Assembly: GCF_900115205.1 (NCBI RefSeq) | Contig: NZ_FOYQ01000001.1 | Span: 1,639,240-1,703,239 of the forward strand | Direction of reading: 5' to 3' | Origin: Robiginitalea myxolifaciens | GTDB lineage: Bacteria > Bacteroidota > Bacteroidia > Flavobacteriales > Flavobacteriaceae | DNA: 64,000 nt | Shown here: positions 1 to 64,000 of the stretch, piece by piece | Layout of the letters: the number at the start of each line of letters is the position of its first letter | How positions within the stretch are numbered: the first letter of the stretch is position 1 | The notes under the pieces: model-generated | Told to the model about the DNA's origin: nothing | What the model saw: only the letters and a program-made list of their open reading frames with translations | The model's database searches: none | Translations under genes and position numbers: made by a program

Positions 1-1
1 A

Positions 2-1510
2 GGCACCAATCACGACAAGGACAAGCTAACGGAGGCGGCCGATGCGGTTATGGATCTGGCTACCGGAGCCGGATTCGAGCAGCTATTGGAGGATCAGCGC
101 CAGGCCTGGGCGGCCGTGTGGGAGATGAGTGACATTACCATTGAAGGAGACGTAAAGGCGCAACAAGGGATCCGTTTTAATATCTTCCACCTGAACCAGA
201 CCTATACCGGGCGGGATTCCCGACTGAATATCGGACCCAAAGGATTTACCGGAGAGAAATATGGCGGAAGTACATACTGGGATACCGAGGCCTATTGTAT
301 TCCTTTTTACATGGCTACCAAGGACCAGCACGTGGCGCGTAACCTGCTGAAGTACCGGTATAACCATTTGGAGAAAGCTATTGAAAATGCGCAGAAACTC
401 GGTTTCAAGGACGGGGCAGCCCTCTACCCGATGGTTACGATGAATGGGGAGGAATGCCACAATGAATGGGAAATCACCTTTGAGGAAATCCACCGTAATG
501 GGGCCATTGCCTTCGCGATATACAATTATTACCGGTATACCGGAGACTATAGCTACATCCCGGAGATGGGGTTGGAGGTACTCATTGGCATTGCGCGATT
601 CTGGCACCAGCGGGCAACCTTCTCGGAGCACAAGGATAAATATGTGATCCTCGGGGTTACCGGACCAAACGAATACGAGAATAATGTCAACAACAACTGG
701 TACACCAACTACATGGCTCGTTGGTGTATCCAATGGACCCTGGAGCAGCTCGATAAGGTTGAGGAAGGGTACCCGGAAGACTACACCCGGATTGTCGGGC
801 ATACCAAACTGACCGACCGGGAAACAGAACAGTGGGCCAAGGTGGCCGACAATATGTATTTCCCGCGATCCGAGGAACACAATATCTATCTGCAACAGGA
901 TGGCTTTTTGGACAAGGAGCTGGTCACGGTCGACAAATTGAGTCGCAGTGAGCGCCCCATCAACCAGAAATGGAGTTGGGACCGTATCCTGCGTTCCCCT
1001 TATATCAAGCAGGCCGATACCCTGCAGGGCTTCTATTTCTTTGAAGACCATTTCACAGTGGATCAGCTGGAGCGGCATTTCGATTTTTACGAGCCCTTTA
1101 CAGTACATGAATCCTCCCTTTCCCCCTGCGTGCACGCGATTCAGGCAGCACGCTTAGGCCGGATGGAGCAGGCATACACATTTTACCTGAGGACCTCTCG
1201 ACTGGATCTTGACGATTACAATAAGGAGGTGCATGAAGGCTTGCATATCACTTCCATGGCAGGGACCTGGATGAGTATTGTGGAAGGATTTGGCGGCATG
1301 CGAATCCGGGAAGACAAACTCAGTTTCAGACCGCAGATCCCGGAACAGTGGAAATCCTTTTCCTTTAAGATCAATTTCCGTAATCGCATCCTCAAAGTCA
1401 AAGTCTCGGCCAGTGGAAGCAGTTTTGAGCTCGATTCACAGGAGGAAATGTCTATCCGTGTAAACGATAAGCGCGTTGTCCTGAGTCCGGGGAAAACTAC
1501 AGATGCCTAG
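2..1510 (+). CDS. GH65 maltose phosphorylase-type glycosidase, C-terminal part (5' truncated by window edge)
   Basis: Inverting disaccharide phosphorylase of GH65, expected to split maltose (or a related alpha-glucobiose) with phosphate into glucose and beta-glucose-1-phosphate in the cytoplasm. The frame is open from base 2 and the N-terminal domain lies outside the window. About 502 residues are visible: the (alpha/alpha)6 catalytic barrel with a WDTE motif, the GPNEYENN motif whose first Glu (codon at 671) matches the family general acid, and a KQADTL motif after the barrel's second half, then the beta-sandwich tail. It ends 3 bases before a secreted GH13 gene, so it is the intracellular member of an alpha-glucan utilisation operon. 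Trehalose or kojibiose phosphorylase are the main alternatives; the Asn-rich motif after the Glu favours maltose. Confidence 0.85.
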   Translation, partial: GTNHDKDKLTEAADAVMDLATGAGFEQLLEDQRQAWAAVWEMSDITIEGDVKAQQGIRFNIFHLNQTYTGRDSRLNIGPKGFTGEKYGGSTYWDTEAYCIPFYMATKDQHVARNLLKYRYNHLEKAIENAQKLGFKDGAALYPMVTMNGEECHNEWEITFEEIHRNGAIAFAIYNYYRYTGDYSYIPEMGLEVLIGIARFWHQRATFSEHKDKYVILGVTGPNEYENNVNNNWYTNYMARWCIQWTLEQLDKVEEGYPEDYTRIVGHTKLTDRETEQWAKVADNMYFPRSEEHNIYLQQDGFLDKELVTVDKLSRSERPINQKWSWDRILRSPYIKQADTLQGFYFFEDHFTVDQLERHFDFYEPFTVHESSLSPCVHAIQAARLGRMEQAYTFYLRTSRLDLDDYNKEVHEGLHITSMAGTWMSIVEGFGGMRIREDKLSFRPQIPEQWKSFSFKINFRNRILKVKVSASGSSFELDSQEEMSIRVNDKRVVLSPGKTTDA

Positions 1511-1513
1511 AAG

Positions 1514-3400
1514 ATGGGGGCTTTGGTGTCGAATCGGGGACTTTTCGGGACTATAGCCGCAATATTGCTGCTGATGACTACCGCGCCCTTACATGCCCAG
1601 TTGCGGGCAGAACCACCCGATTGGTGGCTCGGAATGAACAATCCGAAACTGCAATTGATGGTCATTGGGGAAGGTATTGGCAGAACTACGCCATCCCTGG
1701 ATTATACCGGGGTAAGTCTGGACGCCTGGCACACAGCCACCAGCCCCAACTACCTTTTTCTCGATCTGATTATTGGTCCGGAAGCCTCAGCGGGGACCCT
1801 TCCCCTTAGATTTGTATTTCCCGACGGACGCAGCGAAAACCTGAGTTATCCGTTACAGGAACGGGAACGTCCGGCCAGCGCCTATACCGGCTTTGATGCC
1901 ACAGATGTAATTTACCTGATTACGCCGGATCGGTTTGCCAATGGAAATCCTGAGAACGACCGTTGGCCCGGGATGCGGGAGCAAAAAGTCGATCGGACCG
2001 ACGATTACGGTCGGCACGGGGGAGATATTCAAGGGATCAGGGACCATTTAGATTATTTGGCCGACATGGGCTTTACGGCGCTCTGGTCCAGTCCCCTGCT
2101 AGAGAATGACATGCCAGAATCCTCATACCACGGCTATGCAATTACTGATTTCTATAAAGTAGACCCGCGTTTTGGAACCTTGGAGGAATACAAAGCGCTG
2201 AGTGCGGAGGCGGCCTCCCGGGGGATAAAACTCATAATGGATCAGGTGGCCAACCACTGCGGTTTATACCACTGGTGGATGGAGGATTTGCCCTTTACCG
2301 ACTGGATCCATTACCAAAAAGAATGGCAACAAGGCCAGCCTTATACCGTCACCAACCACCAGCGTACCGTGAATCAGGATGCCTATGCTTCGGAGGCGGA
2401 CCGGGAACTGATGAATGCCGGTTGGTTTGTTCCCTCAATGCCGGATCTGAACCAGGACAATCCTTTCCTGGCGCGATACCTGATCCAAAACAGTATTTGG
2501 TGGGTCGAAACCCTGAACCTCGGGGGAATACGCCAGGATACCTACCCCTATCCCGATAAGGACTTCATGGCAGAATGGGCCCGCGCTATCATGGAAGAGT
2601 ATCCCAACTTCAATATTGTTGGAGAAGAATGGAGCTATAATCCCCTATTGGTCGCTTATTGGCAACATGGAATGGCCAACAGGGACGGGTACCAGTCCTG
2701 GCTGCGCAGTACTATGGATTTTCCGCTGCAGCAGGATTTGGTAAGCGCCCTGAATCAGGAGGAAGGCTGGGATGCTGGCCTCAATGTCCTCTACCAGTCG
2801 TTGGCGAATGACTTTAATTATCCCAGACCAGAGGATTTGCTGGTTTTTGCGGATAACCACGATATGGATCGCCTGTTTACCCAGGTAAAAGAATCCCCGC
2901 AACGCGCCGAGATGGCCATGGCTTTTGTGCTGACCGCCCCAAGGACCCCCCAGGTTTATTACGGGACGGAAATCCTCATGGAAAATTCGGCCAAACCGGG
3001 CGATCATGGCCTGATCCGTACGGAATTCCCGGGAGGATGGGCCGATTCCCCGGTTAATGCCTTTACCGGGAAAGGGCTGTCGCCTGCGCAGAAAACCATG
3101 CAACTGCGCATGCGCCGCTTGCTTCAGTACAGGAAGGGAAGTTGGGCTTTGAAGTCGGGCAGCACGCTGCATTTCTCGCCCCAGGACGGGGTCTACCTCA
3201 TGGCCCGTAAGTTTGAAGAAGAGACGGTGGTCCTCCTGCTGAACAAAAATAAGGCGCCCTACACCCTGGAACTGGAGCGATTTTCAGAATTGGGAGTCTC
3301 CGGGGAGCTGTGGGAAGTATTGCGGGAAAAAACCGTGAAGTGGTCGGGGAAACTGAACCTTGACGCTCCTGGCGCTTATATCCTGACAACAAGTAAATAA
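1514..3400 (+). CDS. Secreted GH13 alpha-amylase / cyclomaltodextrinase (SusA-like)
   Basis: Retaining alpha-glucan hydrolase acting in the periplasm on malto-oligosaccharides or cyclodextrins. Residues 1-29 form a signal peptide ending LHAQ. An N-terminal beta-sandwich (about 30-125), as in neopullulanase/cyclomaltodextrinase relatives, precedes the TIM barrel, followed by a short C-terminal beta domain. GH13 regions are visible: DQVANHC (region II), nucleophile Asp342 in IRQDTYP, acid/base Glu371 in IVGEEW, and Asp450 in DNHDMD. Length (628 aa) fits SusA-type enzymes. The start follows the GH65 stop by 3 bases and it is followed after 25 bases by another GH13 gene, so all three are probably cotranscribed. 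The exact substrate cannot be told from sequence. Confidence 0.88.
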   Translation: MGALVSNRGLFGTIAAILLLMTTAPLHAQLRAEPPDWWLGMNNPKLQLMVIGEGIGRTTPSLDYTGVSLDAWHTATSPNYLFLDLIIGPEASAGTLPLRFVFPDGRSENLSYPLQERERPASAYTGFDATDVIYLITPDRFANGNPENDRWPGMREQKVDRTDDYGRHGGDIQGIRDHLDYLADMGFTALWSSPLLENDMPESSYHGYAITDFYKVDPRFGTLEEYKALSAEAASRGIKLIMDQVANHCGLYHWWMEDLPFTDWIHYQKEWQQGQPYTVTNHQRTVNQDAYASEADRELMNAGWFVPSMPDLNQDNPFLARYLIQNSIWWVETLNLGGIRQDTYPYPDKDFMAEWARAIMEEYPNFNIVGEEWSYNPLLVAYWQHGMANRDGYQSWLRSTMDFPLQQDLVSALNQEEGWDAGLNVLYQSLANDFNYPRPEDLLVFADNHDMDRLFTQVKESPQRAEMAMAFVLTAPRTPQVYYGTEILMENSAKPGDHGLIRTEFPGGWADSPVNAFTGKGLSPAQKTMQLRMRRLLQYRKGSWALKSGSTLHFSPQDGVYLMARKFEEETVVLLLNKNKAPYTLELERFSELGVSGELWEVLREKTVKWSGKLNLDAPGAYILTTSK

Positions 3401-3425
3401 CCCATTGACGCAACCCTGGATAACC

Positions 3426-5303
3426 ATGAAACACCTGAAGCTCATCGCATTACTGGCACTTTTCACAATGGGTTGTGAAGATGCCCCAAAAAATTCCACC
3501 CCAACCGAAAAAAAGACTGAAATGAAGGAAGCTCGAAAAGCCGTAGTCTATCAGGTATTTGCCCGCTTGTTTGGCAACACCAACACCACCAATACTCCCT
3601 GGGGAACTCTGGAAGAAAATGGGGTTGGAAAATTTGCTGATTTTACGCCGGAAGCCCTGGAGGCCATCCGCGATCTCGGGGTTACCCATATTTGGTATAC
3701 CGGGGTGCCACACCACGCACTGGTTACAGACTATTCCGATTATGGGATTGCTCCTGACGATCCCGATGTGGTAAAGGGCCGGGCCGGTTCGCCTTATGCC
3801 GTTAAGGATTACTACAATGTGAATCCGGACCTCGCTGTGGACCCGGATAAGCGACTGGAGGAATTCAAAGCACTGGTGGAGCGTACGCATGCAGCCGGAA
3901 TGCAGGTAATCATCGATATCGTTCCCAATCACGTAGCGCGTAACTACGAAGGAAAGTCTACTCCGGAAGGAAAACGCCCCTTTGGCGCCGATGATGACAC
4001 CAGTCAGGCGTATTTGCCCACCAATGATTTCTACTACATACCCGGGGCGGAATTCCGCGTTCCCCAATGGCGGGATGGATATCAACCCCTGGGTGGGGAA
4101 CAACATCCCATGGCCGATGGGCGCTACCGGGAAGTACCGGCCCGATGGACGGGCAATGGCTCGCGTTTGGCGCAGCCAGACATGAACGATTGGTACGAAA
4201 CGGTCAAAGTAAATTACGGCGTTAGCCCGGAAGGGGAATACGCTTTTGAACGCTTGCCGGAGGAATACAGCAATAAGGACTACAAGGAGCATCATGCCTT
4301 CTGGACGGGTAAAGAAGTGCCCCCTAGCTGGGAAAAATTCAGGGACATTGCGCTCTACTGGCTGGAGCTTGGCGTAGATGGATTTCGCTATGATATGGCC
4401 GAAATGGTGCCGGTGGAATTCTGGAGCTATCTCAATGCCCATATCAAAATGGTCCGGGAGGATGCCTTTTTAATGGCCGAAGTCTACAATCCGCAACTCT
4501 ATCGCACCTATATCCATAAGGGAAAGATGGATTATCTCTACGATAAGGTCGAATTATACGACAGCCTGAAACATATCATTAAGGGGTACGGCTGGACAGA
4601 CCATATCCCGGTAGTTCAGAACGGGCTAATGGATATCGAACATCATATGCTCCATTTCCTGGAGAATCACGACGAGCAACGCCTGCCTTCTCCGGATTTT
4701 GCCGGAAGCGCTGAGAAAGGGAAACCAGCCATGGTCGTTTCGGCCACGCTCAGTACCTCGCCCACCATGATTTATTTCGGGCAGGAAGTAGGAGAACCTG
4801 GGGCAGAGAACGCCGGATTTGGCTCGCCCACGCGCACCTCAATTTTCGATTATATCGGGGTGCCCCACCACCAACGCTGGATGAATAACGGAGCCTTTGA
4901 CGGGGGGATGTTGAGCCCGGAAGAAAAGGAACTGCGTGATTTTTACAGCAGGCTGCTGAATTTCACCATCAGTTCTCCGGCCCTTATGGGCGACTACAGG
5001 GACATCCATTATTTCAACAAGGACAATACTCCAGGATATGATCACCGCATTTATTCATTTGTCCGTTGGAGTGATCAGGAAAAACTAATTATCGTTAGCA
5101 ATTTTGATGCCGACAGATCTTATGAACTTTCCCTGCAGCTTCCCCCTGAGATTATAGAGGCCTGGAAACTGGATCCGGGGCATTACCCGTTAAAAGAACA
5201 ATTGTACGGGCAGCAAAATCCGGAGCTTGCGATTGCGAATGGCCAGGCTCGGGTTCCCATCCGGGTTGGGCCGCTGGAATCGCTGATACTGAAGTTAGAA
5301 TAG
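3426..5303 (+). CDS. GH13 alpha-amylase family lipoprotein
   Basis: Second alpha-glucan hydrolase of the operon, predicted to be lipid-anchored. From the ATG at 3426 the protein is 625 aa and starts MKHLKLIALLAL, with a lipobox-like TMGC at about residues 13-16. A TTG start at 3405 would also be open but would put seven extra residues before the signal. The catalytic triad is Asp323 (FRYDMAE), Glu352 (MAEVYN) and Asp416 (ENHDEQ). The barrel carries a long insertion between about residues 160 and 250 and a C-terminal beta-sandwich. It is followed by a strong hairpin terminator, so it ends the operon. Probably works with the SusA-like enzyme at the cell surface or in the periplasm. Confidence 0.85.
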   Translation: MKHLKLIALLALFTMGCEDAPKNSTPTEKKTEMKEARKAVVYQVFARLFGNTNTTNTPWGTLEENGVGKFADFTPEALEAIRDLGVTHIWYTGVPHHALVTDYSDYGIAPDDPDVVKGRAGSPYAVKDYYNVNPDLAVDPDKRLEEFKALVERTHAAGMQVIIDIVPNHVARNYEGKSTPEGKRPFGADDDTSQAYLPTNDFYYIPGAEFRVPQWRDGYQPLGGEQHPMADGRYREVPARWTGNGSRLAQPDMNDWYETVKVNYGVSPEGEYAFERLPEEYSNKDYKEHHAFWTGKEVPPSWEKFRDIALYWLELGVDGFRYDMAEMVPVEFWSYLNAHIKMVREDAFLMAEVYNPQLYRTYIHKGKMDYLYDKVELYDSLKHIIKGYGWTDHIPVVQNGLMDIEHHMLHFLENHDEQRLPSPDFAGSAEKGKPAMVVSATLSTSPTMIYFGQEVGEPGAENAGFGSPTRTSIFDYIGVPHHQRWMNNGAFDGGMLSPEEKELRDFYSRLLNFTISSPALMGDYRDIHYFNKDNTPGYDHRIYSFVRWSDQEKLIIVSNFDADRSYELSLQLPPEIIEAWKLDPGHYPLKEQLYGQQNPELAIANGQARVPIRVGPLESLILKLE

Positions 5304-5334
5304 GGAAGGAAATCAACTCCCAAAGCGCAATAAA

Positions 5335-5358
5335 AAAGGCCGGGGTTACCCGGCCTTT
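5335..5358. terminator. Bidirectional intrinsic terminator
   Basis: Perfect 10-bp stem (AAAGGCCGGG / CCCGGCCTTT) with a GTTA loop, flanked by A-runs and T-runs on either side. It lies between the convergent GH13 gene (+) and the small membrane protein gene (-) and can serve both. Confidence 0.9.
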
Positions 5359-5379
5359 CTCATAAGCTTTAAAACGAAA

Positions 5380-5811
5380 TCAAGCCGCTTCTTTTGAAGC
5401 TGTAGCCTTGTAGACCAGGGCAATAACCAATCCGATCAAGCCGTAGTAGACAATATCGATCACTGCCTCCACAACGTGCCCTGTGGTGTCCATCATGTTG
5501 GAGGTACCCATCCAGACGAGCCCCATTCCAACACCTACAAATAATCCAATCCAGGCGCCAAACTGAAATCCCTGACCTGCACTGTGATGTCCGCGCGCCC
5601 ACTTACCGTAAAGCGAGCTCATCGCAAAGGCACCAATGAGATTACCCAGGAAAATCATCCCGAGGTTCATATCCTCATCGCTTTTCATCACGTCCGCCAG
5701 AGAATGCTGTTCAAAGAAGTCTGCAGTGGCCATACCCCAAATCAGGTACCCCAGAATAAACATCGTCAGCGTCGCCGCCAACGTAGCTAAAAGATTTTGT
5801 TTTGAAAACAT
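5380..5811 (-). CDS. Hypothetical small integral membrane protein (about 4 TM)
   Basis: 143 residues with four predicted membrane segments, at about residues 7-27, 50-66, 84-102 and 114-137, and a charged stretch (FFEQHSLADVMKSDEDM) between the first two. I do not recognise the family with confidence; similar short four-helix proteins occur in Bacteroidota as domains of unknown function. It is monocistronic: an exact -7 box lies upstream at 5850-5857 and the shared terminator at 5335-5358 follows it. No catalytic motif is visible. Confidence 0.75.
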   Translation of the reverse strand: MFSKQNLLATLAATLTMFILGYLIWGMATADFFEQHSLADVMKSDEDMNLGMIFLGNLIGAFAMSSLYGKWARGHHSAGQGFQFGAWIGLFVGVGMGLVWMGTSNMMDTTGHVVEAVIDIVYYGLIGLVIALVYKATASKEAA

Positions 5812-5849
5812 TTTGCTTGGTTAATTGGTTAATAATGAGTACAATATAG

Positions 5850-5857
5850 CAAACTTA
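5850..5857 (-). promoter_or_regulatory. Bacteroidota-type -7 promoter box
   Basis: Minus-strand TAAGTTTG matches the TAnnTTTG consensus of Bacteroidota primary sigma promoters exactly, 39 bases upstream of the start of the small membrane protein gene. No clear TTG -33 box is visible. Confidence 0.55.
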
Positions 5858-5952
5858 GCGATCCGCTGCTCAGATTAGGCCGAAATATTTCCAGCAGCAC
5901 TTTCCCGGAATATCCGCGACTTCGTATTTTTAGGCGCTTTAAAAATTGACCG

Positions 5953-6696
5953 ATGAAGTATTTCTGGAGTGTTTTATTACTATTGCTTATGACTGCCTGT
6001 ACCCCATCGAAATCTCCATTAATTATTGGACATCGCGGGGCCATGGGATATGAAACCGAAAATACCATAGCCTCCATTGAAAAGGCCATGGAACTGGGGG
6101 TCGATATGATAGAGATCGATGTTTTCCGAATTTCCAGTGGGGAGATCGCGGTCTTCCACGACGAACGCGTGGATCGTTTGGCCAACGGAGCCGGACGTAT
6201 CGAAGATTACAATATGTTCGATATGCGAGCCCTGGTCCTGGATGGCGGCCACGGGATCCCGATTTTGCAGGACGTATTGAAAACGGTAAACGCCCAGGTG
6301 CCTCTCAATATCGAATTGAAAGGAGCGAATACTTCGGACCGGGTCAATTTCATTACCGATTACTACATAAAGGAACGGGGATGGTCGGCCGATCAATTCC
6401 TGATCTCCAGTTTCAATTGGGATGAACTCCGGGAATTCCGCACATTGGATCCGGAAGCCCGGATTGCCGTCCTTACAGAAGGAAATCCCGAGGATGCCAT
6501 AGGCGTTGCCAGGGAATTGGGCGCAGAGGCCATCAATCCTTCTGTAGCTACCGTAACAGCCGAACGTGTTCAAGCGGTTCACGACGCCGGGTTTAAAGTA
6601 TATGTCTGGACCGTCAACGATCCGGAACTCTTTGCCAGTCTTAAAGAAATGGGTGTGGACGGCGTGTTTTCTGACTACCCGGACCGCATGCGCTGA
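5953..6696 (+). CDS. Glycerophosphodiester phosphodiesterase, lipoprotein
   Basis: Hydrolyses glycerophosphodiesters (deacylated phospholipid head groups) to sn-glycerol-3-phosphate and an alcohol; predicted periplasmic lipoprotein. N-terminal signal ends at LMTAC (lipid Cys at about residue 16). The GDPD barrel shows the canonical HRGAMGYETENT motif (His near residue 27), the metal-binding MIEIDV pair, FHDERVDR with the second His, and ELKG. Length of 247 aa is normal for the family. Its stop overlaps the start of the next gene as TGATG, so the two are translationally coupled. The glycerol facilitator and kinase lie just downstream on the other strand, a sensible metabolic neighbourhood. Confidence 0.92.
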   Translation: MKYFWSVLLLLLMTACTPSKSPLIIGHRGAMGYETENTIASIEKAMELGVDMIEIDVFRISSGEIAVFHDERVDRLANGAGRIEDYNMFDMRALVLDGGHGIPILQDVLKTVNAQVPLNIELKGANTSDRVNFITDYYIKERGWSADQFLISSFNWDELREFRTLDPEARIAVLTEGNPEDAIGVARELGAEAINPSVATVTAERVQAVHDAGFKVYVWTVNDPELFASLKEMGVDGVFSDYPDRMR

Positions 6697-8012
6697 TGCC
6701 GGATACCGACCGATACGATCTGATAGTTATTGGCGGGGGAGCAGCTGGCTTTTACGGAGCAATTCATGTTGCGCGCAGAGCAAAAGGCGCGCGTATTTTA
6801 ATCTTGGAAAAATCGCGGCAGTGTTTGTCTAAGGTCCTGATCTCAGGTGGCGGCCGGTGCAATGTTACCCACAGGCCGTTAGAACCCGCAGCGCTTTCCG
6901 CGAATTATCCCAGGGGTCAAAAAGCCTTGATCGGTCCTTTTCACAGGCACGCGAGCTCGGAGGTAATTCACTTTTTTGAGGAGCTCGGGGTTCGCTTAAA
7001 GACGGAGGATGATGGCCGTGTTTTTCCGGTTAGCGACTCCTCCGAAGAAATTGCGGGAGCCCTTGAAAAAGAGGCTGGGAAATTGGGCATTGAAGTCCGG
7101 ACTTCCGCTGGGGTTACGGATCTGGCGATGCATGAACATGACCCCCAAGATCCCAAGGCGCAATCCACCTACGAAGTATTTACCAAAACGACATCTTTCC
7201 GCAGCAGGACCCTCTTACTCGCATGTGGAAGTAGCCCCACGATTTGGCGGGTAATGGGTAAATTCGGTTACCGGATAGTGTCTCCGGTACCTTCGCTATT
7301 TACCTTCAATATCGATGACGCCCGATTGGATGGGTTGCAGGGGATAAGCGTTCCGGCCCAGGTAGAATTACTTCCTCCTGAATTTCCGAAACCGGCGAAA
7401 CCTTCGCTTCATCTGCGTTCGCTTAAACGTTCCGGGAGCCTGATAGAAACAGGCCCCCTGCTCATTACCCATTGGGGAATCAGTGGCCCTCCGGTCTTGC
7501 GGCTGTCGGCATGGGCTGCCCGATACCTGAGTGAACTGGGGTATCGATTTCAAGTGCGTATTAATTGGATACCCGATTATCATCCGGGGAGCGTGCCTCA
7601 GCTCTTGGAGGAAGTACGTCTGAGCGATCCGGCAAAAAGTCTGAGCCGAACGCGACCCATTGAGCTGCCACAACGGCTTTGGCAAGCCCTGGTGGAAGGT
7701 GCAGGGATTTCCCTGAATAAGCGATGGGGCGAACTATCGAAAGCTGCGATTCGGGAGTTGGCCAACCAGCTGACGGCGGCTACTTTCGAAGTTCGGGGGA
7801 AGAGTACCTTCAAGGAGGAGTTTGTCACCGCAGGAGGTCTTGATCTTCGGGATTTTAATGGGAAGACTTTTGAAAGCAAAAAGCACCCGGGGCTCTACGC
7901 TGCGGGGGAAGTCCTCAACATCGACGCCATTACCGGAGGATTCAATTTCCAGGGGGCATGGACAGGCGCTTATATCGCGGCCGAATCCCTGAGTGAAGCC
8001 CTTACCACCTAA
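6696..8012 (+). CDS. BaiN/HI0933-family FAD-dependent oxidoreductase
   Basis: 438-residue cytoplasmic flavoprotein of the HI0933/YhiN/BaiN family (physiological substrate unknown in most bacteria). The N-terminal Rossmann dinucleotide motif IGGGAAGFYGA, the KVLISGGGRCNVTH signature at about residues 45-60, and the C-terminal TGGFNFQGAWTGAY flavin motif are all present. The start overlaps the stop of the GDPD gene by one base (TGATG). It is not a GlpD-type glycerol-3-phosphate dehydrogenase, so its position beside glycerol genes should not be read as that function. It converges on glpF with only 16 bases between stops. Confidence 0.9.
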   Translation: MPDTDRYDLIVIGGGAAGFYGAIHVARRAKGARILILEKSRQCLSKVLISGGGRCNVTHRPLEPAALSANYPRGQKALIGPFHRHASSEVIHFFEELGVRLKTEDDGRVFPVSDSSEEIAGALEKEAGKLGIEVRTSAGVTDLAMHEHDPQDPKAQSTYEVFTKTTSFRSRTLLLACGSSPTIWRVMGKFGYRIVSPVPSLFTFNIDDARLDGLQGISVPAQVELLPPEFPKPAKPSLHLRSLKRSGSLIETGPLLITHWGISGPPVLRLSAWAARYLSELGYRFQVRINWIPDYHPGSVPQLLEEVRLSDPAKSLSRTRPIELPQRLWQALVEGAGISLNKRWGELSKAAIRELANQLTAATFEVRGKSTFKEEFVTAGGLDLRDFNGKTFESKKHPGLYAAGEVLNIDAITGGFNFQGAWTGAYIAAESLSEALTT

Positions 8013-8028
8013 CAGTAAGCCCCAATAA

Positions 8029-8760
8029 TTACCCCAGGACCAAATAAAGGCCGGCAGCCACAAGGGCTCCGAGTACAGGTCCTGCTATAGGCACCCAACT
8101 GTAGCCCCAACCACTTGCTCCCTTCCCGCTTATGGGGACCAGCGCATGGATGATCCTCGGACCGAGGTCGCGGGCGGGATTGATCGCATATCCGGTTGTA
8201 CCGCCCAGTGATAATCCAATCCCCCAGACCAAAAGGGCAACAGGTAAAGCCCCGAGTGATCCCAGGCCAATAGTGGTTTCTGGCTCGGTTAAGGTGGCGT
8301 CGGTAAAATACAGCACGGTAAATACCAAGACAAAGGTTCCGATCGCTTCACTCAATATGTTGAGCCCTCGATTGGCAATAGCAGGTCCGGTGCTGAATAC
8401 CCCGAGCTGTGCTCCCGGATCTGCGGTTTGGTTAAAATGGTCCCTGTGGGTAAGCCAGACAAAGAACGCGCCGAGCATGGCCCCCAATACTTGGGCCAGG
8501 ACATAGGCGGGTACCTCTGCCCAGGGGAACTCCCCGGCCGCGGCCAGGCCAATACTCACTGCGGGATTGATGTGCGCTCCGCTATATGGCCCGGCAATAG
8601 CGACGGCCGAAAAAACGGCAAAGGCCCATCCTGTAGTAATCACAATCCAACCACTTCCATGGCCGTAAGTCTTCTCCAGGGTAACATTTGCGTTTACCCC
8701 ACATCCCAAAAGGATAAGGATAAAAGTTCCGATAAACTCTGCAACAAAGGTTGACGTCAT
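8029..8760 (-). CDS. glpF: Glycerol uptake facilitator (MIP/aquaglyceroporin)
   Basis: Six-helix channel passing glycerol across the inner membrane. Both half-helix motifs are intact: HINPA at about residues 64-68 and AINPAR at about residues 193-198; the Asp after the second motif (NPARDLGPR) is typical of glycerol-conducting members. 243 aa is the normal length. It lies 30 bases downstream of glpK on the same strand, so the two form a glpK-glpF operon. No GlpR-like regulator gene is in the window. Confidence 0.93.
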   Translation of the reverse strand: MTSTFVAEFIGTFILILLGCGVNANVTLEKTYGHGSGWIVITTGWAFAVFSAVAIAGPYSGAHINPAVSIGLAAAGEFPWAEVPAYVLAQVLGAMLGAFFVWLTHRDHFNQTADPGAQLGVFSTGPAIANRGLNILSEAIGTFVLVFTVLYFTDATLTEPETTIGLGSLGALPVALLVWGIGLSLGGTTGYAINPARDLGPRIIHALVPISGKGASGWGYSWVPIAGPVLGALVAAGLYLVLG

Positions 8761-8790
8761 TGGGTTTTCTGTTTATGGTTGATGGAATAT

Positions 8791-10287
8791 TTACGCGTCT
8801 GCAGCCCAGGCTTCTACTGCCCTTACGGCCCGGTACCATCCCTGAATTCCTTTTTCGATTTGCTCTCGTTCGGGGTTGGGATTGAATTTTTTATCGGTTT
8901 GCCAAAGCCCTGCGATTTCCTCCTCACTATTCCAAAAGCCAACGGCTAGGCCAGCCAGGAATGCGGCACCCATAACTGTTGTTTCCACGATTTTCGGACG
9001 GACTGTGGTCGTATTCAGAACGTCGGCCTGAAATTGCATCATCAGATTGTTCACAGTTGCCCCACCATCGACGCGAAGTTCACCAACCGGGATCCCGGAA
9101 TCTGCCTCCATGGCCCCCAGGATATCTTTAGTCTGATAAGCGATGGATTCGAGCGCTGCCCGCGCCAGATGGGCATCGGTAGTACCCCGGGTGAGCCCGA
9201 AAATACTTCCCCGTGCTTGCTGGTTCCAGTGTGGAGCGCCCAGTCCTGCAAATGCCGGTACCAGGTAAACCCCGTCGGTATCGGCAACCTGAGTTGCCAG
9301 GGTTTCGACATCCGAAGAATTTTCGATCAGTTTAAGTCCGTCTCGTAGCCATTGGACAACGGCTCCCGCAATGAAAATGCTGCCTTCCAGGACGTAGGTG
9401 GTTTGGCCCTTAATCCTCCAGCCAATAGAGGTGAGTAGATTGTGTTGGCTCACTATGGGTTCCTGACCGATATTCATCAGCATAAAGCAACCGGTACCGT
9501 AGGTATTCTTGACCATGCCCTTTTCTGTACACATCTGTCCGAAAAGCGCAGCTTGTTGGTCCCCGGCGATTCCGGCAATGGGAATCGGGGCCCCGAGGAA
9601 ATCGGCCAGGGTATCTCCGTAAATTTCACTGGAATCTTTTACCTCTGGCAGCAAGCTTTCGGGCACATCCAATATTTCGAGTAATTCGGTATCCCATTGC
9701 TGATCCACGATATTAAAGAAAAGTGTTCTGCAGGCATTGGTGGCATCGGTAATGTGGAGTTTTCCTCCTGTCATCTTCCAGATCAGCCAGGTGTCAATGG
9801 TCCCCATAAGTAATTCCCCAGCAGCCGCGCGTTCACGTACCCCGTCTACATTGTCGAGGATCCATTTTACCTTGGTTCCCGAAAAATAAGCGTCGATTAC
9901 CAGGCCGGTTTTTTCCCGCACCTTAGGCTGAAGCCCCCTTTTTTTGAGTTCCTCGCAATAGGCGGCGGTTCGCTTGTCCTGCCACACAATGGCGTGGTAA
10001 ACGGGTTCCCCGGAATGCTTATCCCAGACTACTACAGTTTCCCGTTGGTTTGTAATGCCAATACCCTTGATTTGGGAAGCCTCAATGCTGGCATTTTCGA
10101 GGGCCTTCCGCGCCATATCCCGTTGTACCTCCCAGATTTCCTCAGCATCGTGTTCTACCCAGCCGGCCTGGGGGAAATGTTGTTTGAATTCTTTTTGCGC
10201 AGATGCAATTATAGCACCCTTATGATCAAAGATTAACGCTCTGCAACTCGTGGTGCCCTGATCGAGGGCCAGGATATAGTGTTCCAT
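8791..10287 (-). CDS. glpK: Glycerol kinase
   Basis: ATP-dependent phosphorylation of glycerol to sn-glycerol-3-phosphate, trapping glycerol entering through the downstream facilitator. 498 aa, full length, FGGY family: N-terminal [13 protein letters not shown] phosphate loop, a TNQRETVV substrate-binding segment at about residues 80-87, the [14 protein letters not shown] region, and the C-terminal [16 protein letters not shown] motif. A glycerol-3-phosphate dehydrogenase (glpD) is not in this window, so oxidation must be encoded elsewhere. Confidence 0.96.
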
Positions 10288-10364
10288 AAAATCAAAGTAT
10301 CCCCTAAAAATAGCAGAATTTATGGAAAAGTTAGCAGGGCAGTGGGTGCCCGAGTTCCCCAGCG

Positions 10365-10847
10365 CTAATTCAAGAGAACAATAGCGAGATTCAAGGCGCT
10401 GGCAAATGCGACCCAGGCCAGATACGGAGCCAATAGCCAGGCGGCAGTTTTATTGACAACCCGGAACTGGCGTATGGTTACGATTATCATTATCGCCAAC
10501 AGTACAATAATTACCAGAGCCCAGACCGGGCTTCGAAGTCCGAAAAAAACGATGCTCCAACTCCCATTGAGTAACAATTGTATGCCAAAAGCGTAAAGTG
10601 CGGACTTGACCCAAAGGTGGTGGAACCCACGACTCCAGATCAGGCCGGCGGCCCATCCCATCATCACGTACAACAAGGTCCAAACCGGGCCAAATAACCA
10701 GTTGGGCGGTGTAAAAAAGGGCTTATTCAGGGTGGTGTACCAACTGCTAACCGAGCTCGCTGTAGCCATCGCACCGAGGAAGCCTATCAACAGGCAAATA
10801 GTAATGGCCAGGATTATCCGTGTATAGGTCCTTTGTGCGGTTCGCAT
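10365..10847 (-). CDS. tspO: TspO/MBR family tryptophan-rich sensory protein
   Basis: 160-residue five-helix membrane protein of the TspO/peripheral benzodiazepine receptor family, which binds porphyrins and hydrophobic ligands. Seen here: five hydrophobic segments, the [21 protein letters not shown] signature after helix 1, and aromatic-rich WAAGLIW and [11 protein letters not shown] stretches in helices 2 and 3. Monocistronic; its start codon is divergent from mvaD with a roughly 70-base shared control region. Ligand and role in this organism are unknown. Confidence 0.93.
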
Positions 10848-10896
10848 GGTTCAAAAGGTAATAAAATTTCGCTTGGGCCACCGCCACGAATCGCCC

Positions 10897-10904
10897 TATC
10901 TTTG
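10897..10904 (+). promoter_or_regulatory. -7 box of the mvaD promoter
   Basis: TATCTTTG matches TAnnTTTG exactly, with a TTG at 10873-10875 about 21 bases upstream as the -33 box. The expected transcription start lies only a few bases before the ATG at 10918. This supports that start over the upstream in-frame ATG at 10846, which would precede the promoter. Confidence 0.75.
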
Positions 10905-10917
10905 CGGAAAAGAGCAG

Positions 10918-12036
10918 ATGAACGACTCCGAATTCCACTTTCAGGGCAACCCCGATCTTTTGCCAGATTCCGGCAGCACTTCCTGGAGCGCTCCCAGTAA
11001 TATTGCCCTGGTGAAGTATTGGGGGAAATATCCGGTGCAACTCCCTGCGAATCCCTCCCTGAGTTTTACCCTGGAAGCCTGTGCAACCCGGACAACTCTG
11101 GAATTCGAGAAAGTCTCCGAACACGCTTCATCGCTAGCAGATACAGACAAGCTAAAAGTTTTTCTCGACGGCCAGCCAGCTCCGGATTTTGAGCCCAAGA
11201 TTTACAAATTCCTCGAGCGGATCAGCCCGTATATGCCCTTCGTCAATGGGCTTAAATTGCGCTTGAATACGGGGAATACCTTTCCCCATAGTAGCGGAAT
11301 TGCCTCTTCGGCCAGTGGGATGGCTGCTCTTTCCCTTTGCCTGCTCGAAATCGAAAAACAGCTGGATCCCCACATGGATTCCTTACGCTTTAGTAGAAAG
11401 GCTTCGTTTTTAGCACGCCTCGGATCCGGTTCGGCCTGTCGCAGTATCGAGGGCGGGCTGGTATTATGGGGAGCCGCGGAAGGTGTGCCTGGGAGCAGTG
11501 ATTTGTATGGCATCACCTATCCCGGGGAAACCGATCCTGTATTTCAAACGTATCACGATACCATTCTGTTAGTGGATCGCGGGAAAAAAGAAGTAAGCAG
11601 TACGGCAGGCCATGGATTAATGGAAGGCCACCCCTTTGCACAGGCCAGATTCCAGCAGGCCCGGGAGAACATTTCCAGACTGGAGGATATTCTCAAGCGA
11701 GGGGATCTCAATGCATTTTGTGAATTGGTTGAGGTAGAGGCGTTAAGCCTGCATGCCCTGATGATGAGTGGCGAACCCTCATATCTTTTGATGAAACCCG
11801 GTACCCTGGCAGTGATTGAAAAGGTGCGCCGATTCCGGAAAGAAAGCGGACTACCCCTTTGCTTTACCCTCGATGCGGGAGCTAATGTCCATTTGTTGTA
11901 TCCAGGGGCGCTATCGGCTAAAGTATACCCCTTTATCCAGCAGGAATTGCTGAGCTACGCCCAGGATGGGGCACATATCTGTGACCGTGTAGGGAAAGGA
12001 GCCCGGCCATTGACCCTGCACCGACGAAATAATTGA
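10918..12036 (+). CDS. mvaD: Diphosphomevalonate decarboxylase
   Basis: GHMP-fold enzyme converting mevalonate-5-diphosphate to isopentenyl diphosphate with ATP, the last step of the classical mevalonate pathway. From the ATG at 10918 the protein is 372 aa. The N-terminal SAPSNIALVKYWGK motif and the GHMP glycine/serine loop (HSSGIASSASGMAAL) are diagnostic, and the SGSACRSIEGG segment with the catalytic Arg/Ser follows. An in-frame ATG at 10846 would overlap the divergent tspO start and lie upstream of the promoter, so I reject it. First gene of the isoprenoid cluster; mevalonate kinase follows after 69 bases. Confidence 0.93.
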   Translation: MNDSEFHFQGNPDLLPDSGSTSWSAPSNIALVKYWGKYPVQLPANPSLSFTLEACATRTTLEFEKVSEHASSLADTDKLKVFLDGQPAPDFEPKIYKFLERISPYMPFVNGLKLRLNTGNTFPHSSGIASSASGMAALSLCLLEIEKQLDPHMDSLRFSRKASFLARLGSGSACRSIEGGLVLWGAAEGVPGSSDLYGITYPGETDPVFQTYHDTILLVDRGKKEVSSTAGHGLMEGHPFAQARFQQARENISRLEDILKRGDLNAFCELVEVEALSLHALMMSGEPSYLLMKPGTLAVIEKVRRFRKESGLPLCFTLDAGANVHLLYPGALSAKVYPFIQQELLSYAQDGAHICDRVGKGARPLTLHRRNN

Positions 12037-12075
12037 GTTAACACCTCGTTTAGAGGGTCGTATGCATAAGTTTTG

Positions 12076-12083
12076 TACTTTTG
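12076..12083 (+). promoter_or_regulatory. -7 box upstream of mevalonate kinase
   Basis: TACTTTTG fits TAnnTTTG, 22 bases before the ATG at 12106. The -33 region is weak (TTTA at 12049-12052). Suggests an internal promoter after mvaD. Confidence 0.5.
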
Positions 12084-12105
12084 ACTTGCAATTGGCATTG
12101 CCACT

Positions 12106-13044
12106 ATGAAAGGACCGCTTTTTTACTCTAAAATCCTGTTATTCGGAGAATACGGGATTATCAAAGATTCCCGGGGTCTGTCCATTCCCTACAATTTCTT
12201 CAAAGGAGCCTTAAAGAAGGATACTGCGCCCAGTGAAGCGGCACAGCATTCCAACCAGAAGTTGCGCGATTTCGCAAACTACCTGGAGTCGGTGCAGGAG
12301 GAAATGGGAGATAAGGTCACCTTTAATCTGGAGCTTTTCAAAGCTGATCTCGAAGAAGGGATGTATTTTGACAGTTCCATCCCCCAGGGATACGGTGTGG
12401 GCAGCAGTGGCGCATTGGTTGCTGCGATCTACGACCGCTACGCCAATGAAAAAATCACGGTTCTTGAAAACCTTACACGGGACAAACTCTTAGACCTGAA
12501 GGAAATTTTCGGGAAAATGGAATCTTTCTTCCACGGGAAATCCTCTGGTCTGGACCCGCTGAACAGTTATTTGAGCCTCCCTATCCTGATCCATTCCAAA
12601 GATCATATTGAATCTACCAGCATTCCTTCCCAGAATCCGGGAGGTAAAGGTGCCGTATTCCTGCTGGACAGTGGAATTACCGGGGAAACAGCCCCAATGG
12701 TTCAGATCTTTATGGAGAAAATGAAGCAGGAGGGTTTCCGCAAAGTACTCAAGGATAAATTTATCCGGTATACCGACGCCTGCGTCGAGGATTTTGTAAG
12801 TGGAAATGTACATTCACTTCTGGGGAACATCAAACAACTCTCCCGGGTAGTCCTGAACCATTTTAAACCCATGATCCCTAAAGAATTCCACACACTCTGG
12901 AAGCAGGGAATTGAAACCAACGCGTATTACCTCAAGCTTTGTGGTTCAGGCGGAGGAGGTTATATCCTAGGATTTACAGAAGACCTGGACAAGGCCAGGG
13001 AATCCCTTAAGGGATACAATCTGGAGGTGGTCTACAACTTCTAG
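12106..13044 (+). CDS. Mevalonate kinase-like GHMP kinase
   Basis: 312-residue GHMP kinase predicted to phosphorylate mevalonate to mevalonate-5-phosphate. It begins with KILLFGEYGII, carries the ATP-binding loop QGYGVGSSGALVAAIYD at about residues 90-106, the GKSSGLDPLNSY segment expected to hold the catalytic Asp, and a C-terminal LCGSGGGGYILG motif. Between mvaD and a prenyltransferase gene, the context supports mevalonate kinase. Phosphomevalonate kinase is the alternative, but a second GHMP kinase beside HMG-CoA reductase at 51.7 kb fits that role better. Confidence 0.8.
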   Translation: MKGPLFYSKILLFGEYGIIKDSRGLSIPYNFFKGALKKDTAPSEAAQHSNQKLRDFANYLESVQEEMGDKVTFNLELFKADLEEGMYFDSSIPQGYGVGSSGALVAAIYDRYANEKITVLENLTRDKLLDLKEIFGKMESFFHGKSSGLDPLNSYLSLPILIHSKDHIESTSIPSQNPGGKGAVFLLDSGITGETAPMVQIFMEKMKQEGFRKVLKDKFIRYTDACVEDFVSGNVHSLLGNIKQLSRVVLNHFKPMIPKEFHTLWKQGIETNAYYLKLCGSGGGGYILGFTEDLDKARESLKGYNLEVVYNF

Positions 13045-13055
13045 ACCCCGCCATC

Positions 13056-13961
13056 ATGCTCAGCCGTAAAAACCGACTTCGCATCCTGAGGCTGCTGAGC
13101 TTGATTTCAATTGTACGCGGATACAACATCCTGATCATTGTCCTGGCACAATACCTGGCGTCCATCTTTATTATGGCCCCGGACCTGCCTTTGGGGGCCG
13201 TTCTTTTTGACCCGAAACTGGCGGTACTGGTGCTTTGTACAGCCCTGGTAATAGCCGCGGGTTATATCATCAATAGTTTTTACGATTCGGAGAAAGACCT
13301 GATCAATAAGCCCCGCAAGTCCATGCTCGATCGCCTGGTTCCTCAGCGTTCAAAGATCTATGCTTACTTCGTCTTCAATTTCCTGGGGGTGCTGCTGGCG
13401 GCCTATGTCAGTTTCCGGGCTACGGTATTTTTTGCGGCCTATATTTTCGGGATTTGGGTCTATTCCCACCGCTTGAAAAAAATAGCTTTTGTCGGCAACC
13501 TCGCCTCGGCAATCCTCGCGATCACGCCTTTCTTTGCCATCTTCGTTTACTATAAGAACTTCGATACAGTCATCTTTGTCCATGCCATTTTCCTTTTTCT
13601 ATTAATCCTTGCCAGGGAAATGATCAAGGACCTGGAAAACCTGGCCGGGGACCTGGCCCAGAACTATCGGACCGTAGCCGTGCGTTTCGGGGCCAAATTT
13701 TCAAAGCAATGCATTGTGGTGCTGGTAGCCCTGGCCATTGCCGATGCCCTCTTGTTGATTTTTAACTTTGAAGTAGGCCGTATGGATTTGTATTTTGCCG
13801 CGGCGATTCTGGCCTTGCTTTTCTTTATGGGACTCCTGTTGCGGGCACGGAACAAGGCCAATTATGTATGGCTGCACAACATCCTGAAATTCATCATTGT
13901 CTCCGGGGTATTCAGTATCTTACTCATTGATCTGGACCTGGTTCTGGATCGTTTTCAATAG
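13056..13961 (+). CDS. UbiA-family prenyltransferase, digeranylgeranylglyceryl phosphate synthase-like
   Basis: Integral-membrane prenyltransferase of the UbiA superfamily, about eight or nine TM segments in 301 aa. The two Asp-rich Mg-diphosphate motifs are visible: NSFYDSEKDLINKPRK at about residues 70-85 and DLENLAGD at about residues 192-199. Flavobacterial members beside mevalonate genes are usually annotated as geranylgeranylglycerol-phosphate geranylgeranyltransferase, the archaeal ether-lipid enzyme. Quinone (MenA) or heme O synthesis are alternatives, but neither pathway has neighbours here. Starts 11 bases after mevalonate kinase and ends 3 bases before the nitrilase, so it is cotranscribed with both. 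Confidence 0.8.
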   Translation: MLSRKNRLRILRLLSLISIVRGYNILIIVLAQYLASIFIMAPDLPLGAVLFDPKLAVLVLCTALVIAAGYIINSFYDSEKDLINKPRKSMLDRLVPQRSKIYAYFVFNFLGVLLAAYVSFRATVFFAAYIFGIWVYSHRLKKIAFVGNLASAILAITPFFAIFVYYKNFDTVIFVHAIFLFLLILAREMIKDLENLAGDLAQNYRTVAVRFGAKFSKQCIVVLVALAIADALLLIFNFEVGRMDLYFAAAILALLFFMGLLLRARNKANYVWLHNILKFIIVSGVFSILLIDLDLVLDRFQ

Positions 13962-13964
13962 TCC

Positions 13965-14960
13965 ATGGGGAACGCTTCAAAAAACAACATGAAAGTATGT
14001 CTGGCCCAACTCACGCCAGTCTGGCTAAATCGGGACGCTACCCTGAAGCGGGCGATGGAGGCCATGGCCGAAGCAGCCGCTGAAGGTGCTGCCCTGATCG
14101 TTTTTCCGGAGGCATTCTGCCCCGGCTATCCTTTTTGGCTGGCCTATACGGAAGGAGCGTCCTGGGAAAAGCCGGTCAATAAGGAGTTACACGCCCACTA
14201 CATGAAGGAGGCGGTGTGCCTGGAATCCGGTCATCTCAATGCGATTTGCGAACAAGCCAAATCCCTGAGACTTGCGGTCTATTTGGGTATCGTGGAACGC
14301 CCGTTGGACCGGGGGGGACACAGCCTCTATTGCAGCCTGGTCTATATCGATGAGCAGGGGACCATTGCCTCGGTCCATCGGAAGTTACAACCCACCTATG
14401 ACGAACGTCTTTGCTGGGCTCCCGGAGATGGAAACGGACTGCAGGCGCATGACTTGAATGGCTTTCGCCTTGGCGGTTTGAATTGCTGGGAAAACTGGAT
14501 GCCACTGGCCCGCGCTTCTTTATATGCGCTTGGAACCAATGTGCATATTGCGGTATGGCCCGGCAGCGATTACAACACGCGTGAGATTACCCGCTTTATC
14601 GCCCGGGAAAGCCGCTCTTATGTGCTGTCGGTTAGTTCCGTGATGGTTCGGGAAGACCTTCCCACGGAACTTCCTCATCGGAACCTGATAGTGGAAAAAG
14701 GCCCTGAAGCATATGCCAATGGCGGTTCTTGTGTGGCCGGACCCGATGCGGAATGGGTACTCGAACCCCAGATCGGTGTAGCTGGCCTGTTCTATGCGGA
14801 ATTATCTCTGGATGCAGTATATCAGGAGCGCCAGAATTTTGATCCCAGTGGCCACTACAGTCGCCCCGATGTCACACGACTCCTGGTAAATCGCGAACGG
14901 CAGGGAATCGTTAATCCTGAAGGGATAAGTAATTCCGAAGGGGATACGTTTATTTCGTAG
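13965..14960 (+). CDS. Nitrilase-superfamily carbon-nitrogen hydrolase
   Basis: Cytoplasmic hydrolase of the nitrilase superfamily with the Glu-Lys-Cys triad intact: Glu in VFPEAFCPGYPFW (about residue 48), Lys in HRKLQPTYDERLCW (about 143), and Cys in GLNCWENWMPL (about 177). The CWENWMPL context and the PTYDER segment are typical of true nitrilases (nitrile to carboxylic acid plus ammonia) rather than amidases. 331 aa with a flexible C-terminal tail. Start is uncertain: ATG at 13965 couples to the preceding stop, ATG at 13989 gives the usual MKVCLAQL beginning. Its substrate and its reason for sitting between isoprenoid and rluB genes are unknown. Confidence 0.87.
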   Translation: MGNASKNNMKVCLAQLTPVWLNRDATLKRAMEAMAEAAAEGAALIVFPEAFCPGYPFWLAYTEGASWEKPVNKELHAHYMKEAVCLESGHLNAICEQAKSLRLAVYLGIVERPLDRGGHSLYCSLVYIDEQGTIASVHRKLQPTYDERLCWAPGDGNGLQAHDLNGFRLGGLNCWENWMPLARASLYALGTNVHIAVWPGSDYNTREITRFIARESRSYVLSVSSVMVREDLPTELPHRNLIVEKGPEAYANGGSCVAGPDAEWVLEPQIGVAGLFYAELSLDAVYQERQNFDPSGHYSRPDVTRLLVNRERQGIVNPEGISNSEGDTFIS

Positions 14961-14965
14961 TTTTG
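14958..14965 (+). promoter_or_regulatory. -7 box upstream of rluB, overlapping the nitrilase stop codon
   Basis: TAGTTTTG matches TAnnTTTG; its first three bases are the nitrilase stop codon. It lies 13 bases before the ATG at 14979, giving a very short leader. No -33 TTG is obvious, so confidence is moderate. Confidence 0.45.
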
Positions 14966-14978
14966 CCGAAAATTCAGG

Positions 14979-15875
14979 ATGGGTCGTTCAGAACAGAAGG
15001 GAAATCAAAAGAACTCCGGTAGTCGGGGAGGCAGCGGACGTCGCGCCTCCGGAAGGCAAGGTGGGAATTACCGCAAAAAGAGTTATGCCCGGGGGAATGC
15101 TCCCATTGGCAAGCCAGCCGGAAAATCCACGGGCCGGAGCCCTAAGAAAAGTGGGGGAGACTCAGACCTGATCCGCCTCAACCGGTTTATCGCCAATGCG
15201 GGTATTTGTTCGCGCCGCGAAGCGGATACCTTTATTGCGGCCGGTAACGTCTCGGTAAACGGAAAGGTGATCACCGAGATGGGCTACAAAGTAAAGCCCG
15301 GTGATGAGGTCCGGTTCGATGGCCGGTTACTGAAAAGCGAAAAGAAGGAATATATCCTCCTGAACAAGCCCAAGAATTTCATTACCACTACCCGGGACGA
15401 AAAAGGCCGCCGTACAGTTATGGAATTGATTTCCGGCGCAAGCAGGTCGCGTTTACTTCCGGTAGGACGTCTTGATCGAAATACTACGGGACTGTTGTTG
15501 TTTACCAATGATGGGGACCTGGCCAAAAAGCTGACACATCCCAGGCACGGCGTGCAGAAGATTTACCATGTAGAACTCGACAAAAGCTTCAAAGCAGCCG
15601 ACATGGCAAAGATTGAAGCCGGATTGGAATTGGAGGACGGCCCGGTAACCGTAGACGAGATAAGCTATGTGGAAGGCAAAAGCAAACGGGAGGTAGGTCT
15701 TCGAATCCACAGTGGCCGTAACCGAATCGTCCGACGAATTTTTGAACATCTCGGCTATGAGGTGGTCCGCCTGGATCGGGTGGTCTTTGCCGGATTGACC
15801 AAAAAAGACTTACCGCGGGGACACTGGCGCAAACTAACAAATCAGGAGCTTAACCAACTTCAGATGATCTCCTGA
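14979..15875 (+). CDS. rluB: RsuA/RluB-family rRNA pseudouridine synthase with basic N-terminal extension
   Basis: Isomerises a uridine in rRNA to pseudouridine (RluB acts on 23S helix 80; exact site inferred). Residues 1-60 are a Gly/Ser/Lys/Arg-rich disordered extension likely to bind RNA. An S4 domain follows (about 63-110, with SRREADTFI), then the catalytic domain with GRLDRNTTGLLL holding the catalytic Asp at about residue 166, and the C-terminal RNRIVRRIFEHLGY motif. 298 aa. RsuA is possible, but the C-terminal sequence and the extension resemble Bacteroidota RluB. Converges on argH. Confidence 0.9.
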   Translation: MGRSEQKGNQKNSGSRGGSGRRASGRQGGNYRKKSYARGNAPIGKPAGKSTGRSPKKSGGDSDLIRLNRFIANAGICSRREADTFIAAGNVSVNGKVITEMGYKVKPGDEVRFDGRLLKSEKKEYILLNKPKNFITTTRDEKGRRTVMELISGASRSRLLPVGRLDRNTTGLLLFTNDGDLAKKLTHPRHGVQKIYHVELDKSFKAADMAKIEAGLELEDGPVTVDEISYVEGKSKREVGLRIHSGRNRIVRRIFEHLGYEVVRLDRVVFAGLTKKDLPRGHWRKLTNQELNQLQMIS

Positions 15876-15900
15876 TTCAAAGCCGGGGCACTTATTTGAT

Positions 15901-17187
15901 TTACCCCTTAAGGGCCTGTGTCATTTTGGCCCGGATTTCCTCCAAACAAAGATTACCGATACTGCCTTGATGCGTATGTTTGGCATCTGTTACCGGCTTA
16001 TAGGTGCCGGCTGCAATGGCCTCGCCCATCTCCCGATAGGCATCGCGAAACGGCATGCCTTCCAATACGCGTTCATTCAGGGTGTCAACGCTGTACAGGT
16101 AGTCGTATTTAGGGTCTTTTAGAATGTCTATACGCACGCGAATTTCAGCTAAACTACTCGTTGCCATCTCGAGGCAGGACTTTAACTGTTCCACTGCAGG
16201 AAGTAATAATTCCTTGGTGAGTTGGAGATCGCGGTGATACCCACTGGTTAAATTGGTGGTCAGGAGGAATAATTGGTTGGGCAAACCTTGCAGGAGGTTA
16301 CATTTTCCGCGGATTAGTTCGAATATATCCGGGTTCTTCTTATGGGGCATGATACTGCTCCCTGTAGTCAGGTGGTCCGGGAAACTTATAAAGTCAAAGT
16401 TCTGGCTCATGTACAGGCAAATATCCATGGCAAACTTACCCAGGGTAGCTGCTACCGAAGCCATGGCGGTTGCCGTGGTTCGCTCTACCTTCCCACGGCC
16501 CATTTGGGCAGCGACAACATTGTATTTTAAGGTTTCGAATCCGAGGGCTTTCGTGGTCATTTCACGATCGATCGGGAAGGAGCTGCCATAACCTGCGGCG
16601 CTCCCCAGAGGATTCTGATCGGCAACACGCTCTGCTGCGTTCAGGAGGAAAACATCGTCGATCAGGCTTTCGGCATAGGCCGAAAACCAGAGGCCAAAGG
16701 AGGAAGGCATAGCAACCTGCAAATGCGTATACCCGGGTAACGGTACCGATTGATGTTCCTCAGCCAGCGTCATCAGCCGATTGAAAAGCCCTTCCACCTG
16801 CCCGCGAATGCCACTGAGTTCCGCCTTGAGGTATAATTGTAAGGCTACCAGAATCTGATCGTTTCGGGATCGGGCGGTATGGATTTTTTTCCCGGTATCT
16901 CCAAGCCGCTCGGTGAGCAGGTATTCAATTCGGGAATGCATATCCTCGAAGTCCGAACCAATAGTGAATTTCCCGGCGGTTACTTCCTCGGCCATTTCAT
17001 CCAGGGCCGTTATCAGCGATGTAGCTTCTTCCCCGGTGATGAGGCCTGCCTGCCCCAGCATTTGAGCATGTGCCCGGGAAGCCTGAATATCGTATTGGAC
17101 CAAAAGTAAATCCAGTTCCCGGTCCTGACCAACTGTAAACTGGTCTGTTTTTGCATCGGCCCCCTGGCCTTTGTCCCAAAGTTTCAT
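15901..17187 (-). CDS. argH: Argininosuccinate lyase
   Basis: Last step of arginine synthesis: argininosuccinate to arginine and fumarate. 428 aa of the fumarase/aspartase superfamily. The signature loop SSIMPHKKNPD with the catalytic Ser is at about residue 275; HTARSRNDQI and the GYTHLQVAMP segment with the conserved His are present. Slightly shorter than the usual 450-460 aa because the C-terminal region is compact. Ends the nine-gene arg operon, starting 4 bases after the M20 deacylase stop. Confidence 0.96.
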   Translation of the reverse strand: MKLWDKGQGADAKTDQFTVGQDRELDLLLVQYDIQASRAHAQMLGQAGLITGEEATSLITALDEMAEEVTAGKFTIGSDFEDMHSRIEYLLTERLGDTGKKIHTARSRNDQILVALQLYLKAELSGIRGQVEGLFNRLMTLAEEHQSVPLPGYTHLQVAMPSSFGLWFSAYAESLIDDVFLLNAAERVADQNPLGSAAGYGSSFPIDREMTTKALGFETLKYNVVAAQMGRGKVERTTATAMASVAATLGKFAMDICLYMSQNFDFISFPDHLTTGSSIMPHKKNPDIFELIRGKCNLLQGLPNQLFLLTTNLTSGYHRDLQLTKELLLPAVEQLKSCLEMATSSLAEIRVRIDILKDPKYDYLYSVDTLNERVLEGMPFRDAYREMGEAIAAGTYKPVTDAKHTHQGSIGNLCLEEIRAKMTQALKG

Positions 17188-17191
17188 AGTG

Positions 17192-18259
17192 CTATCGTAG
17201 GAATTTCTCGAGGATTTGCACGTAAAGCGCTATTCCCTCTTCGATTTCATAAAGGTAAATAAATTCGTCCGCGGAATGGGAGCGTGTACTGTCTCCAGGC
17301 CCTAATTTCAGGGAGTCGCAACTCAAGGCAGCCTGGTCCGAAAGGGTAGGAGAACCATAGGTGCTCCTGCCCAGGGAAAGGCCGGCTTTCACCAGGGCAT
17401 GATCGGCCGGGATGCTGGAGGAATTCAACCGGAGCGAACGCGGCTTAAGATCGCAGGGCGCTTCCTCCTGGAGGATCTCCGCTATTTCCGCATTGGAATA
17501 GCAATCGTTCACCCGCACATCGATTACCAGGTCTACCTTGGCAGGGACCACATTGTGCTGGCTTCCCCCTGCAATTTGGGTAACCGTAAGCTTTACCTCC
17601 CCAAGGACTTCGGAAACCTTTTCAAAGCGGTAGTTCTTAAACCACTCCAGCACCGGGATACAGTTATAGAGTGAATTATTGTCGTTAGGGTGTGCAGCGT
17701 GCGACGGCGTGCCGTGTACTTCCCCTTCGAAAATTACCAGGCCCTTTTCGGCTATGGCCAATTGCATTAGGGTGGGCTCCCCGACAATGGCCACATCGAT
17801 GGGAGGCAATACGCTGAGCATGCTGTTCAACCCGTTTGGCCCGGAGTTCTCCTCTTCTGCAGAGGCAATAATGACAATATTGTGACTCAGGTCTTTTTGC
17901 GGATACCAATAGGCAAAAGTAGCCAGCAAACTAACCAGGCAGCCTCCGGCATCATTGCTCCCCAGGCCAAAGAGTTTTCCGTCTGCCACATCCGGCGAAT
18001 AAGGATCCCGGGTGTAGGCCGAATTGGGCTTAACCGTATCGTGGTGGGAATTGAGCAGCAATAGAGGTTTGTCTTCCTGGTAATCCGCATTGAAGGCATA
18101 GATATTATGATCCCTTTGCTGATAGGGAATGCCTTCCGCTTCCAGCCAGGCAGCGATCAGGGAGGCGGTGCCCCCTTCTTCTCCCGAGAAGGATTGGGTG
18201 CGGATCAGGTCTTTCAGCAGCGATATCGCCCGTTCCGTGAGGTATTTAATGTCTTTCAT
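17192..18259 (-). CDS. M20-family deacylase (acyl-citrulline / acyl-ornithine deacetylase)
   Basis: Zinc-dependent M20 peptidase-fold deacylase, 355 aa. Metal ligands are visible in LLNSHHDTV (His and Asp region), GSNDAGG (bridging Asp) and SAEEENSG (catalytic Glu pair). In an operon with an acyl-ornithine carbamoyltransferase (argF') the expected substrate is N-succinyl- or N-acetyl-citrulline rather than acetylornithine, releasing citrulline for ArgG. Lies 26 bases after argB and 4 bases before argH. The acyl group cannot be read from this gene; see argF'. Confidence 0.88.
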   Translation of the reverse strand: MKDIKYLTERAISLLKDLIRTQSFSGEEGGTASLIAAWLEAEGIPYQQRDHNIYAFNADYQEDKPLLLLNSHHDTVKPNSAYTRDPYSPDVADGKLFGLGSNDAGGCLVSLLATFAYWYPQKDLSHNIVIIASAEEENSGPNGLNSMLSVLPPIDVAIVGEPTLMQLAIAEKGLVIFEGEVHGTPSHAAHPNDNNSLYNCIPVLEWFKNYRFEKVSEVLGEVKLTVTQIAGGSQHNVVPAKVDLVIDVRVNDCYSNAEIAEILQEEAPCDLKPRSLRLNSSSIPADHALVKAGLSLGRSTYGSPTLSDQAALSCDSLKLGPGDSTRSHSADEFIYLYEIEEGIALYVQILEKFLR

Positions 18260-18285
18260 AAGGCAGTTGTCTTGTAAAAGTTCCG

Positions 18286-19068
18286 CTATGCATGATGCAA
18301 ACGGGTGTGTTCGTTTTCAGTTGATTTCAGGATGGCTGGGGCCCCCACGCGTACCACCCGGACCCCGCGCTTCATGGCGTCGAAACCGTTGTGCAATTTG
18401 GGGAGCATCCCGGTAGCGATAATTCCATCGGCGGCGAGTTGGGCACACTGTGTCGGATTGAGCTCGGTCAGCAAGCTGCCGGGATCATTCACATCGGTAA
18501 GCACCCCGGGTTTGTCAAAGCAATAGATCAATTCACAGTCGTAGGAAGCACTGAGGGAAACCGCTATTTCCGCTGCAATGGTATCGGCATTGGTGTTGAG
18601 CATCTGGCCAGCCCCATCGTGGGTGAGGGCACAGCAGACAGGGACCAGCCCCATTGCTACGAAGGCTTTGAGCCGGTCGTGATTCACCCCTTGAACATCG
18701 CCGACCCATCCGAAATCGATTGTGCCAACCGGACGTTTTACAGCACGGATAATATCGGCATCGGCCCCGCTAAGCCCGAGGGCCGGGCAGCCCAGTGCCT
18801 GTAATTTGGCCACCAGGGATTTGTTACCCCAACCGGCATATACCATGAGCGCAATTTCGAGGGTTTCGGCATCTGTGATTCGGCGGCCATCGACCATTTT
18901 AGGCGGAATCCCGAGCCGATTTCCCAATTCAGAAGCCCGCGCACCACCCCCGTGGATGAGTATTTTCGGGCCTTCCAGTTGGGTGAATGCCCGGCAAAAT
19001 GCCTTAAGGCTTTCGTCTTGTTCCAGGAAAGCCCCGCCTATCTTAACTACCGTGAGTTTTTGATTCAT
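18286..19068 (-). CDS. argB: Acylglutamate kinase (ArgB)
   Basis: Phosphorylates N-acyl-glutamate, second step of arginine synthesis. 260 aa amino-acid-kinase fold: KIGGAFL at the N-terminus, LIHGGGARASELG glycine loop, a DGRRITDAE segment, the LNTNADTIAAEIA motif with catalytic Asp, and YCFDKPGVL. Shorter than proteobacterial enzymes and lacking the N-terminal helix that mediates arginine inhibition in hexameric forms, so feedback control here may not be at this enzyme (inference). Between argF' and the deacylase. Confidence 0.93.
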   Translation of the reverse strand: MNQKLTVVKIGGAFLEQDESLKAFCRAFTQLEGPKILIHGGGARASELGNRLGIPPKMVDGRRITDAETLEIALMVYAGWGNKSLVAKLQALGCPALGLSGADADIIRAVKRPVGTIDFGWVGDVQGVNHDRLKAFVAMGLVPVCCALTHDGAGQMLNTNADTIAAEIAVSLSASYDCELIYCFDKPGVLTDVNDPGSLLTELNPTQCAQLAADGIIATGMLPKLHNGFDAMKRGVRVVRVGAPAILKSTENEHTRLHHA

Positions 19069-19080
19069 CTCATTGTTGGT

Positions 19081-20049
19081 TTAGCGGAGCATATGGGACA
19101 GCGCCAGGCTTGCAGCCACCGTGCGATTTGCGGCCTGCTCCATAATCAGGGTTTGCGATCCGTCGAGCACGGCATCTTCCACAACAACATTGCGCCGGAC
19201 GGGTAAGCAGTGCATGAAGCGGGCATGGCCCAACTTATCAGCGGTCATCATCCAGGAAGGATCCTCGGTCAGTACTTTCCCGTAGTCGCTATAGCTACTC
19301 CAGTTCTTGACATAGACAAAGTCGGCATCCTTCAGGGCGGCTTGCTGGTCGTAAGTGGGTTTTAGTTCTCCCATGGCCCAGGACGATAATTCATATCCCT
19401 TGGGGTGGGTAACCACCAATTCCACGGGCATTCGCCGGAATATCCGCAGGAAGGAATTCGGTACGGCATGTGGAAGGGCTCTTGGGTGCGGAGCCCAGCT
19501 CAACACCACTTTGGGAACCTTCCCACCAGAGGGGATTGCTTGCCCCGCTTGGCCGCTGGCAATCTGGAACTGATCCACCGTCAGGGCATCGGCCAGTGCC
19601 TGCAACGGATGCGCGGTTGCGCTCTCCATATTCAAAACCGGGATTCCGGAATGTTCCATAAACCCCTTGAGGACCCGCTCCTGCAAATCGATTTCCCGAT
19701 CTTTCAGGCCGGGAAAGGCCCGGATTCCGATGAGGTCGGCGTATTGGGCTACTACTCCCGCCGCTTCCCGGATATGTTCGGCTGTCCCTCCATCCATGCG
19801 AACCCCATCTTCAAACTCCAGGTTCCATCCGTCAGAACCCACATTCATAACCATCACCTCCAGGCCCAGGTTGCGAGCCGCTTTCTGGGTACTGAGGCGG
19901 GTCCTGAGGCTGTTATTGAAAAATAACAGGCAAATCGTTTTCCCGGCACCCAGGTGTGAAAGGGAAATAGGGTCCTGAGCCAGGGCCCTACCGCGCTCCA
20001 GCCAATCCGGAAGGTCTGTTATATCGTCTGTGGTGAAATAGTGGTTCAT
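19081..20049 (-). CDS. argF': N-acyl-ornithine carbamoyltransferase, predicted succinyl-ornithine type
   Basis: Transfers a carbamoyl group to an N-acyl-ornithine, the Bacteroidota and Xanthomonas variant of ArgF. 322 aa with the carbamoyl-phosphate loop FNNSLRTR at about residues 44-51, an HCLPVRR motif near the C-terminus and a DGGTAEH segment. The residue separating acetyl- from succinyl-ornithine enzymes (Glu92 in Xanthomonas, Pro90 in Bacteroides fragilis) is Ala90 here; Ala at that place turned the Xanthomonas enzyme towards succinyl-ornithine in published mutants. So the substrate is probably N-succinyl-ornithine (inference). Sits between argD and argB in the operon. Confidence 0.9.
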   Translation of the reverse strand: MNHYFTTDDITDLPDWLERGRALAQDPISLSHLGAGKTICLLFFNNSLRTRLSTQKAARNLGLEVMVMNVGSDGWNLEFEDGVRMDGGTAEHIREAAGVVAQYADLIGIRAFPGLKDREIDLQERVLKGFMEHSGIPVLNMESATAHPLQALADALTVDQFQIASGQAGQAIPSGGKVPKVVLSWAPHPRALPHAVPNSFLRIFRRMPVELVVTHPKGYELSSWAMGELKPTYDQQAALKDADFVYVKNWSSYSDYGKVLTEDPSWMMTADKLGHARFMHCLPVRRNVVVEDAVLDGSQTLIMEQAANRTVAASLALSHMLR

Positions 20050-20082
20050 ATCTGGCTTATGTTTTTAAAAGCTTTGTTGCGG

Positions 20083-21210
20083 CTACCCCAACTCTTGCTG
20101 CAGGGCTTCAAATAAGAGGTCAAATTCGGCCGTTCCGATTCCCAGGGGCGGAAGTATTCGGAGGACCTTTTTATGCTTCGCACTTCCGGTAAATATGCGG
20201 TGCTCAAAAATCAGGCGTTTTCGTAAAGCGGCCACTTCAAAATCGAATTCCAGGCCGAGCATAAGCCCTTTACCCCGGATCTGGCGAATGCCGGGTAAGG
20301 CTGCAGCGCGCTCCCTGAAATACGCTTCCATACGGGCTGCATTTTCGATCAGTTTTTCTTTCTCGAGTGCCTCCAGGACACCCAGGGTAGCGGCACAGGC
20401 CAAATGATTTCCACCAAAGGTTGTCCCCAACATGCCGTGGGATGGCACAATTTCGGGGGCAATCAGTACCCCGCCAACCGGAAAGCCATTACCCATTCCT
20501 TTCGCCATACTGATGATCCCGGGTCGGGCATCGCTGTGCTGGAAGGCGAAAAATTTACCGCTGCGTCCAAATCCCGACTGTACTTCATCGGCGATTAGTA
20601 CAGCTTCGTATTCCCGGCACAAACGGGAAGCGGCCGTATAGAATTCGGGAGTAGCCATATCCAGGCCACCAACTCCCTGGATTCCTTCGAGGATCACCGC
20701 GCAGACGTCCCCGGACTGAAGCGCTGCTTCGAGCTTGTCGATTTGGTTCAGGGGCAGGAAAGTTACCTTGTGCCCTGCGTTTAGCGGAGCTACAATTTTT
20801 GGATTGTCTGTGGCCGCAACGGCTGCAGAAGTGCGCCCGTGAAAACTGTTTTCAAAGGCGATTACCTGATCCTTTCCCGTATGGAAGGAGGCCAGTTTCA
20901 GGGCATTTTCATTTGCCTCGGCCCCGGAATTACACAGGAATAGCTGGTGCTCCGGGAGTCCGGCTTGCCGGCCCAATTCCCGGGAGAGTTCCTCCTGCAA
21001 TGGATTCAGAACAGAATTGCTGTAAAAGGAGATGCGATCGAGCTGGTCTTTGATTCGGGCCACATAATCCGGGTGGCCGTGACCGATTGAGATTACGGCA
21101 TGTCCGCCGTAGAGGTCAAGATACTTTTGGCCTTCGGCATCGGTAACCCAGCAGCCGCTGGCAGCAACCGGGCAGATATCGTAAAGGGGATAAACGTCGA
21201 ACAGGGGCAT
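20083..21210 (-). CDS. argD: Acyl-ornithine aminotransferase (class III, PLP)
   Basis: PLP-dependent transamination of N-acyl-glutamate semialdehyde to N-acyl-ornithine. 375 aa. Class III features: LFLCNSGAEANENALKLA, the FHGRTSAAVAATDN segment, the LIADEVQSGFGRSG motif, and the PLP lysine in SMAKGMGNGFP at about residue 235. It starts 2 bases downstream of proC and is followed after 33 bases by argF'. Acetyl or succinyl substrate is not decided by these motifs. Confidence 0.94.
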   Translation of the reverse strand: MPLFDVYPLYDICPVAASGCWVTDAEGQKYLDLYGGHAVISIGHGHPDYVARIKDQLDRISFYSNSVLNPLQEELSRELGRQAGLPEHQLFLCNSGAEANENALKLASFHTGKDQVIAFENSFHGRTSAAVAATDNPKIVAPLNAGHKVTFLPLNQIDKLEAALQSGDVCAVILEGIQGVGGLDMATPEFYTAASRLCREYEAVLIADEVQSGFGRSGKFFAFQHSDARPGIISMAKGMGNGFPVGGVLIAPEIVPSHGMLGTTFGGNHLACAATLGVLEALEKEKLIENAARMEAYFRERAAALPGIRQIRGKGLMLGLEFDFEVAALRKRLIFEHRIFTGSAKHKKVLRILPPLGIGTAEFDLLFEALQQELG

Positions 21211-21212
21211 GG

Positions 21213-22007
21213 TTAACCTTTTCTGATTTGTGATATTTTATCGTAAGACGAAACAATCCCACGGATCAATGAAGAACTCAGGCCCTGGTGCTCCATTTCG
21301 TTGAGTCCTTCAATGGTACATCCCATGGGCGTCGTTACCCGGTCAATTTCGGCTTCGGGATGGCTTCCTGAACGGATGAGTAGTTCTGAAGCGCCCCTGC
21401 AGGTATGCATGGCGAGTTTCTGAGCTTCCTCTGCGTCGAAACCAAGTTGAATGGCCCCCTGGGTAGTGGCCCGGATGAGTCGCATCCAAAAGGCAATTCC
21501 ACTCGCACAGATTACGGTGGCTGCCTGCATGCGCGCCTCGGGAATAACCATGGAATGCCCCATTCGGTTAAAGATGGCCCCAGCCAGTTCCAGGCGTTTC
21601 TGCCCGGCGGTATTCGCACAGAGGCAGGTCATGGAATGCCCTACGGAGATAGCCGTATTGGGCATGGCTCGGATAATGTAACGGTCGCTGCCAATAAGTT
21701 GCTCGATCCGCTCAATGCTAAACCCGGTAATGGTCGAGATAATTACGTGATTATCGTGAAGCAAATCGGCAACCGATTCCAGGATTTGCTGGAAATGCCC
21801 AGGCTGGACGGCAAAGATCAGTATGTCCGAAGCGGCTACCGCAGCCCGGTTATCCGACCCAATATGGACGTTTCCGTATTCCTCAAAATGACTCAGGCTC
21901 GCTGTATTGCGGCGGGTTAAGTGCATGGTGGTGGCGCCTCCGCTATGCAGGATGCCTTCCGCTATTGAAAGGCCCAGATTTCCCGCTCCTATGATTGCTA
22001 TTTTCAT
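21213..22007 (-). CDS. proC: Pyrroline-5-carboxylate reductase
   Basis: Reduces pyrroline-5-carboxylate to proline with NAD(P)H. 264 aa: N-terminal Rossmann motif IGAGNLGLSIAEGI, the VQPGHF segment, the RAMPNTAISVGHSMT motif, and a C-terminal TTPMGCTIEGLNEME motif matching the family signature. It is embedded between argC and argD, so proline synthesis would be expressed together with arginine synthesis. Glutamate kinase and gamma-glutamyl-phosphate reductase for the standard proline route are not here. Confidence 0.94.
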   Translation of the reverse strand: MKIAIIGAGNLGLSIAEGILHSGGATTMHLTRRNTASLSHFEEYGNVHIGSDNRAAVAASDILIFAVQPGHFQQILESVADLLHDNHVIISTITGFSIERIEQLIGSDRYIIRAMPNTAISVGHSMTCLCANTAGQKRLELAGAIFNRMGHSMVIPEARMQAATVICASGIAFWMRLIRATTQGAIQLGFDAEEAQKLAMHTCRGASELLIRSGSHPEAEIDRVTTPMGCTIEGLNEMEHQGLSSSLIRGIVSSYDKISQIRKG

Positions 22008-22017
22008 GGTGTTGTTC

Positions 22018-22992
22018 TTAAAATGCGCTTCCCTTGAGCTTCAGGCCGGTGGGTTGTTCCAGTCCGAAAATCAGATTCATATTTTCTACCGCCTGACCAG
22101 AAGCACCCTTCAGGAGGTTGTCGATTACCGAGGTAATGAGTAAGTACCCGTTATGCAGATGTAAATGCAGGTGGGCATAGTTGGTGTTCACCACTTGTTT
22201 CAGGTTTACAGGAGCTGTTGAAAGTGCGGTAAACGCTGCGGATTCATAGTATTTCTGGTAGCGTTCCTGAGCTTCCTCCAGGCTCCCGCTGAACGCCGTA
22301 TAGGCGGTGGCAAAGATTCCCCTTGCGAAATTTCCACGGACCGGTAAAAACAGCAGCTCCCCGGTCTCGGGATCGAGTTGTTGTAAACTCTGATTGATCT
22401 CCCCCAGGTGTTGGTGGGTAAAGGGTTTATACCAGCTAACATTGTTATTACGCCAGCTAAAGTGGGTAGTGTCGGCAGGTGTTACACCGGCTCCGGTACT
22501 GCCCGTAACGGCGTTGATATGGATGGTTTGCTGCAGTTGGTTGCTTGCCGCAAGGGGAAGCAGAGCCAGTTGAATCGCTGTTGCAAAACATCCTGGATTC
22601 GCAATATACCGGGCCTGGGAAATGATCTCGCGCTGTAATTCAGGAAGACCATAGACAAACGTTTTCCCGTCCAGGGTGTTGGTTGCTGCGAGCCTGAAAT
22701 CGTTGCTGAGATCAATGATCTTCGTTTCCTTTGAAAATTGATTTTTGGACAGGAAATCCCTGGAATTACCATGCCCTAAACAAAGGAATACGACGTCGAT
22801 TTCGGGATCTATCTCGCCGGAGAATAGCATGTCGGTTTCCCCCAGCAAATCCGGGTGGGCACTATGCAGCGGTTTACCCGCTCTTGTGGTACTAAATACA
22901 AAGCCCAGGTCTGCCTCGGGATGATTTAAAATCAGGCGAATCAGTTCTCCACCGGTATATCCGGAACCTCCGATAATTCCAGCTTTTATCAT
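22018..22992 (-). CDS. argC: N-acyl-gamma-glutamyl-phosphate reductase
   Basis: Reduces N-acyl-glutamyl phosphate to the semialdehyde. 324 aa: N-terminal GGSGYTGGELIRLIL motif, catalytic Cys in ANPGCFATAIQLAL at about residue 137, and the TGSTGAGVTP segment. The start overlaps argG's stop by 4 bases (ATGA). A 10-base gap separates it from proC. Confidence 0.95.
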   Translation of the reverse strand: MIKAGIIGGSGYTGGELIRLILNHPEADLGFVFSTTRAGKPLHSAHPDLLGETDMLFSGEIDPEIDVVFLCLGHGNSRDFLSKNQFSKETKIIDLSNDFRLAATNTLDGKTFVYGLPELQREIISQARYIANPGCFATAIQLALLPLAASNQLQQTIHINAVTGSTGAGVTPADTTHFSWRNNNVSWYKPFTHQHLGEINQSLQQLDPETGELLFLPVRGNFARGIFATAYTAFSGSLEEAQERYQKYYESAAFTALSTAPVNLKQVVNTNYAHLHLHLHNGYLLITSVIDNLLKGASGQAVENMNLIFGLEQPTGLKLKGSAF

Positions 22993-24173
22993 TGGTTGTG
23001 AACTTGTTGGGCAATCCGGCCCGAGTTAGATAATATTTTGATAAATCCTTTGGCTTCTTCGGCACTCCACCCCTTATTCATTTCCCCGTAGCTGCCGAAT
23101 TTCGAATCCATCAGGTCGTTTTTAGAACGGATTCCCTGGAGCTCAAAACGATAAGGCAAAAGCTTCACCAGTACCTCCCCGCTCACGTGGCGTTGGGAAT
23201 CTGTCAGGAAGGCTTCAATATTCCGCATGACCTCGTCCAGGTACTGTCCTTCGTGCAACAACATGCCGTAGAAGCTGGCTTGTTGCTCTTTTTGAAATTG
23301 CTGCCACTTACTCAATGTATGTTTCTCCAGCAGGTGGTGTGCCTTGATGGTGATCAGGGCTGCCGCCGCTTCAAAACCAACCCGCCCTTTGATGCCGATA
23401 ATGGTATCTCCTACGTGGATGTCACGTCCGATACCGTAGGGACCGGCGAGGGCCTCCAGTTTTTGGATATTGGCCACGGGGGAATCACTTTCGCCATTGA
23501 GGGAAACGAGTTCGCCCTGCTCAAAACCCAGAACAATCTCCTGGGGTTCCACCGCGTTGGCGGTGGTGGGATAGGCGTGTTCGGGCAGGGCTTTTTCGGA
23601 CCCAAGGGTTTCCTCCCCGCCCACAGAAGTGCCCCATAAACCTTTATTGATCGAGTACTTGGCTTTTTCCCAGGCATATGGGATACCATTGGCCTGGAGG
23701 TATTCGATTTCCGCCTCTCGGGAAAGTTTTTTGTCCCGGATGGGGGTGATGATTTCGATATCGGGCGCCAGGGTTTGGAAGATCAGGTCAAAGCGTACCT
23801 GATCGTTCCCGGCTCCGGTGCTGCCATGGGCAATATGAGTGGCGCCAATGGATTTGGCATATGCGATGATCTCCAGGGCTTGTACGATACGCTCGGCGCT
23901 TACGGAGAGGGGGTAGGTATTGTTTCGCAGGACATTGCCGAAGATGAGATACTTAACCACTTTTTCATAGAAAGTGGAAACGGCGTCGATTGCCTTGTAG
24001 TCGGTTGCACCTAACTCCAGGGCCCGCGCCCGGATCCCTTCGAGTTCTTCGGTGTCAAATCCCCCGGTATTTACCGTTACGGCGTGAACTTCATAGCCTT
24101 CTTCTTTGGAGAGCCAGTGTGCGCAGTAGGAGGTATCCAGCCCACCACTGTAGGCCAAAACGAGTTTTTTCAT
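22989..24173 (-). CDS. argG: Argininosuccinate synthase
   Basis: Condenses citrulline and aspartate with ATP to argininosuccinate. 394 aa: LAYSGGLDTSYCAHWL P-loop at the N-terminus, the HGSTGAGNDQVRFD motif at about residues 115-128, and GRDIHVGDTIIG near residue 255. Overlaps both the GNAT gene upstream and argC downstream by 4 bases, so translation is coupled along the start of the operon. Confidence 0.96.
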   Translation of the reverse strand: MKKLVLAYSGGLDTSYCAHWLSKEEGYEVHAVTVNTGGFDTEELEGIRARALELGATDYKAIDAVSTFYEKVVKYLIFGNVLRNNTYPLSVSAERIVQALEIIAYAKSIGATHIAHGSTGAGNDQVRFDLIFQTLAPDIEIITPIRDKKLSREAEIEYLQANGIPYAWEKAKYSINKGLWGTSVGGEETLGSEKALPEHAYPTTANAVEPQEIVLGFEQGELVSLNGESDSPVANIQKLEALAGPYGIGRDIHVGDTIIGIKGRVGFEAAAALITIKAHHLLEKHTLSKWQQFQKEQQASFYGMLLHEGQYLDEVMRNIEAFLTDSQRHVSGEVLVKLLPYRFELQGIRSKNDLMDSKFGSYGEMNKGWSAEEAKGFIKILSNSGRIAQQVHNQ

Positions 24174-24784
24174 GATTTTTTCTTTTTTAAGAAGAGCGAT
24201 TCCTTGATGGATTTGAGCCGCTCAAAAGATTTTCGATCGATATTTTTATCCTGCTTTTTAGGATCCGAAGGGTCGTATAGCATGCCGGTACACAGACACA
24301 TTTTACGCTCGGTCCGTGTGAGGATGTCGAAGTTCTTGCAGGTCTGGCAACCTTTCCAGAATTCCGGGTCGTCGGTGAGTTCGGAAAAGGTTACGGGTTG
24401 ATATCCCAGTTCGTAATTCATTTTCATTACGGCAAGCCCGGTGGTAATGCCGAATATTTTGGCGTCCGGGAACTTTTTCCGGCTCAAATCAAAAATGGAC
24501 TTCTTGATTTTTTTGGCCAGTCCCTGTTTACGGTAGTCCGGATGCACGATCAGGCCGGAGTTGGCCACGTATTTCTGGTGCCCCCAGACTTCGATATAGC
24601 AGAACCCGGCAAAGCGGTCCCCATCCAGGGCAATAACCCCATTGCCATTTTGGATCCGCTTAATGATGTATTCCGGGGTGCGTTTGGCAATTCCGGTTCC
24701 GCGAACTTTGGCCGATTCCGCCAGGGTATCGCAAATAACCTGGGCGTACTTAATATGTGATGCATCAGCAATTAGAATGTCCAT
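24170..24784 (-). CDS. GNAT acyltransferase with C-terminal Cys motif; first gene of the arg operon
   Basis: 204-residue GNAT-fold protein. Motif A with the acyl-CoA pyrophosphate loop is visible as HPDYRKQGLAKKI at about residues 82-94, and a Tyr in MNYELGYQP at motif B. After the fold come CQTC (about residues 143-146), CLC about 15 residues later, then a Lys-rich charged tail, suggesting a metal site. No standard acylglutamate synthase (argA or argJ) is seen in the operon, so as first gene it is a good candidate to make N-succinyl- or N-acetyl-glutamate. This is inference from position. Starts 90 bases after the Arg-rich leader frame. Confidence 0.82.
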   Translation of the reverse strand: MDILIADASHIKYAQVICDTLAESAKVRGTGIAKRTPEYIIKRIQNGNGVIALDGDRFAGFCYIEVWGHQKYVANSGLIVHPDYRKQGLAKKIKKSIFDLSRKKFPDAKIFGITTGLAVMKMNYELGYQPVTFSELTDDPEFWKGCQTCKNFDILTRTERKMCLCTGMLYDPSDPKKQDKNIDRKSFERLKSIKESLFLKKKKS

Positions 24785-24802
24785 TGCCTATACTGATTTA
24801 TT

Positions 24803-24873
24803 GCAAAATGTGATGTAAAGAAGAGATCGAGAGGGGAATTGGACGCACCTAATTCCAAGACATAAGAACACCC
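24803..24873 (-). promoter_or_regulatory. Putative attenuator region between leader frame and arg operon
   Basis: RNA after the leader stop. A CCC-GUAA-GGG hairpin holds the leader's own stop codon in its loop. A GGAATT/AATTCC hairpin (24835-24856) has a loop containing GGUGCGUC (24842-24849), which could instead pair over 8 positions, two of them G-U, with GGCGCGCC (24888-24895) just ahead of the Arg run. Bases 24803-24843 read as RNA hold 15 C and only 2 G, as expected for a Rho loading site. No U-run intrinsic terminator is visible. Function is inferred. Confidence 0.45.
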
Positions 24874-24954
24874 TTACGGGCGGCGGCGGCGCGCCTCGGG
24901 CAAGCGTACCGGACGGGGCCGGACTAATACAGCGATATGAAGTTTGTCGCTCAT
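24874..24954 (-). CDS. Arginine-rich leader peptide of the arg operon (26 aa)
   Basis: Short frame of 26 codons plus TAA: begins MSDKLHIAVLV, has Arg at 12, 14 and 17, and ends EARRRRP with four consecutive CGC codons at 22-25. Seven of 26 residues are Arg. It starts 7 bases after an exact -7 promoter box and stops 89 bases before the GNAT start of a complete arginine operon. This is the layout of amino-acid attenuation leaders (trp, his, ilv types), with arginine as the sensed residue: a ribosome stalling on the Arg run when Arg-tRNA is scarce would change downstream RNA folding or Rho access. Role inferred; frame and codons seen directly. Confidence 0.72.
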   Translation of the reverse strand: MSDKLHIAVLVRPRPVRLPEARRRRP

Positions 24955-24961
24955 GGAATTC

Positions 24962-24969
24962 CAAATGTA
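24962..24969 (-). promoter_or_regulatory. -7 box of the arg operon / leader promoter
   Basis: Minus-strand TACATTTG matches TAnnTTTG exactly. It ends 7 bases before the leader ATG, so the transcript would begin at or just before that codon. A perfect TGGAATTCCA palindrome (24954-24963) overlaps the start site and could be an operator or a structured 5' end. No good -33 TTG was found. It lies 12 bases after the stop of the upstream mannosyltransferase gene. Confidence 0.6.
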
Positions 24970-24981
24970 ATAACAAAATCC

Positions 24982-26370
24982 CTAAACCTGGGGGTTTTGC
25001 GTTTCATTTTTAACAAATGTCACAAATTCCCGGCGGTTTCTGATGATTTCATAAATCAACATACCAAAGACAGGCAAGTATTCGATCCACAGCCATAGCG
25101 TAGCTTCTTCCACCTGCGTTCCCGAGTAGGCGGTATAGGAAATCATCACCAGTAAGGACCACAACAATACAAAGCGAAAACGGGTAAACAGGGAAAGGAT
25201 CAGCGGCAGGATGAGGTACCAGGGATGAACCACGGCACTGCTGAAATAATAGATAGCCAGCACGGCAAGGGCACCCGAGAACCAGGTTTTTAACTGGCGC
25301 ATCCTCGGGTGGAAGGTGAGGACAATACAGCTTCCCGCGGTAATCCAGGGGACGATTTCTCCGTACCGTGCAATGAATTCCCATGGCTTCTCTCCCTGGC
25401 GTTCGGCAAACCATTCAAAGACCCGGTAGATCCCCGCATTAAATTCAAAATTGGCGAACCACAATTTCAGGGTAGCCGCATAGTGTTCGGGGAATGCTGC
25501 AAAGTACAAAGGGTAAAGCAACCCCAGCAGGCATAGTCCTGTAATCAAATAGAATCCGACGGCTCGCTTGAAACCCAGTAGGGGTAGCATAAGCGGAAGG
25601 AGCATCAGGGGAATCAGTTTCAGGGCAATGGAAAGGGCAAAAGGAATCGCGGCCAGGACCCACCCAAAACGATGCAGCACAAACAGTGCCAGCACCAGGA
25701 AAAATCCCATGACACCTTCAAAATGTAAATTTCCGGTAAGCTCTATGATGACCAGTGGATTCAGGAAGTACCAGAAGATCATCCAGGACGCCTTATTCAG
25801 CCGGAACAACAAACGCCTTCCAAAGTACAGTAGCCCGATATCGGCGGCCAGAATGAGCAGGCGCATGGCCACAATACTACCCATAACGGTCTTTCCACCC
25901 AGCCAGGTACAAAACGCAAAAAGATATTGATTAAAGGGCGGGTAGTTGCTGTAGTTGCGGGCGCTTAACTCCCCCATACCCTGATACAGGGTTTCGGCTA
26001 CCGGGGCCAGGCTTTCGGGGATCCCCTGGGCCATTATCCCATCAGGAGTGTAGGCGTAGGGATTTAGCCCCGAGTTAAGCAGGATTCCATCCCAGATAAA
26101 ACGATAAAAATCCTGGGACAAATTCGGTTCTGCCATCCAGAAGACCAGACGGAATAAGATTCCGGCAACCACCAGGAAGCGGAAATTCCATTTTTCGAAT
26201 TGGATAAGCTTATAGCAAAGAAAGAACAGGGCCCCAAAGAGCGTAAGCAGTTTCCAGGTATCGCTGCGAACCAGGTTGTGCGCAAACGTTCCATAGAACA
26301 GCAGGCTCAGGAGCAAGAGCAGAATGGAAATCCGGTGCAGGTTCCAGAAGGTCACCAGGGCCCGGGCCAT
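24982..26370 (-). CDS. Polytopic membrane glycosyltransferase (GT-C, mannosyltransferase-like)
   Basis: 462-residue protein with about 11-12 membrane segments, GT-C type, predicted to use a polyprenol-phosphate sugar in the periplasm. The first outer loop carries the acidic motif after helix 3 (SQDFYRFIWDGILLNSGLNP, about residues 95-114), typical of GT-C/GT87-like mannosyltransferases, followed by SNYPPFNQYLF. It follows a CslA-like synthase and a polyprenol-phosphate sugar synthase on the same strand. That order suggests the latter makes its donor. Sugar identity is inferred. Its stop lies only 12 bases from the arg leader promoter. Confidence 0.78.
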   Translation of the reverse strand: MARALVTFWNLHRISILLLLLSLLFYGTFAHNLVRSDTWKLLTLFGALFFLCYKLIQFEKWNFRFLVVAGILFRLVFWMAEPNLSQDFYRFIWDGILLNSGLNPYAYTPDGIMAQGIPESLAPVAETLYQGMGELSARNYSNYPPFNQYLFAFCTWLGGKTVMGSIVAMRLLILAADIGLLYFGRRLLFRLNKASWMIFWYFLNPLVIIELTGNLHFEGVMGFFLVLALFVLHRFGWVLAAIPFALSIALKLIPLMLLPLMLPLLGFKRAVGFYLITGLCLLGLLYPLYFAAFPEHYAATLKLWFANFEFNAGIYRVFEWFAERQGEKPWEFIARYGEIVPWITAGSCIVLTFHPRMRQLKTWFSGALAVLAIYYFSSAVVHPWYLILPLILSLFTRFRFVLLWSLLVMISYTAYSGTQVEEATLWLWIEYLPVFGMLIYEIIRNRREFVTFVKNETQNPQV

Positions 26371-26431
26371 AGGTGTTTGGTTTGGTTACTCCTGCAATTA
26401 ACTAAAAAAATTCAGGAAATCCGTGTGCCGA

Positions 26432-27916
26432 TCAGGCCTTCGCGGTAAGGGACTTGAAAAAGACGAAACCGAAGCCGAGGAACAACATGAAGTGGAATGG
26501 GAACAAACCAAAATCATTCAGCGGAATGGCACTGTACATCCCAAAGAGGAAGTATACCATCAGGGCAAACTCCAGCACCATATTCGGACTGAGTTTTTTG
26601 GTCAGGTATTTATTGCCTTTCCAGCTATCGGCCAGGTTATTGATATTGAACTTCGGCGTCCTGACGAACTCAGAGCGTTTTCCCATATGCCCTTCCAGGA
26701 CAGCTACGGTGTTGTGCAGCGAGAAGCCCAGGGCAACAGAGAAGAATGTGAAGAACAATTTGATGTAGTCTACAAAGTTATCCAGGCTGCTTCCCTGAAT
26801 ACTTTTGTAGGTAAACCAGTAGCAGACAAACAGGATAATGGTGCTGACAATAAAGAAGCTGGTAACCTCAAATACCCAGTCGAGGTGACCGTAAATATTC
26901 TTGATATACAACATGGGGATGCTCAGCAGGGCAACGATAAATACACAGAGGAACATGGTGCTGTTGAGCAGGTGCATGACCCCGTGGAATTTTGTCTTGA
27001 ACGGAATGTTTTTCGCGCGGATTACGCTTTGAACCGTCTTGCGGAAGTTTTCGGCCCCACCTTTGTTCCAGCGGAATTGCTGGGAGCGGGCGGCGGAAAT
27101 AACTACCGGTAATTCTGCAGGGGTTTCCACATCCTCAAGGTACTTGAATTTCCAGTTCTTTAACTGGGCGCGGTAACTCAGGTCGAGATCTTCGGTGAGG
27201 GTATCACCCTCCCAGTTCCCGGCATCGAAGATGCAGGTCTTCCTCCAGATTCCGGCGGTACCGTTAAAGTTGATGAAGTGTCCTTTGGAATTACGTCCGA
27301 CCTGTTCCAGGGTAAAGTGGGCGTCCAGGGCAAACGCCTGGATCTTGGTCAGGGTGGAGTAGTCGCGGTTGATATGACCCCAGCGGGTTTGAACCACTCC
27401 GATTTCCTCATCCTTGAAATAGGGAACGGTTTTCTTAAGCCAGTCTTTTCCAGGGAGGAAGTCGGCATCGAAAATAGCGATGAATTCCCCCTTGGCGATT
27501 TCGAGCCCTTCTTTGAGTGCTCCAGCCTTGAATCCTTCGCGATTTTCACGACGTATATGTTTAATGTCCAGGCCGGTTTTAGCGAGTTCCTCGATCATCG
27601 TTGCAGTCTGGTGGACGGAATCGTCCGTAGAGTCGTCGAGGACCTGGATTTCAAGCTTGCTTTTTGGATATTCGATCTGGGCGATATTCTCCAGCAAACG
27701 CTCCACCACATACTCCTCATTATAAATAGGAAGCTGTATGGTAACGAATGGAATTTCTTTGGGATCCAGCAAGTTGAATTTAGGCGCTTCCTGGTTGCTG
27801 CGTTTGTGCCCCAGGTAGTTCAGGAGCAGGTTTAGCTGCGAGAGGCTATAGAAGAAAATCAAGAGCAGCGCAAGGCTGTAAACTGCAATGATAATGTAGG
27901 CAATAGTTAGTCCCAT
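26432..27916 (-). CDS. Processive GT2 synthase resembling CslA (beta-mannan synthase-like)
   Basis: 494-residue inner-membrane family 2 glycosyltransferase. One N-terminal TM (about 5-25), cytosolic GT-A domain with QVLDDSTD (91-98), FDADF (149-153), TEDLDL (241-246) and the processive-enzyme motif QQFRW (279-283), then about four C-terminal TM. These motifs together with FNGTAGIWR (218-225) and ELP..ARSQQFRW resemble plant CslA/CslC glucomannan synthases more closely than BcsA. No PilZ domain is present. Product is probably a beta-linked hexan such as mannan or glucomannan; cellulose-like glucan is the alternative. Ends one base before the next gene's end region in a tight operon. Confidence 0.82.
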   Translation of the reverse strand: MGLTIAYIIIAVYSLALLLIFFYSLSQLNLLLNYLGHKRSNQEAPKFNLLDPKEIPFVTIQLPIYNEEYVVERLLENIAQIEYPKSKLEIQVLDDSTDDSVHQTATMIEELAKTGLDIKHIRRENREGFKAGALKEGLEIAKGEFIAIFDADFLPGKDWLKKTVPYFKDEEIGVVQTRWGHINRDYSTLTKIQAFALDAHFTLEQVGRNSKGHFINFNGTAGIWRKTCIFDAGNWEGDTLTEDLDLSYRAQLKNWKFKYLEDVETPAELPVVISAARSQQFRWNKGGAENFRKTVQSVIRAKNIPFKTKFHGVMHLLNSTMFLCVFIVALLSIPMLYIKNIYGHLDWVFEVTSFFIVSTIILFVCYWFTYKSIQGSSLDNFVDYIKLFFTFFSVALGFSLHNTVAVLEGHMGKRSEFVRTPKFNINNLADSWKGNKYLTKKLSPNMVLEFALMVYFLFGMYSAIPLNDFGLFPFHFMLFLGFGFVFFKSLTAKA

Positions 27917-27917
27917 A

Positions 27918-28610
27918 TTAGCTAAAACTGTGTTTGAAAATCCAACCCAGGATTTTTATGCCCGCAAATATACTACCTTTTATGGTTCCGGATACCTTCG
28001 AGACTCCAATTCTTTTTTTGTAACGCACTGGTACTTCGGTATATCGCAGCTTCTTTCGCAGGGCTTTTAGCTGCATTTCCACTGTCCAGCCGTATGTTTT
28101 GTCTTCCATTTCCAGAGACTGCAAGGCGTCGAATTGAATCGCCCTGAAAGGTCCCAGGTCGGTATATTTTGCCCGATACAACAAACGCATCAGGGAAGTT
28201 GCCAACCAATTGCCGAAAATTTGCTGGGGCGTCATGGATCCGGGTTCACGCAGTTCTTTGCGGCGCGCTCCGATCACCATTTCGGCCTCTCCGGCAAGGA
28301 CAGGTCCTGCAACCTTGGGCAACTCTTCGGGGTAATCCGAATAGTCCCCATCCATAAATACGATAATATCATGGGGTTTGGATTTTTTGGCGAAATATTC
28401 TATCCCGGTTAGACAGGCGTATCCGTAACCGCGATTCCCTTCGCTGAGCACCGTGGCCCCTCCAGCTCGCGCTTTGGCAGTAGTTTGGTCTGAGGAATCG
28501 TTATCCACTACAACCGTTTCGGTAACCAGTTCCGGAATTTCCGCCAGAACTTTTCCAATGGAATCCTCCTCGTTGTGAGCAGGGATAATGAGGTAAATTT
28601 TTGAACGCAT
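27918..28610 (-). CDS. Family 2 glycosyltransferase, polyprenol-phosphate sugar synthase type (DPM1-like)
   Basis: 230-residue cytosolic GT-A enzyme without C-terminal TM helices: IIPAHNEEDSIGKVLAEI at the N-terminus, VVDNDSSDQT, and the DXD-type FMDGDYSDYPEEL at about residues 88-100, as in dolichyl/undecaprenyl-phosphate mannose or glucose synthases. It would make the lipid-linked donor for the polytopic mannosyltransferase two genes downstream. Begins 8 bases after the Fe-S protein gene stop and ends 1 base before the CslA-like gene. Confidence 0.85.
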   Translation of the reverse strand: MRSKIYLIIPAHNEEDSIGKVLAEIPELVTETVVVDNDSSDQTTAKARAGGATVLSEGNRGYGYACLTGIEYFAKKSKPHDIIVFMDGDYSDYPEELPKVAGPVLAGEAEMVIGARRKELREPGSMTPQQIFGNWLATSLMRLLYRAKYTDLGPFRAIQFDALQSLEMEDKTYGWTVEMQLKALRKKLRYTEVPVRYKKRIGVSKVSGTIKGSIFAGIKILGWIFKHSFS

Positions 28611-28618
28611 TGGCGCCT

Positions 28619-30202
28619 TTAGGAGGATTTGTTTACGTATTCCATCAGGTCTACATCATTGCCCAATAATACTTCTGTGGGATTAATGCGACCCTCCAGG
28701 GGGCCGTTTTCAAGGCGTAATACCCCGCGCGGGCAAACCGCCGAACAGATACCACAGCCTACACAACTTGCCCTTACAATGTTTTCGCCCTTTTGTGCAT
28801 AGGCGCGAACATCGATACCCATTTCGCAATAGGCCGAACAGTTCCCGCAACTGATGCATTGCCCGCCGTTGGTCGTGATCCGGAATCGGGAAAAGAGGCG
28901 TTGCTGTAATCCCATAATGGCTGCCATAGGGCATCCAAAACGGCACCAAACGCGGCTGCCGAAAATGGGGTAGAAGCCCGTGCCGATTACTCCTGAGAAC
29001 ACGCTTCCAATCAGGAAACTGTACGATTTTCTCAGGCTTTCAGACTTAAAGAGGAAGACATGTCCGGAGTCGCTTAGGAAATGGAAGGCGATCAGGCCCA
29101 TGATAATCACCATATACCCGATTGCCCCGTAGCGGGCATCTTTTTTGAGTTGCTCCCGTCGGTAGATCATGATCCAGGCAAAAACCAGGGTAAGCAGGCC
29201 GGCAACACCCAGCAGGAACTGGGATTTACTCAGCCAGTATTTGGAATTGTCCGGGCCCAGGTAGGAATAAATGACCGCTGTGGTCATCAACACCACAAAT
29301 ACGAGTACGGAATGAACCACCCACCGTTCAACTTTCCAGGCAAACTTGCTTTTGTCGCTCAGCTGGCGGAAGGAGTCTCCGGCGGTTTCGGCCAGGGCAC
29401 CACATCCGCAAACCCAGGAGCAGTACCAGCGTTTCCCGTAGAAATACGTCAGAATAGGAGTGATCACCAAAATGGAGAGTATCCCGAAAATGAGCATGGC
29501 CAGGCCCAGGTTCCCGTTTTCGATAAAGGCATTAATCCGATAGCGTTCGAAGTTGTAATAGTTCAGGGGCCATACATTCTTTAGATCATAATAGGGCAGG
29601 TCGCCATTGAGGCGTGCCATAATTTCCGGAATCAGAAAGGCAAAGCAAAGCTGAAAGAACATAACGCTGCATGTGCGAATGATTTCGTAGCGGTTATGCC
29701 GGTACTTCCAGATGAATTTGGCGCCAAAGGCCAGGATGGCCAGGGTGTATAAACTACCGTAGACAAACCATTGGCTGGCCGGGTTGCCACTCAACGCCCG
29801 GCTCAGGGGATCAAAAAGTGCAATCAGACCCCGGTTAGGCCCGTCGGAAACCAGCCCGAGGTACTCCGGATAGAAATAAAGTACGATGTAGAAACCGGTG
29901 AGGACGATGCCGAGGCCCCAGGCCCAGATGCCCCTGCCGGAAATAGACTTAAAGAGGACCCCATTGTTTTTGATTCCTTTGGGCAAGCCCTTGTAGGCTG
30001 CAGCTGAAAACCAAAGTGTCCCAATAAAAATCAGGGTCAGGGAAGCGGTTAACCAAACGGCCGGGTTTGGAATATCGATTCCAAAAAGGGCCAGCGCAAA
30101 GATGAAAAGTCCGCAAAATCCAAGTAACACTGCCAGGCGCTGCGAGGTATTCAGGGCCTTGGGCGGCCCTCCGGCCAGGGAAAGTGATGCTGTTGTATTC
30201 AT
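28619..30202 (-). CDS. Membrane-bound 4Fe-4S protein, NapH/NosR/CcoG-like
   Basis: 527-residue polytopic membrane protein with Cys clusters of the NapH/NosR/CcoG group: CSWVCGCG at about residue 260, CRFGCP at about 420, and two classical ferredoxin motifs, CISCGNC..CEMG at about 450 and CVGCGIC..CPRG at about 480. Predicted to relay electrons between a soluble donor and the membrane. Immediately upstream is an NAD(P)/FAD-type oxidoreductase, a natural partner. No nitrous oxide, nitrate or cytochrome oxidase assembly genes are nearby, so the classic roles are not supported here. Cotranscribed with glycosyltransferases. Confidence 0.85.
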   Translation of the reverse strand: MNTTASLSLAGGPPKALNTSQRLAVLLGFCGLFIFALALFGIDIPNPAVWLTASLTLIFIGTLWFSAAAYKGLPKGIKNNGVLFKSISGRGIWAWGLGIVLTGFYIVLYFYPEYLGLVSDGPNRGLIALFDPLSRALSGNPASQWFVYGSLYTLAILAFGAKFIWKYRHNRYEIIRTCSVMFFQLCFAFLIPEIMARLNGDLPYYDLKNVWPLNYYNFERYRINAFIENGNLGLAMLIFGILSILVITPILTYFYGKRWYCSWVCGCGALAETAGDSFRQLSDKSKFAWKVERWVVHSVLVFVVLMTTAVIYSYLGPDNSKYWLSKSQFLLGVAGLLTLVFAWIMIYRREQLKKDARYGAIGYMVIIMGLIAFHFLSDSGHVFLFKSESLRKSYSFLIGSVFSGVIGTGFYPIFGSRVWCRFGCPMAAIMGLQQRLFSRFRITTNGGQCISCGNCSAYCEMGIDVRAYAQKGENIVRASCVGCGICSAVCPRGVLRLENGPLEGRINPTEVLLGNDVDLMEYVNKSS

Positions 30203-30209
30203 GGTTGGT

Positions 30210-31532
30210 TTAGTTTTGAGTTAATTCCTGGGCAGTATGTTTTGATAAATGTTGCTGGAAGGCTTTTTGAATTTCCGGATAGTAGGTTCGGTAGAATTCC
30301 GGATCAAAATGTGCCTGGGGCAGATTAGCCATTACCGTTTCGGCCGAAGCTCCGGCACTAAGCCAGGCATCGAAAGTTTCATGCCTTAGCCGCATTCCAA
30401 AATTATTTAGTCCCAGAAATTTTCCACTGGCCTTATCATAGGCCATGGTCAGGCATATTTTTTCACTCGGGTGCCTCCAGTGGAAGTGGGCTTCCTCCTC
30501 AGATTTGTTGCGTTCACTGAAGACCCATCCATAAGTCTGATATTCGATATCCAGGAATTTGGCCGAATTAAACCAATGCCCCGGATTGTATTGTCGCCTG
30601 TTCCCGCAAAGGGTCTGAGCTACGGTTTCCCCCATCATGCGCCCGGTATACCAAACCGCTTCTACTGCTCGTCGGTTTCCGATCGCCTCCCGTTGCTGAG
30701 CGCAATCCCCAATGGCATAGATGTCCGGGAGATTGGTCTCCAGAAACCGGTTCACCAAAACCCCTTTGTCCGTTTCGATGCCACTGCCCTCCAGAAACCC
30801 GATATTGGGTCGCACTCCGGCGGTTAGCCCTACCAGGTCGCATTCAATGGTTTCCCCTTTGTCGGTTACCACAGCTCGGGCTCGTCCGTTTTCGTCGGCG
30901 AGGATCTCCGTGAGGTTGGTGCTCAGGTGTAAATCAATGTGGTGTTCCCGAATGTGCTCATTGATCATGGCCGATTCTCCGGCGGGCAACACCCCATTCC
31001 AGAAACTGGATTCCCGGACCAGGAAGGTTACCGGGATATCCCGGGTGGTGAGCATTTCGGCCAGTTCTATCCCAATAAGTCCGCCTCCGACAATGACGGC
31101 GCGTTTGCATACTTTATTATTGGGGGCATTCTCCTCCAGGGCATCCAGGTCCTGCTTGGAATACAATCCCTGTACCCCATCGAGATCCTGTCCCGGCCAA
31201 CCAAACTTATTGGGCTGAGAACCGGTGGCAATGATCAAAGCGTCATAGCTCAGGCTTCCCCCACCTTCGAACTCCAGTGTTTTTTTATCAGGGACTACCC
31301 GGCTCACCCGGGCGTTTTTGAGGCCGATGCGGTTCTTTTTCCAAAAATGGTTCTCGTAGGGTTTGGTCTGCTCGTAAGTAAGGTGCCCCATATAGATATA
31401 CATCAGGGCGGTACGGGAGAAGAAGTGATCGGTTTCTGCTGAAATCAGGGTGATTTCGTGGTCTGAATTTTTTCGGATATGCCGGGCGGCAGTAACCCCG
31501 GAAATTCCATTTCCAATGATGGCTATATGCAT
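30210..31532 (-). CDS. FAD/NAD(P)-binding pyridine nucleotide-disulfide-type oxidoreductase
   Basis: 440-residue cytoplasmic flavoprotein starting MHIAIIGNGISGVTAA (FAD Rossmann motif). A second dinucleotide motif, VIVGGGLIGIELAEML, sits at about residues 143-158, and DIYAIGDCAQQ near 280 is the FAD signature. It resembles the FAD domain of NirB-like and rubredoxin reductase-like enzymes, with an unusual C-terminal region of about 130 residues. No redox-active CxxC. The frame is open for 155 codons upstream, but that extension would run through the divergent GH113-like gene, so I take ATG at 31532. First gene of a five-gene operon; likely electron donor to the Fe-S protein. Confidence 0.85.
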   Translation of the reverse strand: MHIAIIGNGISGVTAARHIRKNSDHEITLISAETDHFFSRTALMYIYMGHLTYEQTKPYENHFWKKNRIGLKNARVSRVVPDKKTLEFEGGGSLSYDALIIATGSQPNKFGWPGQDLDGVQGLYSKQDLDALEENAPNNKVCKRAVIVGGGLIGIELAEMLTTRDIPVTFLVRESSFWNGVLPAGESAMINEHIREHHIDLHLSTNLTEILADENGRARAVVTDKGETIECDLVGLTAGVRPNIGFLEGSGIETDKGVLVNRFLETNLPDIYAIGDCAQQREAIGNRRAVEAVWYTGRMMGETVAQTLCGNRRQYNPGHWFNSAKFLDIEYQTYGWVFSERNKSEEEAHFHWRHPSEKICLTMAYDKASGKFLGLNNFGMRLRHETFDAWLSAGASAETVMANLPQAHFDPEFYRTYYPEIQKAFQQHLSKHTAQELTQN

Positions 31533-31625
31533 AATTGGCGGTTTGTTTTTGGGTTGGTCGGAAAAAAGATACGAACTTATCAGGGCGGAGGGTAAATTCT
31601 CATAAATATTTATCTTTAAGCAGCT

Positions 31626-32648
31626 ATGACATCCTTCCTGAAGTATACTTTTGGACTGCTCGCTGCCACCCTGGTAGCGGGCTGTGCTGCCCAGCAAGCC
31701 CCGATTGACCGGGTGAACGGAGTGAGCTTTGTCGCCTCCCGGGAGCCTGCCACCCAGGCCCATGTAAACTCCATGCTGGCAGTCAATGCCGATTTTGCCG
31801 CGGTCATGCCATTCGGATTTATCCGCGAACCCAACGACCCGGAAATCATTTTCGACACCGATCGGCAATGGTTTGGCGAAACCCGTAAGGGGGCCAAGCA
31901 GTATTCCAAACTGTTGCAGGAAAACAAGGTAAGGATCATGATTAAGCCGCAATTGTGGATCTGGAGGGGAATCTTTACCGGGGATTTGGAGATGCAAACC
32001 GAAGAAGACTGGGTGCGGTTAGAAGCGCAGTATCGGGATTTCATTCTCAACTATGCCGCCCTGGCCGAAGAGGTCGATGCGGAAATCTTTTGTATCGGCA
32101 CGGAACTGGAGGAATTCGTGGCCGCCCGCCCGGAGTACTGGGATAACCTGATTGCAGAAATTCGGGGAATATATTCCGGAAAACTTACCTATGCGGCCAA
32201 CTGGGATGAATATCCGCGGACACCATTTTGGGCGAAGTTGGATTATATCGGGTTGGATGCCTATTTCCCCCTGTCCGAAGCCCGGGATCCCGATGTAGAA
32301 GAATTGCGGGCGGGATGGCAGCGTTGGAAAACGGATATCAAGACCCTTTCTGATTCCATTGCCCGTCCGGTTTTGTTTACGGAATACGGGTACCGCTCCA
32401 TGGATTATACCGCTGAGAAACCCTGGCTCGTTGACAGCGAAAATCAACGGGTAAACCTCGAGGCACAAGCCAATGCGATGACTGCCCTTTTTCAGGAGTT
32501 TTGGTCGGAACCCTGGTTTGCCGGGGGGTTCGTGTGGAAATGGTTTATACACCATCCCATGTCGGGGGGTCCGGATAATAACCGGTTTACCCCGCAGAAT
32601 AAGCCCGCAGAGGGAGTCATCCGCCAATTTTATCGCCAGGCAAACTAA
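31626..32648 (+). CDS. GH113-like glycoside hydrolase lipoprotein (beta-mannanase family)
   Basis: 340-residue lipoprotein: signal ending LVAGC (Cys20), then a TIM barrel of the GH113 type, whose characterised members are endo-beta-1,4-mannanases. Candidate catalytic residues are Glu160 in CIGTELEEF (acid/base) and Glu253 in LFTEYGYRS (nucleophile), with aromatic binding residues in IKPQLWIW and WKWF. It is divergent from the operon holding the CslA-like synthase, with a 93-base shared control region. Polysaccharide synthase systems often carry a matched hydrolase (BcsZ, AlgL), so a trimming or quality-control role is plausible. A TATCTTTA near-consensus -7 box lies at 31611-31618. Confidence 0.75.
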   Translation: MTSFLKYTFGLLAATLVAGCAAQQAPIDRVNGVSFVASREPATQAHVNSMLAVNADFAAVMPFGFIREPNDPEIIFDTDRQWFGETRKGAKQYSKLLQENKVRIMIKPQLWIWRGIFTGDLEMQTEEDWVRLEAQYRDFILNYAALAEEVDAEIFCIGTELEEFVAARPEYWDNLIAEIRGIYSGKLTYAANWDEYPRTPFWAKLDYIGLDAYFPLSEARDPDVEELRAGWQRWKTDIKTLSDSIARPVLFTEYGYRSMDYTAEKPWLVDSENQRVNLEAQANAMTALFQEFWSEPWFAGGFVWKWFIHHPMSGGPDNNRFTPQNKPAEGVIRQFYRQAN

Positions 32649-32709
32649 GCCTTCTTGATTTGTTGCATTTCGGCAAGTTTTTTGATAACCTTTGTAAAAC
32701 GGTCATCGA

Positions 32710-33861
32710 ATGGTGCGCCCCTTCATCCTTTTATTTCTTGCCTGTTTTCTGGCATTCCCGGCCTTCTCCCAGGAAGCTGAGCATTCGGACAGTCTCTTAT
32801 TGGCAGTAGCTTCTCCTGGAGATGGCGCGTACTCTTTGCTCCGCAAACACGGGATCAACCCTGGGGAATTCCTGACAGCATTTATGGAGATCAATGCCCA
32901 GAAATTGGGCGAGGATGGACAACTCAGCGCAGGAACTACCTATTTTCTCCCGGTAACGGAATCCGGGGATCCGGTACTTGCATCGGGACCAGCTCCGCCT
33001 GAGGTTGTACCTGCCGTTACTCCTGAAGACCAGCCTGAAGAGGAGCCAAAAGACGAAGCTGAAGACGTGGCTTCTGGGTCGGAGCCAGATGTTACTGCTT
33101 CAGCCCCGGAGGAAGAAGGGGAAATCTATGAAATTTTCGGACCGGAATACGAACGGGTGAGCCCGGAAAGTAAGCGCCTGGAAGGGACGGTTTATTACCT
33201 GGTATCCGGGCATGGTGGTCCGGATCCCGGGGCAATGACTAAATACGGGGGAAAGGCTATTGCCGAGGACGAATACGCCTACGACATTACCCTGAGGCTG
33301 GGGCGCTATTTGCTTTCGCACGGGGCTATGGTCTATATCATTATCCGGGACCCCGACGACGGCATTCGCGATGAGCGCATCCTCCCTATTGACCACGACG
33401 AAGTAGCCTACCCGGATAAGCGCATTCCCCTGAACCAACTGGCGCGCCTGAAGCAGCGCACCGAAGCAGTTAATAAATTATATGCCAAGCATCGCGGGAA
33501 GCACCAGCGCCTGATCGTTACCCATGTAGACAGTCGAAGCAGCGGACAGAATATCGATGTGTTTTTCTATCACCATGAGAAAAGTACCCAGGGAAAGCGT
33601 CTGGCGGAACACATCCATAAAACCTTCCAGCAAAAGTACGCGTACTACCAACCGAATCGTAAATACAACGGTACCTTCAAGGATCGCAGCAATCTCTATG
33701 TGGTCAAGAACACCCATCCACCCACCGCCTTCATTGAAGTCGGGAATATCAGCAACAAGAAGGATCAGCGTCGTATCCTGGATCCCGACAACCGCCAGGC
33801 CCTGGCCAATTGGATCTGCGAAGGAATACTTACGGACTACGAGTCTAGGAAGAAGGACTGA
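32710..33861 (+). CDS. N-acetylmuramoyl-L-alanine amidase with LysM-like N-terminal domain
   Basis: Cleaves the amide between muramic acid and the stem peptide during cell separation or wall turnover. 383 aa: signal peptide (1-20, ending AFSQ), a LysM-like segment (about 30-80), an acidic Pro/Glu-rich linker (about 90-140), and an Amidase_3 domain. Zinc ligands are expected in SGHGGPDPGA, EDEYAYD and VTHVDSR, and the catalytic Glu in FIEVGNISN. Its last 17 bases overlap the 3' end of the convergent glycosyltransferase gene. The peptidoglycan-binding domain at the N- rather than C-terminus is usual in Bacteroidota. Confidence 0.87.
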   Translation: MVRPFILLFLACFLAFPAFSQEAEHSDSLLLAVASPGDGAYSLLRKHGINPGEFLTAFMEINAQKLGEDGQLSAGTTYFLPVTESGDPVLASGPAPPEVVPAVTPEDQPEEEPKDEAEDVASGSEPDVTASAPEEEGEIYEIFGPEYERVSPESKRLEGTVYYLVSGHGGPDPGAMTKYGGKAIAEDEYAYDITLRLGRYLLSHGAMVYIIIRDPDDGIRDERILPIDHDEVAYPDKRIPLNQLARLKQRTEAVNKLYAKHRGKHQRLIVTHVDSRSSGQNIDVFFYHHEKSTQGKRLAEHIHKTFQQKYAYYQPNRKYNGTFKDRSNLYVVKNTHPPTAFIEVGNISNKKDQRRILDPDNRQALANWICEGILTDYESRKKD

Positions 33862-34627
33862 TTTTGCGGTAATGCTGATCTTTTCCACCCACCATTCCGG
33901 GTTGGCGTTCCTGAAGTCGGGAAGCAATATGCCTGCTGTAATATCCATACATCACCTCCGGGCTCTTACCCAAGTAATAGAGGAAGTGGATGCGCGCAAA
34001 ATGATACTGCAGGCGCCACACGCCCAGTTCACGGTATTTACGTGCTGAGGTAATCACACTCGACTTAAGGATTTCAAAAGGGTACGCCTTGCTCAGGCGC
34101 CTGATGAATTCGTTGTCTTCATAGATACGATACGTCTCATCAAAACCACCCAGCTGGGTGAACCAGCTTTTTGGGACAAAGAGGGATTGATCCCCGCCCC
34201 GGCAAATCGGATGATTAATCCGCGTCCACCATGCAAAGAAGTTTAGCACGGGATGGTTCCAGTCGAATTTCAGGCGGAAGCAACCCGATGTGAGCGCTGG
34301 CTTTTTCTCCGAATTGAAATGGCAAGCATCCTGGATAGATCGATCAAAGCCTTCAGGGGGAAGGGTGTCGGCATGTAAAAAGTAGAGGAGTTCTCCGGAA
34401 GCTGCGGCAGCTCCCGCATTCATTTGTTTGGCCCGGCCCCGATCCGATTGGATAACCCGGGCTCCTGCTTCACGAGCTACCCGGATACTCTCATCCGAGC
34501 TGCCACCATCGACAACAATAATTTCCGTTACTGCATCCGTAATACAGCGGGCGCGGAGCAGGGGCAAGGTATGCCTGAGGTTTTTCGCTTCGTCAACAAC
34601 TGGAATAATCAGGCTTATGCGGACCAC
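33845..34627 (-). CDS. TIGR04283-type glycosyltransferase of arsenosugar clusters
   Basis: 260-residue GT2 enzyme: LIIPVVDEAKNLRHTL, VVDGGSSDES, LHADTLPP as the DXD-type motif, and a CFRLKFDWNHPVLN..GGDQSLFV segment typical of the TIGR04283 group found with arsenosugar genes. It starts one base before the ArsM stop, so translation is coupled. Proposed role is adding a sugar or alcohol aglycone to the arsenoriboside; this is inferred from genomic association in the family rather than assays. Its 3' end overlaps the amidase gene by 17 bases. Confidence 0.78.
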   Translation of the reverse strand: MVRISLIIPVVDEAKNLRHTLPLLRARCITDAVTEIIVVDGGSSDESIRVAREAGARVIQSDRGRAKQMNAGAAAASGELLYFLHADTLPPEGFDRSIQDACHFNSEKKPALTSGCFRLKFDWNHPVLNFFAWWTRINHPICRGGDQSLFVPKSWFTQLGGFDETYRIYEDNEFIRRLSKAYPFEILKSSVITSARKYRELGVWRLQYHFARIHFLYYLGKSPEVMYGYYSRHIASRLQERQPGMVGGKDQHYRKISPSS

Positions 34628-35593
34628 TTAGCAACAACCTCCTCCGTCGTAATGCCAGGTACTTTCGCTTACGTAGATCTCCGGGTGGGAGGCAGCCAGG
34701 GCAGCTGCGGTTTTATCGCAAACAGCCAGGGGCTGGTTTTGCAGGAGCACGTGGCCTTTGCCGTCGTCAAAGAGTTCCTCCTTACCGTAATACACAGCAG
34801 ATTTCCCGGTGAACACACAAGGTCCGTCTTCCGGCATCGGATCTTTAATGGCAGCTACCTCCACCGATTCGATGGGTATGATCTGGTCTACATCGTAATG
34901 CTGCGGACTCAGGATGCGATACAGGCGACGGGCGCGAACTTCAATCGTTCCAAAGCCGGCGTCCGTAAGTACTTTTAAATATTGTTGAAGCGGGATACTA
35001 CCTGTAATACATAAGGCGCGTAACCTGTCGTCGTTACGCAGGGTATCGCTCAAAGGGTATTCGCAAACCGGGTCGCTCATTACCAGGCGCCCGTGAGGTT
35101 TCAGTACCCGATACATTTCTGATACTGCCTTGCGAAGATCTGCTTCTTTAAAAATATTGAAGAGGCAATTCTGGGCAGCCACATCTACACTTTCATCCGC
35201 AACGGGCAGCGCCAGGGCATCTCCCTTTACCAAATCCACAAAGTCACTGGAAAACCAGGGATTCTCCTGCTCAGCAACTTTGAAGTTTGCTCGTGAAGCT
35301 TCCAGCATTTCATCGACCACATCTACGCCGATCACCCCTCCTTTCTGACGGGAGAAATACGAAAATTGGAGTAATTCCATACCTCCACCTACGCCTACAT
35401 AGAGCACTTTGGGATCGCCTATGAGGTCCTGGGCACTAACCGTACTTCCACAGCCGTAATTCATCTCCTGCATAATGCGCGGGACGGATAATCCGGGTAA
35501 TTGCCAGATCGGATTGGTGGTACAGCACAATCCTACATCAGGGGTTATGGCTGCGTCGCGATATAGTTCTTCTGTGGCTTGCAAATAGCTCAT
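34628..35593 (-). CDS. arsM: Arsenite S-adenosylmethionine methyltransferase, arsenosugar type (ArsM)
   Basis: Methylates arsenite with SAM. 321 aa: LYVGVGGGMELL is the SAM loop at about residues 64-75, with VDVVDEMLEAS and VAAQNCLFNIF following. Cysteines expected to bind As(III) are Cys23-Cys24 (GLCCTTNP), Cys48 (NYGCGST) and further ones at about 146 and 171; the protein ends in GGGCC. The CCTTNPIW start is characteristic of the arsenosugar-pathway ArsM subfamily rather than stand-alone detoxifying ArsM. Followed directly by a TIGR04283 glycosyltransferase, and 60 bases downstream of a purine nucleoside phosphorylase gene. Confidence 0.85.
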   Translation of the reverse strand: MSYLQATEELYRDAAITPDVGLCCTTNPIWQLPGLSVPRIMQEMNYGCGSTVSAQDLIGDPKVLYVGVGGGMELLQFSYFSRQKGGVIGVDVVDEMLEASRANFKVAEQENPWFSSDFVDLVKGDALALPVADESVDVAAQNCLFNIFKEADLRKAVSEMYRVLKPHGRLVMSDPVCEYPLSDTLRNDDRLRALCITGSIPLQQYLKVLTDAGFGTIEVRARRLYRILSPQHYDVDQIIPIESVEVAAIKDPMPEDGPCVFTGKSAVYYGKEELFDDGKGHVLLQNQPLAVCDKTAAALAASHPEIYVSESTWHYDGGGCC

Positions 35594-35653
35594 AGGGGAT
35601 AGTTTGAGTAGTGGTTAAATGTAGGTGAATTAGTGTAAAAAAGTATCACGACC

Positions 35654-36469
35654 TTACATAGCCGCTATAACTTTTTTGAAAAGTTTTACCAGCCGGGGTT
35701 CGGCTGCGGCAGCAATTTCCAGGATTTCCGCCACATTGATTGGTTCCAGGTTGTCCGGATCGCATTCGTCGGTCAGCACGGAAACGGCGGCAACGGGAAG
35801 CTTCAAATGATTGGCGACGATGACCTCGGGCACGGTGCTCATTCCTACGGCATCGGCACCCAGGGTTTTCAGCATGCGATATTCCGCGCGGGTCTCCAGT
35901 TGCGGCCCAACAACGGAGGCATAGACCCCTTTGCGCAAAACGATGTCCTCCTCGTCGGCGGCTGTTTCCAGGGCCTTGCACAAATCTGAATCATACGGCT
36001 TGCTCATATCTACAAAGCGCTCGCCGAATTCGGCAACATTCTTAAAGGCCAGGGGTGAACCACCCTGCAGGTTTATGTGGTCGTCGATCAGCATCAAATC
36101 GCCCTTCTTAAATCCGAGATTAATGGCGCCGGCTGCATTCGAAATCAATAATTTCTTTATCCCAAGCTCCCGCATCACGCGGATCGGGTAGGTAATGTCT
36201 TTAAATTCATATCCTTCGTACAGGTGGAAGCGACCTTGCATGACCACCACTTTTTTCCCGGCGATTTCCCCATAGATGAGTTTACCGCTATGAAACTCCA
36301 CGGTAGCCAGGGGGAAGTAAGGGATATTGTGATAATGGGCAACGGTTTGTTGTTCAATCTCAGCGACCATCCGACCCAGGCCGGTGCCTAGTACAATACC
36401 AATTTCAGGGGCTTCAAAGCCTTTCCCCCGGAGGAAGGCAGCGGATTTATCGAGTTGCTTCTGGGTCAT
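35654..36469 (-). CDS. Purine-nucleoside phosphorylase
   Basis: Phosphorolysis of purine nucleosides to base and ribose-1-phosphate. 271 aa, trimeric PNP-I type: GIVLGTGLGRMV, the FHSGKLIYGEI and MQGRFHLYEGY substrate segments, SNAAGAINLGFKKGDLM, and GMSTVPEVIVA near residue 195. Inside an arsenosugar-type cluster it may remove adenine from an arsenic-modified adenosine instead of serving ordinary salvage; that is inference from context. Its start overlaps the TIGR04282 gene stop by 4 bases. Confidence 0.92.
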   Translation of the reverse strand: MTQKQLDKSAAFLRGKGFEAPEIGIVLGTGLGRMVAEIEQQTVAHYHNIPYFPLATVEFHSGKLIYGEIAGKKVVVMQGRFHLYEGYEFKDITYPIRVMRELGIKKLLISNAAGAINLGFKKGDLMLIDDHINLQGGSPLAFKNVAEFGERFVDMSKPYDSDLCKALETAADEEDIVLRKGVYASVVGPQLETRAEYRMLKTLGADAVGMSTVPEVIVANHLKLPVAAVSVLTDECDPDNLEPINVAEILEIAAAAEPRLVKLFKKVIAAM

Positions 36470-37092
36470 TTTGAAATATGCGTTATGTAGGGTTTGAATT
36501 CAGGGCGGTGGGCGATATCCTCATACCGGTCCACGTCATTTTTTTCTGCCAGTAAAGATACCGGAATTCCTTTCAGGTCGCTCAGGGTGTCGGCCAGAAC
36601 TTCGGGGCCACCCCAGGCTTTTCCACTGAAGATTTGCCCAGGTACTTCCACCAGGCCAACCAAATAATAACCCCCATCGGAAGCGGGTCCCAGGACTACC
36701 TTTTGTGACTGAAGTGCTGCAAAGGCATCGCTCAGGACCTGGGTATCTAAATCCGGGAGGTCGCTGCCAATCAGCACAACGCGTTTATACCCGGCATGGA
36801 AAGCCTCCATGAAGGCATTTTGCATTTTTTCACCCAGGTCCGAACCCTGTTGGAGTTTGTATTCAAAGCGCTCTGGGTTCCAGAATTCCCCGGTACCCAG
36901 GGCTTCTGTGAAATAGACGAATTTGTCGGCTTCCTGAAATGATTCCGCTTGTGATGCGGTGTGTCTCAAGAGGTGTTTGTATACCTCCAGGGCGGCCTGA
37001 TCGCCTATAGTGGCGGCAAGTCGCGTTTTGCATTTCCCGAGTTCCGGGTTTCGGGTAAAGATCAGCAGGGCCTGGTCAGCAGTTGGAGTCAA
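36466..37092 (-). CDS. TIGR04282-type glycosyltransferase (DUF2064) of arsenosugar clusters
   Basis: 208-residue nucleotidyl/glycosyltransferase-A-like protein of the DUF2064 family: LLIFTRNPELGKCKTRLA at the N-terminus, RVVLIGSDLPDL at about residues 108-119, and LGPASDGGYYLVGL at about 134-147. Members with these motifs co-occur with arsenosugar genes and are named TIGR04282. First gene of the four-gene set 37092 to 33845. An inverted-repeat terminator lies just upstream (37108-37143), separating it from the micro-protein genes. Confidence 0.8.
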   Translation of the reverse strand: MTPTADQALLIFTRNPELGKCKTRLAATIGDQAALEVYKHLLRHTASQAESFQEADKFVYFTEALGTGEFWNPERFEYKLQQGSDLGEKMQNAFMEAFHAGYKRVVLIGSDLPDLDTQVLSDAFAALQSQKVVLGPASDGGYYLVGLVEVPGQIFSGKAWGGPEVLADTLSDLKGIPVSLLAEKNDVDRYEDIAHRPEFKPYITHISK

Positions 37093-37107
37093 AGGTCTAA
37101 AATTAGG

Positions 37108-37143
37108 AAACCCCCGACCGGAATATTCCAGTTTCGGGGGTTT
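37108..37143. terminator. Bidirectional intrinsic terminator
   Basis: 10-bp stem AAACCCCCGA / TCGGGGGTTT whose interior holds a second palindrome, GGAATATTCC. T-rich on both flanks. It ends the minus-strand micro-protein transcript at 37186-37538 before the glycosyltransferase gene. Confidence 0.8.
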
Positions 37144-37185
37144 TCATTCCTAGTTGCAAATATAGGATTTGCAAACTACTGCTTC

Positions 37186-37317
37186 CTAGTAAGGGATCCA
37201 GCGCCAGGCATAGGCCATGGCAGCCAGCAAATACATGCTAAAGAGGATTGCCGTTCGGAATTTATAAAGCATCCTTCCCATGCCAGTCAGGGTGCTTTGT
37301 AAACTGTGATCTCGCAT
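37186..37317 (-). CDS. 43-residue putative single-span membrane micro-protein
   Basis: ATG at 37317, TAG at 37186-37188. Starts MRDHSLQSTLTGMG; residues about 22-38 (TAILFSMYLLAAMAYAW) form one hydrophobic span, after a basic RMLYKFR stretch giving a cytosolic N-terminus. Family not recognised. It is downstream (50 bases) of the 56-residue micro-protein on the same strand and upstream of a terminator, so the two make a plausible mini-operon. Could be a chance frame, but the topology and position are protein-like. Confidence 0.5.
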   Translation of the reverse strand: MRDHSLQSTLTGMGRMLYKFRTAILFSMYLLAAMAYAWRWIPY

Positions 37318-37367
37318 TATAAGGGTCTTTTTGAGTTAAGGGTAGTCTTTTGAGCCAGAGTCATTCC

Positions 37368-37538
37368 TTAGTCCCAGACAAATCCGGTAGACAAACGGAA
37401 TACGAAGGCGTAAAGCACTACGAAAAACATAGCAAAACTGAACCAGGCAAAAATCTTGAAGTAGTTACGCACTAAAAGGTTACCCAGGTTTTTAAAAGCT
37501 TCGAGATAGATCTCTTTAATGAGTAGTGTTGTCTTCAT
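37368..37538 (-). CDS. 56-residue micro-protein, copy 1 (possibly DUF6747-like)
   Basis: ATG at 37538, TAA at 37368. Starts MKTTLLIKEIYLEAFKNLG, an amphipathic helix, then one TM span at about residues 31-48 (WFSFAMFFVVLYAFVF) and a short tail ending STGFVWD. A paralogue at 39986-40156 is identical at 46 of 56 positions. Short flavobacterial proteins of this form are annotated as DUF6747 in my recollection; function unknown. High conservation between copies shows it is a real gene despite its length. Confidence 0.8.
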   Translation of the reverse strand: MKTTLLIKEIYLEAFKNLGNLLVRNYFKIFAWFSFAMFFVVLYAFVFRLSTGFVWD

Positions 37539-38051
37539 AATAAATTAAGATTATCGGGGTTAATGTTTTTTGTTTGGTTCAAAGATGCGGGCACTATTTT
37601 GATTTTGTCCCGAGAATGGATTTCAGGGAGGAAAACCTCGACTAAGTACCTTTTTTTCGCCGGTTGACCGAAAAAACGAGCAATTGGCCGATTGAGGACA
37701 ATTTTGGTTCCGACGACCATTCTGGAAAATCATCGATAAACGGCATACCAGATGTTGCGAAAGTGCTGAAATCTGTTGTGAAGCCTCAAAAAAGAAAACC
37801 GGCACCCCCCCAGGTGCCGGTTATAACCAAACTAACTCAACTTTGCTTTGCAATGAATGAGAGTCAAATCTAGGCATTCCTGCTGCGCGCCGGGTTAGAC
37901 TTTTGTAAACCTTATGTTTTGGTTTTGTAAATATTCCGGCAGAATTCCCCTGGCCGGCGCCATGCCCTAACTTTCTGCTAACTCAAATACTAATATTTGA
38001 TCACGAGGGCTTTACCATAAGTTCAAATAACCCGCCTGATCTTTGTATTCC
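37539..38051. other. 513-base intergenic stretch without a recognised gene
   Basis: Contains a minus-strand-oriented hairpin terminator (37797-37822) but no convincing gene. An exact TAnnTTTG match on the minus strand (37865-37872) and an 18-codon frame ending just before the hairpin are seen, but neither is enough for a call. A GATCTTTG box at 38038-38045 probably drives the LpxH-like gene. Confidence 0.6.
37797..37822 (-). terminator. Strong hairpin terminator with no assigned upstream gene
   Basis: Perfect 10-bp stem AACCGGCACC / GGTGCCGGTT with a 6-base C-rich loop. The U-run (TTTTCTTTTTTG) is on the minus-strand side only, so it stops transcription coming from 37823-38040, where no protein gene is recognised. 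Confidence 0.75.
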
Positions 38052-38897
38052 ATGAGACGCAAACGTTCTGTTGACCTCGTGGTCCTTTCCGACATCCATC
38101 TGGGCACTTACGGCTGCCATGCCAAGGAACTCCTTCGCTACATGAAATCTATTCGCCCGAAGCAGGTGATCCTCAACGGGGACATTGTAGATATCTGGCA
38201 ATTTTCAAAAAGGTATTGGCCTAAATCCCACATGAAAGTAATTAAGCGACTACTGCAATGGACTTCCGAGGGGGTGCCCGTGTATTATGTCACGGGTAAC
38301 CACGACGAAATGTTGCGAAAATTCAGCGGATTTGAACTGGGGAGTTTCCAAATCGTCAATAAGGTAGTATTGGATCTGGAGGGTAAAAAAGCCTGGTTCT
38401 TTCACGGTGATGTCTTTGATGTAACCATGCAACACAGCAAGTGGCTGGCTCGCCTGGGCGCTATTGGATATGATACCCTGATTCTGATTAACCGTGCCGT
38501 AAACTACCTGAGTGCCAAAATGGGTCGGGGAAAGATTTCCATGTCCAAAAGGATAAAGAACAGCGTTAAATCTGCGGTAAAGTTCATTGGCAATTTTGAG
38601 CAAACCGCCGCGGATATCGCTATCGAAAACGGCTACGACTACGTGGTTTGCGGACACATCCACCAGCCGGAAATACGTCAAATCCGGTCAGAAAAAGGAG
38701 AAGTCACTTATTTGAACTCCGGAGATTGGATAGAAAACCTGACTTCCCTGGAATACCACCGCGGTAAATGGCGAATCTACAGTTATGAACAAGATCTGTC
38801 CCTGCAGGCTGCCCCACCAGCCGCAGAGCAGGAAGAACCCCTGGACCTGCGTTTGCTACAGCAGCAGCTCATCCATGAATTCCAACTGAAAGCCTAA
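38052..38897 (+). CDS. UDP-2,3-diacylglucosamine diphosphatase-like metallophosphoesterase (LpxH-like)
   Basis: Predicted to cleave UDP-2,3-diacylglucosamine to lipid X in lipid A synthesis. From ATG 38052 the protein is 281 aa. Calcineurin-like metal motifs in order: LSDIHLG, LNGDIVDIWQF, TGNHDEML, FHGDVFD and CGHIHQPEI. A TTG at 38043 is also open but lies within the GATCTTTG promoter-like box, so I prefer ATG. A Gln/Glu-rich tail of about 40 residues follows the fold. One base separates it from a glycosyltransferase gene, suggesting a two-gene envelope operon. Other phosphoesterase substrates are possible. Confidence 0.83.
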   Translation: MRRKRSVDLVVLSDIHLGTYGCHAKELLRYMKSIRPKQVILNGDIVDIWQFSKRYWPKSHMKVIKRLLQWTSEGVPVYYVTGNHDEMLRKFSGFELGSFQIVNKVVLDLEGKKAWFFHGDVFDVTMQHSKWLARLGAIGYDTLILINRAVNYLSAKMGRGKISMSKRIKNSVKSAVKFIGNFEQTAADIAIENGYDYVVCGHIHQPEIRQIRSEKGEVTYLNSGDWIENLTSLEYHRGKWRIYSYEQDLSLQAAPPAAEQEEPLDLRLLQQQLIHEFQLKA

Positions 38898-38898
38898 G

Positions 38899-39915
38899 AT
38901 GCGAATACTCTATGCCATACAGGGAACCGGGAACGGACACCTGAGTCGGGCCCGCGCCATTATCCCAGAGCTTTTGAATCGGGGCGTAGACCTGGATTTA
39001 CTGGTTAGCGGTATTCAGGCCGATATCCCTCTGCCTTATGAAGTAAAATACTGCATGCGCGGGATCAGTTTTATTTTCGGCAAACAAGGGGGCGTTGATT
39101 TGTGGAATACCTATTTGCGAACAAATTCCTTCCGCATCCAACAGGAAATCCGCAGCCTGCCGGTTCGGGATTACGATTTCGTGCTTAACGATTTCGAGCC
39201 AATTTCCGCCTGGGCCTGTAAACTCCGAGGGGTACCCTGCGTGGGAGTAAGCCACCAGGCCGCCGTACTCGCTCCTTCGGCGCCCCAACCCGAAAAGCGG
39301 GATCACCTGGGATTATTAATCCTTAAGCGATATGCCCCGGTTAGCCATCAGTACGGCTTCCACTTTCAGGCATACGAACCCGGGATCTATACCCCGGTTA
39401 TCCGTAAGGGCATCCGGAAGGCAAAACTCAGCGATAAGGGACATTATACAGTCTATTTGCCGGCATACTCGGATGGACGCATATTAGAAGTGCTCAGCAA
39501 AATTCCCGATGTGCAATGGCAGGTCTTCTCCAAGCACAGCAAAAAAGCTTATGCCTTTGATAATATAGTGATAAAACCCATCCAGAATATGGGTTTTTTG
39601 GGAAGCGTAAGTACCGCTTCAGGAATTCTATGCGCAGCAGGATTTGAGACCCCCTCCGAGGCGTTGTTTATGGGCAAGAAACTCTGCGTGATACCCATGA
39701 AGGGACAATACGAGCAACAGTGTAATGCTGCCGCTCTTGGCAAAATGGGAGTGCCCGTTGTTGAATTTCTGTCCGAGGAAGCCCTTCCCGCACTCCGGGC
39801 ATGGGTAACCTCCAACCATCGCGTACAGGTAGATTACCCGGATGTTGCCGGGACCGTAGTGGATCGTATCCTTGCTGAAATGAAAGAAGGCAGCCGGGTT
39901 CCGACTGCCTCCTAG
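38899..39915 (+). CDS. GT-B glycosyltransferase family protein (MurG/UGT-like)
   Basis: 338-residue cytosolic GT-B fold protein: ILYAIQGTGNGHLSRARAI glycine-rich N-terminal motif, DFVLNDFEPISAW, and a C-terminal GFETPSEALFMGKKLCVIPM donor-binding segment (about residues 248-267) with the conserved Glu, followed by a QYEQQCNA motif. The family is widespread in Bacteroidota but the acceptor is unknown. Start is one base after the LpxH-like gene, so a role in lipid or envelope glycosylation is plausible but not shown. Confidence 0.82.
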   Translation: MRILYAIQGTGNGHLSRARAIIPELLNRGVDLDLLVSGIQADIPLPYEVKYCMRGISFIFGKQGGVDLWNTYLRTNSFRIQQEIRSLPVRDYDFVLNDFEPISAWACKLRGVPCVGVSHQAAVLAPSAPQPEKRDHLGLLILKRYAPVSHQYGFHFQAYEPGIYTPVIRKGIRKAKLSDKGHYTVYLPAYSDGRILEVLSKIPDVQWQVFSKHSKKAYAFDNIVIKPIQNMGFLGSVSTASGILCAAGFETPSEALFMGKKLCVIPMKGQYEQQCNAAALGKMGVPVVEFLSEEALPALRAWVTSNHRVQVDYPDVAGTVVDRILAEMKEGSRVPTAS

Positions 39916-39985
39916 GCAATATGCTGAGTTAGCAAGTGTATTCTAAACTATTTATTTAGCCTGCTTGTAATTTGCATTTTCAAGA

Positions 39986-40156
39986 CTAGTCAAAGGCAAA
40001 GCCCGTAGACAACCTGAAAATAAAGGCATACAATACCACAAAGAACAGCACAAAGCTAAACCAGGCAAATACCTTAAAATAGTTCTTGACCAGGAAGTTC
40101 CCCAGGTCTTTAAAAGCTTCAGTATATATCTCCTTAATAAGTAGTGTTGTTTTCAT
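39986..40156 (-). CDS. 56-residue micro-protein, copy 2 (possibly DUF6747-like)
   Basis: Starts MKTTLLIKEIYTEAFKDLG at 40156 and ends LSTGFAFD; one TM span at about residues 31-48. Paralogue of 37368-37538 (46 of 56 identical). An upstream ATG at 40195 would add 13 residues not shared by the paralogue, so the shorter start is chosen. Unlike copy 1 there is no 43-residue partner downstream. Copies flank the lpxH-like/glycosyltransferase pair. Confidence 0.8.
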   Translation of the reverse strand: MKTTLLIKEIYTEAFKDLGNFLVKNYFKVFAWFSFVLFFVVLYAFIFRLSTGFAFD

Positions 40157-40265
40157 GGCACTAGTTTTTATGGGTTCTGCCATGTATAGTGCCATCAGGA
40201 TGCCAAACTCAGGAAATGGGCCGAAAATTCGGTGAAATGAAGCCTTAATTAGATAAAAAGCGGAA

Positions 40266-40970
40266 TTACCACGTTTTCAGCAGGATGCGTAAGCCATTAC
40301 GCACTAGTTTTACTTCTCCTCCTTCTTCCTGATGTTTTTCCCAGGCTTTGCTGCTGGCTTCTTTTTCCGCATCACTCCTAAGGCTTCCTACCCCGGCCAT
40401 CGCCGTTTTAAAGTCTTTGAACCCATTGATCACCCAGGCATTGGCACCGTCAGGACCGATACCCGCCGAAATGGTTCCCATCATGTTGAGCCGCCCGTCC
40501 GGGTTGTTGGAGGACTGCATTTCTTTATAGGAGTCCACCCATTTGCCCATATCATCTACATCCAGGAGGAAATAGCGCTGAAACGGATGCTGTACGCTAG
40601 CATCTCCATATTGGGCTAACTGTCTCCCCATGGCAGAGCTGAAGCCGCTTTCCATATGCTGGTTGACCCGTGCGAGAAATAAGTTCCAGGCATCGTTATT
40701 ACCTCCAGCGTACATCGCCCCCATGGCATCCAGGCTTCCGGCAAATACTACAGCATGTGAGAAGTTATTTTCACTGTCGTTAAAATGATTCTCCCATAGG
40801 GAAACCATGACACCTTCGGGTTTGTTCTTCGAAAAATAATCATCGAACAAATCGTAAACTGTGGAAACATCCTGTGATTCTACATTGAAATTGTAAATCG
40901 TAAAATAAGTGTCCTGCGCGCTACAGACGAATCCGAGAAATAGCGCAATAATTAGCACTGATTTTTTCAT
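40266..40970 (-). CDS. Secreted hypothetical protein with two similar alpha/beta halves
   Basis: 234 aa from the ATG at 40970, which begins a signal peptide (MKKSVLIIALFLG, cleavage after CSAQ). I do not recognise the family. Two halves look related: each starts with a strand ending in a Phe/Tyr-rich edge (TYFTIYNF and RYFLLDV), then a helix (VYDLFDDYFS and WVDSYKEMQ), suggesting tandem dimeric alpha/beta-barrel modules. No catalytic motif. Monocistronic with about 250 bases of empty DNA upstream. Confidence 0.7.
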   Translation of the reverse strand: MKKSVLIIALFLGFVCSAQDTYFTIYNFNVESQDVSTVYDLFDDYFSKNKPEGVMVSLWENHFNDSENNFSHAVVFAGSLDAMGAMYAGGNNDAWNLFLARVNQHMESGFSSAMGRQLAQYGDASVQHPFQRYFLLDVDDMGKWVDSYKEMQSSNNPDGRLNMMGTISAGIGPDGANAWVINGFKDFKTAMAGVGSLRSDAEKEASSKAWEKHQEEGGEVKLVRNGLRILLKTW

Positions 40971-41320
40971 AATAAATTGGTTTAGGTTGTTGATTATCAA
41001 GTATTAGAAGATACAAATTAATCCTGGATCAAACTGCGCTGAAGGGGTCGGATTACCGGATTTGGCAAGGTTCTGTGGGAAAAAGGCTTCTTTACTATCC
41101 GAATTGCCTTCTTATCTGTCCCATTTTTGATTAAATCGCGTGTCTGGGATCCAAAACAACCTGATCCTCAAAGGTATAGATAGACATGCGAAACATTATG
41201 TAACCAACTTGAAAATGAAAAACCCTTCCAGCTGTTGTAGCCTAAAGGGTTTTTGGTTTAAATATGGGTTTTGAATCTACTCCTCGCTATCGATGACTTT
41301 GTAGATGGGACAGGCGAAAT
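40971..41320. other. 350-base intergenic region
   Basis: No gene seen apart from the terminator at 41218-41254. A 23-codon open frame touches the end of the next gene but is too short to call. Confidence 0.6.
41218..41254 (-). terminator. Intrinsic terminator of the 41321-43348 gene
   Basis: 10-bp stem AAAAACCCTT / AAGGGTTTTT with a 17-base loop, followed on the minus strand by TTTTTCATTTTC. Confidence 0.8.
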
Positions 41321-43348
41321 CTATTCCAATATCTCCACAAAAATATCGGGCTTAGGGGCAAAACCGAAGATACCTTCTCGTTTGAACCAGGAGGAAATGC
41401 AGACGGTCTGATTGTCACTCGTTTCAAAAACGATTAAAGGATATCCGATAGTCAGGACGTCTTCGGGGGTATTGGTATTCCGATTGAATTTGGTAGCCCT
41501 GCGTTCATGCAGGGAATTCTCATCGATAAACCACTGGGGATCATTGTCAGTTCCCAGAATATAATTTCCATCCTGACTAAGTCCTGTGGCGAGGAATGGC
41601 CGGTCGTAGAACTGCAGGAAGCTGAAATTATTGGTCTCGTAGATTCCACGTTCCAGATTATCCAGGAGAACATTCTGAGCGGCATTGTAGAAATAATTGC
41701 GCTGAAAGTCCTTCCAGCGGAGGGTGTTGAATGTTTGCTTGTTGCTGAAGTTTCCACCCGCGTCTACTTCAAACGTATAAGACTCCGAAGCGAATTCATG
41801 CCCGACCAATACCTTGGTGGCGCCCAGGGTAATTATTTGGAATTGCCCGGCATTTTGTGCATTGAATGAAAGGGCCTCCTGGGCTATCGGGTTCAGGGTG
41901 TTGTTGGTCCTTGTAAAGGAATATAGGTTGTCGCTATCAGCAACCAGCCATACCCCATTACCGCGGTACGCAATATCGGTTATAAACAGGAAGCCCGTAT
42001 TGGGTTCCAACAAGTATTTGAAATCCAGGGTCGCTGCGTCATAAACCCAAAGATCTCCGCCTATCTGCAGGAGTAATTCTTTTCCAAAGCCAGAGTCCAC
42101 AATTTTCATGAATACGGCGGAGGAGGTATCGGGAGAATCGCCGGAGATTAGGGTCTGATTGGTTTCGTAATTAAAGCGCATCAATTGTTGCTGATTATCC
42201 TGGGCATCATTTCCGAGGATGTACAGCGTAGGTTCATTCTCGTCGTAGGTCCACTTCATAATGGAAGAAACTGGGAGTAAACCAGGACGCTGATAGCTCA
42301 CTTCGGAGGAAAGTCTGCCAAATTGGGTACTGTTGTTGTCGAAGGTGTTGACCACCCGAACCTCATAGATGGGGTTATTCAGGTAGGGCGGGTCCATATC
42401 AGTAAAGCTGGTTGTTCCCACATCGGTAATCTCCGCTATTTTTTCCTCCTGAAATGCATAACCCGTTGAGTTCGCTTCATGATTCAGGACATAGATTTCA
42501 TATTTGGCGAAGTAATAACCCGTAAAAGGTTCCCAACTCAGGTTTATCTGATTTCCACTGGCCGAAATATCGGTAATGGCTACCGGTAAAATTTCGAGAT
42601 CACCGGGAAATACGGTTTGGATATCGCTCTCCCCTAAGAGTCCGTCTGCGGTATAGGTGCGGAGGAAATAACAGAGCTGATCCCCAGCCACAGGGCTTTC
42701 ATCAATAAATGTTGTGGTTTCCGGCTCCCCGATTATGCCTACCAGCTCGGCATCCTCCTTTTGACAGCTTGTGCTTCGATATACTTCATATCGGCTGAAG
42801 TCTCCTCCGGCATAGGCATCCCAGGTAAATTCAATCCGATCCCGCGCTTCAAAGTTGGGGAAGAAGGTGACCGACACATTGTCAAATGCCGGGGGGCTGT
42901 AGGGTCTTGCTCTAAATTTAAAGGTATCCAGGGTACCGTCCTCATCAAAATCGATCTCCGCGGTGAAGATGAAAATATTGCTGCGTAAGTCTACGACGTT
43001 CAGGGTTAAGCTCTGACCAAACTGGTCCCTGAGGGTGATAATCCCATTTCGCAGTTCCCAATTCAATTCACTTACTTCAGGAATACATTGATTGTTGTCA
43101 AAGAATACATAGTCCCGGTACGTACCGTCTGGTGAAATGGTAAAGAAATCCAGGCCACAGGCCGGGCTGGTAGGGGGAATGTCAACGACCTCTCCTTGCA
43201 GTTCTCCCTGGAAAATCGCCCAGGTTCCGTAAAGTAATTCCGGGTCTACATCCTGTTGAGTAGGATTTTCGGGCCCATCGTCCTTAGAGCAGCTAAAGAA
43301 CAAAAGTGTAAGTACGAGGGTGAATATCGGAAGGCGGAGGTTAGTCAT
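41321..43348 (-). CDS. Lipoprotein with lipocalin-like and fibronectin III-like domains, function unknown
   Basis: 675-residue predicted surface lipoprotein: signal ending LLFFSC (Cys20) followed by an SKDDG sequence, a frequent Bacteroidota surface-export type. Residues about 35-150 resemble a lipocalin-like beta-barrel of Bacteroidota lipoproteins (YGTWAIF..DGTYRDYVF..ELNWELRNG). Two fibronectin III-like modules follow (about 155-345, with IEFTWDAY..YEVYRS and INLSWEPF..YEIYVL), then a region of about 300 residues probably forming a beta-propeller of YVWDxx-like strands. Monocistronic, with its own terminator. No enzyme motif; adhesion or sensing is possible. Confidence 0.7.
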   Translation of the reverse strand: MTNLRLPIFTLVLTLLFFSCSKDDGPENPTQQDVDPELLYGTWAIFQGELQGEVVDIPPTSPACGLDFFTISPDGTYRDYVFFDNNQCIPEVSELNWELRNGIITLRDQFGQSLTLNVVDLRSNIFIFTAEIDFDEDGTLDTFKFRARPYSPPAFDNVSVTFFPNFEARDRIEFTWDAYAGGDFSRYEVYRSTSCQKEDAELVGIIGEPETTTFIDESPVAGDQLCYFLRTYTADGLLGESDIQTVFPGDLEILPVAITDISASGNQINLSWEPFTGYYFAKYEIYVLNHEANSTGYAFQEEKIAEITDVGTTSFTDMDPPYLNNPIYEVRVVNTFDNNSTQFGRLSSEVSYQRPGLLPVSSIMKWTYDENEPTLYILGNDAQDNQQQLMRFNYETNQTLISGDSPDTSSAVFMKIVDSGFGKELLLQIGGDLWVYDAATLDFKYLLEPNTGFLFITDIAYRGNGVWLVADSDNLYSFTRTNNTLNPIAQEALSFNAQNAGQFQIITLGATKVLVGHEFASESYTFEVDAGGNFSNKQTFNTLRWKDFQRNYFYNAAQNVLLDNLERGIYETNNFSFLQFYDRPFLATGLSQDGNYILGTDNDPQWFIDENSLHERRATKFNRNTNTPEDVLTIGYPLIVFETSDNQTVCISSWFKREGIFGFAPKPDIFVEILE

Positions 43349-43647
43349 TTAAGATAAGGGTTGAGAATTACGAATCGAATTACGTCAATTTCTCAATATC
43401 TAACTGATTTGGGATGGGAATTATTTTAGGGGGAGAAAACTATTCTTTAGGAGATACCTCGCTGGCGCTCGGTGTTCCTTTGGTCCCCCACCTGAAAGTA
43501 GTCGGATCCAGGAGATACCTCGCATTTGCTCGGTGTTCCTTTGGTCCCCCGCCTGAAAATGCCAAAACCCTCCACCGCTAGCGCGGCGGGTGTTTTTTGT
43601 TTCCAGCCCGCTTTGGAAAGCAAGCTTTCCGCGCGTCCCGAAAACAA
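43349..43647. other. Intergenic stretch with near-identical 49-base direct repeats
   Basis: No gene seen. Holds two repeat units (listed separately), a GGAAAGC-AA-GCTTTCC hairpin at 43615-43630, and an imperfect GC-rich inverted repeat followed by TTTTTTG at about 43573-43600. Confidence 0.6.
43449..43558. repeat. Tandem-like pair of 49-base direct repeats
   Basis: Units at 43449-43497 and 43510-43558 (61-base offset) match at 44 of 49 positions. Each starts AGGAGATACCTCGC and contains TCGGTGTTCCTTTGGTCCCCC and ends CCTGAAA. The differing bases cluster in a 5-base core (TGGC versus ATTT). Origin unknown. Confidence 0.85.
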
Positions 43648-43675
43648 AAAACCCGCTCCAATCGGAGCGGGTTTT
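43648..43675 (-). terminator. Terminator of the tRNA-Phe transcript
   Basis: 12-bp perfect stem AAAACCCGCTCC / GGAGCGGGTTTT with a 4-base loop, followed on the minus strand by TTTTTTGTTTTC. Starts 12 bases after the tRNA. Confidence 0.88.
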
Positions 43676-43686
43676 GTCGCTTTAAG

Positions 43687-43759
<73 letters not shown>

Positions 43760-43773
43760 AGGATGTTAAGCGT

Positions 43774-43807
43774 GGCCTGCCGGAGCAGGCCTGCCTTACG
43801 TGAAGGC
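43774..43807 (-). other. Two hairpins in the 5' leader of tRNA-Phe
   Basis: GGCCTGC-CGGA-GCAGGCC (43774-43791) and GCCTT-ACGTG-AAGGC (43793-43807) lie between the tRNA promoter and the mature 5' end, so the precursor would begin with a structured leader removed by RNase P. Confidence 0.65.
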
Positions 43808-43812
43808 GGGGG

Positions 43813-43820
43813 CAAATATA
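43813..43820 (-). promoter_or_regulatory. -7 box of the tRNA-Phe promoter
   Basis: Minus-strand TATATTTG matches TAnnTTTG exactly, with TTG at 43843-43841 and a 20-base spacer. The most complete Bacteroidota-type promoter in this window. Confidence 0.8.
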
Positions 43821-43870
43821 ATTTCATTTTTAGACAGAACCAACATTTCTGGTAAAAAAGGATAATTCCC

Positions 43871-43878
43871 GATCTTTG
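43871..43878 (+). promoter_or_regulatory. Probable -7 box of coaX
   Basis: GATCTTTG, one mismatch to TAnnTTTG, 4 bases before the ATG. The transcript would be leaderless or nearly so. The same GATCTTTG occurs before the LpxH-like gene. Confidence 0.4.
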
Positions 43879-43882
43879 AGGT

Positions 43883-44611
43883 ATGAATCTGGTCATAGAC
43901 GCAGGGAATACATCTATCAAGCTCGGGGTATTTATCCGGGGCAAGCTGGAGCACACCCAGACCACCGATAAGGAAGGCTTTGCAGGGGCTATTCGCGATA
44001 CCTTCTCGAATTACCCGGGAATATCTCATGCCATCCTGGCTTCTGTAGGCTCGCTGGGAACCATGGCGCGGGATGTCGTATCCGTTTTCTGCGAAGTCCA
44101 TGTGGTCTCCGCGCTTACCCGGGTTCCGTATAAAAATGCCTACGCCTCTCCCCAGACGCTCGGGGCAGATCGGATGGCGCTGGCCACAGCCGCCTATTAT
44201 TATAAGGAGAAGGAGAATGTTTTGGTGATCGATGCCGGGAGCTGTATTACCTACGATATGGTAAACGATATTGGTGAGTACATGGGCGGGGCTATTTCCC
44301 CTGGCCTGCGCATGCGATATCGGGCGCTGAATACCTTTACGGCCAAACTGCCTGAACTTAAGCCCCAAGCCCCGATGGCCCTGATAGGAAATGCCACTGA
44401 AAGCAGTATCCACAGCGGGGTGGTTAATGGGCTCTGTTTTGAACTTGATGGTACTATAGATCAGTATCGTTCTCATTTTGAGAATTTAACAGTGATTTTA
44501 ACAGGAGGGGATTCGCAATTCTTGTCTAACCGACTAAAAAATACCATATTTGCCCTTCCTAATTTTTTGCTTCAGGGCTTGAATCAGCTGCTGGATTACA
44601 ACAAGAGCTAA
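43883..44611 (+). CDS. coaX: Type III pantothenate kinase
   Basis: First step of coenzyme A synthesis, pantothenate to 4'-phosphopantothenate. 242 aa of the ASKHA fold: LVIDAGNTSIKLGVF phosphate-1 motif at the N-terminus, TLGADRMALATAAY at about residues 92-105, and VLVIDAGSCITYDMV at about 114-128, with GGAISPGLRMRYRAL following. First of a run of plus-strand genes; the next gene starts at the adjacent base. Confidence 0.94.
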   Translation: MNLVIDAGNTSIKLGVFIRGKLEHTQTTDKEGFAGAIRDTFSNYPGISHAILASVGSLGTMARDVVSVFCEVHVVSALTRVPYKNAYASPQTLGADRMALATAAYYYKEKENVLVIDAGSCITYDMVNDIGEYMGGAISPGLRMRYRALNTFTAKLPELKPQAPMALIGNATESSIHSGVVNGLCFELDGTIDQYRSHFENLTVILTGGDSQFLSNRLKNTIFALPNFLLQGLNQLLDYNKS

Positions 44612-45892
44612 ATGCTACAACGCCTCTTTTTCGCAAGCCTTTTCTTTGTGATTTTTACTGCCGGTGCTCAAGACGGCACCGTGTCTCCGTACTCCTCACT
44701 GGGTGTGGGTGATTTGCGCCAGGTGCGCACCGTGGAAAACCAGTCCATGGGTGGTCTGGGCATCTATACCGATAGTATCCACCTGCATTTGAACAACCCT
44801 GCGGCCCTTGGGAAACTGGGCGCCACAGTCTACACGGCAGGCATATCCCACCAGGAACTTCGTTTGGAAACCTTTGACGATGCGCAAAACTCCTCGGTAT
44901 CCAATTTAAATTACCTGGCCATTGCATTTCCAATTAAACTGCAGCGCGCCGGAGTTGCCTTCGGAATTAAGCCGTATTCTTCTGTGGGATACAACCTGGA
45001 GCAATTTTCCAGCAATGCCGAAGGCGGGGAAATTGTCAGGAGCTTTACCGGAACAGGAGGAATAAACCAGGCCTTCTTATCATTAGGCTTCGCTATTACC
45101 CCCGAGCTTCATATCGGCGCTACGGGGAATTTCAATTTCGGGCGGGTTACCTACCGACGCATTCAAATTGAGGAGGGGGTGGTTTTTGGCACCCTGGACG
45201 AACGCATTTCGGAGATCAATGGTTTCGATTTCAATTATGCCCTTACCTATCAACCGCAAATAACAGACAAGCATACTTTATTCTTGTCTGCGCGGGCGGC
45301 GACCCAGCGAAATTTGGTTTCCACCAATGAGCAGCGCATTGAAACCTTTGTACCATCCAATGGCAATACTATAGAGTCTATCAATGTAAACCTCGATGAG
45401 GAGTTTTTGCGATTTACAGAAATAAAAGTCCCTACAACCTATTCTCTGGGAGCAGGTATCGGGGAAGATAAGCACTGGTTTGTCGGCGCGGAGTATAGCT
45501 TGCAGCAATTCAGTGATTTTCAAAACGTATTCCTGCAGGGCGACAATGTAACCTTTGAAGATGCCAGCAGCATTGCAATTGGCGGCTACTTTATCCCGAA
45601 TTTTCAATCCCTTGATTCCTATTTCAGCCGGATCGTGTACCGGGCTGGATTTCGTCTGGATAATACGGGATACATCGTAAATGACAAGCCCCTCGAGGAT
45701 TTTGGCATAACATTTGGTTTAGGGGTACCACTGGGAGGAGACATCAGCAGTCTTTTCTCCAACCTGAACCTGGGATTTGAGTTGGGCCGGCGTGGCACCA
45801 CGATGAACAGCCTGGTTCGTGAGAGTTATTTCAAGGTTAATCTGGGACTTTCGTTCAATTCAAGGTGGTTCCAGAAACGCCGGATCAATTGA
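44612..45892 (+). CDS. Outer-membrane beta-barrel protein, function unknown
   Basis: 426 aa with a signal peptide (1-19, ending TAGAQ). The rest is alternating short strands rich in Gly and aromatics, beginning SPYSSLGVGDLRQ and with a HLNNPAALG segment as in FadL/PorV-like barrels of Bacteroidota, ending in a C-terminal aromatic stretch (SFNSRWFQKRRIN). Starts directly after the coaX stop; this order is common in flavobacteria but no function is established. Confidence 0.75.
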   Translation: MLQRLFFASLFFVIFTAGAQDGTVSPYSSLGVGDLRQVRTVENQSMGGLGIYTDSIHLHLNNPAALGKLGATVYTAGISHQELRLETFDDAQNSSVSNLNYLAIAFPIKLQRAGVAFGIKPYSSVGYNLEQFSSNAEGGEIVRSFTGTGGINQAFLSLGFAITPELHIGATGNFNFGRVTYRRIQIEEGVVFGTLDERISEINGFDFNYALTYQPQITDKHTLFLSARAATQRNLVSTNEQRIETFVPSNGNTIESINVNLDEEFLRFTEIKVPTTYSLGAGIGEDKHWFVGAEYSLQQFSDFQNVFLQGDNVTFEDASSIAIGGYFIPNFQSLDSYFSRIVYRAGFRLDNTGYIVNDKPLEDFGITFGLGVPLGGDISSLFSNLNLGFELGRRGTTMNSLVRESYFKVNLGLSFNSRWFQKRRIN

Positions 45893-45934
45893 TAAAAAAT
45901 TAGTAATTTACACGCCCTTAAAGAACTAGATAAG

Positions 45935-47305
45935 ATGAAAAAGGAATTTTACCTGATGTTACTGATGATTTTCGGCTGTACTGCCCCGGCTCTGGCCCAG
46001 GCGCAGAATCCGGAATGTATGACGAATCTTTCCATCTACGCGGAACACGCAAAAGTTAAGAATTACGAGGCTGCCTATGCACCCTGGAAAATGGTCTACG
46101 AGGCCTGCCCGGGTATCAATAAGGCCAACTTCTCCTACGGGGAGAAAATCCTCGATTATAAAATAGATAACTCTTCCGGGGCCGAAAAGGAAGGATACAT
46201 CAAAGACCTGATTGCCCTGTATGACAAGAGTATGGAGTACTTCCCTAAGGATTATTCCATGGCCGATGTGATGAGCGATAAGGCCAATGTTATGTACGAC
46301 AACAAAATGGCCGATGATGCTGAGTTGTATTCCATGCTTACCAAGGCCTTTAACGAAGACAAGAAGAACTTTGACAATCCAAAGTCACTGTATTTGTATT
46401 TCTCTTCTTTGGTAGACTTGCACAAAGGGGGCAAAAAAGAACTGCAGGAAGTATTTGACGTATACGACGACGTTACTGAGCAAATCGAATCAGTAAACGA
46501 AAAGTACCTGGCGCAGATTACTAAGCTACTTCCCAAGGAAGAGGCCGGAACGCTTACTTCTAAGGAAAAGCAACGCCTTCGTGCCTACAATAGTTATTCT
46601 GAGAACTACGGTAAGATTGCCGGTAGTATCGATTCTAAGTTGGGAGATCTCGCCGATTGTGAGAACCTGATCCCGCTTTACGAGAAGAGTTTTGAAGAAA
46701 AGAAAACCGATGTAAATTGGGTAAAGCGTGCCGTAGGGCGTATGTTCTCCAAAGAATGTATCGACGACCCCATGTTCCGCAAGCTCTTTGAAGCTCAGAT
46801 CGCACTGGATCCTTCTCCAAGTGCTTACCTCTATGGAGCTACCCTTAAAGTAAAGGATGGCGATACAAGAGGGGCTATTGCTGATTTTGATAAGGCAGCT
46901 TCTTTGGAAACCGATTCAAAAAAGCGCTCCGATATTTTCTACAAGGCGGCCACGGTGGCCAGAAGGTTTAGCAAGAGCCAGGCGCGTTCGTATGCCCAGA
47001 AGGCTATCGATGCTTACAGTGCTAACGGAAAGGCGTATTTGCTGATCGCTAACCTCTATGCAGGAAGTGCAAACGATTGTGGAAGCACTCCATTTGAGAA
47101 GCGTGCGATTTACTGGAAAGCAGCCGATATGGCCAGACGTGCCGGGCGCGTTGATCCTTCCCTTAGCGGAAGATCCAATCAGGCCGCTGCGAGCTACTCT
47201 GCCAAGGCTCCTTCCAAAACGGATATTTTCAACTCCGGGATGGCTGGTAAGACCCTTACCTTCTCCTGCTGGGTTGGTGGATCTGTTACAGTGCCTAACT
47301 TATAA
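45935..47305 (+). CDS. Secreted TPR-like repeat protein
   Basis: 456 aa with signal peptide (about 1-21, ending LAQAQ). The mature region is mostly helical, with TPR-like units such as NYEAAYAPWKMVYEACP, SYGEKILDYKI, RGAIADFDKAASLE and ARSYAQKAIDAYSANGKAYLLIANLY. Cys pairs near both ends may form disulfides. Homologues in flavobacteria sit between coaX and lptC but their role is unknown; protein-interaction scaffolding in the periplasm is likely. It starts 42 bases after the barrel protein and ends 8 bases before lptC. Confidence 0.75.
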   Translation: MKKEFYLMLLMIFGCTAPALAQAQNPECMTNLSIYAEHAKVKNYEAAYAPWKMVYEACPGINKANFSYGEKILDYKIDNSSGAEKEGYIKDLIALYDKSMEYFPKDYSMADVMSDKANVMYDNKMADDAELYSMLTKAFNEDKKNFDNPKSLYLYFSSLVDLHKGGKKELQEVFDVYDDVTEQIESVNEKYLAQITKLLPKEEAGTLTSKEKQRLRAYNSYSENYGKIAGSIDSKLGDLADCENLIPLYEKSFEEKKTDVNWVKRAVGRMFSKECIDDPMFRKLFEAQIALDPSPSAYLYGATLKVKDGDTRGAIADFDKAASLETDSKKRSDIFYKAATVARRFSKSQARSYAQKAIDAYSANGKAYLLIANLYAGSANDCGSTPFEKRAIYWKAADMARRAGRVDPSLSGRSNQAAASYSAKAPSKTDIFNSGMAGKTLTFSCWVGGSVTVPNL

Positions 47306-47313
47306 GGATTTAC

Positions 47314-47919
47314 ATGCGACATAAATCGCATTCCAGATTACGAAGTGTTGCCACGGTTTTTGCCGTGGCAATCTTTGTTTTGGGCTGTCAGGACAAGTAC
47401 GAGCGGGTGGGAGATGAAGCCGTAGATCCGGTTTACCCTCAGGGGGTAGCCAGTGATTTTACCCTCACCTATACCGAGGCGCCTGAGAACCTGAATTCCC
47501 AGGACAGCAGCACTACCCGAATCATCGCCATCCTTAAAAGCCCGGTAAGCGAAGATTATACCAACCTCCGCTTCCAATACCGCACCTTCCCCGATGGTCT
47601 CCGGGTGGAGCATTACGACGAAGAGGGGCGCCTCAGCACCATAGAGGCCGATTATGCCATTATCTATGCGCAGACCAACCTCTTTGACCTCAAAGGCAAT
47701 GTGATAATGCAGACCCAGGACGGAAAGATGCTGGAAACCGAACAGCTCTTCTGGGATCGCAGCAACGATTGGATTTTTACGGAAGCCCGTTTTACCCTTA
47801 CCAACCCGGAAGAAGGAACGGTGCTCAATGGGGAAGGAATGGATTTTAACCGGGAATTTAGCTATTTTAATGCCCATAAGACCGGCGGGGAAATGCGGGT
47901 CAAAGAAGAAGGTTCATGA
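47314..47919 (+). CDS. lptC: LPS export periplasmic bridge protein LptC
   Basis: Couples the inner-membrane LptBFG transporter to the periplasmic LptA bridge for LPS export. 201 aa; unusually for LptC it has a lipoprotein-like start (signal ending FVLGC, Cys about 27), common in Bacteroidota. The OstA-fold core shows strands such as VEHYDEEGRLSTIEADYAIIY, NVIMQTQDGKMLETEQLFWDR and VLNGEGMDFNREF. Overlaps the next small gene by 4 bases (ATGA). Confidence 0.85.
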   Translation: MRHKSHSRLRSVATVFAVAIFVLGCQDKYERVGDEAVDPVYPQGVASDFTLTYTEAPENLNSQDSSTTRIIAILKSPVSEDYTNLRFQYRTFPDGLRVEHYDEEGRLSTIEADYAIIYAQTNLFDLKGNVIMQTQDGKMLETEQLFWDRSNDWIFTEARFTLTNPEEGTVLNGEGMDFNREFSYFNAHKTGGEMRVKEEGS

Positions 47920-48128
47920 TAAAAATTTTAAGATATACCGAGTACCTCTACCTGGCAGTAGCCGTGCTTTCGATTTATGAGGTCAGCCAAACATGGTCAA
48001 CGGAACGGGATCGCAGTTACCTCTTTATCCTGTTTGCGGTTGTTTCCTTAGGGATGTTCCTTTTCCGTCGGCGTTACCGGCGCAAATTTGAAGCCCAACG
48101 CAGGCGCATGGACTCAGACAAGGAGTAA
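47916..48128 (+). CDS. Small two-span membrane protein
   Basis: 70 aa: two hydrophobic spans (about 9-24 and 33-49) joined by a short polar loop containing TWSTERDRSY, with a strongly basic C-terminus (RRRYRRKFEAQRRRMD). Overlaps lptC by 4 bases and ends 6 bases before the CNNM gene, so it is translated as part of the operon. No recognised family. Confidence 0.75.
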   Translation: MIKILRYTEYLYLAVAVLSIYEVSQTWSTERDRSYLFILFAVVSLGMFLFRRRYRRKFEAQRRRMDSDKE

Positions 48129-48134
48129 GCGGCT

Positions 48135-49418
48135 TTGGCAATAACCATCATCGTAATATCGCTGCTGTGTTCCGCCTTTTTCTCTGGGATGGAAATCGCT
48201 TTTGTTTCGGCGAACCGCATCCATATCGAAATTGAGAAAAAGCAGGAGGGCATCCTCGCGGGGATCCTTACCCGGCTTACGGAGAAACCCTCCAAGTTTA
48301 TCACCACCATGCTCATCGGGAACAATATTGCCCTGGTGGTCTATGCCTACTATATGGGGGAGTTGCTGATGGAATGGTTCCAATCGCTCTTGCCTTCCGC
48401 TTACCCGATAATCAATTCCCTGCTTACGGATTTTTCCCTGCTGTCTCAAACCGTGATCTCCACCCTGATCATCTTGTTTACAGCGGAATTCCTGCCTAAG
48501 GTGCTGTTCCAGATTTATTCCAATACCCTCCTCAAAGTCCTGGCTGTTCCGGCCTACATTTTCTACCAGTTGTTCTGGCTGATTTCGGAAGGGGTTATCT
48601 GGATTTCCGATGTGGTGCTGAAGCTCTTCTTCAAATCCGATGGGGACCACGTACAGGTTTCTTTTACCAAGCTGGAACTGGGGGATTATATTACGGAGCA
48701 GATGGAGACCGTGGAGGAGGAAGATGAGGTGGATTCCGAGATCCAGATATTCCAGAATGCGCTGGAGTTTTCCGAAGTAAAGGCGCGGGAGGTGATGGTG
48801 CCGCGTACAGAAATTACGGCCGTGGAACTCCACGACACCCCCAAAAACCTGACGAAACTTTTTACGGCTACCGGTTACTCCAAAATCCTGATATTCAAGG
48901 ATACCATCGATAATATCATTGGCTATGTGCACTCTTATGAGCTCTTCAAAAAGCCCAAGAGCATAAAGAGTATCCTGTTGCCGGTGGAATACGTACCGGA
49001 AACCATGTTAATCCACAACATCCTCAACGTGCTCACTAAAAAGAGGAAAAGCATGGCTGTGGTCCTGGACGAATACGGGGGGACTTCGGGGATTTTAACG
49101 GTGGAGGATATCATCGAAGAGTTATTCGGGGAAATAGAAGACGAACACGATTCCACAGACCTGGTAGAAGAGGAAATCGGGGATAATCACTACAAATTTT
49201 CGGCTCGGCTGGAGGTAGACTACCTCAACGAGCAATACCGCCTGGACCTGCCAGAAGGGGACGAATACGGTACGCTGGGAGGAATGATTCTCCACGAAAC
49301 CGGGGAGATTCCCCAGCAGGATACCGAAATCCGGATCGGCCCGTTTTTCTTTAAAATTCTCGAGGTGAGTAATCACAAAATTGATCTGGTATCCCTCGAG
49401 GTTCTCGATGCCGACTAA
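48135..49418 (+). CDS. CNNM/CorC-type (DUF21-CBS-CorC_HlyC) membrane protein
   Basis: 427 aa. N-terminal DUF21 domain with three or four TM (about 1-170, including SALFSGMEIAF-like SAFFSGMEIAFV), CBS pair (about 200-330, with REVMVPRTEI and AVVLDEYGGTSGILTVEDIIEELFG), and C-terminal CorC_HlyC domain. Homologues are Mg2+ or Co2+ exporters/regulators (CNNM) or GldE. The start must be TTG at 48135: a stop lies in frame 9 bases upstream, and the next ATG would cut the first TM. Not next to gldD, so GldE is less likely than a CNNM paralogue. Confidence 0.85.
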   Translation: MAITIIVISLLCSAFFSGMEIAFVSANRIHIEIEKKQEGILAGILTRLTEKPSKFITTMLIGNNIALVVYAYYMGELLMEWFQSLLPSAYPIINSLLTDFSLLSQTVISTLIILFTAEFLPKVLFQIYSNTLLKVLAVPAYIFYQLFWLISEGVIWISDVVLKLFFKSDGDHVQVSFTKLELGDYITEQMETVEEEDEVDSEIQIFQNALEFSEVKAREVMVPRTEITAVELHDTPKNLTKLFTATGYSKILIFKDTIDNIIGYVHSYELFKKPKSIKSILLPVEYVPETMLIHNILNVLTKKRKSMAVVLDEYGGTSGILTVEDIIEELFGEIEDEHDSTDLVEEEIGDNHYKFSARLEVDYLNEQYRLDLPEGDEYGTLGGMILHETGEIPQQDTEIRIGPFFFKILEVSNHKIDLVSLEVLDAD

Positions 49419-49503
49419 AACCCTCTCGAATCCCCTGATTTCCTTTTTATTATTGGTTAGAAAATGGTAATTTCGCCCACTGATTTAAAGAAATCCACAT
49501 AAG

Positions 49504-51630
49504 ATGGCAATACTCGAAAATATCCGCAAACGTACCACGGTTCTTATCCTGATCATCGGGATGGCCCTGTTCGCCTTTGTAATTTCTGACGTTCTCACCC
49601 GCGGAGGCGGTCTGGGAGGCGGAAATATCGGCTCAACGGTTGGGGAAATCAATGGAGAAGATATTGGAATTGATGCCTTCCGCCAGCAAATGGAAGCTGC
49701 TCAGGGAACCTTTGGGGCTTCGGCCACTTCCACCCAAATGGTCAACCGCGTTTGGGATCAGACGGTTCGCAATACCTTGTTGGACCAGGAATTCGAAAGG
49801 TTGGGGATCGAAATCCAGCAGGATCAGATCATGAACCTGATCCGCACCAATCCAACGTTTACGCAGAACCCCAATTTTCAGGATGCCGACGGAAACTTCG
49901 ATGAAGATGCCTTCCGCAATACCATTTCGGACCTGCGCCTGAATTCCCCGGCCCAATATGCCCAATGGTTGCAAACCGAAGAGGCCCTGATGCGTGCTGC
50001 CAAGGAGCAGACGTATTTTGACCTGATCCGCGCCGGGATCGGAGCGACCCTCAAAGAAGGGGAGTGGGACTACCGCATGTCTAATGACAAAGTAGATATC
50101 AGCTACGTCCGCGTACCGTACACCTCCATTCCGGATAGCACCATTTCCGTTTCCAAAGAGGAAATCGCCGCCTACATGAAGGAGCACGAAGCAGATTTCA
50201 AGCAGGAGGCCGCCCGCGACATTCGCTATGTCTATTTCCGGGAGTCGGCATCTGAAGCCGATGAGCAAAAAATCCAGGACGATCTGGCCGCCTTGCTCGA
50301 GGACGAGGAAGTCTTTGATGCAACCGCCAAAGACAGTACCCGTGTTGAATACGGATTCCGCAATGCTACCGATATGGCAGCCTTCCTGGATCGCAATTCA
50401 GACACGCCATACGACACCACCTATATCAGCCGTCGTGTTATGCCGGCCCAATTCGCCGATTCCATCCTGAATTTACAAGTTGGGGAGGTATACGGTCCGT
50501 ATAAAGAAAACAATACCTACAAGTACACCCGTATGATGGGGCGTAAAGCTGATGGCGCCGTTAAGGCCAGCCACATCCTGATCGCTTACCAGGGAGCGCA
50601 ACGTGCCAACCCAACGGTTACACGTACGCAGGAGGAAGCCAAAACCCGCGCCCAGGAATTACTCCAGCAGGCTCGCGAGAATGAAGGCAACTTTGCGCAA
50701 CTGGCCCGGGATAACTCCGATGGTCCTTCTGCACCTCAGGGCGGAGATCTCGGTTTCTTCCAGGAAGGCATCATGACACCTGCCTTTAATGATTTTGCCT
50801 TCGGTAACCCTGTAGGTACCATTGACCTGGTGGAAACAGAATTCGGGTATCATATCGTAAAGGTCGACGCTAAGGAAGATGTGGTTCAGATCGCTACCCT
50901 CAGCCGTAACATCGAACCATCCGAAGAAACCATTAACGCCCTCTTTACCGAAGCCACAAGTTTTGAAATGTCCGTAGCGGAAAGCCCTGAAACCTTTGGG
51001 GGTATTTCTGAAGAAAATGGCTATTCCGTCCGCCCGGTGAACAAAATCAAGGCAATGGATGAAAACCTGCCAGGTATCGGCGCACAGCGTCGCATCGTAC
51101 AGTGGGCATTTAACCGGGATACCGAAATTGGCGATATCCGCCGATTTGATTTGAGTGACGGGTATGCGGTAGCCCAGTTGACGGCTACTTACCGGGAAGG
51201 GCTTATGGCTACTGAAGATGCTTCCGTACAGGTATTGCCGATCCTGCGTCGCGAAAAGAAAGCCGCACAGATAATTGCTGCTAATGCCGGAAAGGATATG
51301 CAGACCATTGCAGCGGACAACAACGTCCAGGTGAGCACGGCTACCGCCTTAAACATTAAATCGCCTACTATTCCCGCCGCAGGCCGCGAACCTTTGGTAA
51401 TCGGAACGGCGATGAGTATGGAGCAGGGAGCTACTTCTGATCTGATCGAAGGGGAGACCGGAGTCTTCAAAATTCAGATAACCGGCAAGCAGGCCGCCCC
51501 CGAGATGACGAACTATGCCCCGTATGCTACCAGTTTGAATACTGCGCTTGGACCACGCGTTACTACCGGGGTTTATGAAGCATTAAAAAGCAAGGCGGAT
51601 ATCGAAGATAACCGTTCGGATTTTTACTAG
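49504..51630 (+). CDS. PpiD/SurA-like peptidyl-prolyl isomerase chaperone
   Basis: 708-residue inner-membrane-anchored periplasmic foldase. One N-terminal TM at about residues 12-29 (TTVLILIIGMALFAFVISDV), a SurA-type N-terminal chaperone domain, and a parvulin domain at about 350-455 (KASHILIAYQG, FAQLARDNSDGPSAPQGGDLGFF, FGYHIVKV), followed by a second, degenerate half. It helps outer-membrane protein folding. Transcription probably stops at the hairpin at 51697-51728, which lies inside the facing kinase gene. Confidence 0.9.
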   Translation: MAILENIRKRTTVLILIIGMALFAFVISDVLTRGGGLGGGNIGSTVGEINGEDIGIDAFRQQMEAAQGTFGASATSTQMVNRVWDQTVRNTLLDQEFERLGIEIQQDQIMNLIRTNPTFTQNPNFQDADGNFDEDAFRNTISDLRLNSPAQYAQWLQTEEALMRAAKEQTYFDLIRAGIGATLKEGEWDYRMSNDKVDISYVRVPYTSIPDSTISVSKEEIAAYMKEHEADFKQEAARDIRYVYFRESASEADEQKIQDDLAALLEDEEVFDATAKDSTRVEYGFRNATDMAAFLDRNSDTPYDTTYISRRVMPAQFADSILNLQVGEVYGPYKENNTYKYTRMMGRKADGAVKASHILIAYQGAQRANPTVTRTQEEAKTRAQELLQQARENEGNFAQLARDNSDGPSAPQGGDLGFFQEGIMTPAFNDFAFGNPVGTIDLVETEFGYHIVKVDAKEDVVQIATLSRNIEPSEETINALFTEATSFEMSVAESPETFGGISEENGYSVRPVNKIKAMDENLPGIGAQRRIVQWAFNRDTEIGDIRRFDLSDGYAVAQLTATYREGLMATEDASVQVLPILRREKKAAQIIAANAGKDMQTIAADNNVQVSTATALNIKSPTIPAAGREPLVIGTAMSMEQGATSDLIEGETGVFKIQITGKQAAPEMTNYAPYATSLNTALGPRVTTGVYEALKSKADIEDNRSDFY

Positions 51631-51651
51631 AATAGCTTATTTAGGGGAAGC

Positions 51652-52635
51652 TCAGCTTTCAGGCAGCGCCATTTCCGAATAACGAAGTACAGTCTGATAC
51701 CCCCGGGAGTTGAAATACCCGGGGGTATTTTCATTTCCGGCGGCCAGGATAAAATCCCCACCCCAGGCCCCCAGGCTTTTGATCGCTCCGGGGTAGTCCG
51801 AAAACAATCTTTTTTGAACCGGTTCAAAGTCCAGCGCTTCGGATAATAAGGCTTCCGATTCCTGCATGCCTTGCTGAAAAACTTCAAGGCTTTGGGTAGT
51901 AGCCATGGCCTTGCTGATTGCAGTGAGGGATTGCAGCAGGGAAGCGGTATCCCTGCCTTGTTCCCGATAGCGTTTTATGCCGGCCCGGCTGTCCTGCTTA
52001 TTTCCTGAAAAGACAAAGTACAGGCTATCGGCAAATGCAGGTTGGAAGGGAGCCGCTGTTATTTCGGGCGCTCCTGCTTCCCGACGGGTATAGAAAATAG
52101 GACCCGCGGCACCGGCGCAGGCCAGATCATAGCCACTTCCCCCCAGGGTCTGGTCGGATAGCGCGTAAGGGTTAATCCCAAAGAGTTCTGAGAGGTTGGC
52201 GATTAAGGTAGAAGAAGTTCCAAGCCCCCACTCCCTCGGGAATTCCAGGTGCGTGATAATCTCCTTTTGGTTAATGGTTTCAAACCCCTTGTCGCCACTG
52301 AGTTTCAGGGCAACGCTTAGGATTTCGAGTAATCGGGCTCTAATGGCATCATCCGTTGCCGGGCTTGCTGATTTTGTCGGGATGTTGGCGGCATCACCAC
52401 GGCGTAGTTCTTCCGAATCAAAGGTTGTCGTAAACCAGGGCTGCCCTTTGGAGTCCCTACTCTGCCATTTGAGCCCATCGGTGTCTTTATCCCGATCGCC
52501 GAACCCTGCGATCTCCAGGCTTTGTCCGAAACGGGTAGGGATGGCCAGGGCTGTTGCTCCGTCCAGCACGGCGTATTCCCCAAAGAGTAAAAGCTTACCG
52601 TGACTGTAAAATCGTTTTGAATCGGGCTGCATCAT
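51652..52635 (-). CDS. GYDLA/GYDIA-family GHMP kinase, candidate phosphomevalonate kinase
   Basis: 327-residue GHMP kinase: HGKLLLFGEYAVLDGA at the N-terminus, the ATP loop EWGLGTSSTLIANLSELF at about residues 137-154, and GGSGYDLACAGAAGP (about 166-180), the motif that names the GYDIA family. It starts 17 bases after HMG-CoA reductase in the same direction, so they are cotranscribed. As mevalonate kinase and MvaD are elsewhere in the window, phosphomevalonate kinase is the missing activity this gene could supply (inference). The C-terminal coding region contains an 11-bp inverted repeat. Confidence 0.85.
   Translation of the reverse strand: MMQPDSKRFYSHGKLLLFGEYAVLDGATALAIPTRFGQSLEIAGFGDRDKDTDGLKWQSRDSKGQPWFTTTFDSEELRRGDAANIPTKSASPATDDAIRARLLEILSVALKLSGDKGFETINQKEIITHLEFPREWGLGTSSTLIANLSELFGINPYALSDQTLGGSGYDLACAGAAGPIFYTRREAGAPEITAAPFQPAFADSLYFVFSGNKQDSRAGIKRYREQGRDTASLLQSLTAISKAMATTQSLEVFQQGMQESEALLSEALDFEPVQKRLFSDYPGAIKSLGAWGGDFILAAGNENTPGYFNSRGYQTVLRYSEMALPES
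51697..51728 (+). terminator. Hairpin terminator for the PpiD-like gene, inside the antisense kinase coding region
   Basis: Perfect 11-bp stem ATACCCCCGGG / CCCGGGGGTAT with a 10-base loop, followed by TTTTCATTTCC on the plus strand, 67 bases after the PpiD-like stop. On the minus strand the same bases encode kinase residues including PGY and RGY, so the sequence does double duty. Confidence 0.7.
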
Positions 52636-52652
52636 GGTCGGGTATCAAATCC

Positions 52653-53984
52653 TCATTTACCCTTGCGTAGTAGTTCCAGTTGTTCGGAGGCTGCACTATG
52701 GCTTACCGTGTGCTTACGGAAATAATCCACCAGCGCTGTTTTCTCATCGGCCGTTGCCCCAAGCTGATTCAGGATATTGAGCAGGTGCATTTTCATATGC
52801 CCCTGCTGGATCCCCACAGTAACCAGGGAACGAAGTGCTGCAAAGTTCTGGGCGAGACCTGCCACAGCGGTAAGGCGCATCAAGGTTTCGGCATCCGGGT
52901 TCCCCAGAATTTCCAGGGCCAGTTTTACCAGCGGGTGCAGGCGGGTCAGGCCTCCTACGGTCCCTAGTGCCAGGGGAATTTCGATCCAAAATCGGAATTC
53001 ATCGCCTTCCAGGCTGGCATGGGTAAGGCTGCCGTACTGCCCGGAACGGGCCGCAAAGGCATGAACCCCGGCTTCCACTGCTCTGAAATCATTTCCGGTG
53101 GCAATGACCAGGGCATCAATCCCGTTCATTACCCCTTTGTTGTGGGTTACCGCCCGGTACGGTTCACACTCGGCTACGGCAATGGCCTGTATCATCCGTT
53201 CCGCAAACCGTCGTCCGTTCATCCCGTTCCCTTCGGAGAGTTCTGCTACCGGACAGCGTACTTCTGCGCGGACGCGGCAGTTGGGCACGTAGTTGGAAAG
53301 GATGCTCATCAGCACTTCGATCCGGGACTCCCCAGGGGTGTCCGAGGACATAGTGGGGTGCTTTTCTGCCTCCCGCATCAGGGTTTGCGCCAGGCTTTCC
53401 AGGCAGGAGTTTATAAAATTTGCCCCCATCGCATCCTTGGTTTCAAAGGTGCAATGCAGCTGATAATAACCTGGCAATTCAGCGGTTTTTTCCCTTAGGG
53501 TAATTCCCGTAATACCGCCACCCCGGGCTTCCATGTTCCGGGTAATGGGCTCGATATCGGTCATCATAACCGGCATGATTTCCGTAATAAAGGCCTTTAA
53601 TTTTTTTGGGTTTCCCCCATAGCGGAAATGTACCTGTCCCACTTTCTCCGTACCCAGGATTTCTGTGTGGAATCCCCCGCGCGTACCCCAGAATTTAGCC
53701 GCCTTACTGGCCGCGGCCACCACCGAGCTCTCTTCAATAGCCATGGGCAGGGCATAGATTTTTCCATCTACCAGAAAATTCGGGGCCACCCCCAGGGGGA
53801 GGTAGAAATTACTGATGGTGTTTTCGATAAACTCGTCGTGGAGTTGCTGCAGCTGTTCATCCGAGTTCCAATATTGCCGCAGCACGGCCTCGGTTTGCTC
53901 GGGATTTTGGGTGAAGCGGGTGGCAATCCAGCGGATCTTTTCCGACTTGCTCAGTTTGGAGAAGCCTTCTACCGTTTGGGTCAT
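52653..53984 (-). CDS. Hydroxymethylglutaryl-CoA reductase, class II-like
   Basis: Interconverts HMG-CoA and mevalonate. 443 aa: EGFSKLSKSEKIRW start, ALPMAIEESSVVAAASKAAKF with the catalytic Glu at about residue 83, KDAMGANFIN substrate motif at about residues 178-187, and a C-terminal helical tail. This length and the DAMGANF motif match class II (bacterial) enzymes; these were first known as degradative but act biosynthetically in mevalonate-pathway bacteria. Leads the operon with the GYDLA kinase. A TATCTTTA box (one mismatch) lies upstream at 54002-54009 on the minus strand. Confidence 0.92.
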   Translation of the reverse strand: MTQTVEGFSKLSKSEKIRWIATRFTQNPEQTEAVLRQYWNSDEQLQQLHDEFIENTISNFYLPLGVAPNFLVDGKIYALPMAIEESSVVAAASKAAKFWGTRGGFHTEILGTEKVGQVHFRYGGNPKKLKAFITEIMPVMMTDIEPITRNMEARGGGITGITLREKTAELPGYYQLHCTFETKDAMGANFINSCLESLAQTLMREAEKHPTMSSDTPGESRIEVLMSILSNYVPNCRVRAEVRCPVAELSEGNGMNGRRFAERMIQAIAVAECEPYRAVTHNKGVMNGIDALVIATGNDFRAVEAGVHAFAARSGQYGSLTHASLEGDEFRFWIEIPLALGTVGGLTRLHPLVKLALEILGNPDAETLMRLTAVAGLAQNFAALRSLVTVGIQQGHMKMHLLNILNQLGATADEKTALVDYFRKHTVSHSAASEQLELLRKGK

Positions 53985-54158
53985 CGGGTGGTTTTGAGGG
54001 TTAAAGATACGGAAAGCTCACCTTTCCTCCCGACCCGCCCAGCTGCATTTTTAGGAATGGATTTTGTGCGCTGTACCCGCCGAAGCGGCTGCCGAAAAAG
54101 TTGCTAATCCTTCGAAATATTCATAAACTTGAAGAATGCTTTATTTCGAACATAAACT

Positions 54159-56360
54159 ATGATACATTCCCTCCGGCACACTACTATAACTGCAAGTGTG
54201 CGAACGTTTTTACTACTCGGCTTTTTTCTAATTTTAGGAACCCCCACCGCAACGGCTCAGCAAAAAATTACCCTGGAAGATATCTGGGGCGGAGCCTTCC
54301 GTACAGAGCGCATGGAGGTGCTGCGATCCATGGCCGATGGGCAGCATTATACCGTACTCAACCAGGATCGCGACCAGGGCACCAGCGCGATAGATAAATA
54401 CGCCTATCAGACGCAGGAGTTAGTAGGTACGCTCCTCAAAAGTGACGCGGCTGCCGGCATTCCCAAATTTTCTTCCTATCGCTTCAGTGAGGACGAAACC
54501 AAGGTCTTGCTGGCTACAGAAGTAGAACCTGTTTTCCGTCGTTCCCGCCTTGGAATCTATTACGTATATGACCTGGAGGCCAAAACCCTGGTCAAGATTT
54601 CAGAAAACAAGATTCAGGAACCAACGCTCTCCCCGGCAGGAGATAAGGTGGGCTTTGTCTGGGAAAACAACCTGTACTATTTGGATCTTACCTCCCAGGA
54701 ACTTACCCAGGTAACTTCCGATGGCGAACGGAATCGCATCATCAACGGGGTAACCGACTGGGTTTACGAGGAGGAATTTGCTTTTGTGCGGGCATTCGAA
54801 TGGAATTCGGATGGAACGCGGTTGGCTTTCCTGCGCTTTGACGAGAGCGAAGTGCCGGAATTCTCCATGGATGTCTATGGGGATGACCTGTATCCCTTCC
54901 CCTATAATTTTAAGTATCCCAAAGCGGGAGAGGCCAACGCCGATGTCTCGCTACACCTTTACGATCTGGCCAGTGCCCGGACCAGCCCGGTAGACCTGGG
55001 CAATCCGCATTACATTCCCCGCCTGGAGTGGATGCATCATAAAGACCACCTGAGCGTGCAGGCCATAAACCGTCACCAGAACGATTTAAAGTTGCTGAAG
55101 GTCAATGCGGCAGATGGCTCGGTTACCACCCTGTTAGAAGAAAAGGATGCGGCTTATGTAGATATTACCGATAACCTGACCTTCCTGGAAGACGATCGCT
55201 TTATCTGGACCAGCGAGAAAGATGGCTTCAACCATATTTATCTCCATGGGCAGGACGGTAAGCAGCAGATTCAGCTTACAAGCGGCCCCTGGGAAGTAAC
55301 TTCCTACTACGGGTACGATCCAAAACGCAAGCGGATTTTTTATCAATCCACAGAGCAGGGCTCCATTGTCCGCGACGTCTACAGCATCACAGTAAAAGGG
55401 AAAGGCAAGAAACGCCTGACCCAGGGGGCAGGGACGCATAGCGCTTCCTTCAGTGCAGATTTCAGCTACTTTATCGATGCCTTCAGCAGTGTTGAAACCC
55501 CACCGATGTACACCCTGCATAAGGCTTCTGACGGTTCCCTGGTCAAGGAGTTGCTCAACAACAACAGCCTCAAGGAAAAGCTTGCGAACTACGAGTTTTC
55601 CCCCAAGGAATTCAGCACGCTGGAAGTCAACGGAAACAGTTTGAACATGTACATGATCAAACCCGTGGATTTCGACCCCAACAAGGAGTATCCCTTATTC
55701 CTCTATCAGTATAGCGGTCCGGGCTCCCAATCGGTTTCCAATCGCTGGTACGCAAGTAATGATTACTGGCACGAGCTCCTGGTTTCGGAAGGTTATATTG
55801 TCGCTTGTGTCGATGGACGCGGTACCGGCTTGAAGGGCCGGGATTTTAAGAAGGTTACCCAGAAGGAATTGGGGAAATACGAGGTCGAAGACCAGATCGA
55901 GGCAGCCCGCCTGCTTAGTGAACGCGCGTATATCGATGCAGACCGCACCGGGATATGGGGGTGGAGTTACGGGGGCTTTATGTCTTCTAACTGCATCCTG
56001 AAAGGGAACGAGGTTTTTGAAATGGCTATCGCTGTGGCCCCGGTTACCAGCTGGCGTTTTTACGATACTATCTATACCGAGCGCTACATGCAGACGCCTC
56101 AGGAAAACCCCAGTGGTTACGACGACAATTCCCCGATATTTTTCGCCGACCAACTCAAAGGAAAGTACCTGCTGGTACATGGCTCGGCCGACGATAACGT
56201 TCATGTGCAGAATACCATGCGTATGATCGAGGCTTTGGTACAGGCCAACAAACCCTTTGACTGGGCCATTTACCCCGATAAGAACCACGGGATTTACGGG
56301 GGGAATACCCGCCTGCACCTGTATAACAAAATGACCAAATTCGTATTGGAGAATTTATAG
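54159..56360 (+). CDS. Dipeptidyl peptidase IV (S9B prolyl peptidase)
   Basis: Serine peptidase releasing X-Pro or X-Ala dipeptides from peptide N-termini; secreted to the periplasm. 733 aa: signal peptide (about 1-33, ending ATAQ), eight-bladed beta-propeller with YEEEFAFVRAF (the Glu pair that binds the N-terminus, about residues 205-210), and alpha/beta-hydrolase domain. Catalytic triad Ser603 in WGWSYGGFMS, Asp678 in HGSADDNVH and His710 in DKNHGIYG. Followed after 40 bases by an oligopeptide transporter, its natural downstream partner. Close in organisation to Porphyromonas DPP4. Confidence 0.94.
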   Translation: MIHSLRHTTITASVRTFLLLGFFLILGTPTATAQQKITLEDIWGGAFRTERMEVLRSMADGQHYTVLNQDRDQGTSAIDKYAYQTQELVGTLLKSDAAAGIPKFSSYRFSEDETKVLLATEVEPVFRRSRLGIYYVYDLEAKTLVKISENKIQEPTLSPAGDKVGFVWENNLYYLDLTSQELTQVTSDGERNRIINGVTDWVYEEEFAFVRAFEWNSDGTRLAFLRFDESEVPEFSMDVYGDDLYPFPYNFKYPKAGEANADVSLHLYDLASARTSPVDLGNPHYIPRLEWMHHKDHLSVQAINRHQNDLKLLKVNAADGSVTTLLEEKDAAYVDITDNLTFLEDDRFIWTSEKDGFNHIYLHGQDGKQQIQLTSGPWEVTSYYGYDPKRKRIFYQSTEQGSIVRDVYSITVKGKGKKRLTQGAGTHSASFSADFSYFIDAFSSVETPPMYTLHKASDGSLVKELLNNNSLKEKLANYEFSPKEFSTLEVNGNSLNMYMIKPVDFDPNKEYPLFLYQYSGPGSQSVSNRWYASNDYWHELLVSEGYIVACVDGRGTGLKGRDFKKVTQKELGKYEVEDQIEAARLLSERAYIDADRTGIWGWSYGGFMSSNCILKGNEVFEMAIAVAPVTSWRFYDTIYTERYMQTPQENPSGYDDNSPIFFADQLKGKYLLVHGSADDNVHVQNTMRMIEALVQANKPFDWAIYPDKNHGIYGGNTRLHLYNKMTKFVLENL

Positions 56361-56399
56361 GTTCTCCGGCGAAACCGACCAAACCAAACTCAAAGGATT

Positions 56400-57935
56400 A
56401 TGCAAACTACACCCGACGTTTCAGACCAACAGCAAATGTTTGGCCATCCGAAAGGCCTTTTTTACCTGTTCTTCGCCGAGCTATGGGAGCGCTTCAGCTT
56501 CTATGGGATGCGTGCCCTGCTCACCTTGTACATGGTGAACGTGATCTATGAGAAACTGGTAGAACGGGATTACGCCACAGCTGCCGTTTATGCCTCCTAC
56601 GGATCCTTAGTCTATGCCTCAACCGTAGTTGGAGGACGGATTTCTGATTCCATCCTGGGTATGCGTAAATCCATTTTTTTGGGTGGGATTCTCATGGCAA
56701 TAGGCCATTTTGTGCTGGCTATTGAACATAACATCGCTTTCTTCCTTGCCCTTTCTTTTATCATCGTTGGAAACGGCTTCTTCAAGCCCAATATTTCAAC
56801 TTTCGTAGGGACGCTCTATAAGGATGGTGACCCCAAGAAAGATTCCGGGTTTACGATCTTCTACATGGGGATTAATATCGGGGGCTGGGTAGCTCCGCTG
56901 CTATGTGGCTGGCTGGCAGCCAAGTATGGGTGGCATTATGGCTTCGGATTGGCGGGAATAGGGATGTTAACCGGGCTCATCTTTTTCTGGAGCGGAATTC
57001 GCAAAGGCGTATTTGGTGACCGCGGACTTCCTCCTGACAACGGGAGCGTTGATAAAAAAGTGGCAGGGATTAAGCAAGGCACTTTAGTTCCCATTCTGGC
57101 CGTTCTGGCGGCCCCGCTGATTGCCTACCTCTTGTCTTCCTACCAGTCTCTGGGTGGGGAAGGTAGTTTTCTCGAAGGCACCAATATCGTAAACCTCCTC
57201 TTTTACTTTATCGGCTTCGCTGTTTTGGGGTACATGGCCTACATCATGATTTCGGCAACACCGGATGAGCGAAAGAAGCTCTTTGCCGCCGTGCTGTTTA
57301 CCTTTTTCATGACCATTTTCTGGGGTTTCCACGAGCTCTCAGGGAGCGTCATTACGCTTTTTGCTTCCCGAAACGTAGACTTGGAGGGGATTATGACCGC
57401 AGCGCAAACAAACTCCCTGAATTCCATGTGGATTATTATTCTGGCCATCCCTATATCGATGATGTGGACCTGGTTGACCAAACGAAAGATGAATCCAAGG
57501 ACACCTTACAAGTTTGGCCTGGGGTTGCTTTTTGCGGGTATCAGTTTCTACATTCTGGCTATTAGTGATGGTAGTGCCAATGAAGCAGGACTCGTTCCCT
57601 TTAGCTACCTCTTATTGATGTATTTCCTGATTTCAGTAGGGGAATTATTCATGTCGCCTGTAGGGCTCTCCAAAATGACAGACCTGGCCCCCAAGCGCAT
57701 TATAGCCTTTATCATGGGCGTTTGGTTCTTGTCTTCGGCATTTGCCTTTCAGGTGGTTGGATTTATCGGCAAACAACTGGCCATTGAAAGCACGGATGCG
57801 AATATTGGCGGTTTTGATACGCTAACGGTGTACACGGATGGGTTTATGCTTATCGCTAAATACGCCTTGGGAGCGGGAATCATTGTTTTGATAGCCTCAC
57901 CCTTAATTAAGCGCCTCATGGGCAAAGTCCATTAA
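56400..57935 (+). CDS. POT/PTR2-family proton-dependent di/tripeptide transporter
   Basis: 511-residue major-facilitator protein with about 14 TM. PTR2 signature FFAELWERFSFYGMRALLT (ExxERFxxYG) in helix 1, FYMGINIGGWVAPLL and GNGFFKPNIS in later helices. Takes up di- and tripeptides with protons and fits the DPP4 gene just upstream. Its TAA overlaps the ComEC stop codon on the other strand, the two ends sharing TTAA. Confidence 0.93.
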   Translation: MQTTPDVSDQQQMFGHPKGLFYLFFAELWERFSFYGMRALLTLYMVNVIYEKLVERDYATAAVYASYGSLVYASTVVGGRISDSILGMRKSIFLGGILMAIGHFVLAIEHNIAFFLALSFIIVGNGFFKPNISTFVGTLYKDGDPKKDSGFTIFYMGINIGGWVAPLLCGWLAAKYGWHYGFGLAGIGMLTGLIFFWSGIRKGVFGDRGLPPDNGSVDKKVAGIKQGTLVPILAVLAAPLIAYLLSSYQSLGGEGSFLEGTNIVNLLFYFIGFAVLGYMAYIMISATPDERKKLFAAVLFTFFMTIFWGFHELSGSVITLFASRNVDLEGIMTAAQTNSLNSMWIIILAIPISMMWTWLTKRKMNPRTPYKFGLGLLFAGISFYILAISDGSANEAGLVPFSYLLLMYFLISVGELFMSPVGLSKMTDLAPKRIIAFIMGVWFLSSAFAFQVVGFIGKQLAIESTDANIGGFDTLTVYTDGFMLIAKYALGAGIIVLIASPLIKRLMGKVH

Positions 57936-60106
57936 TCACTTGCGCTGCGCCTCGAGGCAACAGTATTCAAATCAATACAGAAAGCCCCCTTTCTCGCCGT
58001 AGCATGGAAGGGGATTTTCAGTTTTTCACACAAGGTTTCCCACCGATCCAGCGCACTGTAATAATTACTGCCGTCGGCAATAACCATTTCAGGGGCAAGG
58101 GCAGCCAGCAAGGCGGAATCGATTTTCTTAGGGGAATGGGAAAGCAGGAGGATGAGGGGCGTTTTCGGAGCACCAGGGATCGCAGTTAATCCCGACAAGC
58201 CTGCCTGGGCTTCTTCCTTCCCGCTGATTCGAAGCAGGCGTTTCCCCCCGAAGCGGTAAGCGGTCTGTAAGCTTTTTGTTTCCTGGATTTGCAAGCCAAG
58301 CGCGCTGGCATAATTAGTCGTGGTATTCCCCCAATTGTCTTGGTTTTCGGCGTGTGGCTCCAGAGTCTTGCCGTTGCGAATCCAAAGCCCGCTTGAGGCG
58401 GTGCGCTGGGGGATCCATAGTTCCCGACCCCTCCCAATACGTATTTCCTGTTGCAGGTCGTAGAGGCAGAGGGCGCTGGTCGCGAGAAGCGCCACCTGAA
58501 GCGCTTTGTTATTTATTCGGGTTTTCCGGACAGTTCGTGTGGTGGGTTTACGAAGGGCAAGGGCCAGTCCTACCAACAACAGATAGCTTAGCAGGAGATG
58601 GCCGGAATCCCAGCGTATTCCTGTGGAGATGAAGGCTTCCTGTGCCGCGAGTTTTGAAACCAGGCTATTCTGGCCCTGGACCAAGGTCTCTGCCAACCAA
58701 ATCAAGCCCTCCGGAACCGGGCCAAAGCTGCTCGCAATAAGTAAGCTAAACCCCAGGGTAAGCATTACCCCTAAAAAAGGTACCAGGACAAGACTGCCAG
58801 CTAAGAAATGCCAGGGGAACTGATGAAAATGAAACAGGGCTACAGGCACTACGCCTAGTTGTGCACTCACGCTAATGGCACTCAGGTTGCCCACTTTCTT
58901 CAGGAATGTGTTAATCGGTGGCGGTATACCCAAGCTAGCAATTCGATTAACAAAGGCTGCGAGCCATCCATTCACAGCGGGGAAGAACGCCAGGATTCCC
59001 CAAACGGCTCCGAAGCTCAGCTGGAACCCGGGTTGAAGCACCCAGTGCGGATTGATAACAGCGAGCATTACCATTGCTGCAAGGCCCAGGAAATGCAGGC
59101 TTTGCCCCCTTCGGTAGTGCTGTTCCGCCACCAACCAAAGGCTTAACATGATACTCGCCCGCACTACGGAGGCGCCGAAGCCCGCAAGGGCGGTATAGAT
59201 CCAGAGTGCCGATAAGCTGGTCAGGTAAAGAAACTGGCGCTTCCCTTTGAACCGGAACCGACCCAACAGCAACTTGAGGAAAACCCGAACGAGGAGCAAG
59301 ACCAGGCCCACATGTAGCCCGGAAATAGCCAGCAAATGGGCCGTACCCGAGCGCTGGTATTCCTGGCGTAATTCCGGATCAAGCTCGTTTCGTACACCGA
59401 GGAGCAGCGCACTGAAAAGACCTGCTGCCCTGGAGTTCAAACCGGAATTTGTAAGTCTGTGATGCAGATCGCGTCGCCATAGGGAAAGCTTGTATAAGGG
59501 ATCGGTTTTTGCCGGGCTTTGTTTATAGTGTCTCTCCTCTATATTTACTTGATACCAGATTCCCTGCGTTCGCATATAATTCCCGTAATCAAAATCCCCA
59601 GGATTCTTCGGTGGCGTAAAGCCGTTGGGAATTCCCTTTAGAAAAATTTTATCTCCAGGGAGCCAAAGACTGTCGGGGGAAGTTTCAGGAAACTGAAGCA
59701 GCATCAGGCCACTTGCCGGTTGGCCATTTGCAGCATATACTTTAGCGATCCATGGACGGGAAAAAGGAGTGGGCCGTCGTCTTTCTTCCAGGCTAAGGGA
59801 TATGCGCATTTCAGGGATTGAGGAATCGGGTAGGGGTTGTACATGCCTGAAATGTGCAGGTTGGTTTTCTGGTAGCTCCAGACTTCCCGCGAGCAAACCA
59901 AGGCCAATGAAACTCACTACGGCCGTTATGAGGAATCCATAGGGATGTACGCTTTTGGGGAATCCCCAGCAAAGCCCCAGGAGTAAACCGGATATCGCTG
60001 CAAAGATGCATACAACTTGCAGGGGAAATGAAATCTCGAAGCTCAGAAAGATGCCCAGTCCAAGGGCGGCGGACAATGCCCAGAGGGGCAGCCCGGCTTT
60101 CCCCAA
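57932..60106 (-). CDS. comEC: ComEC/Rec2-family DNA-uptake channel protein
   Basis: 724-residue membrane protein for moving single-stranded DNA across the inner membrane. N-terminal TMs and DUF4131 domain (about 1-170) with a soluble OB-like segment, then the Competence domain (about 210-500) with LFSALLLGVRNELDPELRQEYQRSGTAH-like LAISGLHVGLVLLL and RASIMLSLWL motifs. The C-terminal region keeps a remnant of the usual metallo-beta-lactamase domain but without its HxHxDH metal motif, as in many Bacteroidota. No other competence genes are nearby, so natural competence is not proved. Confidence 0.88.
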   Translation of the reverse strand: MGKAGLPLWALSAALGLGIFLSFEISFPLQVVCIFAAISGLLLGLCWGFPKSVHPYGFLITAVVSFIGLGLLAGSLELPENQPAHFRHVQPLPDSSIPEMRISLSLEERRRPTPFSRPWIAKVYAANGQPASGLMLLQFPETSPDSLWLPGDKIFLKGIPNGFTPPKNPGDFDYGNYMRTQGIWYQVNIEERHYKQSPAKTDPLYKLSLWRRDLHHRLTNSGLNSRAAGLFSALLLGVRNELDPELRQEYQRSGTAHLLAISGLHVGLVLLLVRVFLKLLLGRFRFKGKRQFLYLTSLSALWIYTALAGFGASVVRASIMLSLWLVAEQHYRRGQSLHFLGLAAMVMLAVINPHWVLQPGFQLSFGAVWGILAFFPAVNGWLAAFVNRIASLGIPPPINTFLKKVGNLSAISVSAQLGVVPVALFHFHQFPWHFLAGSLVLVPFLGVMLTLGFSLLIASSFGPVPEGLIWLAETLVQGQNSLVSKLAAQEAFISTGIRWDSGHLLLSYLLLVGLALALRKPTTRTVRKTRINNKALQVALLATSALCLYDLQQEIRIGRGRELWIPQRTASSGLWIRNGKTLEPHAENQDNWGNTTTNYASALGLQIQETKSLQTAYRFGGKRLLRISGKEEAQAGLSGLTAIPGAPKTPLILLLSHSPKKIDSALLAALAPEMVIADGSNYYSALDRWETLCEKLKIPFHATARKGAFCIDLNTVASRRSASD

Positions 60107-60107
60107 G

Positions 60108-60737
60108 TCAGAGGATTCGCGTAGCCTTTACAAAGGCCGAATTCCAGTAACCTTCCCTGAGGGAAGAGACAATAACCCCACGGGAGCTGGTGGAATGGAT
60201 AAAGCGAACGTCGTCCCCGTTAGCAGCAACTACCAAGCCAACATGGTTGATACGCCGGCCGCGCCGGGTGGTGGTAAAGAATACCAGATCGCCCTTACGC
60301 AGGTTTTGTACGCGTACTTTGCGCCCCATTTTGGACATCTCAATGCTCACTCTGGGAATACTAAAGTCGTGGGCGCCAAAGGCTACGTAGAGTAGGCCGG
60401 AGCAGTCCATACCTTTTCGGGTGGTTCCCCCGTATTTGTATCGCGTCCCGGTATAATCCATGGCCGTACTAATGATGGCATCGGCCTTGGCTTCATTTTT
60501 AAAGCGGCGATCGGCGCGGGATTCTTTTACATCCCTGGAGTCTTCTCCGGTGGTTGCCAGTTCCGTGTTTGCTGAGGAATCTGAGGGGGTTGTTTCGGGG
60601 GAAGCGGGAACACTTACTGAGGGATTATTTCGGGAGCCGTAGGTGGTCTTTTTGCGGACGACGCCGCAGCTCGTCATTGCCAGGAAAAGGACAACGATAA
60701 GAAGTGGTTTTAAACTGGGGAGCAAAGAGCGCTTCAT
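60108..60737 (-). CDS. NlpC/P60 (C40) peptidase lipoprotein
   Basis: Cell-wall hydrolase splitting peptide cross-bridges. From the ATG at 60737 it is 209 aa; this start begins a lipoprotein signal ending LAMTSC (Cys about 24). An upstream ATG at 60797 would put 20 extra residues before the signal. Papain-like triad: Cys in GMDCSGLLYVAF, His in RINHVGLVV and a polar third residue after it. A Ser/Glu-rich linker separates lipid and domain. One base separates the stop of lpxB from the upstream ATG, so the genes are probably cotranscribed. Confidence 0.88.
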   Translation of the reverse strand: MKRSLLPSLKPLLIVVLFLAMTSCGVVRKKTTYGSRNNPSVSVPASPETTPSDSSANTELATTGEDSRDVKESRADRRFKNEAKADAIISTAMDYTGTRYKYGGTTRKGMDCSGLLYVAFGAHDFSIPRVSIEMSKMGRKVRVQNLRKGDLVFFTTTRRGRRINHVGLVVAANGDDVRFIHSTSSRGVIVSSLREGYWNSAFVKATRIL

Positions 60738-60798
60738 ATCCGGATAACGGGCTTCCTCTCTACGAAAGTATATAAATTCCTGGGAAGCCGTTGGCAAT

Positions 60799-61920
60799 TT
60801 AACGGGCCGAACTGAAATCGAAAATCAGTTGCGCTGCATTTTGACTCGCCCCTTCTCCACCTAATTTCTCTCGAAGCAATTCAAAATCAACAAGTTGCTG
60901 ATCTCTGATCGGGCCTTCCAGCAGTTCTGCCAGGGCAGCTTGCAAGGTGTCTTTCCGGAGTTCCCCCTGAATGAGTTCCCGGACTACTTCCCGGTCCATG
61001 ATGAGGTTTACCAGGGAAATATATTCCAGGTTAATGATGCGCCGGGCGATTTGATAGGACAGCCAGCTTCCCTTATAACACACCACTTGCGGTACCCCGA
61101 CCAGGGCGGTTTCCAGGGTGGCCGTCCCGCTGGTTACCAGGGCGGCATGGGCTGCCTGCAACAAGGGGTAGGTCTTGTCCCGGATAAGTTTTACGGCTGT
61201 TCCGGCAAGGTAGGGTTCGTAATCCTCCTGATCCAGGCTAGGGGCTCCTGCAATGGCAAACTGATACTCCGGGAAAAGTGGTACCACTTCCATCATTATG
61301 GAAAGGATTTTATGAATCTCTTGTTTGCGGCTGCCGGGCAACAAGGCAATCAGGGGTTTCTCTGGATCCAGTCCTTCTGCCTCCATAAAAGCGGCAGCAG
61401 GGGTCTCTGAAAGGTTGCTCATCGCATCGATAAGCGGGTGACCCACAAAATGGACGGGCAGGTTGTGTTTTTCCTCGTAAAAGGCCTTCTCGAACGGGAG
61501 GATGACGTACATATGGTCTATGTCCCGGGCGATTTTCTTAACCCGCCCCTCCCGTGAGGCCCAGACCTGGGGCGAAATGTAGTAATGCGTTTTAAAGCCA
61601 GCTGCTTTGGCCCATTTGGCAATACGCAGGTTAAATCCGGAGAAATCGATGAATATTACCGCATCCGGGTTGTAGGCGGCGATGTCTTCCTTGCAGAAGG
61701 CGATATTGCGGAAAATAGTGGGCAAGTGTCGGATCACTTCCAGGAAACCCATAAAGGATAGTTCCCGATAGTGTTTTACCAGTTCTCCCCCTGCTTTTTG
61801 CATCCGATCCCCGCCCCAGCAGCGAATTTCGGCCTGGGGATCAATACGCTTCAGCGCACGGATCAGGTTAGACCCGTGGAGGTCTCCCGAGGCTTCTCCG
61901 GCGATGATGTAGTACTTCAA
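60799..61920 (-). CDS. lpxB: Lipid-A-disaccharide synthase
   Basis: Joins UDP-2,3-diacylglucosamine and lipid X into the lipid A disaccharide at the inner face of the inner membrane. 373 aa GT19: YYIIAGEASGDLHGSNLIRAL start, FIDFSGFNLRIAKWAK, and LLPGSRKQEIHKIL at about residue 195, with TSGTATLETALVGVPQVVCYK in the donor site. Normal length. Preceded by a small membrane protein (3-base gap) and followed by the NlpC/P60 lipoprotein. Works in the same pathway as the LpxH-like enzyme at 38 kb. Confidence 0.95.
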   Translation of the reverse strand: MKYYIIAGEASGDLHGSNLIRALKRIDPQAEIRCWGGDRMQKAGGELVKHYRELSFMGFLEVIRHLPTIFRNIAFCKEDIAAYNPDAVIFIDFSGFNLRIAKWAKAAGFKTHYYISPQVWASREGRVKKIARDIDHMYVILPFEKAFYEEKHNLPVHFVGHPLIDAMSNLSETPAAAFMEAEGLDPEKPLIALLPGSRKQEIHKILSIMMEVVPLFPEYQFAIAGAPSLDQEDYEPYLAGTAVKLIRDKTYPLLQAAHAALVTSGTATLETALVGVPQVVCYKGSWLSYQIARRIINLEYISLVNLIMDREVVRELIQGELRKDTLQAALAELLEGPIRDQQLVDFELLREKLGGEGASQNAAQLIFDFSSAR

Positions 61921-61923
61921 AGC

Positions 61924-62208
61924 TTAGCTAATCTTATAATAGAGGATGATCAGGGCGGTCAATACCGTTGCCATAAGCACACCCCGGGCACGATAATCCC
62001 GGCGCAGCCGCAGGAATCCAAAGAAAGCTACCAGGTTCAGGATGGCTCCCAAAGCGAGCAGGCTACCCACGTGATCCTCTTCAACTGCCGCGGCATAGGT
62101 CTCGGCAATGCCAAGGTCCGAAAACAGGAGAATATAGGCCAGTACGCCCAGGATATTGGCTATGATTCCAACGATAAATCCAATCGCTATTTCCTTTTTG
62201 GGGTTCAT
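61924..62208 (-). CDS. Small three-span membrane protein preceding lpxB
   Basis: From the ATG at 62208 the protein is 94 aa: MNPKKEIAIGF, then TM spans at about 7-29, 47-63 and 75-92, with a charged loop (ETYAAAVEEDH) between the first two and an RLRRDYRARG loop before the last. An upstream ATG at 62253 would add 15 residues; the shorter form has the usual positive N-terminus. No known family. Ends 3 bases before lpxB. Confidence 0.7.
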   Translation of the reverse strand: MNPKKEIAIGFIVGIIANILGVLAYILLFSDLGIAETYAAAVEEDHVGSLLALGAILNLVAFFGFLRLRRDYRARGVLMATVLTALIILYYKIS

Positions 62209-62426
62209 CAGGTCGAAAAAAAATACTTTATCCGCCAAAAATACGTTTTTCATGCGTAGGAGTCCGAAGCATGCATTAACAAAAAATTACCAGCCGCTGG
62301 TCTTTCTGGCACGGTTTTTTCTGTATCTTGGGAGTTCATTAATCAATGCCGATGCCCCTGATTTTCGCCCTTTTGGAGGTTTTGACCTTAAGGCGGGCCT
62401 AAGTCCGGGGGAATAAAAAAAATTAC

Positions 62427-64000
62427 ATGAAGCGAAAATTCTTTCTTGCTGTTTGGATCCCTCTGATCGCTGTAGCCTCCTGCAGTTTTGCCAGCAGCTC
62501 TTTCGAAACTGACGACAAAGATAAACTCCTACTCGATCTCATCGTTTATGTCCTGGATCGCGCTCACTACGAGCCCAAGGACATCAATGACGATTTCTCG
62601 GTAAGCGTGTACGAGGATTTCATCGATGTGATAGATCCTACCAAACGCTATTTCCTGGAGTCCGACATCCGGGAATTCGAACAATACAAATTTCAGATCG
62701 ACGACCAGATCAAGAATACCGATATCAGCTTTTTTAATCTGGTCTATGACCGGCTGATGGAGCGAATGGCCGATGCCCGCGAGATCTATCAAGAAGTACT
62801 GGATCAACCTTTTGATTTCAGCACCGCCGAGGTTATCGATACCGATTACGATAAGCAATCTTATGCAGACTCCCGCGAGTCTTTAAAGGAGCGTTGGAGG
62901 AAGCAGCTGAAATATGCTACTATTGGCACCTACGATTCCAAGCTTACGCTAAGCCAAAAAGATGAGGCAGCCAAAATAACGCCGGAAGAGGCCGAAAAGG
63001 CTTCCCGTGAGGCTACCCGCCAGACCCTGGATGAGTTCTTCGCTTTTACGGACGACCTTGAGCGTAAGGATTGGTTTGTACAATACCTCAATACCATTGT
63101 GGATGAATTCGATCCGCATACCCTTTATTTCGCTCCAGAGGACAAGGAGCGCTTCGACATTGACATGTCCGGGAAATTCGAAGGGATTGGGGCACGTCTT
63201 CAGAAGAAGCCCGAGGGAGCTAAAATTGTGGAAATTATTTCCGGAGGTCCCGTATGGCGCGACCAGCAAATTGAAGTGGGTGATGAAATCCTCAAAGTAG
63301 GGCAGGAAGGGGAACCTCCTGTAAATATTGTGGGCATGCGCCTGGACGATGCCATCAAACTCATCAAAGGGCCAAAAGGTACCGTAGTTGACCTCACCGT
63401 TCGCAAAGTAGATGGGTCTATCGAAGTGATTTCGATTACCCGCGATGTTGTGGAGCTGGAGGAATCTTTTGCCAAGTCGGCTACCGTGATCAAGGATGGG
63501 ACTACATATGGCCTGATCCACTTGCCGAGCTTCTACGCTGATTTCGAAAATTACAACAGCCGGAATTCTGCGGCCGATGTGGCCCGTGAAGTAGCTATGC
63601 TCAAGGAGCAAGGTGCAGAAGGCCTGATTCTGGATCTCCGAAATAACGGAGGGGGATCCCTGAAGACTGTGGTGGAGATGGCCGGACTCTTCATCAAAGA
63701 CGGACCTGTAGTACAGGTGCGGTCTTCAGATCAGGAAAAAGAAGTATACGAAGACAAGGACGAGCGCATCCAATGGGATGGCCCGCTGGTTATCCTTGTA
63801 AACGAATTATCGGCTTCCGCCTCTGAGATTATGGCGGGTGCTATGCAGGATTATAAGCGTGCCGTAGTTATCGGGAGTAAGCAAACTTTCGGAAAGGGTA
63901 CGGTACAGAATATCATCCCGCTTTCCAACATCGTCCGCGGTAACGAGTACGGTGATCTGGGAGCCATCAAAATCACCACCCAGAAGTTTTATCGGGTGAG
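62427..64000 (+). CDS. C-terminal processing peptidase (Prc/Tsp, S41 family), 3' truncated by window edge
   Basis: Periplasmic tail-specific protease degrading or maturing proteins by their C-termini. About 524 residues are visible. N-terminal signal with a Cys near residue 19 (VASCSF), N-terminal helical Prc domain with PTKRYFLESDI, a PDZ domain at about 248-340 (FEGIGARL..EVGDEILKVG), and the S41 catalytic domain with GLILDLRNNGGGSL. Catalytic Ser in NELSASASEIMAGA and Lys in SKQTFGKGTV are both present. A TATCTTGG near-consensus -7 box lies at 62334-62341. The C-terminal region lies beyond the window. Confidence 0.92.
   Translation, partial: MKRKFFLAVWIPLIAVASCSFASSSFETDDKDKLLLDLIVYVLDRAHYEPKDINDDFSVSVYEDFIDVIDPTKRYFLESDIREFEQYKFQIDDQIKNTDISFFNLVYDRLMERMADAREIYQEVLDQPFDFSTAEVIDTDYDKQSYADSRESLKERWRKQLKYATIGTYDSKLTLSQKDEAAKITPEEAEKASREATRQTLDEFFAFTDDLERKDWFVQYLNTIVDEFDPHTLYFAPEDKERFDIDMSGKFEGIGARLQKKPEGAKIVEIISGGPVWRDQQIEVGDEILKVGQEGEPPVNIVGMRLDDAIKLIKGPKGTVVDLTVRKVDGSIEVISITRDVVELEESFAKSATVIKDGTTYGLIHLPSFYADFENYNSRNSAADVAREVAMLKEQGAEGLILDLRNNGGGSLKTVVEMAGLFIKDGPVVQVRSSDQEKEVYEDKDERIQWDGPLVILVNELSASASEIMAGAMQDYKRAVVIGSKQTFGKGTVQNIIPLSNIVRGNEYGDLGAIKITTQKFYRV

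Follow-up and report, generated by a model that had tools for sequence, protein, structure and literature searches.

Leader ORFs rich in codons for the end product precede biosynthetic operons in the trp, his and leu attenuators, but arginine is, to our knowledge, missing from the textbook list of biosynthetic operons under leader-peptide control. Two other kinds of control have been associated with arginine genes. ArgR is an arginine-dependent repressor of arg genes, and the T-box reads tRNA directly, without a leader ORF.

Several described leaders bear on arginine. In the Salmonella speF leader, a pair of adjacent Arg codons in an upstream ORF (orf34) senses arginine, and the output passes through Rho and RNase G and not through a plain intrinsic terminator (PMC6386406). 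However, speF encodes ornithine decarboxylase and not a step of arginine synthesis, and the part of that paper drawn on here describes no hairpin pair like the one reported below (P1 and P2). The carA leader peptide of Pseudomonas aeruginosa precedes a gene that feeds arginine synthesis, as the present leader does, but the portion of PMC4997734 used here discusses a possible pyrimidine attenuation and assigns arginine an effect at the transcriptional level. T-boxes of arginine genes in other bacteria likewise sense arginine supply at the RNA level (PMC1262725, in part); the leader described here differs from them in having an ORF and in matching no Rfam family. In its relevant part, the same 2005 survey, of Actinobacteria, did not find a conserved RNA structure before arginine operons. 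Within the Flavobacteriaceae, 'strong clues' that amino-acid operons are attenuated through leader peptides have been described in Flavobacterium psychrophilum (PMC9723704); section 19 of that paper does not name arginine, the one use of the word in its main text concerns cyanophycin, and an arg case may be listed in its supplement. Leader-peptide control is a known kind of regulation, and among the papers listed from the open-access literature, with subscription journals mostly outside our scope, we recognised no leader of arginine biosynthesis in Bacteroidota.

Here we describe an Arg-rich leader ORF, followed by two predicted hairpins, before the arginine operon of Robiginitalea myxolifaciens and most of its relatives. 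We put the probability that a ribosome-read arginine sensor controls this operon at roughly 0.6. If this is true, a large environmental bacterial family uses such a sensor in place of the ArgR repressor of related families, and the conserved P1-P2 arrangement without a strong terminator would represent a different route from ribosome position to gene control. The his leader provides a ready control in the same cells, and the arg leader offers specific sites to mutate.

The arg operon and its leader in R. myxolifaciens

The original prediction, made from the window (the whole stretch of 64,000 nucleotides that was analysed), placed an Arg-rich frame of 26 codons between an exact TAnnTTTG box and a nine-gene arg operon. 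Re-reading of the sequence reproduced the frame exactly, with seven Arg residues at codons 12, 14, 17 and 22-25 and with Pro and the stop codon after the terminal run; the box is present upstream, and all nine genes, from the GNAT gene to argH, could be assigned (Table 1). The curated cut-offs were reached by argG, argC, proC, argB and argH, and the remaining operon genes are best hits below their cut-offs. Since neither argA nor argJ is among the nine operon genes, the GNAT may be the missing N-acetylglutamate synthase. Separately, its cysteines C146, C149, C163 and C165 are invariant in nine aligned relatives.

Table 1 Features of the arg leader and operon in the window.
Feature	Coordinates	Strand	Remarks
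Promoter -7 box TACATTTG	24962..24969	-	exact TAnnTTTG; read directly
Arg-rich leader ORF MSDKLHIAVLVRPRPVRLPEARRRRP, then stop	24874..24954	-	26 codons + TAA; read directly
P0 hairpin, CCGG/CCGG	24909..24922	-	inside the ORF, 5' of the Arg run; only 4 pairs in R. myxolifaciens, tentative there
Arg run, CGC x4 (codons 22-25)	24880..24891	-	followed by CCG, TAA; overlaps 5' side of P1
P1 hairpin, CGCCC-GUAA-GGGUG	24869..24882	-	leader stop codon in loop
P2 hairpin, GGAAUU-A-GG-UGCGU-CC-AAUUCC	24835..24856	-	bulged A; pentaloop UGNGY
GNAT N-acetyltransferase, first gene	24170..24784	-	homologues in 98/149 Flavobacteriaceae genomes
argG, argC, proC, argD-type transaminase, N-acetylornithine carbamoyltransferase, argB, ArgE/DapE-type deacylase, argH	15901..24173	-	

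The leader stop codon lies 89 bases before the GNAT gene. Given the position of -12 to -5 for the box (PMC9723704, in the part used here), transcription would start ~3 bases 5' of the leader ATG. The RNA of the window is not unusually stable by itself (z 0.65; 156 of 200 shuffled versions are equally stable or more so); its structure becomes visible only through comparison. Just 5' of the arg promoter, an 11-pair hairpin (24974..24999) overlaps the 3' end of a mannosyltransferase-like gene (24982..26370, minus strand), of which it is possibly the terminator; the scan flagged it on the plus strand, and the stem reads on both strands.

Conservation of the leader frame

Upstream DNA was read for 90 of the 98 GNAT matches, the eight omitted being among the lower-scoring, and for 80 named records (more than 80 matched), the closest of which, among the matches listed, was Robiginitalea sp. 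SC105 with 86% GNAT identity. The resulting 170 loci gave 161 distinct upstream regions, among which near-duplicates may remain. The leader module, defined as P1 plus P2 by pattern, was found in 155 of these 161 GNAT-argG upstream regions of Flavobacteriaceae and is absent from six (L028, L029, L031, L041, L090 and L232), three of which (L028, L031 and L041) nevertheless end in RRP-stop by eye. Conservation of a frame with clustered Arg codons and otherwise varying residues, the comparison by which the original prediction was to be judged, is thus borne out in 155/161 distinct loci. By a separate measure, an ORF with at least four Arg in its last 12 codons occurs within 300 bases before GNAT in 127/161 regions, whereas dinucleotide shuffles predict 2.2.

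All 155 module loci keep the Arg frame open over 22 codons or more, while the other two frames are open in 42/155 and 62/155. A start codon falls within codons -36 to -18 in 154/155 (ATG 104, TTG 33, GTG 17). Across these loci the Arg codons cluster at the 3' end of the leader and the remaining residues vary; the last residues are RRRP in 92/155 and PRRP in 22/155, with smaller classes making up the rest. For finer counts we used alignment A1, which holds 83 of the 90 read loci (the seven without an exact core were excluded). At codons -12 to -2 before P1, a range that omits the two CGN anchor codons, the 83 leaders carry on average 2.23 Arg codons in frame; the other frames average 0.59 and 0.45, and base shuffles 0.71. 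The original prediction put the putative ribosome stall at codons 22-25; in many relatives Arg is also present 4-8 codons before P1 (17-41% per position). The anchor codons -1 and 0 encode Arg in 94% and 100% of the 83 leaders, figures for which the anchor pattern itself selects; the counts of the P2 core given below are likewise conditioned on the search patterns.

Substitutions between 26 non-overlapping close pairs numbered 65, 55 and 105 at codon positions 1, 2 and 3, as raw counts that include P0 pairing. The changed codons were nonsynonymous in 105 cases and synonymous in 65, suggesting that the leader peptide itself is little conserved. With the anchor pair omitted, CGC and CGU account for 142/166 leader Arg codons, as against 179/644 in the GNAT genes of the same named loci; these two codons are therefore favoured in leaders, a bias part of which may stem from RNA structure.

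Of the 109 single-leader relatives, 88 have TAnnTTT no more than 45 bases from the leader start, 65 of these at a distance of 15 or 16; it lies 12-17 bases before the start in 76/109, and the full TAnnTTTG is present in 43/109. A further Arg-rich ORF upstream was detected in 45/155 loci, compared to 1.3 expected from shuffles; a few of the 45 may be chance. It starts ~190-290 bases before P1 and is typically like MKNLKNKIRCSTPGLPVRNRRRF. In these tandem loci the box precedes the first ORF (TAnnTTT in 37/45, TAnnTTTG in 16/45), and TAnnTTTG is found before the second ORF in only 1/45. The second ORF starts with TTG or GTG in 38/45, and ATG is the start in 97 of the other 110 loci, which have no tandem ORF.

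Predicted hairpins of the leader RNA

Comparison of the loci points to two hairpins that overlap the Arg run or lie behind it. The stop-codon hairpin P1 and the arg-specific P2, both predicted from sequence, are new features that the original prediction had not seen. A P1 stem of at least four pairs can be drawn in 153/155 loci, and the stop codon overlaps its loop in 140/155; in the 15 loci where the stop lies at least three codons later, 13 still have a P1 stem of at least four pairs. Two-sided changes affect 1/5 P1 pairs, in 2/83 sequences, which is slim covariation, and the best support for P1 is therefore the persistence of the stem. L020 carries the variant GCGCAC-GUUU-GUGCGC. In this locus and in L022, L048 and L233 the stop is outside the loop, the stem is kept with altered letters and the reading frame continues past it; only three P1 pairs are left in L024 and L252.

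P2 has the core GG-UGNGY-CC, whose inner pairs are GG/CC in 153/155 loci and GA/UC in two (L040 and L085). Two-sided changes were observed in 6/8 predicted P2 pairs in the 83 sequences, the lower stem being the part that covaries. Taken together, the P1 and P2 cells of the alignment are paired in 92.1% of cases compared to 86.1% after shuffling, with 55 two-sided changes compared to 17, nearly all of them in P2. The distance from the start of P1 to the P2 core is 31-36 bases in 155/155 loci, and that from P2 to GNAT is 56-253 bases. A third hairpin, P0, precedes the Arg run; P0 stems of at least six pairs occur in 76/155 relatives, compared to a mean of 30 and a maximum of 41 in shuffles.

A covariance model of the hairpins returned one strong site per genome in 12/12 hand-picked genomes, always the arg leader, with all other sites at E 0.075 or worse; a role of P2 as a general attenuation module was rejected on this ground. 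In the phylum sample, 26/395 genomes match at E ≤0.01. Sixteen matches fall below 1e-7, all in Flavobacteriaceae. The 11 weaker matches (three in Flavobacteriaceae, one alongside a strong match in the same genome) show no P2 core where they match, and P2 outside Flavobacteriaceae was accordingly rejected. The pattern TAGGTGNGTCC occurs twice in the R. myxolifaciens genome (a control pattern occurs four times), and the other copy is without a hairpin by eye. No second P2 core was found within 500 bases in the first 90 loci. At the gathering score, Rfam reported one tRNA in the whole window and nothing on the leader, and none of six arg-leader loci searched up to E 1 was matched.

Terminators and the his-leader control

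The his leaders of Flavobacteriaceae served as a comparison, since they too place a short ORF rich in product codons (3-6 His) 5' of a biosynthetic operon. Thirty loci were fetched from the 33 matching of 41 Flavobacteriaceae genomes; in R. myxolifaciens (L175) the leader reads MKTTHTHHHLISHAQAR, and behind it lie a hairpin and a T run. The terminator screen, a hairpin with at least 6 T in 8, fired in 30/30 his leaders (200 bases) and in 13/155 arg leaders from P1 to GNAT, or 20/155 when the leader ORF was included. The arg leaders thus mostly have no hairpin and U run as strong as those of the his leaders but instead conserve a stop-codon hairpin and P2. The likeness to trp and his attenuation on which the original prediction relied is not supported in that form, and the 30/30 and 13/155 make textbook attenuation unlikely here.

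No antiterminator was found. The one candidate examined, pairing of P1 UCGCC with P2 GGUGA, is uninformative because its core pairs hardly vary; the GA/UC variants of the core in L040 and L085 would count against it. Other roles for P2 were considered and set aside. As an intrinsic terminator it lacks the T run, the next 8 bases holding 2.2 T on average and at least six in 2/155. A block of GNAT translation initiation is unlikely with its variable distance to that gene. A Shine-Dalgarno-like reading of AGGUG, which appeals to the anti-Shine-Dalgarno sequence, fits less well with the GAUG cores that L040 and L085 carry. Separately, a Rho rut site is not supported by composition, the last 35 bases before GNAT having C 0.14 and G 0.06 compared to C 0.17 and G 0.11 before hisG.

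Proposed mechanism and alternative explanations

We consider it very probable that the leader senses the charging of Arg-tRNA. The transcript would be nearly leaderless, its ORF beginning just after the promoter box. With scarce Arg-tRNA the ribosome would stall within the Arg cluster, next to P1 or in it; with ample Arg-tRNA it would reach the stop codon inside P1 and depart, and P1 would close next to P2. The readout of these two P1-P2 states would not be a strong intrinsic terminator; Rho-dependent termination or RNase cleavage within the ~90 bases before GNAT is the likeliest candidate, and a shortage of arginine would give high operon expression. That P1 is the part controlled by the ribosome seems slightly better than an even bet; the sign of the switch is uncertain, since P1 would stay unobstructed if the ribosome stalled at the first Arg codons of the leader. 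We rate a factor-dependent rather than intrinsic output at just under even odds, and favour an end by Rho or RNase over a translation block because a strong terminator is mostly absent and the distance from P2 to GNAT is flexible.

In the most serious alternative, which we nevertheless consider unlikely, plain transcription attenuation, P1 and the U-rich spacer behind it would act as a weak intrinsic terminator whose folding is prevented by a stalled ribosome. P1 is GC-rich, the 12 bases after it are 54% T, a laxer rule (at least 5 T in 8) accepts it in 84/155 loci, the terminator scan flags it as terminator-like in R. myxolifaciens, and all 13 arg loci that pass the strict screen do so through P1 and the spacer. 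However, 6 T in 8 is reached by only 34/155 and 7 T by 4/155, where the his leaders score 30/30 at 6 T, and P2, the best conserved part, is given no role. A ribosome that has arrived at the stop codon would sit on P1 as well; finished translation would then prevent the timely folding of P1 and make it a poor terminator for the logic of attenuation. In another reading P1-P2 is a putative binding site for some trans factor, such as a protein, and the Arg codons are a by-product of conserved RNA letters, CGNCGCC. The letters of P2 (bulged A, GG/CC, UGNGY) are conserved beyond the need of a simple stem, the element is arg-specific, and the anchor CGC is invariant in A1. This reading is less likely still, because in-frame Arg enrichment extends upstream of P1 (2.23 compared to 0.45-0.59), the leaders retain an open frame, a start codon and third-position variation, and 45/155 loci have a further Arg-rich ORF upstream, while none of the first 90 loci has a second P2 core in 500 bases.

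The fungal arginine attenuator peptide and TnaC are leaders that act by nascent-peptide arrest, and a C-terminal Pro slows release. Arrest by free arginine in this manner would fit the Pro-stop ending of most leaders, but appears improbable to us: in the 155 module loci no conserved arrest peptide was found, Arg and the terminal Pro alone recurring, leaders with a later stop end otherwise (SVRV, LGV), and the CC of the Pro codon is required for P1 anyway. Finally, short ORFs are frequent, and the RNA of the window by itself is unremarkable in stability, as a functionless chance ORF would predict; the excess of Arg-rich ORFs over shuffles and the covariation of P1 and P2 contradict this explanation, to which we assign a negligible probability.

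ArgR and arginine leaders in other Bacteroidota

Control by ArgR differs from the proposed sensor in being protein-based. No match to ArgR (PF01316) was found in the R. myxolifaciens genome. In the phylum sample ArgR is present in 138/395 genomes, none of them Flavobacteriaceae, and GNAT in 155/390 genomes of nearly the same sample. The two occur together in only five genomes, compared to 55 expected if independent, a difference for which we claim no significance because the lineages are not independent. In four of the five (families f11 and f12) the ArgR and GNAT matches share a strand and are separated by 313-350 bases. In the three genomes read from these two families argR directly precedes GNAT, its ORF ending 28-82 bases before the assumed GNAT start.

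Arg-rich ORFs before GNAT were also detected in families without ArgR in the sample: 8/8 in f24, 5/6 in f8, 3/5 in f3 and 3/8 in f4, with 0.07-0.12 expected in each. The single cases in f5 (1/2) and f12 (1/1) are both doubtful. None was found in f2 (0/3), f9 (0/2), f10 (0/3), f11 (0/2), f25 (0/3), f23 (0/2) or eight single-genome families (0/1 each), and within the Flavobacteriaceae such a leader was found before GNAT in 0/7 inspected genomes of two genera, g128 and g155. Absence of ArgR is thus not always accompanied by such a leader. We tentatively suggest, at somewhat less than even odds, that several ArgR-less Bacteroidota families control arginine synthesis through a leader that lacks a strong terminator, with the termination of translation as the switch: a stop codon placed in a stem would record completion of the Arg run, with P2, a new RNA motif, as the readout in Flavobacteriaceae and tandem leaders in many genera.

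By eye, the stop codons of the f24, f8, f3 and f4 leaders are often in or beside stems of other design. In f4 (L273, L274, L276, L323, L324 and L325) the stop codon lies, again by eye, inside a long covarying helix, CUGAYAGG/CCURUCAG. In f8 and f10 (L282, L283, L285, L286, L289 and L290) a hairpin CC-UAYGY-GG, likewise seen by eye, follows the leader region, with a pentaloop reminiscent of the UGNGY of P2.
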